From Candidatus Zixiibacteriota bacterium (lineage in GTDB: Bacteria > Zixibacteria > MSB-5A5 > JAABVY01 > JAHJOQ01): a stretch of 45,194 nt of DNA. The stretch covers positions 1 through 45,194 of the forward strand of contig JAGVNY010000160.1 in assembly GCA_020053015.1 (NCBI GenBank), written 5' to 3'. This document shows, piece by piece, positions 1 to 45,194 of this stretch; within the stretch, counting starts at the first letter, position 1; every line of letters starts with the position of its first letter. The notes below the pieces were generated by a model. It saw only the letters and a program-made list of their open reading frames with translations, ran no database searches and was not told the DNA's origin. Position numbers and translations under genes: made by a program.

Positions 1-1613
1 TCCTGCCAAATCCTGAAATTCCTGCTGCGCTTCGAAAGCTGAGTTTCGAGGTCATCGGCAAGTCTGTCGAGAGAGTCCAGTTTGCGATCACGGACCGTGA
101 GATCTATGTCTGGCTCTTTGACCAGAAGCTCCGAAGCGCGCAGCTTTGTGAGCCGCAGATCGTCGATTAGACGATCGGTTACGGAGTCTACATGTTCTGA
201 GAGAGCGGCATGACGCTGGAATATGCCATCCGATACCCGACCCTTACTGGACAGAATGATGTCTATCGCTGAATGGGGGGCTGCGGCGAAGCTGGACATC
301 GCATCAACGTAGCAGCTGAGATAGTTGGCAACCGATCTGCGAAGCGCCCGTGCAAAGGTCAATGCGCGTCTCTCCGAGAGCACGCTGACATTGTCGACAA
401 AGCTGTTCAGGCTCATCGTGCATGCCCGTTCGGCTGATTCGAGCGCCTGCAGGTGCTTATTTTCCATACGACATATTCTTGAGTACTCGATAAGAATCGG
501 TGACAGGTTTTGGTAATCACTGTGAGGCATCTTCTCCCAAATCGAGAGCGCCTTCTCGTAAAACGTCCTCGACCCATCGAATCGTCCCTGTTCGTAAAGC
601 GTCGCAGCCAGATTTCGCAAACATAAGGCTGTTGCAGGGTGATCAGGGCCGAGTGCCTGTTCACGTACGGCAATGGCCTTCCGCAAGAGCAACTCGGCCT
701 CAGCGTGCTTCCCCTGGAGACCGTAAACAAGAGCAAGGGCGTGCTGGCTTGCGGCCACCTTCAGGTGGTTGCTACCATAATGCTTCTCTGTGATCGAGAG
801 AGCGCGCTCCATGAGAGGAGTTGCCTCAGCGGATCTGCCTTGATGGGCGTACAATCCGGCCATGTCAGCGAGTCTCTCCGCTGTCATTAGATGTTCCGGT
901 CCGAAGACATTTTCAGTTATTGCCAGCGCCCGGTGGAAAAGCCCCTCGGCATCTTCGTAGTTTCTCTGCATAAGACGAACCCAGGCCAGAGCTGACACAG
1001 TCCTGGCCACCTCCGGTAGGTCAGGATTGAACTCTGTCTCATAGTAGTTCAGCGCTCTCTCGGCGAGCTGCTCTGCGTCAGCGTAACGCCCCTGCATGAC
1101 GAGCAATTCTGCCAGGTTGACAAGACTGGTCGCCACGTCGGGATGCGCCGCTCCAAAAGCGTTCTCCCTGATCGCCAACGCTCGTCGATGAAATCGCTCC
1201 GCCTCCACCCTTTCGCCCACGTCGCCGCATGCTATAGCGAGGTCGCTCAGTATTGTCGCAACCTTTGGATGGTCTTTGCCCAGAGTGCGTTCCATAATGG
1301 CCAGCGCTTGCTCATAGAGCGTTCTCGCTTCGCTGTAATCTGCTCGGCGTGCGTGGTAATTCCCGAGGCGATGCACGACTCGCGCGGTCATAGTATCCGC
1401 GGACCCGAATTGACCGATCGCCTCCTCCAGCGCCAACCTGCAGACGACTATAGCGGAGTCGAGGTTCTGCTCCGCGCAAAGTGAATCCGCTTGGCGCATC
1501 AGATCGTTGAGTGTCGAGCCGGGACTATCATTTGCCATCAGGAGCATTGCTGCCAGAAGTGAAAGAGTGACGGTAAATCGCATGACCGTCAGCACGCCGT
1601 CCGGTTCGGCCAA
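1..1613 (-). CDS. TPR-repeat protein of the TPR-CHAT (caspase-like) type, cut by the left window edge
   Basis: The reading frame is open from 1613 to the edge, about 537 codons. I chose TTG at 1613 because a perfect AGGAGG lies 7 nt upstream (1626-1621); an in-frame ATG is at 1583. A hydrophobic stretch (MRFTVTLSLLAAMLLMA) near the start looks like a signal peptide, so the protein is probably exported. From about residue 55 it carries tandem kinesin-light-chain-like tetratricopeptide repeats with the A-L-x-I-x-E-x-x-x-G-x-x-H-P pattern (e.g. ALAIMERTLGKDHP). The last visible 150 residues (LSERRALTFARALRR... and IILSSKGRVSD) resemble the linker that precedes a CHAT peptidase domain in bacterial TPR-CHAT proteins. 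The CHAT domain itself would lie outside the window, so the catalytic His/Cys cannot be checked. It is the last gene of a probable unit with the sigma and anti-sigma genes upstream. TPR call is firm, CHAT is inference. Confidence 0.75.
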   Translation of the reverse strand, partial: MAEPDGVLTVMRFTVTLSLLAAMLLMANDSPGSTLNDLMRQADSLCAEQNLDSAIVVCRLALEEAIGQFGSADTMTARVVHRLGNYHARRADYSEARTLYEQALAIMERTLGKDHPKVATILSDLAIACGDVGERVEAERFHRRALAIRENAFGAAHPDVATSLVNLAELLVMQGRYADAEQLAERALNYYETEFNPDLPEVARTVSALAWVRLMQRNYEDAEGLFHRALAITENVFGPEHLMTAERLADMAGLYAHQGRSAEATPLMERALSITEKHYGSNHLKVAASQHALALVYGLQGKHAEAELLLRKAIAVREQALGPDHPATALCLRNLAATLYEQGRFDGSRTFYEKALSIWEKMPHSDYQNLSPILIEYSRICRMENKHLQALESAERACTMSLNSFVDNVSVLSERRALTFARALRRSVANYLSCYVDAMSSFAAAPHSAIDIILSSKGRVSDGIFQRHAALSEHVDSVTDRLIDDLRLTKLRASELLVKEPDIDLTVRDRKLDSLDRLADDLETQLSKRSRNFRIWQ

Positions 1614-1675
1614 CGTGCCGCCTCCTGTTCGATGGAAAGTCACCGCTCTATGACGACCTTCATTCATGCTCGTCA

Positions 1676-2704
1676 TCAGTCGGTCTTGCAATCAGATCGA
1701 AATTCGAAAACTGATCCTGCCGTGGCAGCAAATGCGCTATCGGCACCATAAGTAAACGTGACAGACCCACGTGAACCCATTTCCACGTTCCATGGCGCCG
1801 ATACGGTATCAGTGGACATGTCGATGCTGCGAAGCGCTCCGGACGGGACTGACAGCGCCCATACGCGTATGGAAAGCCCTGCATTGTCCGCCAATGGAAC
1901 ACTGCCTTCAAACTCGGCTATAACGCTACCAGTGCCATCAACAAGGCGTAGCAACAGCATCCGGGCTGCGCCTTCCGGAACCACTCGTCCGCTCACAGAG
2001 TCGAAAGCATATTCGCCACCTTCATATCGAACCAGGCGGCTGAACTCCGCCACAGCAGCCTCCAAGTGTGTGGCGTGCTGTGGAGCGGGAGTTCGGCTAC
2101 CGTCCGAAGTGCGCGTAACATTCGACACGAAGTATCCAGCGTCCACTTGCGTGACTTCTGTCCAACTCGCTGTAGCTTGCCCACTACCAGAAAACTCATC
2201 GATCCGGGCTGTTCGGACAATGATGAGAGCGAGCACGGCGGCACCGACCAAACTCACAGCGGCAATTCGCCTGCCTGAGTGTGCCGCACAGAATCGCAGC
2301 AGCGTTCCTAATCGCTTATTCAACCCGCGCGGAACGATCCACTCTGCAATCCATGACTCGGCTGATTCCTTCTCCTCACCAAAGATTGCTTCTCGTGCTA
2401 AGACCGACTCAAGAGAAGGTGCATCAGGTGCAGTAGCTCTGTCGAATTCCTCAAGGGTCTGCTTGGCAGCCAATGATTCTATATCTTTGGCCATTGCGAG
2501 AAGCTCCTGCCTGAAGCCGGCCGAACGAATCAGCGCCTTCCGAATCTCGTTCTTCTGCGAGCCTGTAGCAGCGCCCATTAGAAAGGCCCCAATGGAAGCT
2601 TCTGATGGCCGAATTGATCGGTCGTCCGACTCCTCGCGCAACGATCTCAGCAGCTTATCCATCTGCTTGTCTTCGTTGGAGTTAGCGCTCGAATCGTCTA
2701 ACAT
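1676..2704 (-). CDS. Single-pass membrane protein, probable anti-sigma factor without zinc ligands
   Basis: 342 residues. Residues 33-78 (RPSEASIGAFLMGAATGSQ and following helix) follow the shape of an anti-sigma N-terminal domain, a short helix, 'G-x-x-x-G' turn and long helix, but the usual His/Cys zinc ligands are missing. One transmembrane segment spans about residues 147-163 (IAAVSLVGAAVLALIIV). The C-terminal 175 residues are predicted periplasmic and look beta-rich; I recognise no family there. The gene follows the ECF sigma gene after 211 bp and precedes the TPR-CHAT-type gene by about 60 bp on the same strand, which supports the anti-sigma reading. The start is ATG 2704 with a weak ribosome site; ATG 2662 is an alternative. 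The long plus-strand frame opposite it is judged a shadow. Function is inferred from position and topology. Confidence 0.6.
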   Translation of the reverse strand: MLDDSSANSNEDKQMDKLLRSLREESDDRSIRPSEASIGAFLMGAATGSQKNEIRKALIRSAGFRQELLAMAKDIESLAAKQTLEEFDRATAPDAPSLESVLAREAIFGEEKESAESWIAEWIVPRGLNKRLGTLLRFCAAHSGRRIAAVSLVGAAVLALIIVRTARIDEFSGSGQATASWTEVTQVDAGYFVSNVTRTSDGSRTPAPQHATHLEAAVAEFSRLVRYEGGEYAFDSVSGRVVPEGAARMLLLRLVDGTGSVIAEFEGSVPLADNAGLSIRVWALSVPSGALRSIDMSTDTVSAPWNVEMGSRGSVTFTYGADSAFAATAGSVFEFRSDCKTD

Positions 2705-2915
2705 TGCGCTCGATACCTTTCAGCAAGGTCTTGTCACGACCGGTGGAATCGCTTTCCGCCTTAGCAAGGCAACATCCATACTCAATAACGATAGTCTTGG
2801 CCTGTTTCGGAGAACCGTCTGCGGTTTCTCAAGCTTTCCGGCCGTTGGCCTTCTGCTTGTACGAGCTTGTCTCTCCACCTTTCGTTCTTCTATCACGCAA
2901 GCATCTCATCGACCT

Positions 2916-3551
2916 TCAGGATTGTGTCTGGGCATATGGCACGTTTGTCAAGTCCACTCCCTGCGCTTCGAGCATCTTCCTGAGTCGCTTTCGGCATTCC
3001 CGAAGGTCGTCCGAGACTTTCTTGTTCTTGTCCTTCGGCCAACCAAGCACCAGAACAATCTCGCTGGGCGTATACTCGTCCGCTGCACACTTCAACAGGA
3101 GCTCGCAGTAATCTCCCAGTTTGGACACGCACGTTCCGACTAACTCAATTACGCTGTGAAGCCGAGTTCTCACTTCTGGATCGATATCGGGATCGGAGCA
3201 CAACGTAGCGTGGTCTTTGCTGCCTGGCTCGAAGCCGCCTGACGTGGTTTCAACCTCCCGCTTCAGTCCTCTTAAGTAGTCCAAGCACTTGTTGTGCGCG
3301 AGGATATAGAGCCAAGCCGCGAACGGTTTTCCGCGATCCTGATAACGCCTCAGGACTCTGAAACTATCCTGAACGCAGTGTAGGATTATGTCCTGGATCA
3401 TATCTTCGGATTCAGGCTTGGATAGCTCTTGCAGCGTCCTTGGCGGCTTCACCGTCAACAGCTTTCGCGCAAATGAGTAGAACTCGCTGAATGCCTTCTG
3501 GGGGTTTTCATCCAGGAGATCCAAGAAGAGAGGCCACGATTGCTGCAGCAT
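2916..3551 (-). CDS. ECF-type RNA polymerase sigma factor
   Basis: 211 residues, a normal length for an extracytoplasmic-function sigma factor. Region 2 is recognisable at about residues 50-98: MIQDIILHCVQDSF, then FAAWLYILAHNKCLDYLRG, matching the family pattern F-x-x-W-L-x-x-I-A-x-N-x-x-x-D-x-x-R. Region 4 near 145-195 (YTPSEIVLVLGWPKD, then RKRLRKML) has a helix-turn-helix arrangement for -35 recognition. It directs RNA polymerase to a small regulon. It is the first gene of the minus-strand unit with the anti-sigma-like and TPR-CHAT-type genes, and it is divergent from the RND exporter gene, so these may be regulated from the shared 356-bp spacer. Subgroup assignment is not possible by eye. 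Confidence 0.85.
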   Translation of the reverse strand: MLQQSWPLFLDLLDENPQKAFSEFYSFARKLLTVKPPRTLQELSKPESEDMIQDIILHCVQDSFRVLRRYQDRGKPFAAWLYILAHNKCLDYLRGLKREVETTSGGFEPGSKDHATLCSDPDIDPEVRTRLHSVIELVGTCVSKLGDYCELLLKCAADEYTPSEIVLVLGWPKDKNKKVSDDLRECRKRLRKMLEAQGVDLTNVPYAQTQS

Positions 3552-3907
3552 ATGTAACAGCTCGTCAGAGTGTTTCGGAAATCCAGACTTTTAGGGTAAC
3601 CTACGGCCTGGTCATTGTCAAGTCGAATATCGGTACGGAGTGGGAGACGGAACATAGAAGGTACCCCCCTTCTGATCATGGGTAAGGATGGAGGAAGAGC
3701 GTTAAGAGAATGGCTCAAGAGCCGGCAGCCTAACTCCTTCTGTCAAGATGACGAACTTCATCCGCTCAGCGAAGAGCGATCGCACAGTTGACAGCGAAAG
3801 CATGGATTGTCACTATCAGAATCCGCTTGCAAGGGCAGCATTAAGCGTTTAGCTTCTGTCAACTTAGAACCGCCGGATAGCATCGTTCTGCTCGACGGCA
3901 CGTTGAT
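3552..3907. other. Divergent intergenic region between sigma factor and RND exporter
   Basis: 356 bp with no gene. It must carry the promoters for both flanking transcription units. One plus-strand candidate is given separately (3788-3816). I see no clear ECF-type GAAC...GTC promoter for the sigma gene and no RNA gene. Confidence 0.6.
3788..3816 (+). promoter_or_regulatory. Candidate sigma-70 promoter of the RND exporter
   Basis: TTGACA at 3788-3793, a 17-nt spacer and CACTAT at 3811-3816. The -35 is perfect, the -10 is poor. It would give a leader of about 85 nt before ATG 3908. Confidence 0.35.
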
Positions 3908-6217
3908 ATGATTGAGATACTGATAAGAACCGTAATAAGGCTGCGCTGGCTAGTGATCTTCATCACTGTCTTGCTCACGGCGTATTTTGCCTATCATGTC
4001 AAGTCGCTCAGGTTTGACAGCTCAGCCGAAGGCAGCATTCCCAAAGGCGACCCGTCCCTGCGTTACTTCGAGGAAATACGCGAGGATTTCGGCAACGACC
4101 AGGTGGCGTTGCTGGTCGTGGTGGCAGACGGCGAGCTGGGCGTATTCGATCCGGCTACACTGGAGAAGATCGGGCGACTCACGGACACGATCTCCACCTT
4201 CGACGGCGTAGACAACGTCGTGAGTCTCACGAACACACGCATAGTATCGGGATCGAGCGGGGATCGGCTGACCAACGAGCTGATTGTTCCCCAGATTCCA
4301 GAAACGACCGACAGCGCAAGAGCGATTAGGGACAGAATACTGGGCAATCCGTTGTTTCTGAAGACGCTGGTCTCCGAGGACGGGCGTGCCGCTGCAATAA
4401 ACGTATTTCTGGCGGACAGACCGGATAGCGAGCTGATCGCATGCGGACTTGATGACAAGATGAACGCGATCGTCCAAAGCGAGCAGAATCCCGAGCAACT
4501 CCACTACGACGGTTTGATTCACACTCGAATGGAAATAAACAAGGCGATGCAGAAGGACATCAAGAGGTTCGTCCCGATCGCATTCGTGCTGATTCTGCTC
4601 GTTCTTTATGCCTCATTCTTGACTCTGCGAGGCATGGCGATCCCTGCCCTGACGGTGTTGTTCGGAGTGATCTGGACATTCGGCCTCGCGGGAAGACTCG
4701 GCGTGCCTATTTCTCTGACTATGACGATCATCCCGCCTCTTCTGATGGCGATCTCGTGCTCCCTGACCATTCACATCGTCTCCGGATACCTTGATCGCAG
4801 CGCTTCAACCGAGCGACCTGCTGACGTAGTAAGGCAGACGTTTGCACAACTCTCTCTCCCGCTTTTCATCTCCGGGCTTACGACCGCAATCGGCTTTGGA
4901 ACTCTTATTGTGAGTCCGATACCGAACATTCAGAAAGTCGGCGCACTTTCGTCATTTGGCATTCTCTCGACGATGCTCATTTCATTCACTTTCGTTCCTG
5001 CGGTGCTGTCATTACTCGGCCTTCCTCGGAGAGTGAGCGAGAGAGAATCGACCGACGATTTCATGAGCGAAGTTGTCGATGCAATCCTGAGGTTCAATAT
5101 CAGACACAGGAAGCTCTTGTTGATTGTCGCGCCAATCATCCTTGCGCTCTCACTCATCGGTATGAGTCGCATCAAAGTCGACACGAATTTCCACTCTTAC
5201 TTCAGCAGAGACTCTCATATCCGGCGCACGGCTGAAGCAATCGGAAAGGATATCGCGGGAGCTTCGACTTTCTACTTGATAGCGTCGTCTGATGAACCGG
5301 AGGCTATGAGGCGAGTCGACGTGCTTCAGGGAATTGACAGCGTTCAGACCTTCATGGAGATTCAGACTCCGGTGGACCGAGCCACCTCAATAGTGAACAT
5401 TCTGAAGCAATTTCACCAGGCGCTGAGAGGCGACGAACCCGATTCACACGTAATTTCCTCCTCACAGGAGACAATTGACGAGGAGATTCTCCTTTCCATT
5501 GATCAAGAGGAGCCCGATGTCCGTGCGCATTACGTGGTCGAGGACTACAGCGCAATGGCGATCTTTGCTCGATCTCAGCTTGTCAGCACTTCGGATTTGG
5601 CGGACGCTATTCGCAGCATTGAGGAATATGCAAGGGACGTCCTCCCAGCTGATGTCGACATAAGAGCCACGGGCACCACCGTCATACTCGCAGAATCGAT
5701 CAGGTCAATCATAAAGGGTCAGCGAGATTCGCTCTTTCTCGCGTTCGTCCTCATTCTGATCATCGTGGCGATCCTCTTCAGGTCTCTGTGGCTTGGCGTG
5801 CTGCAGATGATTCCCAACATCATCCCGATCATCATGGCTTTCGGTATCATGGGCTTGGCCGGCATTCCACTGAGTCTCGGAACAAGTCTCGTCGCACCGA
5901 TCTGCCTGGGGATCGCGGTTGACGACACAATCCACATCATGCTGCGTTGCAGAGAGGCCATTAGAAGCGGACTGACACGAGAACAAGCAGTTATCAGCAC
6001 AATGAAGGACGTGGGCAAACCGGTCATCTACACGAGCATTGCCCTTTGCCTCGGTTTTCTGGTTTTGTGTTTCTCTGAATTCGGGATGTTGCGCAGCGTC
6101 GGCCTTCTGACCGGTGTTACGATGTTGACATGCCTGCTCGCGGATCTATTCCTGACAGTCCCTCTGCTGCTAACGTTCGACTTCGGGAAGCACATAGGTA
6201 AACAATCCGCTCAATAA
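3908..6217 (+). CDS. RND-superfamily exporter (MMPL / COG1033 type)
   Basis: 769 residues with the duplicated layout of MMPL-type RND proteins. TM1 (about 10-30) is followed by a periplasmic domain to about 220 and a five-helix block to about 385. TM7 (about 400-420) then leads to a second periplasmic domain to about 625 and a last five-helix block. Each half carries the sterol-sensing-like core; the second has the conserved GIAVDDTIHIMLR stretch with paired Asp residues that serve proton relay in this family. Such proteins use the proton gradient to move lipids or other hydrophobic molecules out of the inner membrane. No adaptor or outer-membrane channel gene is adjacent, so the substrate is unknown. 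The start codon has only a weak ribosome site. Confidence 0.85.
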   Translation: MIEILIRTVIRLRWLVIFITVLLTAYFAYHVKSLRFDSSAEGSIPKGDPSLRYFEEIREDFGNDQVALLVVVADGELGVFDPATLEKIGRLTDTISTFDGVDNVVSLTNTRIVSGSSGDRLTNELIVPQIPETTDSARAIRDRILGNPLFLKTLVSEDGRAAAINVFLADRPDSELIACGLDDKMNAIVQSEQNPEQLHYDGLIHTRMEINKAMQKDIKRFVPIAFVLILLVLYASFLTLRGMAIPALTVLFGVIWTFGLAGRLGVPISLTMTIIPPLLMAISCSLTIHIVSGYLDRSASTERPADVVRQTFAQLSLPLFISGLTTAIGFGTLIVSPIPNIQKVGALSSFGILSTMLISFTFVPAVLSLLGLPRRVSERESTDDFMSEVVDAILRFNIRHRKLLLIVAPIILALSLIGMSRIKVDTNFHSYFSRDSHIRRTAEAIGKDIAGASTFYLIASSDEPEAMRRVDVLQGIDSVQTFMEIQTPVDRATSIVNILKQFHQALRGDEPDSHVISSSQETIDEEILLSIDQEEPDVRAHYVVEDYSAMAIFARSQLVSTSDLADAIRSIEEYARDVLPADVDIRATGTTVILAESIRSIIKGQRDSLFLAFVLILIIVAILFRSLWLGVLQMIPNIIPIIMAFGIMGLAGIPLSLGTSLVAPICLGIAVDDTIHIMLRCREAIRSGLTREQAVISTMKDVGKPVIYTSIALCLGFLVLCFSEFGMLRSVGLLTGVTMLTCLLADLFLTVPLLLTFDFGKHIGKQSAQ

Positions 6218-6577
6218 ATATCTGCGTAGAGAGCGGGTAGCAGTCAGACCGCTTAAGAACAACCGTCTCATCACCAGACGCGTCTTCGGGCACTGCTAAT
6301 TCAGTTAAACGAATCTACGAATCGGACGTTTGATTCTGTGAGTCTGCGTATTGTCCGACGAGCGTGGCCTGATTGCCGGCTATCTCTCTGTGGAGAACAA
6401 TCTCACACGGCGAGCTCAGTCGACATGAATCGGGCAACGCGGAGGCCGCAGGCAGTCACATGATACGGGTGATCCTGTGCCTGTATGAGGGCAGGCTTAC
6501 TTCCGGCACGGATTGCGAATCACTGCAATGCCTGCTCTGGTGAACACTACTTGAAACACGTTTCTGAGGAGGAACGC
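6218..6577. other. Intergenic region without recognisable gene
   Basis: 360 bp between the RND gene and the TonB-C gene. An in-frame extension of the downstream gene to 6485 exists but has no signal-peptide or family similarity and is judged untranslated leader. No hairpin with a T tract was seen. Confidence 0.5.
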
Positions 6578-6994
6578 ATGAACACAATGAAACAAGCCGT
6601 TCTGGCTCTCGCGCTGGCGGTTGCAGTCTGTGCCGCAATCAGCTTTGGCCCCGCATCGGTCTTTGGCGACGAGACCAAACGGTCGAAGGATTATCCGCTG
6701 CCGGACGAATTCGTTGAAGTGGAACAGACGCCTGTCGCCACTTCCGTCCCTGAACCGATCTACCCAGAGGCAGCACGCAACGAAGGCATTGAAGGAGACG
6801 TCTGGGTTCGGGTTCTTGTGGACACAGCAGGTGCAGTAGGCGGAGTGATAATAGAGAAGAGATCGGGCAACAACGCTGGATTCGAGGCTGCGGCAATGAA
6901 AGCTGCTCTGGACGGCGAATGGCAGCCAGCCAAAGTGGGCGGCAAACCGGTGGCCTGTTGGGTGTCATACAAGGTGAGCTTCACACTGCATTGA
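6578..6994 (+). CDS. Secreted stand-alone TonB C-terminal domain protein
   Basis: 138 residues from ATG 6578, chosen because GAGGAGG sits just upstream and because a signal peptide starts there (MNTMKQAVLALALAVAVCAA, then ISFGPASVFG). The rest is almost entirely a TonB C-terminal domain: PEPIYPEAARNEGIEGDVWV, then VLVDTAGAV and a closing strand with WVSYKVSF. In classical TonB this domain follows a membrane anchor and a Pro-rich spacer and contacts outer-membrane receptors. Here the spacer is missing and the N-terminus looks cleavable, so it may be a free periplasmic partner or a surface-associated protein. No ExbB/ExbD or receptor gene is nearby. Family firm, role open. Confidence 0.8.
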   Translation: MNTMKQAVLALALAVAVCAAISFGPASVFGDETKRSKDYPLPDEFVEVEQTPVATSVPEPIYPEAARNEGIEGDVWVRVLVDTAGAVGGVIIEKRSGNNAGFEAAAMKAALDGEWQPAKVGGKPVACWVSYKVSFTLH

Positions 6995-7046
6995 GCTTGC
7001 TTCCAAAGCTGAGTGAAGACGTAACAAGCTCAAGCGGAGAGTATCG

Positions 7047-8141
7047 TCACGATTCCGGACGCTCTCCGAGGTAGCGCTGAAGGACATCCTGCCAATCGGA
7101 TTGATGAATCTTCCGCAGGAGTACTCGGTTCACACGCTCCCGAAGGGAACTGCCTTCGCGCAACCCGATTGCATAGTCGTGCACCTGGAGTGTAGTCGGC
7201 AACACCTTGATCTTTCCCTGCAAGCGGGTCTTGGCGAGATGCTGAAGGATCGGCGAGTCGTAGACCACGACATCGAGTCGCCCGAGCGCGACCTCCCTCA
7301 ACCCTTCGAGAGGGGTTTTGTAGCTCTTGAATCTGATCCTATGCTGTTCAAGATAGACTGCAGCAGTAGAGCCAAAGACGCTGCCAACCCGCAGATCCGG
7401 AAGATCGTCAGCCGTGTATGTGGGCGACGCGAGCCGAGACACCGTTATTGTAGACGTGATTGATGCGGTAAAACTCGAAATCGCAACCACAGCGGTGAAC
7501 ATCCAGATAAGCGCGACAATCCTCCCCCCTGCCGTGCGAGGGACTTTGTCGCCGTAGCCAATAGTAGTGGCAGTAACGGCTGCGTACCAGAAGCCGGACC
7601 AGAGACCCGTTGAAGCATCACCTCCGAACTCATCCGGGTTTCGCTTGCGCTCGAATAGAAAGACAACCGCACCGACGACAAGCAGGATCAGCGCGAGCAG
7701 GCCTAACACCTGAAGTAGTCTATAACTTGCTAACATCCGAACGATTCCCCGCCAGTCAACGCCAGACTCGGACGATGTGGCCATCGCCAGACCTGTTGTG
7801 TAGAACGCGGCAGTGAAGTCGAGCTCCTCTTCCCACTCTGCAGAAATCGGTAAGGCAGTAACGACTGCGTCGAGCGAGCCGTCCGATAACCCTCCGACGA
7901 GAGAACCCAGCTCCCGTTCCTGAAACTCATATGTTAAATGAAGCTCTTCGGCTATTCTGCGCCACAGATCAATCGATATGCCGCTCCAGCTCGCATCCGA
8001 ATTCTTGATGGCAAATGGTGGGGCGACCATAGTGCCGACAACCAGCGTGCGACTCTCATACTCTTCCTGCTCGACAGGTTGTGCCGCTGTGTTGCCGGCG
8101 GCAGCGGCAAGGACAGTCAGGAGTAACAGTATGCGTTTCAT
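7047..8141 (-). CDS. Prokaryotic ionotropic glutamate-receptor-like potassium channel
   Basis: 364 residues from ATG 8141 (upstream GGAAGAG; signal peptide MKRILLLLTVLAAAAGNTAA). Order: first half of a periplasmic solute-binding domain (about 32-122), TM1 (142-163), pore loop with the potassium filter TIGYGD (193-198), TM2 (about 205-230), then the second half of the binding domain (about 242-355). This interrupted order is that of GluR0-type bacterial glutamate receptors, where ligand binding gates a K+ channel. SFTASITST after TM2 corresponds to the SYTANLAAF gate motif of animal receptors. The Arg that grips the amino-acid carboxylate in glutamate receptors appears replaced by Trp103 (SAEWEEELDF), so the ligand may not be an alpha-amino acid. 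An in-frame extension to 8255 lacks a signal peptide at its start. Confidence 0.88.
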   Translation of the reverse strand: MKRILLLLTVLAAAAGNTAAQPVEQEEYESRTLVVGTMVAPPFAIKNSDASWSGISIDLWRRIAEELHLTYEFQERELGSLVGGLSDGSLDAVVTALPISAEWEEELDFTAAFYTTGLAMATSSESGVDWRGIVRMLASYRLLQVLGLLALILLVVGAVVFLFERKRNPDEFGGDASTGLWSGFWYAAVTATTIGYGDKVPRTAGGRIVALIWMFTAVVAISSFTASITSTITVSRLASPTYTADDLPDLRVGSVFGSTAAVYLEQHRIRFKSYKTPLEGLREVALGRLDVVVYDSPILQHLAKTRLQGKIKVLPTTLQVHDYAIGLREGSSLRERVNRVLLRKIHQSDWQDVLQRYLGERPES

Positions 8142-8368
8142 GCAACTCTCTTCCCAGATAACTTCATCACGTATTCCTGATCGCCGCCTCGGGCCGCGGA
8201 ACCGAAAGCAGCTACGGTCAGTGCGAGCAGAATTAAGCCCATCAAACCGAAACACGCAAGCATTGTCTCGGGGTCGGATCCGTTACCCAGGCTAAGAATG
8301 AACTTCGACACCGGGAATTTGTTGTGGTAAACTGCCGAGTCAACCGAATATAATCATGAGGAGAGACC

Positions 8369-8686
8369 TTGCGAGGCGCTATGAAATTGAGAGTCTTTGG
8401 TCCGAAGACAGACTACGAGAATTGGAGCATCACTGACGTTCTTGCGGCTTACAGGACGAAGCTTGCCAATGAGAGAACCGTGCTTGCTTACGGAAGAACT
8501 GCGCTCACCTTATTCGTTGCTGGCGTCACATTCATCCAGTTCTTCGACTCGCCGATTATCGAAGGGATTGGATGGGCATTTGTGCCGCTTGGTCTGATTA
8601 CCTTTGCAATTGGGGTTTTTCGGTACAACCGGGAGAAGTATCGAATTCACCAGTTGGGGAAGAGAAACGGGCGCATGGAGCAGTGA
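8369..8686 (+). CDS. DUF202 family small membrane protein
   Basis: 105 residues. The block LANERTVLAYGRTALTLFVA matches the DUF202 signature (YidH-like). It is followed by a second hydrophobic segment (GWAFVPLGLITFAIGVF) and a basic tail. TTG 8369 has GAGGAG about 6 nt upstream; ATG 8381 is the alternative. It is an inner-membrane protein of unknown function. It stands alone between the divergent channel gene and the AAA ATPase. Confidence 0.8.
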   Translation: MRGAMKLRVFGPKTDYENWSITDVLAAYRTKLANERTVLAYGRTALTLFVAGVTFIQFFDSPIIEGIGWAFVPLGLITFAIGVFRYNREKYRIHQLGKRNGRMEQ

Positions 8687-8815
8687 GCGAAGCGCCGTGT
8701 TGTGCGAATGATCCAGATTTCGCTTGACACTCGACTCGTTGGCGATGTAGATGTATTGCACCGGTAGGTGCAAGTGTCTAAGTAACCGGTGAACAGCTGA
8801 TAAGGTGCAACGACT

Positions 8816-10015
8816 ATGGACAGAGTGACTCTGAAGGAATATAGCCCATTCACTCCGGATCGCACCGTTCCGCCTGACATGTTTGTCGGCAGGCGAATGG
8901 AGATAGAAGAAGTCAGGCGATATATAGGTCAAGCCGCTTCCGGTAGATTTCAAAATCTCTTTCTTAGCGGCGACAGGGGAATAGGCAAGAGTTCACTTGG
9001 AGCATACCTCAAAGGATTGGCAGTTAGCGATAAGAATCTCCTGGGCATTCATGTCTACCTGGGCAAAGCCACATCACTTGAAGAAATGGTGCGCCTTGTG
9101 TTTGATGGGTTGCTCAGAGAGGCCCGAACCCAGGGTTGGTTTGATGCAGTCAAGGATTTGTTTGGCAAACACATCACGGCAATAGATATCTTCAATGTGT
9201 CGGTCACTTTCAGACCACCGCAGGAACATCTCTCCCAGCTTGTGATGGCGTTCCCAGAGGCACTCACGAACCTGATCTCTAAGCTCAGAGAAACCCGTAA
9301 TGGTCTGTTCATAGTCTTGGACAACATAAACGGACTGGCGGACAGCATCCAGTTCGCCAATTGGTACAAGGATCTTGTGGATGAGATTGCCAAATATGAC
9401 CAGTTCCCCGTGCTGATGATGGTGATAGGCCTCCCCGAGCAGCGTGCTCTCTTGGCGCACAACCAGCAGAGCCTAATGCGGGTTTTCCGAATTGTGGAAG
9501 TCGGACGCCTGAGCAATGAAGAAGTCACGGAATTCCTAAAGAAAGCCTACACCAGCGCGGGTGTGGGAGTGGAGGAGGAGGTCTTGCAGTTCATGGCATC
9601 GTTTTCGAGCGGATTGCCTGCTTTGATGCAGGAAATCGGGGACGCTACTTTCTGGGTGGACTCCGATGGAACGATTGAGGAAGATGATGCAGTGGCTGGA
9701 CTTCAGAGCGCTGCGGAGCATGTTGGTAGGAAGTATGTCCAACCAATCGTCTACGAGAAGGTGCGCTCCGCGAAATACAGATCAATACTGCGCAAACTTC
9801 CCCAAGGACTTAGGCAGGAGTTCAGCAAGAAGGACATTGAGTCCAAGCTAAGCGCCAGTGAGAGGAAAGTACTAAGTAACTTCCTCACTACTTTCAAACG
9901 GCTCGGTATAATAGAGTCTGATAGAGACAAGGGCCGCGGGGAGTATCGATTTGTAAATGCCATGTTCGCCGCATACTTCTGGCTCGAATCTCTCCGGCTG
10001 CAGGAAAAGCCGTAA
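8816..10015 (+). CDS. AAA/STAND-type ATPase with C-terminal winged helix
   Basis: 399 residues. It opens with the MFVGRRMEIEEV box typical of AAA_16/Orc-type ATPases, then Walker A GDRGIGKSS (about residues 59-67) and Walker B LFIVLDNI (about 162-169). A sensor-like FPVLMMVIGLPEQR follows. The mid part (LSNEEVTEFLKKAY... SSGLPALMQEIG) matches the lid helices of this class. The last 80 residues look like a winged helix (SERKVLSNFLTTFKRLGII) and could bind DNA or a partner. Proteins like this act as stand-alone molecular switches. The window gives no partner gene, so the task is unknown. Start: ATG 8816 with AAGGTG about 10 nt upstream. Confidence 0.78.
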   Translation: MDRVTLKEYSPFTPDRTVPPDMFVGRRMEIEEVRRYIGQAASGRFQNLFLSGDRGIGKSSLGAYLKGLAVSDKNLLGIHVYLGKATSLEEMVRLVFDGLLREARTQGWFDAVKDLFGKHITAIDIFNVSVTFRPPQEHLSQLVMAFPEALTNLISKLRETRNGLFIVLDNINGLADSIQFANWYKDLVDEIAKYDQFPVLMMVIGLPEQRALLAHNQQSLMRVFRIVEVGRLSNEEVTEFLKKAYTSAGVGVEEEVLQFMASFSSGLPALMQEIGDATFWVDSDGTIEEDDAVAGLQSAAEHVGRKYVQPIVYEKVRSAKYRSILRKLPQGLRQEFSKKDIESKLSASERKVLSNFLTTFKRLGIIESDRDKGRGEYRFVNAMFAAYFWLESLRLQEKP

Positions 10016-10104
10016 GAGGAATCCCTTCTCTGCCCTGAGTTCTCCAATGCTCAATTCGTCAGACCCGTGGCAAGTTGGTTCATGCAGGAACATGCTCCCA
10101 AGTG

Positions 10105-10422
10105 TCAAAAATCCTCCTCATCATCGTCGTCGTCGATATAGTCGTCATCTTCGTCATCATCGAGAGCCTCCGCATCCACTTTAACCTCCTTATCATCCTC
10201 CGATTCGTCTTCCGCATCGGAGAGTATGGACGCTGCAGTTTTCGCGTCGGTCTTGGCCACCATTAGTCTCGCCCCGCCAGTAGACGCCAAGATACTGGAA
10301 GTTGTGCCTCCAATATCATCCGCAAAGACTAATGCGTCGATATCGTTCGCCTCGAGCAGCCCCTTGGCCATCTCAGCTTCTTCTCTTGTCTCATATGTCT
10401 TCACACAAACATAGTTAGGCAT
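10105..10422 (-). CDS. DUF2007-type small protein with acidic tail
   Basis: 105 residues. Residues 1-68 (MPNYVCVKTYETREEAEMAK, then GLLEANDIDALVFADD) match the DUF2007 'putative signal transducing protein' fold, a ferredoxin-like small domain. The last 35 residues are almost all Asp and Glu (DDDEDDDYIDDDDDEEDF at the very end). The acidic tail is not part of the family core and may bind cations or a basic partner. It is convergent with the AAA ATPase gene. Confidence 0.7.
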   Translation of the reverse strand: MPNYVCVKTYETREEAEMAKGLLEANDIDALVFADDIGGTTSSILASTGGARLMVAKTDAKTAASILSDAEDESEDDKEVKVDAEALDDDEDDDYIDDDDDEEDF

Positions 10423-11000
10423 ATTGCACCCTTGCCTTTCTCATTTGCTGATTTCTCTCCCAAACTTCCGACTGTTATATCCAAAAACCTCGCCCGAAAG
10501 TTCCCTTGATCGAACATCTGCCTTTGTGCGCACCGACAATCTCGGATCCGCTCATCGGACATCTCAGAGCCCGACGATTCCCGCTACCCCTTGGATCCTG
10601 ACTCCGGTACCCCAGGGCCGCCTTCATGCCTGGTTCGTGCGCCCTCCGAAATCTAACTGCCGGGAGTATGGGTTCTCTGCCACCACATGTCAACCACAAC
10701 ATCGGATTGCCGCTATGTTACTCAATTGTGCTTGACAGTTGGTACATAAGGACTTACTTGCAGCCATAGATATGGCTGTCGAGGGCTTTACCGTGATCGT
10801 CGCCCAGAAACATACCGGGCAACTGACCTGAGTTGGGGGTAGGAATGCGGATCGTTGTGATTCAACGGAGAAAGCAGTCGTGCGTTATGAAGATTGACTG
10901 AACCCCGCATCGACTGCGGACGTTTAGATAAGCGCCGTCCCGAGCACAGCACTGGAGGAACATAGACCAGAACACTCAGTAGTATGCCTTAGGAGTTGAC
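10423..11000. other. Intergenic region with a promoter-hairpin element
   Basis: About 580 bp without a credible gene; a 75-codon minus-strand frame (10475-10702) has no recognisable features. TTGACA at 10732-10737 is followed after 17 nt by TACTTG (10755-10760). A near-palindrome, CAGCCATA-GA-TATGGCTG, follows at 10761-10778. This could be the promoter and leader of the beta-helix gene at 11001, about 240 nt long, or a small RNA. Confidence 0.35.
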
Positions 11001-12248
11001 TTGAGAATGAAGACAATGAGAATACCATTATTAGCTACTGCGGCAGTTCTGTTGTTGACGCTGGCGTCATGTGAATGGAACAGCACAGTAAAGCCGAACG
11101 ACAAAAAGAAAGAGAAGCAACCGTTAGCTGTTCCCGCGCAGTATTCTACTATTCAAGCTGCAATCGATGCAGCCGCCGACAGCGGCGACGTCATCGTGGT
11201 CCAGCCCGGCAATTACAATACCGAAGGGAGCCGAAACATCGACTTCCGCGGAAAAGCTGTCACTCTGAGATCCAGCGCAGGTGCGGCAACAACCATCATT
11301 GATTGCCAAGGTTCACCGAGATTCCCCGCCAGAGCATTCATCTTCGACAACGGAGAGGATTCAACGACAATTGTGGATGGGTTCACTGTGAAGGGCGGAT
11401 ACGAATCTGATCTCGATACGAAATACGGAGCGAGAGGGGGCGCAGTCTACTGCGAGGGCACGTGGCCCCGCATCAGGAACTGCGTCTTTCAGGACAATGA
11501 TGCCGAGTACGGCGGCGCAATCTATTGCAAGACAGCCGCGCCGTTTTTTGACAGTTGCAAGTTTATATCAAATGTCGCAATAGACGGAGGCGCTGTGATG
11601 ATTGACGGGTCACCAGACGGTCCTCAGTTCACAGACTGCATATTCAAGTCGAATGCAGCCGACTCGAGAGGTGGCGCGATCCTGCTTCAAACATCATCTG
11701 CAGTGATCGCCAGTTGCGAGTTTGAATCGAACAGAGCCCCCAATAGAGGCGGAGCGATCTACTGTCAGTCTTCCAGCCCCATTCTGACAAGCTGTCTGTT
11801 GGTCGGCAACCGCTCCACGAGTTCGGATTCCGAGGGCGGCGCTGTAGCAGCGGTACTGAATTCCAATCCAGCACTGCTGAACTGCACGCTATTCGGGAAC
11901 ACCGCCAAGAACGGCGGCGGACTGAGTTGTATGACCAATTCGTCGCCCTATGTGAGTGAATCCATTATCGCATTCAACACGGGCGGAGGGGCGGTGAGAT
12001 CCGACGATGTATCCAGTCAGCCGAACCTCGTGTGCACAGATGTGTATCAGAATACCGGCGGCGACTGGACAGACGCAATCGAAGGGCAGGATCAGGATCC
12101 GGTCAGGAAGAACTTATTCGCCGACCCGGACTTTTGCGACACAGAAAACGGGAATTTCGGATTGCACGCAGACTCGCCCTGCATGCCAGACAATAATAGC
12201 TGTGCGACCCAAATCGGCGCGCCACTGAACTCATGTCCAGCCGAATAG
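11001..12248 (+). CDS. Right-handed parallel beta-helix lipoprotein
   Basis: 415 residues. The N-terminus is a lipoprotein signal (MRMKTMRIPLLATAAVLLLT, lipobox LASC). Residues 45-75 (YSTIQAAIDAAADSGDVIVV, then QPGNY) form the entry motif of pectate-lyase-like beta-helices. Then come repeated turns of the form RGGAVYCEGTWPRIRNC, YGGAIYCKTAAPFFDSC and RGGAILLQTSSAVIASC, each about 25-30 residues with a Cys near the turn end. The protein is probably anchored at the cell surface. It may bind or cut polysaccharide, but many such helices are not enzymes and no catalytic triad is evident. Start TTG 11001 has AGGAG 5 nt upstream; ATG 11007 is the alternative. Confidence 0.82.
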   Translation: MRMKTMRIPLLATAAVLLLTLASCEWNSTVKPNDKKKEKQPLAVPAQYSTIQAAIDAAADSGDVIVVQPGNYNTEGSRNIDFRGKAVTLRSSAGAATTIIDCQGSPRFPARAFIFDNGEDSTTIVDGFTVKGGYESDLDTKYGARGGAVYCEGTWPRIRNCVFQDNDAEYGGAIYCKTAAPFFDSCKFISNVAIDGGAVMIDGSPDGPQFTDCIFKSNAADSRGGAILLQTSSAVIASCEFESNRAPNRGGAIYCQSSSPILTSCLLVGNRSTSSDSEGGAVAAVLNSNPALLNCTLFGNTAKNGGGLSCMTNSSPYVSESIIAFNTGGGAVRSDDVSSQPNLVCTDVYQNTGGDWTDAIEGQDQDPVRKNLFADPDFCDTENGNFGLHADSPCMPDNNSCATQIGAPLNSCPAE

Positions 12249-12380
12249 CGTCGCTGTCCGACAGATTTGCAGTGGGAAACTCACAGTTTCAGAGACAACG
12301 GTAACCTACACAGGATATTGTCAGGCTTAGTCGCTCACTCTGTGGGCAAGAGGCGCAAACTCCGCCTCACGTTTCCGGTA

Positions 12381-12887
12381 TCAGTGCGACCCGGCAGTAT
12401 CATCGTTCTCAACAGCTGACCGAAGATCGAGCTCCATATAAACAGCATCTTCGAGAGGGTTGAACCTGTAGGGATCAATCCGCCTGAATCCGAGGGACTC
12501 GTACATGACTCGCGCCTCGCGCATGGTCTCCAACGTGTCGAGTCTCATTCGGTAGTAGCCCTTTTGAGCCGCGTCAGCAATAATCCACTTCGCCAGTCGA
12601 CGGCCGATTCCCAGTCCCCTGTATCCCGGCTTGACATAAAGTCGCTTCATTTCGCAAGTGCCTGGGTCTAACCCGTGCAGAGCAACACAACCTGCGATCT
12701 TTCCATCTGCGCGGGCCAACGCGAGGCTGCCGGAAGGCGGAGAATAATCACCTGGAAACTCCGCGAGCTCCTTATCGAAACTCTGAAAACAGAGGCTGAA
12801 CCCCAGTGACTCCGCGTACTCGACGAAGAGCTCGCGGATTTCGTCAACGTCCGAGACTGATTGAACCGGGCCAACGACAACTTCCAC
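12381..12887 (-). CDS. GNAT-family N-acetyltransferase
   Basis: 168 residues. The acetyl-CoA-binding motif is clear at about 95-125: MKRLYVKPGYRGLGIGRRL, with the Q/R-x-x-G-x-G/A loop as R-G-L-G-I-G. Preceding strands (SLALARADGKIAGCVAL) and the final MYESLGFRRI match the fold. It would transfer an acetyl group to an amine; the substrate is unknown. The start GTG 12887 lies 7 bp after the Pol IV stop, so it is probably co-transcribed as the last gene of the SOS cassette. Confidence 0.85.
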   Translation of the reverse strand: MEVVVGPVQSVSDVDEIRELFVEYAESLGFSLCFQSFDKELAEFPGDYSPPSGSLALARADGKIAGCVALHGLDPGTCEMKRLYVKPGYRGLGIGRRLAKWIIADAAQKGYYRMRLDTLETMREARVMYESLGFRRIDPYRFNPLEDAVYMELDLRSAVENDDTAGSH

Positions 12888-12894
12888 AACAGCC

Positions 12895-14094
12895 TTACTT
12901 TGCCTTTGACCGAATCAGAGTCCCCGCTCTGACAACGGCTTCTCTGCCATACTTGGATCTTATTAGGTTCACCGCTCCGTCAGCCGCACGCCGCCTCGTT
13001 TCTTCCGGATCAACGAAGAGACTCATCTGTGTCCTGTCCGCCATTTTGATAAGCTGAGACGCCCTGACACCGAGAAGCCGCACTCGATTGCTACAGACGC
13101 TTTCACGGGGCAGGAGCTCGCGTGCAATCTCACTTATGACATTGAGATCATCTGTCGGCTCGCTTGTCGACCTGCCGCGCGAGATAGTGGCGAAATCGGA
13201 GAATCTCACCTTGAGAGTGACTGTTCGACAGCCGAGCCTTCTTCGTTTCAGCCGGGAGGATAACATGTCAGCCAACTGAAGAATCACAGAATCAAGAAGC
13301 TCCGGATCAGAGATGTCGTGCTCAAAAGTCTGCTCGTGTGACATTGATTTCTCTTCTCGCAGTTCCTTAATATGCCTTACTGGCGAGTCATCCTCTCCGA
13401 GAGCGCTCGATCGCAAGTGTTCGCCTACCTGACCGAGCTTGGATCTAATAGTGTTAATCGAGGTCTTCACCAAGTCGTTCACTGTGTAGATTCCCAGATT
13501 CGCCAGCACTGTTTCTGTAGCAGGTCCGACTCCAATGAGACACCTGACACTCAGCGGCATCAGCTTCTCCGCTATCTCAGACTGCCAGAGGGTTGTGAGC
13601 CCGTCCGGCTTGTTGAGACCTGACGCGATCTTGGCCATGTATTTGTTGAAGGAAATACCGATCGAGCAGGTCAAACCGACTTCTCGCCGCACCTCTGACT
13701 TGATCTGTCGCGCGAGATCGAGCGGCTGAGGATGCACACCGAGACGATCCGTAATGTCAAGGAATGCTTCATCAATGGAGGTCGGCTCTACAAATGGAGT
13801 GAACCGCTCGAACACCGCTCTGATTCTCTCGGAGTACCGGACATAAGCATCCATTGCTCCCGGAACCAGCTCCGCTTGAGGGCAGAGCTGAAGAGCTGTG
13901 CCTATTGGCATCCCTGATCGAACTCCGAAAGCTCGCGCTTCATATGAACACGTTGTGACGACACCTCGCCTCCGGTCGCCAAGACCCACCAGCACAGGTT
14001 TGCCTCGAAGCTCCGGATGATGGAGCTGCTCGATCTGGGCATAGAATGCATCCATATCGACATGCAAGATCACTCTTCCGCCCGAATCATCCAT
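12895..14094 (-). CDS. dinB: DNA polymerase IV (Y-family translesion polymerase)
   Basis: About 399 residues, close to the normal length. Catalytic motifs are present: VDMDAFYAQIEQ near the start (first metal-binding Asp and steric-gate region) and SIDEAFLDI (Asp-Glu pair) near residue 105. Helix-hairpin-helix (CLIGVGPATETVLANLGI) and little-finger regions follow. It copies damaged templates with low fidelity. ATG 14094 has GGGAA about 10 nt upstream; TTG 14100 is an alternative. Its place between the DinB-fold gene and a GNAT, in a cassette headed by lexA, implies SOS control. Confidence 0.93.
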   Translation of the reverse strand: MDDSGGRVILHVDMDAFYAQIEQLHHPELRGKPVLVGLGDRRRGVVTTCSYEARAFGVRSGMPIGTALQLCPQAELVPGAMDAYVRYSERIRAVFERFTPFVEPTSIDEAFLDITDRLGVHPQPLDLARQIKSEVRREVGLTCSIGISFNKYMAKIASGLNKPDGLTTLWQSEIAEKLMPLSVRCLIGVGPATETVLANLGIYTVNDLVKTSINTIRSKLGQVGEHLRSSALGEDDSPVRHIKELREEKSMSHEQTFEHDISDPELLDSVILQLADMLSSRLKRRRLGCRTVTLKVRFSDFATISRGRSTSEPTDDLNVISEIARELLPRESVCSNRVRLLGVRASQLIKMADRTQMSLFVDPEETRRRAADGAVNLIRSKYGREAVVRAGTLIRSKAK

Positions 14095-14162
14095 GGCCAA
14101 ATGTTCCCTGCGTCGGCCAACACCACTCGGAGTGGTTCGACGCTGGCTTCAGAGCCTCTTCT

Positions 14163-14657
14163 CTAACCCTGAAGTCCTTTTCTCTTCAGAACCTTCGTTC
14201 TGACGGCTGCCATCTGTCCGACATGGTAAGCCTGATGCAGCCCCATGAACATGAGAAACTGACCTGTCGTCGCCTTCCAGCCGGGTGCAAACTCTCTTTC
14301 TTTGTCGAGGTCGGCTTCACTCATTTCCCCTATCACCTTCATGGTAGCGTCAGAAGCTCGGTTGAACTGCTCCTTAACATCCGCGAGAGGAGGATATACT
14401 GCCGGATCATCGGCGACCACTGAGCCCCACTCGAACATCTTGGAGTAAACATCACCTGCAGGCAGCTGCATCTCTCTGCCAAGCCCGGTGACGATGAACC
14501 GAGACGAGACGCACAGATGCCCTACCAGCCATTTGATAGGGTTCATCTGGTCCTGTCCCCGAGCGATTGAGTCCGCTTCAGAGATGTCCTTGAGAATCTG
14601 GTCAGCCCAATCCTTGGTGGCCTTCATCGATTCCGTGAGTACATACTTCGCATCCAC
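14163..14657 (-). CDS. DinB-superfamily four-helix protein
   Basis: 164 residues. The pattern of four helices and the metal-binding His positions (WLVGHLCVSSRF early, GLHQAYHVGQMA late) match the DinB/YfiT-like superfamily, named after B. subtilis DNA-damage-inducible DinB and not related to Pol IV. Members are often metal-dependent thiol transferases or have no known reaction. GTG 14657 has AAGGAT 6 nt upstream. It lies between lexA and Pol IV on the same strand and is probably damage-induced. Confidence 0.8.
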   Translation of the reverse strand: MDAKYVLTESMKATKDWADQILKDISEADSIARGQDQMNPIKWLVGHLCVSSRFIVTGLGREMQLPAGDVYSKMFEWGSVVADDPAVYPPLADVKEQFNRASDATMKVIGEMSEADLDKEREFAPGWKATTGQFLMFMGLHQAYHVGQMAAVRTKVLKRKGLQG

Positions 14658-14763
14658 GGCTGATCCTTTCTGTTGTTAATGTTGCACTATAGATAACGCT
14701 TGTAATATGCTGAAACACATGCCGGTAAGACCGTTAGGCGGCCAAGCTTCCATTGGTAGCCGC

Positions 14764-15012
14764 TCAAGAGCCTGAGGTCTTGGTTAGCATCCAGCACGTA
14801 TCGCGTTCATCAAACGAAAGCTCGAAGAAGTTCGAAGAATCATCCATCACCGCATAGTACTTGAGCCTGTACTTCCCGACTTCGCTGTGCCATGTTCCGG
14901 TCACTTTGCTTATCTTGTACACCCGTTCCTTCCACTTGAACCGCACCGGACTCATACGACCTTTCTCGAATACGGCAATTACATCAACCGGCTCTTCAAT
15001 CTCCTGGTACAT
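14764..15012 (-). CDS. Small beta-rich protein of the SOS cassette (DUF6504-like)
   Basis: 82 residues starting MYQEIEEPVDVIAVFEKGRM. The remainder (RVYKISKVTGTWHSEVG, then RLKYYAVMDDSSNFFELSF) looks like an all-beta, SH3-like fold. From memory it resembles DUF6504, a small domain found near Y-family polymerases in other bacteria; this needs a profile check. A good GAGAGG ribosome site lies 8 nt before ATG 15012. It sits 64 bp after lexA and about 100 bp before the DinB-fold gene. Confidence 0.65.
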   Translation of the reverse strand: MYQEIEEPVDVIAVFEKGRMSPVRFKWKERVYKISKVTGTWHSEVGKYRLKYYAVMDDSSNFFELSFDERDTCWMLTKTSGS

Positions 15013-15076
15013 TCCGGCAACCTCTCCCTATGTTGTCAAACCTGCGCACGTCATCTGGCGTCCTGCCCGGAGTGAC

Positions 15077-15691
15077 TCACATTCTCCTTAGAAGCCCTAC
15101 CACGCGACCTGCAACGTAGAACCCCGGAGTACTGTATTCTACGATCAGAGGACCGTATGCGTCGTTCTCAGGTTCAAGCCGAACACAGTCATCCTCAGGA
15201 TAGAATCGCTTCACGGTAGCTTCGTCGCCGAGCACAGCGACAACGATATCACCCGGCTCCGCGTTCTCCTGCTTCCTGACGAGTACGAAATCGCCGTCGC
15301 GAATACCGGCGTTAACCATGCTGTCTCCGACGACCCTTAGCGCAAAGGTCTCGCCGCTCGGAAGGAAGCTCGTGTCGACGGCGATGTTTCCCTCGACATT
15401 CTCTTGGGCAAGCAAGGGTGCCCCCGCTGGGACAGTGCCCACAAGCGGCAAATGCCTTACGGAAGACATGACATCCTCGGCAAGCACTAAACCTCTGGAA
15501 ACAAGCGGGGTCTTCCGTAAGTAGCCCTTCTTGATAAGAGCTTCAAGCAGAGATCGCACGCCGTTGGTCGAGCGAATCGAGAACTTCTCGCCAATTTCAC
15601 GGATCGTTGGTGGCACCCCGCGATCGAGGATCCTCTGCGAAACGAACTCGTAAATCTGGCTCTGACGTTCAGTTAATCTTGGTTTTTGCAT
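15077..15691 (-). CDS. lexA: LexA repressor
   Basis: 204 residues, normal length. The N-terminal winged helix (LTERQSQIYEFV, then GVPPTIREIGEKFSI) binds operators. The self-cleavage site is Ala89-Gly90 (GTVPAGAPL), and the Ser-Lys dyad is Ser124 (VVGDSMVNAGI) and Lys161 (EATVKRFY). RecA filaments trigger self-cleavage and release the SOS genes. It heads a five-gene minus-strand cassette and is divergent from the DUF1573 cluster. It most likely represses its own cassette. Confidence 0.95.
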   Translation of the reverse strand: MQKPRLTERQSQIYEFVSQRILDRGVPPTIREIGEKFSIRSTNGVRSLLEALIKKGYLRKTPLVSRGLVLAEDVMSSVRHLPLVGTVPAGAPLLAQENVEGNIAVDTSFLPSGETFALRVVGDSMVNAGIRDGDFVLVRKQENAEPGDIVVAVLGDEATVKRFYPEDDCVRLEPENDAYGPLIVEYSTPGFYVAGRVVGLLRRM

Positions 15692-15813
15692 CTGTCTGCC
15701 CTCAGAGTGACTTCAATCCCATCGCTTACTGTCGTGGCTCCGCCACCGGGGAGCCCATGCAGACTGCACACGCTATCAAGCTGTGGCAACGGATAACCAG
15801 TGAGTCCGATCAA

Positions 15814-15833
15814 GCCTGCACATTCATACAGTA
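15814..15833 (-). promoter_or_regulatory. Candidate LexA operator upstream of lexA
   Basis: On the minus strand this reads TACTGTATGAATGTGCAGGC, close to the proteobacterial CTGT-N8-ACAG box with one mismatch. CTGCACA repeats also occur near 15758, 15817 and 15834. It is about 125 bp before the lexA start, rather far for an operator. LexA boxes differ strongly between phyla, so this is a weak call. Confidence 0.25.
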
Positions 15834-16004
15834 CTGCACAGACGTGCAGATGTCAATCATAAACTGCATTAGAGACCCGGTTTTTCGTCTCCGATCCTGA
15901 AACCGCCGACGAAGCGTTTTATCAAACTCTTCGGAACGCCGATTGTATAAGCGGAGTTGACAGTGTGGGTTGGGACAACGCATCTTTATACGGAGATGGC
16001 ATAT

Positions 16005-16751
16005 ATGCGCGTCATCGCTGCTGCAACGCTCTTCACAATACTAGTCATGGGAACGGGGACATCATCTGGACAGCCGGGTGAACCTGCGAAGCAGAGTCGC
16101 TTCAGGAAGGGAGTAGCGGAGTTCCGCGAGTCGGGTTTCGACTTCGGGAAGGTGCCTCAGCAAACAGCTGCCTGCAAGAGATTCCATGTGGTGAACGTCG
16201 GGACAGACACGCTCGAAATCCTCGATGTCAAGACCGGCTGCGGCTGCACCAAGGCCCCAATCTCGAAGAAGCTCATAGGCGCCGGGGACAGCACAGAGAT
16301 CGAGATCATCTTCAGCACCGGCAACAGGACCGGCCCGTACAGCAAGTCCACGAGGGTTGAGACGAGCGATCTACTTAGCAGAGTCGCTAATCTGAAGATA
16401 GCGGCGTACGTTTACCCCCAGAACGTACCTACATCACCGGTGGTCAGCGATCCCAAAGTTCTGGAAACTTCCCGGAGCGATCCAATGGCGAACGTCAAAT
16501 TGAAAAACATAACAACGTCGCCGCTCGGAGTTCGGCTCGCATATTTCGACGAGCAGTTCACCGATGTCTCCTTGTCTGCCAGCACTATCGGTCCGGGCGA
16601 GACTATCACAGCGGCCGTCAAGATCGCGAAGGACCGCCTATCTGCGGGATTCGAAAAATCATTCACGCTGCAGTTTGATGACAAAGACCACTCTCGAATG
16701 ACGATCCCGATAGTGTACGGCGCTGCTGCAGGGACTTCGGCGAAGAAATGA
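16005..16751 (+). CDS. Exported DUF1573 protein, Cys-Gly-Cys version (first of three)
   Basis: 248 residues from ATG 16005, chosen for the GGAG at 15992-15995 and the signal peptide (MRVIAAATLFTILVMGTGTS). Residues 46-135 form a DUF1573 Ig-like domain: FDFGKVPQQTAACKRFHVVN, then VGTDTLEILDVKTGCGCTKA with Cys79 and Cys81, then SKKLIGAGDSTEIEI. A second Ig-like domain follows (PVVSDPKVLETS onward). DUF1573 proteins are exported or surface proteins of unknown function in Bacteroidetes and relatives. The next two genes are paralogs in which the codon for the first Cys of this motif is UGA. The RNA after the Cys codon does not form the stem seen in those two, which makes it a built-in control. Confidence 0.85.
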   Translation: MRVIAAATLFTILVMGTGTSSGQPGEPAKQSRFRKGVAEFRESGFDFGKVPQQTAACKRFHVVNVGTDTLEILDVKTGCGCTKAPISKKLIGAGDSTEIEIIFSTGNRTGPYSKSTRVETSDLLSRVANLKIAAYVYPQNVPTSPVVSDPKVLETSRSDPMANVKLKNITTSPLGVRLAYFDEQFTDVSLSASTIGPGETITAAVKIAKDRLSAGFEKSFTLQFDDKDHSRMTIPIVYGAAAGTSAKK

Positions 16752-16776
16752 AGTCTGGGTATTACCGAATCAGCTA

Positions 16777-16804
16777 TTGACTCAGTGCAGAATTGTAGTA
16801 GATT
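16777..16804 (+). promoter_or_regulatory. Candidate sigma-70 promoter of the second DUF1573 gene
   Basis: TTGACT (16777-16782), 16-nt spacer, TAGATT (16799-16804). It lies in the 104-bp gap after the first DUF1573 gene, so the second gene may be transcribed on its own. Confidence 0.4.
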
Positions 16805-16855
16805 GAGCAAGTAAGTGAGTATCGAATGGCCATTTACAATCCGAGGAAAGCGCTG

Positions 16856-17659
16856 ATGAAGTCCATCCTGTCGGTCTCGCTCGCCACACTGATGATCACC
16901 GTCGGGGCTGCTTCGGCAGGAACGCCGGTCAAGCCGAAGGATATCGCCACCACCGATGGCGCTTATAGTAAGGGCAGACTGTTTTTCCCCGAGCTGGAGT
17001 TCGATTTCGGGATCGTCCCTCAAGATGCGGCTGTTTCTCATTCCTTCTGGCTGGTTAACAAGGGAACCGACACCCTTGAGATAATCCAGATAAAACCCGG
17101 GTGAGGCTGCACTCAGGCGCCTCTGACCAAGAGGCTCATCGCTGTCGGCGACAGCGCAGAAATTGAGTTGATATATTCCACCGGTCATCACTCCGGGAAG
17201 CAACGGAAGTCGGCCGATGTCGTAACAAGCGACATCACGAAGACAAACGCAAAAGTCACATTGTTTGCGGACATACGTTCATCCGCGGATTCGATCTCTC
17301 CCATGGTGATTGACCCGGCCATACTCCGGATCCAGCGAGACTCCGTCCGGGCCGAGTACAAGGTCAAGCTGACCAATCGTTCTGATGTTCCGCTTACGCC
17401 AAAGCTCATTTGCACTCCGCCGCGAGATTTTGAAATGAGATACGCCCACAAGGCTATCAAGCCGGGCGAGTCGACCGACATTACTATCAGAGTGTCTGAT
17501 CTCTTTGAGGCACAGACCTCGAAAAAGACCTTCACTTTTGAATTCGACGATGCGGCGAGGACGCGCTTTTCGGTCCCGGTTGAAATCGGCACCTTTCAGC
17601 CACCTCAGACCGCGACCGGAGCTCAACCTGCTTCAGGAGGAACTCCGGGCGGACATTAG
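16856..17659 (+). CDS. Exported DUF1573 selenoprotein candidate, U-Gly-Cys version (second of three)
   Basis: 267 residues if the in-frame UGA at 17102-17104 is read as selenocysteine (codon 83). ATG 16856 follows GAGGAAAG and gives a signal peptide (MKSILSVSLATLMITVGAASA); ATG 16826 in the same frame is an alternative. The part before UGA ends FDFGIVPQDAAVSHSFWLVN, then KGTDTLEIIQIKPG. The part after continues GCTQAPLTKRLIAVGDSAEI. Together they align without a gap to the first paralog, with UGA in place of the first Cys of Cys-Gly-Cys. The second Ig-like domain (PMVIDPAILRIQRDSV to PVEIG) is intact and ends at TAG 17659. A stem-loop starts 14 nt after the UGA. Conventional gene finders would report a 3' or 5' fragment. 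A nonsense pseudogene is the main alternative. Confidence 0.75.
17102..17135 (+). promoter_or_regulatory. UGA-Sec codon and SECIS-like stem-loop, second DUF1573 gene
   Basis: UGA at 17102-17104, 14 nt, then stem GCCTCT (17119-17124), loop GACCA (17125-17129), stem AGAGGC (17130-17135). There are 20 nt between UGA and loop, inside the 16-37 nt range used for bacterial SECIS elements. G is the first loop base, as expected for SelB binding. A second hairpin, GCTGTC-GGC-GACAGC, follows at 17141-17155. Confidence 0.65.
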
Positions 17660-17675
17660 TTGTTCGAAGCCTTGG

Positions 17676-17695
17676 AGCCTCGTGCGGTCGAGGCT
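17676..17695 (+). terminator. Stem-loop after the second DUF1573 gene
   Basis: AGCCTCG (17676-17682), loop TGCGGT, CGAGGCT (17689-17695), 16 bp after the stop. There is no T tract behind it, so it may protect the RNA end rather than terminate by itself. Confidence 0.4.
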
Positions 17696-17710
17696 TAGGA
17701 TTCCACATAA

Positions 17711-17742
17711 GGTCTTGACAAAAGACCATTTGAGGCTATGTT
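17711..17742 (+). promoter_or_regulatory. Candidate promoter with overlapping inverted repeat, third DUF1573 gene
   Basis: TTGACA (17715-17720), 16-nt spacer, TATGTT (17737-17742). The inverted repeat GGTCTT-GACAA-AAGACC (17711-17727) covers the -35 box and could be an operator. A 6-bp hairpin in the leader (GACCGC 17770-17775 with GCGGTC 17781-17786) follows before the GTG start. Confidence 0.45.
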
Positions 17743-17805
17743 TGAATACATGTTTGGGCTTTGTCTGACGACCGCCATAAGCGGTCAGGATGGAGATATA
17801 CAAAG

Positions 17806-18705
17806 GTGAAGCGACTACTATTCCTGCTTCCGGTCATTGTCTTAGCTTTCTTGGCGTTCCACGTGATTCAGAATCGGGCGCTTTCGGAAGAGGACAAGGG
17901 TGAGGCCAAAAAGCAGACTATCACCGACAACAAGCCGGCCACTCCCGCGAAGCAGCAGAGTCCCTATGTTAACGGCAAGGCGCTGCTGACAGAGTCATCG
18001 TTCGACTTCGGCTATTGTCCGGTCAGTTCCACGCTCTATCATCCGTTCTACATCAGGAACGTCGGGAGCGATACGCTGGACATAGTCGACATCAAGCCTG
18101 GGTGAGGCTGCACTAAGGCGCCGCTTTCGAAGCGGTTCCTCGCTGTCGGTGACAGCGCAGAAATAGGGATAAGCTTGACAATCAGCGGGCATCCGACGAC
18201 CGTTAACAAGACTCCGTTGGTTAAGACGAGTGACCCGATGGCAACGGAGCTAAGGCTCAAGCTGTCGGCCAAAGCTGTGGCGAATTTCGATTCAACCTCG
18301 CCACTGCAAGTCGCTCCTTCCAAGGTCAGTTTTCCGTCGGATAAGCGGACTGATCGTATAAAGGTAGTGCTTAAGAACGTGTCAGCTGAGCCGGTGCACC
18401 CGACGCTGATTTCGGATCATCCCGGAGTGATACTGGTTGAAATGCCGGATGGCGAGATCATGCCCGGCGCCTCGCAGACAATTACGGTGGCTGTAGACCC
18501 CAACCTAGCGGACCAGAAGAAGAAGACTTCGTTTACGATTGCGATGTCCGACGTGCAGAACACTCACTACACGATTCCCGTCGAAATAGGAGACTATCCC
18601 CCGCCGGTTGTGAAGCCCCCAGCACACACGTCGATTCAGCCGACCAAACAAGATGCGAAACCTTCGATTCGCCCTACTGAAACAAAGAAGGATGGCGGAT
18701 CCTGA
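17806..18705 (+). CDS. Exported or anchored DUF1573 selenoprotein candidate, U-Gly-Cys version (third of three)
   Basis: 299 residues if UGA at 18103-18105 is read as selenocysteine (codon 100). GTG 17806 has GGAG 10 nt upstream and gives a signal or anchor sequence (MKRLLFLLPVIVLAFLAFHV); TTG 17761 in frame lacks a ribosome site. Before the UGA: FDFGYCPVSSTLYHPFYIRN, then VGSDTLDIVDIKPG. After it: GCTKAPLSKRFLAVGDSAEI. A second Ig-like domain (LQVAPSKVSFPSDKRT to PVEIGDY) and a Pro/Thr/Lys-rich tail follow, ending at TGA 18705. The UGA is at the same homologous position as in the second paralog, and the normal end of this gene is also UGA, so UGA is not reassigned throughout. An extra Cys (GYCPV) is unique to this copy. 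The spaced terminator at 18741 closes the cluster. Confidence 0.75.
18103..18136 (+). promoter_or_regulatory. UGA-Sec codon and SECIS-like stem-loop, third DUF1573 gene
   Basis: UGA at 18103-18105, 14 nt, then stem GCCGCT (18120-18125), loop TTCGA (18126-18130), stem AGCGGT (18131-18136, one G-U pair at the base). Spacing and size are the same as in the second gene. Pair 4 has changed from T-A to G-C with both codons synonymous (Pro and Arg). The loop G is at position 4, which departs from the usual G in the first two loop bases. A second hairpin GCTGTC-GGT-GACAGC lies at 18142-18156. Confidence 0.6.
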
Positions 18706-18740
18706 AGTCGTCTTCAAGAATCGATCATTTGAATTTCCTC

Positions 18741-18770
18741 AGCCGCCTCGATAGAGGCGGCTTTCTTCTG
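18741..18770 (+). terminator. Rho-independent terminator of the DUF1573 cluster
   Basis: AGCCGCCTC (18741-18749), loop GATA, GAGGCGGCT (18754-18762), then TTCTTCTG. A 9-bp stem with a T-rich tail, 35 bp after the third stop. Confidence 0.85.
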
Positions 18771-18866
18771 TTCCTTTCATCAAGCACAGGACGGCGAAAA
18801 ATCTCCCTTTCGCAATTGAATCGAATTTGCTATTAACTACTGAGGCAGAAACCGGACGAGGACGTT

Positions 18867-19769
18867 GTGAATATCCCGATCAGAGCATGGTTGAATTGGA
18901 CGTGGGGGTTCCTCCGGCACTACGTGGGTGGGCTCTACAACAATCTGGGCGAGCACCATGTCTTTCTGCTTGCCGGCGGCTTGGCCTTTTCGTTCTTCGT
19001 GTGCATCATTCCTCTCACACTTATCGTGTTCGCAATCATCGGCGGTCTATTGGAGAAAGGCTCCCTGACGAGTGAGTTGAATTCCCTCGTCGACAAGGTT
19101 GTGCCTTACCAATCGTATGCATCCCACGTTAAGCGTCTGGTGTCATCGCGCGTAGATGAATTCCGAATCTACAAAGGCGTGGCCGGGTTGATCGGCACGG
19201 CCGGCCTGCTATTCGCCGCAAGCGGTCTTTTCGCAAGCATGCGTACTATCCTGAATACGGTCTATCAGATCAAGAGCAGCCAGTCCATCTACCTGCGCAA
19301 GCTCAAGGACATCGGACTGGTTCTGCTGGTGGTCGTCTACTTCCTGCTTGCGACCACGCTCCTTCCATCTATATCCATCATCCACGACTTCGCCGACAGG
19401 ATTGAGATTCTGAGTCCGTTTGACTTGACAGGAATCGCCGAAGTTGGTATGGAAGCTGCGTCCGTCGTCGTAATCCTCATTGCGTTTCTCGCCCTCTACT
19501 TCCTCGTCCCGCAGCAACGACTGTCGAAGGGGACCGTAATCCTGAGTGCAATGTGGGCTGCGGGACTGTGGAAAGCAGCGGAACAGCTCTTCGGCTACTA
19601 TATCACCGAAATGGCAAATGTGAGAGAAGTCTATGGGGCCTACTCTCTCACGATTGCGGTCGTCTTCTGGATATACTACACTTCAATCGTCTTCATAATC
19701 GGCGCGGAAATAGGACAGCTATACCGAACTCGGCATTCGGCGGGCACAGTAGCACAAAGAATGAGATGA
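18867..19769 (+). CDS. YihY/BrkB-family inner-membrane protein
   Basis: 300 residues with six hydrophobic segments. The pattern HHVFLLAGGLAFSFFVCIIP in the first helix, the loop ASGLFASMRTILNTVY and the late EVYGAYSLTIAVVFWIYYTS with IGAEIGQLYR are typical for the YihY family (formerly called ribonuclease BN or BrkB by mistake). These are thought to be transporters or lipid-handling membrane proteins; the true activity is unsettled. GTG 18867 has GAGGA 4 nt upstream. It begins about 100 bp after the DUF1573 terminator, so it is a separate unit. Confidence 0.9.
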   Translation: MNIPIRAWLNWTWGFLRHYVGGLYNNLGEHHVFLLAGGLAFSFFVCIIPLTLIVFAIIGGLLEKGSLTSELNSLVDKVVPYQSYASHVKRLVSSRVDEFRIYKGVAGLIGTAGLLFAASGLFASMRTILNTVYQIKSSQSIYLRKLKDIGLVLLVVVYFLLATTLLPSISIIHDFADRIEILSPFDLTGIAEVGMEAASVVVILIAFLALYFLVPQQRLSKGTVILSAMWAAGLWKAAEQLFGYYITEMANVREVYGAYSLTIAVVFWIYYTSIVFIIGAEIGQLYRTRHSAGTVAQRMR

Positions 19770-19823
19770 AGGGATTGTCCGGCTCGTCGTGAGCTTGATC
19801 GCATCAGCGACAACAAAAGGGCT

Positions 19824-21416
19824 TTACGGATAGTAAGGTTCCGGACCTCCGGCGAAGATGTAGTTAATCAGGAACACTACGTCATCGATGTCGATTCCGC
19901 CGGAGCAATCCGCATCACCTGACTTCTCGGGGTCGGGGGCCGGTCCGCCAGCGAAGATGTACATGACCAGATAGACAACGTCATCGATATCGATGAATCC
20001 GGAACCGTTGGCATCAGCCGCCACGAAATCCGGCACGAGGTTGTTTCGAAACACATAGCTTGACACATCCCAGTTCGATACTCCCATATCCGGCTTGTAG
20101 GACCACTGGTAGTACACATACATCGACAAGTCGGGTGAGGCGCCGAGCGATATCCAGCCGTCAATCAGGCTGTAGCAGAATTGGTTTAGCCCAAGCTTCA
20201 CGCCATCCACCAAGACGGAGTCCACGGAGTGCAGCGGTTTCCTCTTCAGATAATAGAGCTTCCGGCCCGATTGAACGGGTACCGACTCGCGATAATAGCC
20301 AACTCCATCGCGGTCGACGTCTGCAAACTGGATTTCCTCGATGACGCTCGAGTAGCCGCTGCTTGAAACCCAGACGGGGTCGGTCGTAAGCGTGGTTCCG
20401 AGATTCTCGTAGATAAAAACTTCTGACCACCAACGTCCCGCGGCCAGATCCATGTCGCCGTCGTAGTCGATGTCGCACCACGTCGCCGACGAACCGTAGC
20501 CACCCGTGCTGGACTGCCAGTACGGCGAAGTTCCGAGCGTTCCTCCGCTGTTGCGATAGACCTTGAACTTGCCTTGACCGCCGAGTTGATCGTTGTCCGC
20601 GACTGCCAGATCGAGGAGGCCGTCGTTGTCTATGTCGCCGAATGCAAGCGTGTTTGATGACTGAACATCAGAGGACTGCCACGAGGGAGCCAAAGATAGC
20701 ACTCCTCCGCTATTCAGATATATCTGCACCGGATGCGAATCGCCGCAGAAGGCGAGGTCAAGATCGCCGTCGTTGTCCACGTCGCCTATCGCGACGTCGA
20801 TCATGTAGGCGGTATTCGACGATTTCCAGGAAGGAAGAGTCTCAATTGACCCACCCATGTTGTAGTATACCCGCTGCTTCTCTGCGTGGCTTGAATAGCC
20901 TTCACCGCATGCAAATGCAAGATCAAGATCGCCATCGCCATCGAGATCGCCCAGACCACAGGAGAACGACCAAGTAGAGTCAAGAGATTTCCACCACGGA
21001 GTGTACGGCATGGTACCCATGATGTTCTGGTAGCAGCATTGATGATTGGATGTCGAGAATCCTCCGGAACCGAGGAAGTTCGCAACCACATACTCCGGGT
21101 AGCCGTCGTAGTTGAGATCGCCTACCGCGCAATGACCAGTATACTCTGCGTCTGAGGACTGCCATGTGTAGTTGATAGGAAGTACGCCTGCGTTATTTCG
21201 AAACATGTAGTTGCGTATCTTTGCCATGTCGTTTCCGTTTGACAGATACAAATCGAGATAGCCATCTCGGTTAACATCTCCCCATTGGAGACCTGTGTGG
21301 TACTTCCCATCACCGTTGTTATTCTGCCAATATGGTGAGGTCTCGATTTGCATCGCCGCGAAAGCGCCCGATGACGCAAATGCGACCAGTCCGACAATCA
21401 GTATGAATCGTTGCAT
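19824..21416 (-). CDS. Secreted FG-GAP (integrin-like) repeat protein with dockerin-like C-terminus
   Basis: 530 residues from ATG 21416 (GGAGAG 8 nt upstream; signal peptide MQRFILIVGLVAFASSGAFA). Six or seven FG-GAP/VCBS repeats follow with Ca-binding loops such as DVNRDGYLDLYLSNGND, DLDGDGDLDLAF, DVDNDGDLDLAFCGD and DIDNDGLLDLAVADND, forming a beta-propeller. The last 65 residues hold two dockerin-like EF-hand loops (DANGSGFIDIDDVVYLVMYI and DADCSGGIDIDDVVFLINYI), each ending in IFAGGP. Such tails are very common in Zixibacteria-type genomes. The protein is probably on the cell surface. It lacks the NYPNPFN sorting domain of its neighbour, so the two may use different export or anchoring signals. 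Confidence 0.85.
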   Translation of the reverse strand: MQRFILIVGLVAFASSGAFAAMQIETSPYWQNNNGDGKYHTGLQWGDVNRDGYLDLYLSNGNDMAKIRNYMFRNNAGVLPINYTWQSSDAEYTGHCAVGDLNYDGYPEYVVANFLGSGGFSTSNHQCCYQNIMGTMPYTPWWKSLDSTWSFSCGLGDLDGDGDLDLAFACGEGYSSHAEKQRVYYNMGGSIETLPSWKSSNTAYMIDVAIGDVDNDGDLDLAFCGDSHPVQIYLNSGGVLSLAPSWQSSDVQSSNTLAFGDIDNDGLLDLAVADNDQLGGQGKFKVYRNSGGTLGTSPYWQSSTGGYGSSATWCDIDYDGDMDLAAGRWWSEVFIYENLGTTLTTDPVWVSSSGYSSVIEEIQFADVDRDGVGYYRESVPVQSGRKLYYLKRKPLHSVDSVLVDGVKLGLNQFCYSLIDGWISLGASPDLSMYVYYQWSYKPDMGVSNWDVSSYVFRNNLVPDFVAADANGSGFIDIDDVVYLVMYIFAGGPAPDPEKSGDADCSGGIDIDDVVFLINYIFAGGPEPYYP

Positions 21417-21579
21417 TGCAGGTTCTCTCCTATCTTCTCCAAGACCTGTGCGCCGAGCTGGAACCGAAGCGCAATGGCGCTTTCGGAAGGAGCAACAAAA
21501 CTCAAATGCCAAGTAATGATACGCAAGCAGACTCAGCGTCCTATTCCAAATATAGGCGAGAGCGGGAATCAGACAAGCA

Positions 21580-24300
21580 CTATTTGATCAGCGCCATCTT
21601 ACGGATGCTGGAGCTTCTGTCGCTGGAAACTCTATAGAAGTAAATACCTGAGGGATTGTCGGTTGCGTCGTACACGACATGGTGCCAACCAGCGGGAAGA
21701 CTCCGCTGACGTTCAGTATAAACAACCTGGCCGAGCAGATTCAGCACCTCGAGCGATACATCCGAATGTGTCGGGATGAAGAAAGAAATCGTGGTGCTCG
21801 GATTGAACGGATTCGGGTAGTTCTGCGCAAGTTCGAACGACCCGGGAAGCAGATCGTCGTTCTGCTCATCCGCAGAAGTTGCGGAGTAGTTGTACGAGCC
21901 CACGAGAATGTCATTCCCTGCCTCTTCTCTGCTGCCCATCCAAATCGCAGTACGCACCCTGCCGCTCAACGCGACACCGCTGTGCTGCTGTTCCGAATGT
22001 ATCGCGTCCGAAACGGATTGCACTCCGTGTATCCCGGGAATGGCGCAGTAGATCCGTGAGTGGCCGGACCTGCTGTCAGACCAAGTCACTCCGCAGAAGC
22101 CTTCGTGATCCACCGAGACGGAAACGTCACGGTATTCAAGAGTCGAATTGTCGGATACCGCGATCTCGCCCCCGAGGGGTACACCTGTCGATGAGAATCT
22201 CCTCGCAATGACTGCGTTTTCACCCGCATCCGTTGTTTGAATCACAGCTATCACAAATGCCGAATGCTTCTGATCATAGTCAACGTCGAGCGAAGAGTGA
22301 GTGATGTCAGGACTGTCACAAGGGTACATAGTGTTAGCGCCGAAAGGAGTTCCTGAACTCGAGTAGAGCTGGTAGAACGCGATGTCTCGGGGGCCAACCT
22401 CGGCCAACCAAGCCACGACGAACGATCCGTCCGCAGCCATCCCGACGCGCGGAGATGCGCAGACACCCATCGACGAAGACGTATTGACTCGATTGTTGCT
22501 TCCTGTCATGTTGCCATCAGCAGAGATCAACTGCACGTAGATGTCGCCAGCGCCATTGCGAAAATCCTGCCATGTTACAGCAGACTGGCCGGAGATTGAG
22601 TATGCAGCATCCGGCGAGTCCTTCATCGCTCCGGAAACATCGTCACTTATGCAGACCTCATTGTCATCTGGAGCAGAGAATCGGTAACGACGGGCAAAGA
22701 CTCTTTGTCCAGCAGACTCTTCTGTCTGCCGAGCATCAACCCATGCGACAATGGCCTGACCTTCGCCGTTGGAGCCGATCGTCGGCTCGCACTGCAGCGC
22801 TCGACCGATGTCCTGGTTCACCTTGAGATTATCGCCGATCAGGATGCCATCCTCCGAGACGAACTGCACGAAGACGTCTCCCTCATCGAATCGACGATCT
22901 TCCCATGCCGCGCCGAACACACCGTGGTCTGTCAGCGCAATCTGAGGCTCGATTTGCTGGGCGCCCGTTGCCGGTGACGCAACGCATTTCTCTCCACCCT
23001 CCGGCAGTCCTGAGGAATCGAGAAATCGGATGGCAACATCTGCCTCACCCGATCGCAAGTCTGTCCAGACAGTAACGGCGCCGTCATCGCTGGCGCAATC
23101 TATCCGTGGGCTGAATCTGTCGCCCGCGATCCCTGCTGAGGACACTTGCGTGTTAGAGCCTGAGCGAACTCCGGATGATGTCAGAGCTGATGTAATAATG
23201 CTGGCGAATTCGCTATGGCTTGCCCATGCCGCGCGAACCGTGCCGTTTGACGATGCATCCGCTGCAATATCCCAGCATATCTGATTCGGGTCATCGCACA
23301 TCGATATGTTTGAGCCGATCTTAATCCCTGTATAATCCACCCTCTGGGCGAACACGCGTTGTCCGTTGTTCCTGGTGTCGAGCCAGAACGCGATGAAGCC
23401 TGTCCCTGCGAGATGCGCCGCAGCCGCAGAGAATTGGTCAGCAGAGCTGTAGATTGCATCCGGAAGCGCAATCAATCCTGATCGCGGACTACCGTCTATC
23501 GCATATATCCTCATGAGCACACCGGCTCCGACTGCCGAGATCGCATCCCATGATACCGCAAATCCGTGAGAACCGGCAGATGCTAATCGAGGCGCCCAGA
23601 ATGCGGTCTCTGGTGACGAATTGCTGAGTTGGAAATTGACACCGACTGGACTTAGCGTCGGGCCAAGGAGTTGACAGAATGCATTGACGCCGTCGCGAGA
23701 GTCTTCCCAGACAACAGCCGCACCTCCACCTGAGAGCCAGACGACATCCGGAAGGTTGCAGTGGTTATCTTCAGTATCATCGTTTATGGTCACGGGATAT
23801 GTAGCTGGGTTGAGGTCATTGTCGAATGCCTGGGCGTGTATGCTGCCATCTGCGCCGACCCAAACAAGAATCACTCTTCCAGCGCTGTCTACATCGCATG
23901 ACGGCATTCTCTCATCGCTGAAACTTCCGTCATTCACCAGCTTTGTTTCCGACGCTATCGGATCGCCGAGCGCCGAAAACCGCTGCCCGAATATGCCGAA
24001 ATCGCCGTTGCGGTCATCTTCCCACACAACTGCAACTGAGCCATCCGGAAAGACAGCCAAGTCCGCGAATCTCTGCTCGAAGGTCTCCGGACTATCATCA
24101 TCATTAAGTTGGATATCTCCCGACAGCGACAAGCCCGATTCGAGATGAGCAGCATTGGGATTGAGTCTTTCGCTTCTAATCGAGCTGGTTCGCACAGCGC
24201 ATCTCGCGTGTCTCTCTTTGTATTCGTCGAGTCGGTTAGATGCAACCGCTTGCGAACACATTAGCAGAATGACCGGGACATTGAATAGAAGTCGTTTCAT
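21580..24300 (-). CDS. Large secreted beta-propeller protein with type IX-like sorting domain
   Basis: 906 residues from ATG 24300 (signal peptide MKRLLFNVPVILLMCSQAVA); an in-frame extension to 24333 exists. The body is built of many repeats of about 50-55 residues with the forms AVVWEDDRNGDFGIFGQRFS, AAVVWEDSRDGVNAFCQL and AVTWQDFRNGAGDIYVQLIS, probably one or more beta-propellers. The last 85 residues are a FlgD-like/Por sorting domain: FELAQNYPNPFNPSTTISFF to GIYFYRVSSD and ending MALIK. That domain directs outer-membrane passage through the type IX system in Bacteroidetes. No enzymatic motif was seen. It lies 164 bp upstream of the FG-GAP gene on the same strand and the two may be expressed together. 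Confidence 0.85.
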   Translation of the reverse strand: MKRLLFNVPVILLMCSQAVASNRLDEYKERHARCAVRTSSIRSERLNPNAAHLESGLSLSGDIQLNDDDSPETFEQRFADLAVFPDGSVAVVWEDDRNGDFGIFGQRFSALGDPIASETKLVNDGSFSDERMPSCDVDSAGRVILVWVGADGSIHAQAFDNDLNPATYPVTINDDTEDNHCNLPDVVWLSGGGAAVVWEDSRDGVNAFCQLLGPTLSPVGVNFQLSNSSPETAFWAPRLASAGSHGFAVSWDAISAVGAGVLMRIYAIDGSPRSGLIALPDAIYSSADQFSAAAAHLAGTGFIAFWLDTRNNGQRVFAQRVDYTGIKIGSNISMCDDPNQICWDIAADASSNGTVRAAWASHSEFASIITSALTSSGVRSGSNTQVSSAGIAGDRFSPRIDCASDDGAVTVWTDLRSGEADVAIRFLDSSGLPEGGEKCVASPATGAQQIEPQIALTDHGVFGAAWEDRRFDEGDVFVQFVSEDGILIGDNLKVNQDIGRALQCEPTIGSNGEGQAIVAWVDARQTEESAGQRVFARRYRFSAPDDNEVCISDDVSGAMKDSPDAAYSISGQSAVTWQDFRNGAGDIYVQLISADGNMTGSNNRVNTSSSMGVCASPRVGMAADGSFVVAWLAEVGPRDIAFYQLYSSSGTPFGANTMYPCDSPDITHSSLDVDYDQKHSAFVIAVIQTTDAGENAVIARRFSSTGVPLGGEIAVSDNSTLEYRDVSVSVDHEGFCGVTWSDSRSGHSRIYCAIPGIHGVQSVSDAIHSEQQHSGVALSGRVRTAIWMGSREEAGNDILVGSYNYSATSADEQNDDLLPGSFELAQNYPNPFNPSTTISFFIPTHSDVSLEVLNLLGQVVYTERQRSLPAGWHHVVYDATDNPSGIYFYRVSSDRSSSIRKMALIK

Positions 24301-24666
24301 ACACACCACCGCACTTTGTTCACACTTTTGCAAACCGCATGCCGCGACGAAACAATCGATTAGTCGAATGCTCCTGTCGCGGCTTGGCCGTCAGGCGAAT
24401 GATGGGAGATCGACAGCGTTGTCCGCGAAGCAGTAAGCCCCTGTGCAGTTTCTGAGCGTTGGTCTTTGCTCGAGTTGTTCAGATTCCGAGCAGTGTGGGC
24501 GTCCGACGCCGATCACAAATCCTGCAACTCTCTGCAACCTTGTGCGATTGCTGCCGTAATCGCTCTTGGAGCGAGCTGACATGCGAAGGTCGGGTGTCGG
24601 GAACTCAATCTGAGGTGCAGGTTCCCGCCATCCTACTGCCGACCCGATTCGAAGCAGGAGGAGACG
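24301..24666. other. Divergent intergenic region
   Basis: 366 bp between the divergent sorting-domain and DUF5916 genes. It should carry promoters for both. Apart from the AGGAGGAG ribosome site near 24656 for the DUF5916 gene I see no clear element. Confidence 0.5.
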
Positions 24667-27114
24667 ATGCTATCTCAACTACGCTCGCGCGCGCCACTGA
24701 TCACTATCCTTCTATTCGCTCAAGTCACAACAGCTCGAGACCTCAATAAGAAGGATGATCCTTACCTCCGTGCAATCCATGCCACTCGAATTTCCGTTTC
24801 GGAGAGCCCTAAAATCGACGGAGAACTGAACGACGACACTTGGAGAACAGGCAGCTTCGAGTATGCAGTTGGCTTTCGTCAGCTCACTCCGCGTGAAGGA
24901 GAGCAGGCAACTGAATCGACAGTAGTAGCTATTGCCTACGACGATCACGCCGCCTATTTCGCATTCTGGTGTTACGATTCGGAACCACAGAAGATAATCA
25001 AGGAGCTTGTCCGTCGGGACAGGGGCACTGAAGCCGATCAGGTTTCGGTGCGCATCGATCCCAGCCACGATAATCAAACCGGCTGTAGATTCGGTCTCAA
25101 CGCTGCGGGCGTCAAACGGGACGAGAGGTTGTTCAATGACGTTGAAGCCGATGGCTCCTGGGACGCCGTTTGGGAGGGCGAAACCAGGATGCAGCCGTGG
25201 GGCTGGTCTGCCGAGTACCGCATCCCTTATTCCATCCTGCGATTCCCCGAGCGTGAGGAATACGTGTGGGGTTTGAGCGTTACGCGCTACATAAGCAGGA
25301 AGCAGGAAAGCGTGTGGTGGGCGTTTTCACCATCTACAGAAGGCGGAATGGTCTCCACCTTCGGACATCTGACGGGAATGTCAGGCATCAGACCTGACAC
25401 TCGGATTGAGATTTTGCCTTACTCTGTTGCAAAACTTGAGAGCGAGCCGAAGCGCCCCGGCAACCTCGACGGTCGGGACATACTCGGGAATACCGGGGTT
25501 GATTTGAAATACGTGGTATCCGGAGACATTGCGCTTGATGCCACCTTCAATCCCGATTTCGGTCAGGTCGAGCTTGATGAGCCCGTGCTGAATCTGTCCG
25601 CATTTGAGACTTTCTACGACGAGAAGCGACCATTCTTCCTTGAAGGCGCCAATCTGTTCGACACCGAGTACTCCCTTTTCTATTCACGGCGGATCGGCAG
25701 AGCTCCCAGAGGCTGGGCACCGGACGCGCACCACTACATTTCCCGTCCCTCTGTAACGACAATCCTCGGAGCAAGCAAGATAACCGGTAAGGTATCCGAG
25801 CGTACTTCTATTGCTGGTCTCTGGGCGCTGACGCAGGAGGAGAAGGCCAAATATGTCGACACTCTCGGATTCGAAAAGACGGCAGTGATTGAGCCGTTCG
25901 CGTCATACTCAGTCCTGCGCTTCAAGCGTGACTTTTTTCGTACGTCCTACGTAGGCGCAATGACAACTTCAGTCGGCCAGAAAGATCGTTATCCATCGCA
26001 TGCGGGCGGGATTGATTGGCGGCTCTTCACGGACAACGGAGTGTGGGGTACAAGCGGGCAGACGCTGCTCAGCCGTACGGCGGGGGGCGAAGTCGGCTAT
26101 GCCACCACGATGATAGCCAGCAAGGAAGCAGGCAAACACACACGCGGCGCGGTTGGGCTGGAAACGGCCGACAAGAAGGTCAATCTCAATGCTCTCGGAT
26201 ACATCCAGCATAACGATTTCCGCGAAATCTGGGGCTGGTTCCAATATAGGTTCACGAAGCCTTTCTGGATCCTCAACAGCATCCACAACAACTTCAACGG
26301 TTGGCTTGTGTGGAATTTTGACGACCTGCCCACCGGACAAGGCTGGAATTACAACTTCAACGTCGAATTCAAGAACGGCTGGTATCTCGGAGGTGGCTTC
26401 GAGCAGAACGCGGAAGTCTGGGATATATTCGAGACCCGAGGTAACGGCGCATGGAATGAGCCGTCTCAGTGGAGCTGGTGGAGCGACCTCACTACGAACT
26501 CGAGCAAAGTGATTTGGTTTGAGACCAACCCCGGCAGCGGTGAAGGAGCGTATGGCGCCTGGTGGGCGAACTATGTCGGCATTGGGCTCAGACCAAAATC
26601 GAACATACAGATTACTCTGGGCTCCAACTACGAACGCACATTCGGCGTCAGACGCTGGGTAGGCAACTTCACCGATGAGCATACAGGCAAGCGCGTCTCC
26701 GTGTTCGCGTTGCGTGATCAGGATGAGATTACACCTCGCATGTCGTTCAGCATGAACGTCACCCGCGATCTATCAATCCAATTCTCCGGTCAGATGCTGA
26801 TATCGGCTCTCGATCACAGCGAATACCGACGTTACCTTGGCAACGAGAGCTACGCTCCACTGGGAGATCTGGCTACGGTGGAGTCGCTCGAATCAGCGAA
26901 TGACTACAACTACCGCGCTTTCAACTCGACTCTCGTCTTCCGATGGGAATACCGCCCGGGAAGCACGATTTATCTTGTGTGGACTCAAGCGCGCGAGGGC
27001 GACCAGTGTTTGAACGATCTCGACATCAGTCGCGACTGGCGCGGCACATTCAGTTCGCTCACACCGAGCGAGAACGTGTTTCTCGTGAAAGCGAACTACT
27101 GGTTCAGCCTGTAG
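24667..27114 (+). CDS. DUF5916 outer-membrane protein with N-terminal CBM9-like domain
   Basis: 815 residues. ATG 24667 has AGGAGG upstream and a signal peptide (MLSQLRSRAPLITILLFAQV). Residues 38-220 form a CBM9-like domain (ISVSESPKIDGELNDDTWRT, later WSAEYRIPYSILRFP). DUF5916 follows with its signature FNPDFGQVELDEPVLNLSAF and YDEKRPFFLEGANLF. The C-terminal half is rich in alternating aromatic strands (WYLGGGFEQNAEVWDIF, YRAFNSTLVFRWEYRPGSTI) and ends in a strand finishing with F-S-L, as for an outer-membrane beta-barrel. The family is common in Bacteroidetes-like bacteria; a role in glycan binding or uptake is guessed from the CBM9 part only. Confidence 0.88.
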   Translation: MLSQLRSRAPLITILLFAQVTTARDLNKKDDPYLRAIHATRISVSESPKIDGELNDDTWRTGSFEYAVGFRQLTPREGEQATESTVVAIAYDDHAAYFAFWCYDSEPQKIIKELVRRDRGTEADQVSVRIDPSHDNQTGCRFGLNAAGVKRDERLFNDVEADGSWDAVWEGETRMQPWGWSAEYRIPYSILRFPEREEYVWGLSVTRYISRKQESVWWAFSPSTEGGMVSTFGHLTGMSGIRPDTRIEILPYSVAKLESEPKRPGNLDGRDILGNTGVDLKYVVSGDIALDATFNPDFGQVELDEPVLNLSAFETFYDEKRPFFLEGANLFDTEYSLFYSRRIGRAPRGWAPDAHHYISRPSVTTILGASKITGKVSERTSIAGLWALTQEEKAKYVDTLGFEKTAVIEPFASYSVLRFKRDFFRTSYVGAMTTSVGQKDRYPSHAGGIDWRLFTDNGVWGTSGQTLLSRTAGGEVGYATTMIASKEAGKHTRGAVGLETADKKVNLNALGYIQHNDFREIWGWFQYRFTKPFWILNSIHNNFNGWLVWNFDDLPTGQGWNYNFNVEFKNGWYLGGGFEQNAEVWDIFETRGNGAWNEPSQWSWWSDLTTNSSKVIWFETNPGSGEGAYGAWWANYVGIGLRPKSNIQITLGSNYERTFGVRRWVGNFTDEHTGKRVSVFALRDQDEITPRMSFSMNVTRDLSIQFSGQMLISALDHSEYRRYLGNESYAPLGDLATVESLESANDYNYRAFNSTLVFRWEYRPGSTIYLVWTQAREGDQCLNDLDISRDWRGTFSSLTPSENVFLVKANYWFSL

Positions 27115-27200
27115 CGGCACGACATGTCGTGCCGATGACATGGTGCCTACCGAAGATTCATCGCCGCAACAATAACGGGGCTCCAGACGGAGCCCCGTTT
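27115..27200 (+). terminator. Perfect palindrome and Rho-independent terminator after the DUF5916 gene
   Basis: Directly after the stop codon (27112-27114) lies a perfect 20-bp palindrome, CGGCACGACA plus its complement (27115-27134). Then ACGGGGCTCC (27175-27184), loop AGAC, GGAGCCCCGT (27189-27198) with TT behind. The second is a clear terminator. The first may be an extra RNA-end hairpin or a dimeric protein site. Confidence 0.8.
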
Positions 27201-27229
27201 CCCACGTATCCCCACACTTACCCTGAGGT

Positions 27230-28537
27230 TCAAACTTGTCTTGCGGGGTCGAGCTGCTCGGATGAAATCTTGTTCAAGTGCCCCTTCAGATCCATTATCC
27301 TCGCGCTCTCGTGATATTCGACCGTTCTGAAGGTGTCGACACTCTTCATGACATTGAGGACATTGGTGATATTCTGCACGCCTCTCTGGATGACTTCGAT
27401 CGATTTGGCTAATGCCCCGGCAGGATTGTCCTGAATCTCGCCTTTTCGTATGGCAAGCTCAAGAAGTTGCGAGCGACCGAGTATCGTCGCAGACGCGTTG
27501 TTGAAATAGTGAGAGAAAGTCGCCACCACAATATGCAATACCTCTATGGCAATTTCATCGACGTTACCCGCAGGTACTCTCCCCTGCTCCTCGTCCAAGC
27601 GTCGATATAGCATCTCGAGCTGGCTGTAGGAATCGAACAGAAGATAATTCGCTCTCTGAACGAGATCGAGTGATGAACCGACGTCGATATCAAGAAACTT
27701 CGCCGTTTCGACGAACCGCATAACGGTCTCGGAGTCGATCAGCGCAAGATCATCCGGCGCAAGGCAGAGATTTCGCATAAGCACGTTCCGGTTCTCGAAA
27801 TCATCTCTGCTTCTGTAAACAGGACCGTAGAGAGAGAACTTGCAGATTCGCGAACTGAGCCCGACGACCTGCGAGAGCTTGCTTACCGATCCGGCTTCGT
27901 CGAGCTTGAATACCGTGTGATGATTGCGTATGCTCTCGACGTAATTCTGCGGAAGGTTCCACTTCTCCGCGAGAAACGCTGCCACGCGGGCATGATTTGT
28001 TCCGAGAGCTTCCTCTTCACACTTGTTTATGTCTCCGCCATTGCAGACGTTGGTCCAAACCTGCTCATAGTCCTTCGGATAAGCCGAATCGAGCACTATG
28101 ATGCCGATGTCGAGCAGAAGCCCACAAACGAATGCTTCCTCCTGGTTCCCGGACTTGGCGGCTTTTGCGACAAGCTCGGATACTATCGCCATTTCGAGCG
28201 AATGGCGCCAGAAGTCACGCAAGTCGATTCTCGTCGCTAACCTGTTGCATATGTCATAGACGGAGACTGAAAGAGCAACAGACTTTACGGTTCGTGTTCC
28301 GAGTACGCCGACTGCCTCGCGCGCCGACCTCACTTTGCCGGATCTCCCGTAGAAAGACGAGTTCGCCATCATCAGAATCTTGCCGGTGAGCGCCACGTCC
28401 CGCGCTATCACGCCCGCGATCACTTCCATCGAGGAGTTGGGGCTATCGATCGCTTTCAGAACCTGTGCGAGAACTTCCGGCAGGGTAAAAAGATGGTGCT
28501 CGCGTCCAATCCTTGAGAAAACCTGTGCTTCCGTCAT
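27230..28537 (-). CDS. HDOD-domain protein with kinase-like DHp helix pair but no ATPase domain
   Basis: 435 residues from ATG 28537; a GTG start at 28606 would add 23 residues. Residues about 10-200 are an HDOD domain (HHLFTLPEVLAQVLKAI, MMANSSFYGR, then FWRHSLEMAIVSELVA), a degenerate HD module used as a signalling scaffold. After a linker, residues about 335-400 resemble the dimerisation/phosphotransfer helices of histidine kinases: TFSHYFNNASATILGRSQLL with His343 in the H-box position. No HATPase follows. So it may be a phosphotransfer or docking protein. It is on the same strand as the pilin, repeat and HEAT genes, about 160 bp behind the last. Confidence 0.82.
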   Translation of the reverse strand: MTEAQVFSRIGREHHLFTLPEVLAQVLKAIDSPNSSMEVIAGVIARDVALTGKILMMANSSFYGRSGKVRSAREAVGVLGTRTVKSVALSVSVYDICNRLATRIDLRDFWRHSLEMAIVSELVAKAAKSGNQEEAFVCGLLLDIGIIVLDSAYPKDYEQVWTNVCNGGDINKCEEEALGTNHARVAAFLAEKWNLPQNYVESIRNHHTVFKLDEAGSVSKLSQVVGLSSRICKFSLYGPVYRSRDDFENRNVLMRNLCLAPDDLALIDSETVMRFVETAKFLDIDVGSSLDLVQRANYLLFDSYSQLEMLYRRLDEEQGRVPAGNVDEIAIEVLHIVVATFSHYFNNASATILGRSQLLELAIRKGEIQDNPAGALAKSIEVIQRGVQNITNVLNVMKSVDTFRTVEYHESARIMDLKGHLNKISSEQLDPARQV

Positions 28538-28699
28538 ATGAACATCCGCCTCTTTAGCATTATCGGCAGAATCCCACTCTGGTGCAGCGACATCTTTGTG
28601 CTGCACCGACTTCGCGTGGAGGAGTTACAATCTTCCCATACTCAACAGGTTAGCAGACGAAAAAGAGGTTGTTTGTGAAGTGAGCTTTCGGATTCTCGC

Positions 28700-29641
28700 T
28701 TATTTCTTTGGGAGAGCCATTGTCTTCTCTGCCGCTGAAATCTGGGAGAGAACAAAGAGGTCTGTTTCTTCAGCTTGCATCTTCTTGATTCGATTGTGGG
28801 CTTTCTTTGGATCGACAGCAGCGAGCGCACTGACAGCAAAACCTCGGACATGTGGATCTGATGCGCGGGTTTCTTTCTCCATCAATGATGAGGCAGGTTT
28901 GTAGTGACTCGAAACCCATACATCAAGAGCGAGCAATCTCGAGATGTCGCTGAGAACAGCATAGCGCGCAAGAAGGCTATCGCATGCAGGTCTGCCTATG
29001 GCGACTAAAGCCGTAACTGCGGACATTCGCACCGAGAAATGCGAATCATCTAGAACATCAATCATCGCGTCAATCGCACGCGAGTCAGCGATCCGACCGA
29101 TCGCAACGGTTGCAGACTTCCTGACCACGTCGACAGTGTCGGCAAGAAGCGCCAGGCACGGGGAAAGCGCCGTCGAATCGTGGCATTGACCGACTGAAGT
29201 CACCGCTGTCTCTCTGACCGTGTATTCCGCGTGGGAAAACAGCGGCAGGAGTGCATGAACCGCTGATTTGTCGCCTATCTCGCCAAGACACCGGGCGGCG
29301 TTGCGCAGAGCGTATAGGTTTTCGTCACGAAGTGCATCGGTGAGCGCAGGGATCGCGACACTGCCGATGCGCTTGAATATGTCTGCTATCGCATGGCGCT
29401 CCCGAGCGTCCTCCGATGACAGCTTCGCGATCATTCGCGGAACAGCCGCGACACCCATCTCCGCGAGCGCTTTCTTCGATGGCTCGACGAGACTCTGGTT
29501 CTGAATCAGAGTGGATGACGACATGATAAACAGCGAATCAACAATCCGATCCGTCTCAGATAACGTCTGGCCAAGTACCGGCGAGGAAATCGAGAATACG
29601 GAAAGCGTTGCAATCAGTATGAATACAGAAGTGAGTTTCAT
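28700..29641 (-). CDS. Exported HEAT-repeat protein
   Basis: 313 residues with a signal peptide (MKLTSVFILIATLSVFSISS). From about residue 60 there are seven or so HEAT/PBS-type repeats of 30-32 residues: IGSVAIPALTDALRDENLYA, LRNAARCLGEIGDKSAVHAL, YTVRETAVTSVGQCHDS, VRKSATVAIGRIADSRA, FSVRMSAVTALVAIGRPA. Such solenoids bind other proteins. ATG 29641 lies 9 bp after the stop of the G-D-x-Y repeat gene, so the two are co-transcribed and may work as a periplasmic pair. Confidence 0.85.
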   Translation of the reverse strand: MKLTSVFILIATLSVFSISSPVLGQTLSETDRIVDSLFIMSSSTLIQNQSLVEPSKKALAEMGVAAVPRMIAKLSSEDARERHAIADIFKRIGSVAIPALTDALRDENLYALRNAARCLGEIGDKSAVHALLPLFSHAEYTVRETAVTSVGQCHDSTALSPCLALLADTVDVVRKSATVAIGRIADSRAIDAMIDVLDDSHFSVRMSAVTALVAIGRPACDSLLARYAVLSDISRLLALDVWVSSHYKPASSLMEKETRASDPHVRGFAVSALAAVDPKKAHNRIKKMQAEETDLFVLSQISAAEKTMALPKK

Positions 29642-29650
29642 TCCGAGCCT

Positions 29651-31483
29651 CTAACGGGATGTATCGGGTGACCAGAAATCGACATCCATGCCAATCCCCC
29701 ACTTCGAGTCATTCATCCAGTAGCTTTGATTTGAGCCGTTGCCTATGTACGAGTCCTTGCCCATCAGGTCCATCAGCAAGCCGATCGAACCATAGTCTCG
29801 CCTTGGGTTGCCATAGCCCTGCGTGTTCGAAGCGACCCGCACTTGATACGTATCGTCTCCGCGGTAATCCGCCAGCCAACCGAAGCCGTTGGCGGAACCA
29901 GCGCCCTGAGACAGATCGTATGCTTGATAGGTATCGTTCCCGAGATAATCGATCAGGATCCCTGAGGCAAGATCATGACCGCAACCCTGGGAGACACCTT
30001 TGGAGAAGTAGAAATCATCACCGACCTTGTCCAGAAGCAGAGCAGCAGTGAGATGCGTGGCTGCGCCCTGCGCATACTGAAATGACATGTACTTATCATT
30101 GCCCGTATAGTCTGCCTGAAGCCCGACCGCGAACCAGTAAGACGCTCCCTGTCCGAATATGTCCGAGATGTATGTATCATGACCGGACGAGTCCGCAAGT
30201 ATAGCGATTCCTCCGGACATTCGCGGCCTGAAGCCATATGCGAAGCCCTGCGACAGCGAGAGATAATGGTCTTTGTACCGGAGGATATCTTTGTACTTGC
30301 CGCCGGCAAAATAGGTGTCGTTGCCGCTCAGATCGCACAACGCACCCAGACCCCGCACGCAGCCGAATGCCTGCCCGTACAGAGCACACTGGTAACTGTC
30401 GGAACCGGATTCATCAATGAGCAATCCCAGCCCGAAGCTGCCCGCCCCTTGCGTGTGAGTGTCAGCGATATAGCGGTCGTTACCGCCACGGTCGACCAAT
30501 GCTCCGACCGAAAACAACCCTGATCCCAGAGAAAAGCTCTTGCCCGAGTAGATATCATCTCCGGCGCAGTCCACAAGAAACGCCGGATAGAATAGTCCTG
30601 AGCCAATTGAAAAATCTGTGAGGGCTATGTAGGCGTCATTGCCCGACAGATCATGGATGAACTGTGGCGAGTCCGTTCGTTCAAGCTCGTAGATATCGTC
30701 GCCGCCAAGATCGATCAGGTACACAAACTCGCCCCGATACCGGTTCGGACCGTATCCGCCGACGACTATGACACCAGAAGGTGTTTCGATTCTTTTCTCA
30801 AACTCTGCCGTTCCCAAAGGGTCTTGCATCATGGCTGAAATGCTGTCGACCAGATGCACAGAACGATTGTAGAAACTGACTGCCGCCCGGGCTAAGTTCG
30901 CCACGTACTGAGACTGTTTCAACTTCAGCGCGACAGGCACAAGCCGCTTAACGAGTTCCTCGCCGAGTTTCTCCAGACTGTCGAGCTCTTCCTCCGACCT
31001 GAATTCATCCTCCACATCCTCTCTCAGCATTTCCGGGAATGTGTCTCGAAGAAAAGCAATCTCTGTCCAGGTGAGCTGCGAGGTCATCGAGTCGACGAAC
31101 TCCTTCACCCTTGTCGCAGAACCCTCAAGCTGCTGATCGGCATCGAAGTCAGGCAACGAGAGAAAGTCACTGGCTTCAAAGAGGCTCAGTGAACCCAGAG
31201 ACAGTTCGCGCTTCAGAAAGAGCAAGTCAGCCAAATCATCGGCGAAATCAACCAGCCTGACGGGATTGCGCATCAGGCTGTCAACAACGGGGAGGCGGAA
31301 GGAATCAATCTCAGTATAATCGTTACGAAACGAGATGTCCGAAGCTGTGAGTTTGATCCCCGCGAGGGCTTGTTCGAGAGCTTCCGTTGGCACAAGCGGA
31401 ATTTCGGTTGAATCGAGGATTTCGGTCTGCGCCGGAACACTCGATGCGCAGAGCAGTGTGATCATCAGAAGCGTGGTTTTCAC
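29651..31483 (-). CDS. Exported G-D-x-Y solenoid repeat protein
   Basis: 610 residues starting at GTG 31483 with a signal peptide (MKTTLLMITLLCASSVPAQT). Residues 20-220 are helical with no known domain. Residues about 225-590 are about ten repeats of 33-40 residues with the core L-x-D-x-x-G-[NDS]-D-x-Y followed by Q-G-x-G: FLVDCAGDDIYSGKSFSLGS, ALVDRGGNDRYIADTHTQGA, LLIDESGSDSYQCALYGQAF, ILIDYLGNDTYQAYDLSQGA. The pattern suggests a beta-solenoid with Asp-lined turns that might bind calcium. I recognise the repeat from other environmental genomes but know no function. It lies 68 bp behind the third pilin gene and 9 bp before the HEAT gene. Confidence 0.75.
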   Translation of the reverse strand: MKTTLLMITLLCASSVPAQTEILDSTEIPLVPTEALEQALAGIKLTASDISFRNDYTEIDSFRLPVVDSLMRNPVRLVDFADDLADLLFLKRELSLGSLSLFEASDFLSLPDFDADQQLEGSATRVKEFVDSMTSQLTWTEIAFLRDTFPEMLREDVEDEFRSEEELDSLEKLGEELVKRLVPVALKLKQSQYVANLARAAVSFYNRSVHLVDSISAMMQDPLGTAEFEKRIETPSGVIVVGGYGPNRYRGEFVYLIDLGGDDIYELERTDSPQFIHDLSGNDAYIALTDFSIGSGLFYPAFLVDCAGDDIYSGKSFSLGSGLFSVGALVDRGGNDRYIADTHTQGAGSFGLGLLIDESGSDSYQCALYGQAFGCVRGLGALCDLSGNDTYFAGGKYKDILRYKDHYLSLSQGFAYGFRPRMSGGIAILADSSGHDTYISDIFGQGASYWFAVGLQADYTGNDKYMSFQYAQGAATHLTAALLLDKVGDDFYFSKGVSQGCGHDLASGILIDYLGNDTYQAYDLSQGAGSANGFGWLADYRGDDTYQVRVASNTQGYGNPRRDYGSIGLLMDLMGKDSYIGNGSNQSYWMNDSKWGIGMDVDFWSPDTSR

Positions 31484-31551
31484 CAGAGCATGTTAGCAGT
31501 CGATGAAGCCGATGTCAATCGATTTGGAACGAGAATCGAATGGCACAGGAA

Positions 31552-31947
31552 TTACGAAGCAGTGACATCGTTTGACGTTGCCACCAGCAGACCCTGCTCG
31601 TTGATTGTCCATGTGTCGGGAGCAGGATCGTCGTCAACTCCCGGATCTGGGCAGTTGGCGGTTGCAACAAAGGCAGTGCCATTGACCACGACGGTATAAG
31701 CATAACGGGCCTGTGGCATGATCTGCACGCCGATTAGCGCCAGATTGGCATTGTAGGAACCGAACTCCTCGAAGTAGGACCGTTGCATCGTGTAAATCTG
31801 CTTAAGCATCATCTTGGCTTCGGTTTGCTTGGACCGTGTTGCCGCGGGAAAGAACTTGGGAATAGCCATTGCAGCCAGGGTACCAATGATTACGACCACG
31901 AGCAGAAGCTCGACTAACGTGAATCCGGCTGTCTTTCTCGTCTTCAT
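31552..31947 (-). CDS. Type IV prepilin-like protein (third of three)
   Basis: 131 residues. The class III signal MKTRKTAG-FTLVELLLVVV has the G/F cleavage site and Glu5, for PilD-type peptidase. A long amphipathic helix follows (SKQTEAKMMLKQIYTMQRSY). The C-terminal half (ARYAYTVVVNGTAFVATANC, then DPGVDDDPAPDTWTIN) is shared with the other two pilins. It would form part of a pilus or type II-like pseudopilus. A -24/-12 site lies 46-59 bp upstream. It is 68 bp ahead of the G-D-x-Y repeat gene. Confidence 0.9.
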   Translation of the reverse strand: MKTRKTAGFTLVELLLVVVIIGTLAAMAIPKFFPAATRSKQTEAKMMLKQIYTMQRSYFEEFGSYNANLALIGVQIMPQARYAYTVVVNGTAFVATANCPDPGVDDDPAPDTWTINEQGLLVATSNDVTAS

Positions 31948-31992
31948 CTTTCGGCTCCTCGTCCGCGTGCTGTCAACCTTCTCGATTACTAC

Positions 31993-32008
31993 GCAATCTG
32001 AATGCCCA
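31993..32008 (-). promoter_or_regulatory. rpoN-dependent: Sigma-54 (-24/-12) promoter of the third pilin gene
   Basis: On the minus strand: GGGCATTCAGATTGCG, i.e. GG-N10-GC with CA after GG and TT before GC, matching TGGCAC-N5-TTGC. The start of RNA would be about 35 nt before ATG 31947. Confidence 0.65.
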
Positions 32009-32408
32009 GTTGTTAATCCACGTGAAGTGCCTTAACAACTGACAGTTAGCACGGTCTTCGAGATGGCTCGATGGCCGCCAAGCACCGGTGATCTTGGATG
32101 TTGCACGCATCCCCTTGCAGAATGCGACAGAGTACCTGGGTTGCAAACCGGCAGAAGCGTTACGACCCATAGAGATATCACTTGGAGAAGGGGTCAGATA
32201 GACGTCGGGAGTTGCTATGTTCCACAGATTGTCTGCAGTGAATCCACTCATTTGCAACCTTCGCTTCATCTGCCTTCGCGGACTTGCTTTAGCTGGAGTG
32301 CCTGCTCTCTTTGCGGCTTGGCGATGCCGTGACAATCTCGGACAAAAGCAAGCGGCGGCCCGCACGATAGGCCGCCGCCGTTCACACGTTCGCAAAGGAA
32401 AGCTTCGC
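32008..32408. other. Intergenic region between second and third pilin genes
   Basis: About 400 bp. A 140-codon minus-strand frame (31973-32395) overlaps the terminator and promoter of the flanking pilin genes and looks spurious. Apart from those two elements I see nothing. Confidence 0.5.
32345..32378 (-). terminator. Rho-independent terminator of the second pilin gene
   Basis: On the minus strand: GCGGCGGCC (32378-32370), 9-nt loop, GGCCGCCGC (32360-32352), then TTGCTTTTGTC. It lies about 30 bp after the pilin stop, so this pilin is probably a single-gene transcript. Confidence 0.85.
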
Positions 32409-32810
32409 TTAGCCGGTCACGTCGTTGACGGTGTTGGTAAGCAGACCTGTCTGGTCGATTGTCCAGGTATCTGCTGTCGCGTCATCGTCTATACCCGGGT
32501 CTGCCGCGTTTGCCGTAGCGGTAAACGCCGCACCGTTCACGACCACGGTGTAGGCATACCTCGCCTGAGCCATGACGCTAACGCCGATGGTGGCAAGGTT
32601 GGCGGAATAGGCGCCGTTCTCCTGGAAGTACGCCTGCTCCATCACGTAGACCTGCTTCAGAATCTGCTTGGCTTCTGACTGCTTCGACTTCGTGCTGGCG
32701 GTCATGAATCTCGGAATCGCCATCGCGGCGAGAATGCCGATGATGACCACGACGATCATGAGCTCGATCAGCGTGAAGCCCTTCTGTGATCTGTGGAGTC
32801 TGGAAAACAT
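32409..32810 (-). CDS. Type IV prepilin-like protein (second of three)
   Basis: 133 residues from ATG 32810, which follows an AGGAGGAG-like site; the frame extends to 32870 but without a better start. Leader MFSRLHRSQKG, then FTLIELMIVVVIIGILAAMA with Glu5. The C-terminal part (ATANAADPGIDDDATADTWT) has closely spaced Asp residues as in the other two copies. It has its own -24/-12 promoter and its own terminator, which suits a major pilin made in large amounts. Confidence 0.92.
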   Translation of the reverse strand: MFSRLHRSQKGFTLIELMIVVVIIGILAAMAIPRFMTASTKSKQSEAKQILKQVYVMEQAYFQENGAYSANLATIGVSVMAQARYAYTVVVNGAAFTATANAADPGIDDDATADTWTIDQTGLLTNTVNDVTG

Positions 32811-32904
32811 CTTAGCTCCTCCTGATTGTTTCTGGTTGCTCTTGCCTTCTATTTCTCTTTCTCTCTTCATCTCTGCAATCTCGAATTCTCCGGACTACCC
32901 TCTA

Positions 32905-32920
32905 TGCAAAGTTCGCGCCA
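32905..32920 (-). promoter_or_regulatory. rpoN-dependent: Sigma-54 (-24/-12) promoter of the second pilin gene
   Basis: On the minus strand: TGGCGCGAACTTTGCA, one base from the TGGCACG-N4-TTGCA consensus, with GG-N10-GC spacing. The leader would be about 85 nt. Confidence 0.8.
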
Positions 32921-33090
32921 ATCTGCTATGCGAGATGGGTCGAATCTGTGCCAATCACGTACTGCATTGTGTGCCATCGCTTTGGCCAGACCCTGCGCTC
33001 GCGACTTTCTCACCACCTCCTATCCGAGTATCCCTTTTCTCGTTTCCCCAACTGTCTTAATGCCCGTCATTGATTGCAGAATGCAAGACA

Positions 33091-33519
33091 TCAGTTCGAA
33101 ACGTCGTCTATCGCGTTAACAAGAATTCCGTTATCGTCTATTGTCCATTGATCCGCGGTCGGGTCGGTATCAATGCCCGGATCAGAGCAGTTAGCCGTCG
33201 CTACAAAGTGCTGTTGATTAACAGCAATAGAATAAACGTACCGCGCTGGAGGCTCCAACTGGATCTGAATTGAAGCGAACGCGTCGGGCGTTGCAGTGGA
33301 CATGGAGGCGCCACCCGGATCCCAGTAAGCGCCATGTTCCTGCATATAGGCGCTCTGCATGACGAAAACCTGTTTCAGCAAATTCTTGGCTTCCGACTGT
33401 TTCGCTTTCGTCGCAGCAGTGTAATAGCGAGGGATTGCCATGGACGCCAGAATGCCGATGATCACGACAACGATCATCAGCTCGATGAGAGTGAATCCCT
33501 TCCTGCTGCGAAATTTCAT
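33091..33519 (-). CDS. Type IV prepilin-like protein (first of three)
   Basis: 142 residues. Leader MKFRSRKG, then FTLIELMIVVVIIGILASMA with Glu5 and the PRYY turn. Middle helix AKQSEAKNLLKQVFVMQSAY. The C-terminal part (RYVYSIAVNQQHFVATANCS, DPGIDTDPTADQWTIDDNG) is homologous to the two others but the region before it has an insertion (YWDPGGASMSTATPDAFAS). It is 215 bp downstream of the sigma-54 regulator gene. Confidence 0.92.
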   Translation of the reverse strand: MKFRSRKGFTLIELMIVVVIIGILASMAIPRYYTAATKAKQSEAKNLLKQVFVMQSAYMQEHGAYWDPGGASMSTATPDAFASIQIQLEPPARYVYSIAVNQQHFVATANCSDPGIDTDPTADQWTIDDNGILVNAIDDVSN

Positions 33520-33553
33520 ATTCTTAAGTCGGAATCTCCCACAGACGCGTACC

Positions 33554-33569
33554 GCAAAGACGATACCGG
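33554..33569 (-). promoter_or_regulatory. rpoN-dependent: Candidate sigma-54 (-24/-12) promoter of the first pilin gene
   Basis: On the minus strand: TCCGGTATCGTCTTTGC, with GG-N10-GC spacing and TTTGC at -12. The -24 half is weaker than at the other two pilin genes (GGTAT for GGCAC). The leader would be about 23 nt. Confidence 0.45.
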
Positions 33570-33734
33570 ATCAGCGCGAAATCGTCTGTGATTGCGAGAC
33601 AACGCGTTGGCAAGTCTGCCCGCTAACGTCGGTCTATTCGAGAGAAAGTGAGCAATGCAATTCGCACGACCGGCGTTGTGGAATGCACGAGAACGCACCG
33701 AAATTCCCGGAGGCAGTGGCCTCTCGCCAGGAAG

Positions 33735-35111
33735 CTACTCAGTCTTCCCCGGCTGCCTAAGACCGTAGCGCTCGATCTTTCGATACAACGTGGACGGGTC
33801 AATCCCGAGAGCTTTGGCAGCTCTGTTCTTCTGCCAGTTCAACTGATCGAGAGTCCAGAAAATGTAAGCCTTTTCGATCGACTCGAGAGTTGGAGTCGAT
33901 GCGTCCTCGGCGGAGACGACCTCCTTACCGTCAGCCTGCTGCGTGACGTTCTTGGGAAGATCCGCCAGAGTTACCTCATCAGAGCTTGACAGTAAGAGAG
34001 ATCTCTCGATTGTATTTTCCAGTTCTCTGACGTTGCCGGGCCAATCGAATGATATCAGAGCTTTGAGCGCTTCCGCCGATATTCGTTTTCTCGGGAGACT
34101 CTGCCTCGCTGAATAAGTGTCCATGAAATGATTAACAAGAGTGGCGATATCCTCTCTTCTCTCCCTGAGCGGCGGTATTTGAATCGGGAGCACATTCAAT
34201 CGGTAGTAGAGGTCGGCTCGGAATCTGTTAGCCTTCACTTCAGCTTCGAGGTCTGCATTTGTGGCTGCGATAAGTCGGACGTCGACTTTAATCGGTTGAG
34301 TAGCGCCAACCGGGGTAATTACCTTCTCTTCCAACACTCGCAGAAGCTTCATCTGGATAGCAGGAGACGTATTGCCGACCTCGTCGAGAAAAAAAGAACC
34401 GGTATCGGCCACCTTGAAGAGGCCTTCTTTGTCCTTGATAGCGCCAGTGAATGCGCCTTTGACGTAGCCGAAAAGCTCGCTTTCCAGCAGTGTTTCCGGC
34501 AAAGCAGCACAATTGAGTGTGAAAAACGGCTTGCCCGCACGGTTAGAGTGAAAGTGTATCGCCCGGGCGATAAGGTCTTTTCCGGTACCGCTTTCGCCGC
34601 GTATGAGCACAGTGGAATCCGACTTCGCGACGGTAATAGCGATCTCTTTCATCCTTATGACCTGCGGATTGTCCCCGATGAAGCTGTCGAACGAGAATTC
34701 ACCTGAAAGTCGGCTTCGGAGAGTTTCGTTCTCCTGCTCCACCGACATCTGTTCTATCAGCTTGCTCAAGGTCAACTTTATCTCATCAATCTTAAACGGC
34801 TTGGTGACATAGTCATACGCTCCGTTCTTCATTGCTTCAATAGCAGTGTCCACCGATGCAAAGGCTGTCATGACGATGAAGTGGATTTCAGGCTTGAGCT
34901 TCTTCGCTCTTGCAAGAAGTTCGAGGCCGCTCATCTCAGGCATCATGAGATCAGCAATTACGACGTCCGGTGGTTGCTTGCGTATCCGTTCCACCGCCTC
35001 TGAGCCGGAAGCCGCACTGGCGACGACATATCCCTCTTTGCCGAGCATGATTTCCATGAAATTGCGCATGCTCTCTTCGTCATCAACGACCAGAATGCTC
35101 GTTCTGCCCAT
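33735..35111 (-). CDS. NtrC-family sigma-54 response regulator (PilR-like)
   Basis: 458 residues from ATG 35111. Receiver domain at residues 4-118 (ILVVDDEES, phospho-Asp in VIADLMMPEMSG, Lys in VTKPF). AAA+ domain with Walker A GESGTGKD, the sigma-54 contact loop GAFTGA, Walker B FFLDEV and an Arg finger region. A Fis-type helix-turn-helix ends the protein (NRAAKALGIDPSTLYRKIER). It activates sigma-54 promoters after phosphorylation. Three such promoters lie in front of the pilin genes directly downstream, so these are its likely targets. No sensor kinase is adjacent; the hybrid kinase at 40494-42608 is one candidate partner. Confidence 0.95.
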   Translation of the reverse strand: MGRTSILVVDDEESMRNFMEIMLGKEGYVVASAASGSEAVERIRKQPPDVVIADLMMPEMSGLELLARAKKLKPEIHFIVMTAFASVDTAIEAMKNGAYDYVTKPFKIDEIKLTLSKLIEQMSVEQENETLRSRLSGEFSFDSFIGDNPQVIRMKEIAITVAKSDSTVLIRGESGTGKDLIARAIHFHSNRAGKPFFTLNCAALPETLLESELFGYVKGAFTGAIKDKEGLFKVADTGSFFLDEVGNTSPAIQMKLLRVLEEKVITPVGATQPIKVDVRLIAATNADLEAEVKANRFRADLYYRLNVLPIQIPPLRERREDIATLVNHFMDTYSARQSLPRKRISAEALKALISFDWPGNVRELENTIERSLLLSSSDEVTLADLPKNVTQQADGKEVVSAEDASTPTLESIEKAYIFWTLDQLNWQKNRAAKALGIDPSTLYRKIERYGLRQPGKTE

Positions 35112-35244
35112 CGCCTTAGTCCCTTCAAACTGACGCTGTGCCGGCCTGCCAGTCCAGCATCTCACTGCCTTTGTCCATAGCGCTATGAACCAACCGAAGC
35201 TCGCCTTTGCGGAATGCAGACATGACGCCGCTTCGCGAAGCCCT

Positions 35245-35472
35245 TTACGGTCGGGATCGAATCGAAAGCATCAACTTGGCTCTCTCCAACTCATGTGGAT
35301 AGAGGTTTGACGGCACTGCGGCCCTCCCAAACTTGCTGTACACCGTATGCCGGGCACATTGTGCAAAGTCGCCTTTACAGTATCGGGCTTTGTATGATTC
35401 AGTCGCATCCCCCGCGCCCTGCATCTTGTCATTGAAGAATGGACACGTCTTTAGAACCTCGCATTCCGCCAT
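35245..35472 (-). CDS. Small four-cysteine conserved protein
   Basis: 75 residues with Cys4, Cys10, Cys32 and Cys39: AECEVLKTCPFFNDKMQ, then YKARYCKGDFAQCARHTVYS, then AAVPSNLYPHELERAKLML. The pattern C-P-F-F-N-D-K-M and Y-C-x-G-D-x-x-x-C-A-R is one I recall from small hypothetical proteins in many delta-proteobacterial and FCB genomes. Four Cys in two pairs suggest a metal or Fe-S site. It stands alone upstream of the sigma-54 regulator. Confidence 0.65.
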   Translation of the reverse strand: MAECEVLKTCPFFNDKMQGAGDATESYKARYCKGDFAQCARHTVYSKFGRAAVPSNLYPHELERAKLMLSIRSRP

Positions 35473-35867
35473 TGAATTCCCCTTCGTCCTGTTCGCGGTC
35501 TCCCGCGTTTGTTTTATCGGCGGGCATGTCGCAGAATGAACGATTAGAGGCTGAAGAGCGTTGCGTTATGCAAAGATTGCGCGAAAGTCGAGCAGAATCA
35601 ATCTGGATTCGATGGGTAGATTTTTTGTTGACTGGCGGTGGGTTGGATCGTAGGCTGTTTATTGGTTGGTTGTCTCTACTAAGTGTCGAGGGAACAAACC
35701 AGCCTATTCGACGTAGGAGTCGAGCAGTACGGAGTGAACTCAGGGAGTGACGGATTCAAGAAAGTAAAAGTCGACCCGATAATACATATTAAACCGGGTA
35801 TGAAGTCTTGAGATCAGGGACTCCGTGTAGATGTTTGAGATTGAACCTATTTGTCAAGGAGCTTAGC
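35473..35867. other. Intergenic region
   Basis: 395 bp divergent spacer. Short plus-strand frames here have no features. TTGACT near 35629 and an A/T-rich block (ATAATACATATTAAA near 35780) are possible promoter parts for the DUF2582 gene. Confidence 0.4.
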
Positions 35868-36071
35868 ATGAATCACAGAATCGGAACCGTAGCCGGGAAT
35901 ATCTGGCAGCAGCTCGAGAAAGGCGATGAGATCACGCCCAAGCAGCTCTCGACTGCGATCAAAGAGAAATCGGATGTTGTCTACCTCGCGCTCGGCTGGC
36001 TGGCCAGAGAGGACAAGATCGAAATCAATCCGACCAAGTCGACGTTCAAGGTCAAGATCAGCAAAGACTGA
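35868..36071 (+). CDS. Winged-helix protein, DUF2582 family
   Basis: 67 residues. MNHRIGTVAGNIWQQLEKGD, then TPKQLSTAIKEKSDVVYLAL and GWLAREDKIEI match the DUF2582 winged helix, whose recognition helix is in the middle. ATG 35868 has AAGGAG 7 nt upstream and the gene has its own terminator, so it is a small single-gene unit. It is presumably a DNA-binding or protein-contact domain of unknown target. Confidence 0.85.
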   Translation: MNHRIGTVAGNIWQQLEKGDEITPKQLSTAIKEKSDVVYLALGWLAREDKIEINPTKSTFKVKISKD

Positions 36072-36093
36072 TTCGTTCCCGGTGCGCAAGCAG

Positions 36094-36120
36094 AAAGGCG
36101 GAGGACATCCTCTGCCTTTT
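36094..36120 (+). terminator. Rho-independent terminator after the DUF2582 gene
   Basis: AAAGGCGGAGG (36094-36104), loop ACAT, CCTCTGCCTTT (36109-36119) with one G-U pair, then TTGTTTTG. An 11-bp stem 22 bp after the stop. Confidence 0.88.
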
Positions 36121-36216
36121 GTTTTGCCGTGACCGAGTGCGAAGTCACCCCGGCGAAAGGGAGTATTGAGAAAGTGTTATTGGATGCTTTGTTGCCGGTA
36201 AGAGCGACAGGATGTT

Positions 36217-36317
36217 CGGGCAGGTCTTGACCACGATGAAGTCGTGGTTGTGACCTGCCCGCAACCACTTTCGAGGGCGCCGGGTCACACTCCCCGCTTC
36301 GTCGGGGAGCAAGACCC
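36217..36317. repeat. Two large stem-loops with matching layout in an empty intergenic region
   Basis: First: CGGGCAGGTC (36217-36226) pairs with GACCTGCCCG (36252-36261), and inside it ACCACGA (36230-36236) pairs with TCGTGGT (36242-36248) around a 5-nt loop, with 3-nt internal loops (TTG/TGT). Second: GGGTC (36282-36286) with GACCC (36313-36317), and inside it CTCCCCG (36290-36296) with CGGGGAG (36303-36309), again with 3-nt internal loops (ACA/CAA). The whole 36121-36523 region has no gene. It may be a REP/BIME-like or miniature mobile repeat, or a structured RNA. A search of the rest of the genome would decide. Confidence 0.6.
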
Positions 36318-36523
36318 ATCGCAACTCCCGGTGTGCATCTGACACTTCTTAACACGCCCGTCCGCCGCAATGAGTGGGCACCGCATGCTGGCTTTCCTCC
36401 AAACGTCCGACAGTGACAGCTCGCCCAAATATTCGCCGAATCTGTCAATGAAGACGCGGTGAGTGTCAATCGAATTAGCTGTCAGTCGAGGTGCATGAAC
36501 GCATCAGTTACAGAGAATGCGTG

Positions 36524-37543
36524 TCATGACGAGACCAGCATCGGGATCGCGTGCTCGATCAGCCTTATCGCCTCATGCTCCAACTTCGCAGCATCCTCCA
36601 GCCGCGTAACCTGCTCTGCCCGCATGGCCGAACTCCATGTCTCGCCATCTTGAAGGGTGAACGGGTACGGTGCAATAGAAATCGCACGATGGTTTGGATC
36701 TGTGAGGACTTGATCCGAGATCCGAGAGTACCGGTCGGCAATTGAAGTCAATTGGTGAGCCGCGTCGATCTCGAATTCTCCTGCTATTGTTCGAAGGTAT
36801 GAGGATGCTGATCTCCGGTGCTGCACGAGACAATCGTAAATCCAAGCGTTGCCGAGCATCGCATCTTTGCGCATACCGTCATCTGCTGCATCCAGCGCTC
36901 TCAGTCGAGAGATATACTCCTCCCATGCCCTGAATCCAAGGAAATACTCCCCTGCCCCATCCGCTCGCGCCATTTCGACAGCCTGTTCGAGTGCCTCAAT
37001 AGCCATCTTGTTCGGCGATGGCATATCGCTCTTCCTGTCCGTAAACACCGCGACACCCCACGGTTCGCCGGTTTCGACGTAATAGCTCTCGCCGTCCTTC
37101 CTGAACGGGTGCAGACAGAGCCATTCCTCTCCCCGCTTCTGATAACCGATTATCAGTCCATCCTCTTCGTTGCCGTACTCCACAGGCACTCCCCGGTCGA
37201 TGCTCTCAACGACGGCGCCGCGTATCTTCGAAATCGTGCACCCGCTTTCCGGCTTCAACTCGAACACTCGGATGTTAACCGGCAGCGCCTGCGACGATCT
37301 GGTCAGACAGCGAAAACCGCATGCCGGGTGCGGAGAACTGGGGCAGAAACCATGCTTGCTGAGCTGCATCCGGAATGCCAAGCCCGATACGCCAACCAGA
37401 TGATCGTAGCTCACACTCTCCCCGATAGCCGCCATAGCGCTTGCCTGGGCTGCGTGTATAGAGCTCGCTCTCTCGCCGAACGACCAGCTGACCACGCCCT
37501 CGATCCAAACGCGATCTCCGTCGCGACGGATATGAGTCTCCAT
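36524..37543 (-). CDS. Conserved hypothetical protein, BtrH-N/C39-like fold suspected
   Basis: 339 residues, cytoplasmic, no signal. Visible blocks: SVSYDHLVGVSGLAFRMQLS, FCPSSPHPACGF, then GVPVEYGNEEDGLIIGYQKR and EYFLGFRAWEEYISRL. The first resembles the N-terminal domain of butirosin-type BtrH proteins, a papain-like fold, with Cys in FCPSSPH as a possible key residue. The C-terminal 100 residues are helical. Function is unknown. It is divergent from the small lipoprotein gene at 37793. Confidence 0.65.
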   Translation of the reverse strand: METHIRRDGDRVWIEGVVSWSFGERASSIHAAQASAMAAIGESVSYDHLVGVSGLAFRMQLSKHGFCPSSPHPACGFRCLTRSSQALPVNIRVFELKPESGCTISKIRGAVVESIDRGVPVEYGNEEDGLIIGYQKRGEEWLCLHPFRKDGESYYVETGEPWGVAVFTDRKSDMPSPNKMAIEALEQAVEMARADGAGEYFLGFRAWEEYISRLRALDAADDGMRKDAMLGNAWIYDCLVQHRRSASSYLRTIAGEFEIDAAHQLTSIADRYSRISDQVLTDPNHRAISIAPYPFTLQDGETWSSAMRAEQVTRLEDAAKLEHEAIRLIEHAIPMLVSS

Positions 37544-37792
37544 AGTTCCCTCCGCTCTGAAGCATCGTTTGATTGCCGAACGTCAATCCGAAGATACGCA
37601 AAGATCGATCTTCGTTTCAACAGAAAATCATCGACGGCAAATGCCTGTGCCAAAATTCCTGCCTTCGGCAATCGTCAAAATTCGAACAGCATGTATAACC
37701 TTCACGCAAGTCGTGCGATGGCGTGGTCTGCTCGTTTTGCGATTCCGATAAACCAAATACAGGAGCTAACAGTCGAACCGATGGAGGTTGGC

Positions 37793-38173
37793 TTGAGAAC
37801 GATCACAGCGTTTGCCACCCTGGCGCTGCTGGCAGTCTGTGGCTGCTCGTCTATCGGCCACCAGGACATCATTTTGATTAAGTCATCAGACTACGGCTAT
37901 TCGCCTGAGAGAGCGATCGCCTGTGGCGGAGGGAGCGAAGGCGAGCGGAAGTTCCTGTCGAGGTTGCGCGGTCCGGCAGGCGAGAATGTCAGCGTGACGC
38001 AACTTCCGGATTGCTGCCATTTCAGACTTCCGGCTGAGACGGGCAACGAGCAAGGTCACATTTCACGCTATGAACTCCGTTGGACCGGAATCGGCGAACC
38101 CGTCATAATCTACCTCAACGGATTTGTGCGCGCTCCGGTCCGCATTCCCGATGGTCTCGCGATGGCTGAATAG
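37793..38173 (+). CDS. Small lipoprotein of unknown function
   Basis: 126 residues. TTG 37793 has GGAGG 5 nt upstream; ATG 37781 in frame is an alternative. The signal MRTITAFATLALLAVCGCSS has a lipobox (LAVC). The mature part contains two Cys clusters (IACGGGSEGE and LPDCCHF). A much longer frame reaching back to 36818 is antisense to the neighbour gene and is not believed. No family recognised. Confidence 0.65.
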   Translation: MRTITAFATLALLAVCGCSSIGHQDIILIKSSDYGYSPERAIACGGGSEGERKFLSRLRGPAGENVSVTQLPDCCHFRLPAETGNEQGHISRYELRWTGIGEPVIIYLNGFVRAPVRIPDGLAMAE

Positions 38174-38436
38174 GTCACTTCGCGCTGCAAGAATACGGCT
38201 CTTCTGCGCGTTCGCAGCCATCGGCACAGCAAGCGTACTATCGGCACAGAGAGGATCTGGCATCCCGAATCCCTGCTGATAGAACGTAGTCGCCATCAAT
38301 AGAAGAACCCAAACGGTGCAGGAAGTGCTGCCCAGCCTCCACAGGGATCTCGAAAGAGCCTTTACAATTACTCGCGTGTCATGTATATTCGCCGCACTGA
38401 ATAGTGGTGAAAATGCACGAATGACGCGGAGGGAAT

Positions 38437-38856
38437 ATGGCTGTAACTATGAAGAAGCTTCTTGAGGAGCTTAACAAAGACCTCGAATGGGAGTATGCCG
38501 CTGCGGTTCAGTATGTTCAGCATGCAGCTGTCATGACGGGTGCGCAATTTGAGTCGATTCAGAAGGAGTTGATAATTCACTCCAATGAAGAAATGGCTCA
38601 TGCGTTGATGCTCTCCGAGCAGATTGACTTTCTCGGCGGAACGCCGACATGCGATGTTGAGAAGCGCCTCGTGTCAAAAGACAGCCTCGAGATGCTCAAA
38701 CAGGATCTCGCCGGCGAGGACATGGCGATCAAACGATACAAAGAGCGAATCGCTCAGGCTGAAGCGCTGAAGGAGTATGGATTGCGCAGGATTCTCGAGG
38801 ACATCCTGATCCAGGAAGAAGAGCACAAACGCGACCTCATGGCCGTGGTGGATTAA
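38437..38856 (+). CDS. Ferritin-like diiron protein (bacterioferritin type)
   Basis: 139 residues in a four-helix bundle. Diiron ligands fit the bacterioferritin pattern: Glu19 (EWEYAAAVQY), Glu52 and His55 (EEMAHA), Glu94 and Glu127/His130 (EEEH). It would oxidise and store iron or detoxify peroxide. The heme-binding Met of true bacterioferritin is not obvious, so a Dps- or rubrerythrin-like role is possible. GGAGGG precedes ATG 38437 and a terminator follows; it is a single-gene unit. Confidence 0.85.
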   Translation: MAVTMKKLLEELNKDLEWEYAAAVQYVQHAAVMTGAQFESIQKELIIHSNEEMAHALMLSEQIDFLGGTPTCDVEKRLVSKDSLEMLKQDLAGEDMAIKRYKERIAQAEALKEYGLRRILEDILIQEEEHKRDLMAVVD

Positions 38857-38890
38857 GCCCGCTACACCTGAACCAACTTGGCGATATTGA

Positions 38891-38925
38891 GAGACCCCGC
38901 ACACGGGCGAGGTCTCTTGTTTTTT
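38891..38925 (+). terminator. Rho-independent terminator of the ferritin-like gene
   Basis: GAGACC (38891-38896) pairs with GGTCTC (38911-38916), with three more pairs inside (CGC/GCG) after one mismatch, followed by TTGTTTTTT. Confidence 0.88.
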
Positions 38926-39044
38926 GGCTGGATCAATTGAGGACTTCGCATGGCCGGATATTCCAGAACGGGGAATCGCAGACCTCGTAGTAGCAAGACA
39001 ACTTCACAATGCGCCGCGGTTCTGCGTTTGCCGTTCTCGCCAAA

Positions 39045-39152
39045 TCAGAAGCAGCCCCTTGCGATTAGCACGGGCATGATCAGCCATGCAATGCCCTTCA
39101 ACAGGAAGAATGCAAACCCAGCAACACCGAGTTTCTTGAGCCAATCTTTCAC
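39045..39152 (-). CDS. Small single-pass membrane protein, translationally coupled
   Basis: 35 residues: VKDWLKKLGVAGFAFFLLKG and a second hydrophobic half IAWLIMPVLIARGCF. GTG 39152-39150 overlaps the TGA of the monooxygenase gene (39151-39149) in a GTGA junction, so translation is coupled. The protein starts with a basic amphipathic stretch and is hydrophobic from residue 10. Similar very short 'KKLG...GFxFFLxKG' proteins are scattered in bacterial genomes and usually missed. Function unknown. Confidence 0.6.
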   Translation of the reverse strand: MKDWLKKLGVAGFAFFLLKGIAWLIMPVLIARGCF

Positions 39153-39469
39153 CGGGTAATCACCTCGTAAACACGGAACTGGGATTTCATCGGAGGCTCT
39201 TCACCGCGTTCCTTGGCTGCCTTGAGATCGGCGAAGCCGCGGAAATGTCCATCCCCGAACGCAGGGGACTTAGTCCAATCCTGGAAGGATTTCTCCGAAT
39301 CCCACTCGCTGACCACAAGGTACGGTGTATCGCCCTTAATGGGGCGAAGGACCTGCATGCGCACGAACCCCGGCATCTTGTCGATGGCTCCCGCCCGTGA
39401 CCGAAATAGCTCCTCGAATCGGTCCCGGTAGTCCTCTCTACACTCTATGTAGTTTATAGCAACAAACAT
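39149..39469 (-). CDS. Antibiotic-biosynthesis-monooxygenase (ABM) / IsdG-like protein
   Basis: 106 residues from ATG 39469 (GAGAGG 7 nt upstream; a frame extension to 39571 is ignored). MFVAINYIECREDYRDRFEE, then MPGFVRMQVLRP and YLVVSEWDSEKSFQDWTKSP match the dimeric ferredoxin-like ABM fold, also found in heme-degrading IsdG/HmoA enzymes. The His expected after the W-x-x-S segment may be in GDGHFRGF. It is coupled to a 35-residue membrane protein, which suggests membrane association of the pair. Confidence 0.83.
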   Translation of the reverse strand: MFVAINYIECREDYRDRFEELFRSRAGAIDKMPGFVRMQVLRPIKGDTPYLVVSEWDSEKSFQDWTKSPAFGDGHFRGFADLKAAKERGEEPPMKSQFRVYEVITR

Positions 39470-39760
39470 TGAATACCTCTCACTTCGGTTAGCGTTTAGT
39501 GTCTCCATACACATCCGTGCTCGACACCCTTGGCGGCATGATCCGTTCCGTTGCTGCCCGCGCTTGCGCAACGGACGTATATGACAGATTTATAAACTCA
39601 GAACCGCGCACATTTGTTCTGCTGGAAACCGGATCGCCTTGGCGAGCTTCTGAAAAACATAGATATCCCCTGCTCGCAAACGGATATACAATGTGATTGA
39701 CTTAGCGGTAACAGGTCAGGATCTTCTTTCGTGAACGGACAACGAGCGCAGGAGGATTTC

Positions 39761-40468
39761 ATGAAATCAGAACCACGTTTCTCGGGCTTCCCGCGAGAAT
39801 GTGTGAAGTTCTACAGAGAGTTGAAAGCGAACAATTCAAAGTCGTGGTTCACAGAGCACAAGGACGAATACAACGAATACGTATTGGAACCTGCACGCCT
39901 ATTTGTGGTCGAGATGGGAGAACGACTTCGAGCATTATCGCCTGCCATTCAAGCCGATCCTCGGATCGACAAATCGATCTTCCGCATATTCCGTGACACC
40001 CGATTCAGCAAGGACAAGTCTCCTTACAAGACGCACCTCGGAATCTGGTTCTGGGAGGGCTCCGGCGATAGAATGGAGTGTTCCGGATTCTATATGCACG
40101 TCGAGCCTCCGAATCTCATGCTCGCCGCTGGTCTTTACAGGTTTCCGGCACACGTGGTTGACGAGTATCGACATTCCGTTGTTGACGGTGTGCACGGCGT
40201 AGCCCTCGAAAAGGCGGTGAGAGCCGTAACGAGGAACCCAGATTGCAGAGTCGGAAAGGAAAGTTTCAAACGCGTTCCCAGAGGGTTTGATCCGGATCAT
40301 AAGCGAGCCAATTACTTGCGACACGATACCCTGTACTGCTGGACGGAATCGAGGATTCCGAAAGAATTGTACTCGGAGACTGCGCTTGACTACTGCTTCA
40401 GGGAGTTCAGGAGCTTTCTCCCTCTGCACGAATGGCTCGTTGAATTGATTGCGCGCTCGGAATCCTGA
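39761..40468 (+). CDS. DUF2461 (TIGR02453) family protein
   Basis: 235 residues from ATG 39761 (AGGAGG upstream). FSGFPRECVKFYRELKANNS, then KSWFTEHKDEYNEYVLEPAR and FRDTRFSKDKSPYKTHLGIW are the hallmark blocks of this widespread cytoplasmic family. Function is unknown; it stands alone between convergent neighbours. Confidence 0.92.
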   Translation: MKSEPRFSGFPRECVKFYRELKANNSKSWFTEHKDEYNEYVLEPARLFVVEMGERLRALSPAIQADPRIDKSIFRIFRDTRFSKDKSPYKTHLGIWFWEGSGDRMECSGFYMHVEPPNLMLAAGLYRFPAHVVDEYRHSVVDGVHGVALEKAVRAVTRNPDCRVGKESFKRVPRGFDPDHKRANYLRHDTLYCWTESRIPKELYSETALDYCFREFRSFLPLHEWLVELIARSES

Positions 40469-40493
40469 CTGAATTGAGTTAGCGCTGGTCTCG

Positions 40494-42608
40494 TTACTTG
40501 CGCACAGGAATCTGAATGCGCGTGGTTTTGCCGAAGTCGAGCGTAAGCCTCACGGCGCGACCGAGCTGGCTGCGCGTGAATGGTTTCTTGACGTATGAAC
40601 CTGCTCCGAGGTCCAATGCCTGCTGAACTCTGTCGGTAGGAGAGAACCCGCTGACTATTATCGCCTTCTGAGAGGGATCAAACTTCTTGATCTCCCGATA
40701 CGTGTCGAGGCCATCGAATCCGTCCTCCATGATCATGTCAAGGATGACCAGATCCACAGCATTCGTTTTCAGATACACGACTGCCGCGTGACCGTTCTCT
40801 ACAGAGACAGCGTCATATCCGAGGCTCGTGAGCAACTCCACTGCGACCTCTCTTTGAGGGGATGAATCATCGACAACGAGAATCTTCTCGTGTCCCCCGA
40901 TATCATCCACATTTTCTTTGATTCTGTTGTCCTGAACGGATGATGCCGGGAAATAAAGTACGAATTCTGTTCCCTTGTCAACCTCTGAGAAGACGTCGTA
41001 ATAACCCTTGTGATCCTTCACAACGCCATAAACCACCGGCAATCCCAGCCCGCTGCCACTGGTTCCCATGTGTTTTCTACTGAAGTAGGGTTCGAATATC
41101 TTCTCAAGGTCATGGCAGTCAATGCCGCGTCCTGTGTCACGTACAACGAGGATGACATAATCGCCTTGCTCTATTTTCGCGTACCCTCCAATCAGCTCAT
41201 CTAAGTGCCGTTGCGAGGTCTCTATCGTCAGCGAGCCGCCGTCAGGCATAGCTTCGAAGGCGTTTATGACCAGGTTCATTACAACCTTGCTGAGGTGAGG
41301 AGCCGATCCGAGGATATTCTTCAATCCTGAGTCGAGGTTGCAGGCAAGGCTAACCGACGGGGTCGATTCTGCAAGTCTCAGGTACCCCGGCGAGTTCAAA
41401 TACGACTTCACGACATCGTTCAGGTTAGTGGGAGCCATTTCATACCGACCCCGGCGCGCCAACGTGAGAAGGTCCTGGACAACGCTCGCTGCTTGCTGAG
41501 CGGACTCTGTCATTCGCTCAACATGGTCCACAGCAGGGCTGTCCTCTGGCAGGAAGCTGAGTATCAGTTCCGGATAGCCCAGGAGCGGCCCAAGGATGTT
41601 GTTGAGGTCATGCGCGACACCTCCGGCCAGAACTCCCAGTGATTCCATCCTCTCGGCGCGTTCGAGCATCCCCCGAAGAACTCGCTCCTGTTCCTCAGCG
41701 TTCTTGCGCTCCGTGATTTCACGCACAATGGCCTGAAGGTATAACTGCCCGCTAAGCTCTATCCTGTGCAGACTCACTTCCGCAAAGAAGGGCGTGCGGT
41801 CATAGTGACAATGTGTCCACTCGAAGAACTGGGGCTCGCCGGAAAAAGCCGCGCTGATCTTCTCCAACGCTTTATCGAGCGAACTTCTGCCGTCCGGCTG
41901 AAGCTCCGGTGAGAAGAGATATGGCGGGTGATTGATGATCTGATCTCGGGTACACTTGAACATTTCCAGAGTCATCGAGTTGCATTCAACGAAGAGATCA
42001 TCTTTCATCAGGAAGATCGCGTCATTGGCGCATTCAAAAAGTGTGCGATATCGAGCTTCGTTTTCTCTCAACGCAAGTTCGGCTTCGTGCTTATCGGTCA
42101 TGTCGCGGATAATCGTCATGATCTGGTTGTCCAACAGGGGCAGAAGCCGAGCTTCGTGAAGTGTACGCCGCCCTCTGACATCAAGTTCATACTCGATAGA
42201 CACGGTGGCTTTCGTTTGGTTAACCAGTTTGATCGCCTTCGCAAACTCCTCAGCTACGTGCCGAACCGGTATGTCCTGGATGCGTCTGCCTGTCGTGGAC
42301 CGCTCTGGAATATACATCTCAGTTTCGCCACCCGTCTTGCAGTCGAGTATTTTGCCATCTGAGTCGAGTCTGAAGAACAGATCGGGCATTACTTCAAAGA
42401 CAGACTTCAGGTCTGAATTCGCCTGCAGCAATTCATGGGAGCTAAGTTCCAGCGAGCGTTCGAGCATTGCTCGATCAGTGTCAAACTGGGTGTAGGCATC
42501 GCTGATTGCGGAAACGAAACCACTAAGAGCAGACGGTACCGAGACAGTATCGCCGAAGAACTTGATGAGTTGTCTTTGCAGCAGGCTGTGCATCAGGACT
42601 CCGATCAC
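40494..42608 (-). CDS. PAS-PAS hybrid sensor histidine kinase with C-terminal receiver
   Basis: 704 residues, soluble. PAS 1 (about 62-172), PAS 2 (about 184-305), HisKA with phospho-His333 ([20 protein letters not shown]), HATPase with N-box [17 protein letters not shown] and G-boxes DTGRGI and [11 protein letters not shown], then a receiver (about 575-695; [10 protein letters not shown], phospho-Asp in [13 protein letters not shown], Lys in VKKPF). The HDLNN form of the H-box is typical of NtrB-like kinases. GTG 42608 overlaps the stop of the FIST gene in a GTGA junction, so FIST protein and kinase are made together. The NtrC-type regulator at 33735 is a possible output. Confidence 0.93.
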
Positions 42609-43744
42609 TTCTCCGACAAAGTTGTAACGGTCATTGTCTGGTTATGCAACTCGCAACCAGCTCCGGGTGCAAACGGCGAGATTTCGCCGTAGGAATAGAA
42701 GCCCGCCAGGACAGCCTGCTGACCTACTTCAGTCTGCACCGCCTCCACTTCCTCTTCTATACGCTGTTTGAGCACCATCTTTCTGCCAACGCAACTGATG
42801 AGTATTGCGAGCTCCGTTTCCGACGGACTAATAGCGAGCTTCGATATCTGCGCTGCCCGACCGGCTCCATCGATGAGGCGATCGAAGTTGGCTTTCATCA
42901 GCCGAGCGTATGAACCCACGGGTATGTCCCCGGCAAAAGTCATGCTCTCCGAATCCTCGTCCACTGCAAGAATAGTACGGACAACCCCCGATTCCTTCTC
43001 TCCGCCCCTCAGACTCAGGGGAAAGAGCAGACCTGCTGCAGGAAGACCTTTTGCATGTTCACCGAGATACCGCTTGTATAGATCCAGAGCTGACTTCCCG
43101 TCCAGCTCGTGCAGCACGTTGCCGCACGACTTCGTGACAACTCGTTCCGGGCCGAACGGATCCCACCCCCCCTGTGAACCGAAACCAATCTTCAGTTTAC
43201 TCCCATAAAGCCCTACAGCTACGATCGCGCGAGTATCCGTATCATCTGCGTAAACCACAAGAGTCTTCTCGAAACGTGCTCCGTCTCCGGAGATTCCGCC
43301 GGTCAGTGTCACGTCCCCGGGTAGACCATCTGTCAGACCTCTGACGAGGTCACTGCCGTTGACGTCGATTCCACCGGAGAGCACAAAGACGTGTCGCAAG
43401 TTGCGCTTTTCAAGTCCGTCTGCAAGGGATCTTCCCGCCTCATAGCCTCTGTCACCCTCCTCCAGACGCACCCGAGCGCTCTGCACAGTCGAGCATTCGA
43501 ACTGCACAGCGGTGACCACGAGGGCGCCATCATACACTCTCGTGCCTGATATCTCTCCCGCCGTAGAGCAGCCAATTATGCTCGCCTGAGGATACATCGC
43601 GGCTATTTCGCGAATGAGCTGCCGATCTGCGAGAACAGAGCGATCCCCAAATGCAATCACCATCTGGGGACTCTCGGCAAATCCCCCTATTCCCTTGTCG
43701 CGCCAGCCTTCTGATATGGTCCACACATTCTGCTTGACCAACAT
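42605..43744 (-). CDS. FIST sensory-domain protein
   Basis: 379 residues. FIST-N (about 25-225: [20 protein letters not shown], then [19 protein letters not shown]) and FIST-C (about 230-365: [40 protein letters not shown], ending [11 protein letters not shown]). FIST domains are thought to bind small ligands such as amino acids. AGGAG lies 7 nt before ATG 43744. The 4-bp overlap with the PAS hybrid kinase points to a ligand sensor that works through that kinase. Confidence 0.93.
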
Positions 43745-44071
43745 TTCGAAGCTCCTTGTCTGAGCGGTTGCATGGCCCCGGCGGGCGAGTAAACAAGATC
43801 GCCCTCTCAGAATGACTCATTAATCAGATGTACGCTTCCATTCTGATATCGGATCGTCGCCTCTGCTTTTGAGGTTTCCCACACGGTTTTTTTAGGGGGG
43901 GCCGTAAGGGTGCGAATCCGCATTTGTTTGTGGCTCATTTGAATCGAGCGCTAATCGACTAAATAAGAACGCTTTGCAAGAAATACCTTGCTTCCGGACC
44001 TACATCTGCGGATATTTATATCAGACCTCTCTCCTTCACCGCAGTAAATCCTTATTCTCGGGGGTGATGTG
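43745..44071. other. Divergent intergenic region with T7-A-G7 tract
   Basis: 327 bp between the FIST and sorting-domain genes. Contains a run of seven T, one A and seven G at about 43887-43901. No gene seen. The G-rich GGGGGTGATG just before ATG 44072 serves as ribosome site. Confidence 0.5.
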
Positions 44072-45025
44072 ATGAAACACTCTGTTTCACTTCGCAGCGG
44101 GTTGCTGCTTGCGGTAACGTGCGTCCTGCTGGTAGCTCAGGACGGGACGTGCGATGCGCAGGATCCGGGGATTCGAGATACCTGCCGATTCGAGCCGGAC
44201 ACCGCATTCTGGGCGATTTGCACTCTGGAGGATTCGACGATCGACATTGGTCTCGTGGCGTGGACCGACGCCCCGGAACTAATGGGCATATCCATCGGAT
44301 TCAGAATCGGTACAGACATCCCGTGGCCACGGCTTCGCAATCGAGTGGATTCGCTGCTGATAGTCGACACATTCTTAGTCGATTCGTCGGTTGATGCTTA
44401 CTGGACCAGCTTTCTGAGAACATCTCTCGATCCTGATGTGCCCGGACAACATCTTGGGATCAACGGGTGCCTGTTGGGGTTTATCACATCCCATTATTTC
44501 GATCCGGTGATACCAGCTTACACACACACGAGACTTGGCACACTTCGCATAAAGATACTGGACCCAGCTATGCTTCCCCGGACGGGCTTCACGATTGAGG
44601 TCGATTCTTCCTTCATACCGCCCTCCGGTACTTTCAAGTTCAGTCAAAGGACAGGCACCGGCTATCCTCCGGAGTTCACTGAAGGCCATATCATTATCCT
44701 CGGAGGCGATGCAGAGGGTGAGTCTACGCAGAATGGGATCCCGCCTATGACATTTGCGCTTGACCAGAATTACCCAAATCCCTTCAACGCCGGGACGAGC
44801 TTCGCAGTCACGCTTCCGAGAGAAGTGCACGTCAGTGTTTCCATCTACAACCTCCTTGGACAGCATGTGGCTACATTGATCGACAAAGACCTCCCTGCGG
44901 GTAATCACAGGATAGCATGGGACGGCAGATCGGAGGACGGAAGTCCGGTATCTACCGGAATATATTTCTATCGAGTAGACGCTGGGCCCTTTTCGGAGAC
45001 AAAGAAGATGCTGTTGTTGAAGTGA
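44072..45025 (+). CDS. Secreted protein with cohesin-like domain and type IX-like sorting domain
   Basis: 317 residues from ATG 44072 (GTG 44069 possible). Signal peptide MKHSVSLRSGLLLAVTCVLL. Residues 30-215 are beta-rich (ELMGISIGFRIGTDIP, RLGTLRIKIL, TGFTIEVDSSFIPPSGTFKF) and have the look of a cohesin-like or immunoglobulin-type domain common beside dockerin-like tails in this phylum. The last 80 residues are the sorting domain: FALDQNYPNPFNAGTSFAVT to GIYFYRVDAGPFSETKKMLL. It should cross the outer membrane by the same route as the protein at 21580-24300. Confidence 0.82.
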   Translation: MKHSVSLRSGLLLAVTCVLLVAQDGTCDAQDPGIRDTCRFEPDTAFWAICTLEDSTIDIGLVAWTDAPELMGISIGFRIGTDIPWPRLRNRVDSLLIVDTFLVDSSVDAYWTSFLRTSLDPDVPGQHLGINGCLLGFITSHYFDPVIPAYTHTRLGTLRIKILDPAMLPRTGFTIEVDSSFIPPSGTFKFSQRTGTGYPPEFTEGHIIILGGDAEGESTQNGIPPMTFALDQNYPNPFNAGTSFAVTLPREVHVSVSIYNLLGQHVATLIDKDLPAGNHRIAWDGRSEDGSPVSTGIYFYRVDAGPFSETKKMLLLK

Positions 45026-45194
45026 CTTCTCAAGTATATCGCCGCCAATGATCAGTCTTCTGGCTCGCCAAGATGAACTGTGAACGCTGCCTGTGAGAAT
45101 CCACTTGCATAGAGTGAGAGCGGGGGCGATACTGCGATGGTTGCTGAGGTGCAAACAACGCTTATGATGAAGAACTTCCGAATCCGTGCCAGAA
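45026..45194. other. Right-edge sequence
   Basis: 169 bp after the last stop. An ATG at 45136 is open in frame to the window end (MVAEVQTTLMMKNF...), but too short to judge. A minus-strand frame 44375-45154 is antisense to the sorting-domain gene and not believed. Confidence 0.3.

Follow-up and report, generated by a model that had tools for sequence, protein, structure and literature searches.

Tandem DUF1573 genes with in-frame UGA codons

The window, which is the whole stretch of 45,194 nucleotides that was analysed, comes from a draft genome of a Candidatus Zixiibacteriota bacterium and contains three adjoining DUF1573 genes (Table 1). Gene 1 has the motif K-T-G-C-G-C-T-K-A-P, its first Cys being encoded by a TGC codon at 16239-16241. 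Genes 2 and 3 each contain a single in-frame UGA, which in both stands exactly where the C-G-C motif of DUF1573 has its first Cys codon, and gene 3 is terminated by an ordinary TGA stop. Counting from the GTG at 17806, the predicted selenocysteine (Sec) of gene 3 is residue 100.

An initial annotation of this DNA had described tandem DUF1573 genes with UGA at the first motif Cys and with frames that remain open and homologous past that codon. The sequence reads as claimed on the first point. On the second, the PF07610 profile matches genes 1, 2 and 3 at 76.2, 75.4 and 66.0 bits when the UGA is read through, against a cut-off of 26.1, and the downstream frame is conserved.

A scan of the window for interrupted frames returned five further cases besides genes 2 and 3, of which the one at 35295-35750 was compared with Pfam and gave no match. 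Gene 2 has no matches among plasmid records, and the sole match to it in a search of genome contigs is one Bacteroidales locus.

Table 1. Features of the DUF1573 locus in the window
Feature	Position	Strand	Remarks
lexA, divergent neighbour	15077..15691	-	Adjoins the DUF1573 set
Gene 1, DUF1573 Cys-Gly-Cys paralogue	16005..16751	+	ATG start at 16005 picked by eye
Gene 2, predicted DUF1573 selenoprotein, 267 aa	16856..17659	+	Hydrophobic N-terminus, then two beta-sandwich domains
Gene 2 predicted Sec codon UGA (U-G-C)	17102..17104	+	Sec 83; K-P-G-U-G-C-T-Q-A-P
Gene 2 putative bacterial SECIS hairpin	17119..17135	+	Stem GCCUCU/AGAGGC, loop GACCA; alone not significant
Gene 3, predicted DUF1573 selenoprotein	17806..18705	+	Start probably the GTG at 17806, picked by eye
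Gene 3 predicted Sec codon UGA (U-G-C)	18103..18105	+	K-P-G-U-G-C-T-K-A-P
Gene 3 putative bacterial SECIS hairpin	18121..18135	+	Stem CCGCUU/AAGCGG
BrkB-family (PF03631) membrane protein gene	18867..19769	+	Downstream; also in two same-family genomes

Selenocysteine machinery in the host genome

The host genome sequence is a draft of 3.13 Mb in 263 contigs, 88% complete. The machinery on which the selenoprotein reading depends, tRNA-Sec, selA, selB and selD, was found in it in full. The tRNA-Sec scores 74.2 bits against a gathering score of 47 and is called as tRNA-SeC by ARAGORN, with anticodon tca. Of 14 control genomes, 5 likewise have a match above the threshold of this tRNA family, and it is therefore the high score together with the anticodon that counts. 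The selB match is 295 bits (cut-off 242) and the protein has SelB winged-helix domains; selA and selD score 493.7 and 403.3 bits. On contig C86, selB, selA and tRNA-Sec are grouped in about 5.3 kb.

It might be argued that a code change or a suppressor tRNA lets the UGA specify Cys or some other standard residue, and the Cys paralogue shows that Cys is tolerated at the site. However, in a set of 25 window ORFs picked by hand UGA is the commonest stop, ending 11 of them. With the full Sec machinery present, and with a hairpin found in the UGA genes as a group and not in the Cys genes (see below), such a reading is very improbable.

The selD gene (L024:205-2529, on host contig C108) is fused behind an N-terminal class-V aminotransferase domain, which by its family could presumably be of the cysteine-desulfurase or selenocysteine-lyase type, feeding selenium to SelD. 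About 1.9 kb from the tRNA-Sec is a bacillithiol-synthesis-type gene with BshC domains (L022:11882-13576), which suggests a low-molecular-weight thiol in the host.

Conservation of the UGA codon in relatives

The listing for the order is complete and comprises 41 DUF1573 matches in eight genomes, 32 of them over the cut-off. An in-frame stop is present in 16 of these 32 domains. Each has one TGA, with no TAA or TAG, and in all 16 the TGA is at the codon of the first motif Cys (Cys1). The nine matches below the cut-off are stop-free.

Across the phylum, at least 29 rows among the matches listed have an in-frame stop (counted by eye), and all of these stops are TGA. In the phylum loci that were fetched, 59 of 59 non-redundant in-domain UGAs fall in the Cys1 column, and 57 domains have Cys there. 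A motif pattern was used to obtain 24 fetched loci (L105-L128) as well as L059-L088. The phylum loci were thus partly picked by a TGA motif and are therefore biased; the order-wide count is the unbiased one. Within L059-L088, the pattern lies inside a DUF1573 domain in 9 of 18 TGA cases and in none of the 12 TGG, TAA or TAG cases. The second batch of 20 loci included one, L111, without a DUF1573 domain. Altogether, DUF1573 genes with UGA were seen in 53 genomes, from at least 12 of the 19 phylum families that the analysis covered. Conservation in relatives, on which the proposal of the initial annotation also depended, is thus found at the same codon both in the order and in the wider phylum.

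These observations bear on the simplest alternative, that the UGA codons arose from TGC or TGT by sequencing error or by nonsense mutation in decaying duplicates. The draft is fragmented, as described above, and TGA is one base away from both TGC and TGT. However, UGA occupies the same codon in 53 genomes, the downstream frames are open and conserved, and every one of the order-wide in-frame stops is a TGA in a single column. Because the site is conserved, sequencing error is very unlikely, and error and decay together have next to no probability as an explanation.

The selA gene is above its cut-off in 116 of the 132 phylum genomes. Among the 53 genomes with observed UGA-containing DUF1573 genes, it is so in 48. 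Of the other five, G041 and G122 have a selA fragment and G011, G088 and G097 have weak matches only. In G097, which is in 540 contigs and has four UGA genes, neither a clear selA nor a clear tRNA-Sec was found. Genome G095 (79% complete) has a single Cys copy of DUF1573 and lacks a match above the cut-off for either selA or tRNA-Sec.

A second subfamily of UGA-containing DUF1573 proteins was identified, referred to here as AAV-type from its sequence GS-UGCTAAVLT (for example in L036, L041 and L047). These proteins are about 360-415 aa where complete. In a tree of DUF1573 domains they form one clade of 16 rows, all of which have UGA in the loci seen. One of the four UGA genes of G097 is of this type.

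Exchange of selenocysteine and cysteine

Genomes G096 and G097, from other genera of the same family as the host, have the arrangement lexA-Sec-Sec-Sec-brkB, in which the position of gene 1 is occupied by a UGA gene. Because gene 1 of the window matches this UGA gene in position and motif, it probably represents a replacement of Sec by Cys, or the reverse. In G091, G092 and G093 a UGA copy is followed by a Cys copy, and G094 has a UGA copy.

The tree was made by a quick method from 116 domains with Cys1 masked, in a sample that is enriched in UGA loci and leaves out the triplet loci of G096 and G097. It contains 17 changes between Sec and Cys, of which at least eight are forced by starred branches. 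The three window genes group together in this tree, but outside any starred group.

The arrangement of the copies was assessed in 40 loci with a UGA copy (L089-L128 without L111, plus the window). In 25 of these a Cys copy is found less than 2 kb from a UGA copy, upstream in 24 and downstream in 4, and two UGA copies lie within 2 kb of each other in three. Such proximity could reflect a selenium switch, in which the UGA genes would yield products ending before U-G-C when selenium is low and full-length products when it is available, with the Cys copy covering the shortage. This is a distinctly improbable explanation, as in two genomes of the same family the set consists of three UGA copies without any Cys copy, and no regulatory RNA family was matched in the window.

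A hairpin 3' of the UGA

In genes 2 and 3 a hairpin can be drawn 3' of the UGA (Table 1). Compared with dinucleotide shuffles, the two are ordinary for their composition (z -1.23 for gene 2 and z -1.06 for gene 3); in gene 1 the hairpin is absent (z +1.78). Compared with synonymous codons, p is 0.085 for gene 2 and 0.015 for gene 3, so that only gene 3 is significant. An Rfam scan of the window gave no family at its gathering score, and hence no match to a known SECIS model.

The UGA genes as a group fold more strongly than the Cys genes. On bases 12-39, counted from the start of the codon, the mean fold is -8.0 kcal/mol in 60 UGA genes versus -2.4 kcal/mol in 57 Cys genes of equal G+C. Against synonymous codons (bases 3-45), the mean z is -1.22 for the UGA genes and +0.07 for the Cys genes. 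A p-value of 0.05 or below is reached by 16 of the 60 and 4 of the 57, respectively, although these p-values are a guide only because the sequences are related.

The structure is clearest in the K-A-P-L type. Across its 36 UGA genes 67.3% of the cells of a proposed nine-pair structure are paired, versus 31-45% in slid versions, in a register that was chosen on the tested sequences themselves. A covariation test used five measures, two of them without excess over shuffles. The number of double-changed cells is 38 versus 20.4 in shuffled alignments, a value reached by none of 500 shuffles; pairs with a double change (4 versus 4.0) and further pair types (12 versus 12.3) show no excess. When the same structure is imposed on 38 Cys genes, 32.2% is paired, which is below their own shuffles.

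In subfamilies other than K-A-P-L the hairpins are weak or shifted. The register first guessed for the AAV-type subfamily was rejected, with 22.7% paired versus 64.1% when slid by -2, and RNAalifold alone gives only a weak structure there. At the level of the group, the comparisons support the presence in UGA genes of a hairpin that is absent from their Cys paralogues, as would be expected of a bacterial SECIS; for the window genes taken alone the signal is weak.

The adjacent Sec and Cys copies, the repeated switching on the tree and the absence of the hairpin with Cys together make these loci a natural experiment.

Relationship to known selenoprotein families

A DUF1573 protein (pfam07610) with the motif UGC is included in published selenoprotein tables (PMC9312934, PMC13188914), which in the portions seen cite Zhang and Gladyshev 2007, on a symbiont of Olavius algarvensis. 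The family OS_HP2 is likewise given as pfam07610 with UxC in the portion of PMC2398784 consulted, which sets 2 Sec sequences against 354 with Cys. The window genes share with the DUF1573 entry of the tables the Pfam domain and Sec at the first position of C-G-C. They differ in forming a tandem set with a Cys paralogue, whereas the tables, in the parts seen, give one example protein each.

There is also an NCBIfam profile, NF041425, named 'OS_HP2 family (seleno)protein'. It matches all three window genes (73.3, 63.5 and 62.6 bits), but does not reach its cut-off of 100. Because their scores of 62.6-73.3 are below this cut-off, the window proteins are a diverged branch of the OS_HP2 family. A search of the phylum with NF041425 gave a match in 130 of 132 genomes at E 0.001, none of them over the cut-off. 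The best scores are those of the AAV-type subfamily, and in hmmscan the AAV-type protein of L036 just passes, with 100.4 bits.

The initial annotation had proposed a probable new selenoprotein family. The selenoprotein part is strongly supported by the machinery, the restriction of UGA to Cys1, the exchange of Cys and Sec and the hairpin of the group. The claim of novelty is not, as DUF1573/OS_HP2 proteins are already listed and NF041425 exists. On this sequence evidence, genes 2 and 3 very probably encode real selenoproteins of the DUF1573/OS_HP2 family. In all likelihood they are new, well-supported members of a known selenoprotein family, in a tandem arrangement that is met again in many of the phylum's lineages. 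The sections consulted of the published DUF1573 and OS_HP2 accounts do not describe tandem Sec/Cys arrays, the phylum of the window or repeated switching between Sec and Cys. An annotation in which all UGA are read as stop would truncate these proteins at the active-site codon.

Fold, motif and predicted function

The structure modelled for gene 2 is made up of two beta-sandwich domains, with a mean pLDDT of 87. The window proteins match the HYDIN-type profile PF22544, and a Foldseek search with the gene 2 model returned HYDIN/ASH-type structures and, lower down, PapD-like ones. The TM-scores are about 0.3, with a large rmsd over the two-domain chain. Since these whole-chain scores are low, Foldseek backs the fold class and no more; it is this class, together with the profile match, that the window proteins have in common with HYDIN/ASH-type and PapD-like Ig domains. 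The U/C-x-C motif is not known to be a feature of the HYDIN/ASH or PapD-like families.

In the gene 2 model, U83 is preceded by a strand at 74-81, and His 62 is on the earlier strand 59-68. If the two strands pair as in a usual beta hairpin, His 62 should be near U83. A His at this position, -21 relative to U, is present in all 59 UGA domains and in 50 of the 57 that have Cys. In gene 1 of the window the residue is Lys. G-C-T follows the U directly in all 59 UGA domains.

The N-termini of genes 1-3 are hydrophobic as judged by eye and, read from the N-termini alone, the products of genes 2 and 3 look exported. Elsewhere in the window, at 21580-24333, a 917-aa protein has a Por secretion-type C-terminal sorting domain, which suggests a type IX-like export route.

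A mechanism can be proposed from these features. The UGA at the first Cys codon of C-G-C would be decoded as Sec by tRNA-Sec, SelA, SelB and SelD, with the hairpin that starts some 15 bases beyond the UGA as the putative SECIS. The products would be Ig/ASH-like two-domain proteins, apparently exported, in which U-G-C and the invariant His on the presumed neighbouring strand would most likely form a selenol/thiol redox centre in the cell envelope, with a U-C selenenylsulfide. The adjoining Cys paralogue may serve as its partner, or be a version of lower reactivity. Such a redox role in the envelope, with the selenol/thiol pair carried on an Ig/ASH-like domain, is the favoured function, and its chances are judged to be about even.

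It is also conceivable that these selenoproteins use U-G-C and the His to bind or hand on a metal rather than for redox chemistry. The U-x-C and His that are invariant in UGA copies fit metal binding equally well. The published Sec families, in the part of the lists seen, include a mercuric transport protein and a Cu/Zn efflux transporter, and a Bacteroides DUF1573 gene appears in a table of iron-dependent genes in the part consulted of an account of iron in Bacteroidetes (PMC10434189). Against this, no metal-transport gene is present among the neighbour proteins scanned, and the metal reading is considered unlikely. If the window proteins are indeed in the envelope, they would offer a tractable case of a U-x-C protein lacking the thioredoxin fold, in which to ask why Sec is retained there.

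Gene neighbourhood

Depending on the lineage, the neighbours scanned are lexA, BrkB, FAD-linked oxidase, ABC transporter and GWxTD genes; among these no functional partner was found and none points to redox. A divergent lexA gene is beside UGA-containing DUF1573 sets in at least 13 other genomes of the phylum, from several families, a count that is a lower bound because flanks are short in many fetched loci. It can be suggested, tentatively and with the odds against it, that there is a phylum-wide envelope Sec/Cys redox relay of Ig-like DUF1573 proteins without a thioredoxin fold, whose Sec and Cys genes stand in tandem, with runs of as many as three Sec genes, and are retained next to lexA in several families. 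In family f7, many loci are flanked on one side by a FAD-linked oxidase gene or by ABC transporter genes, and on the other by genes for GWxTD-domain proteins.
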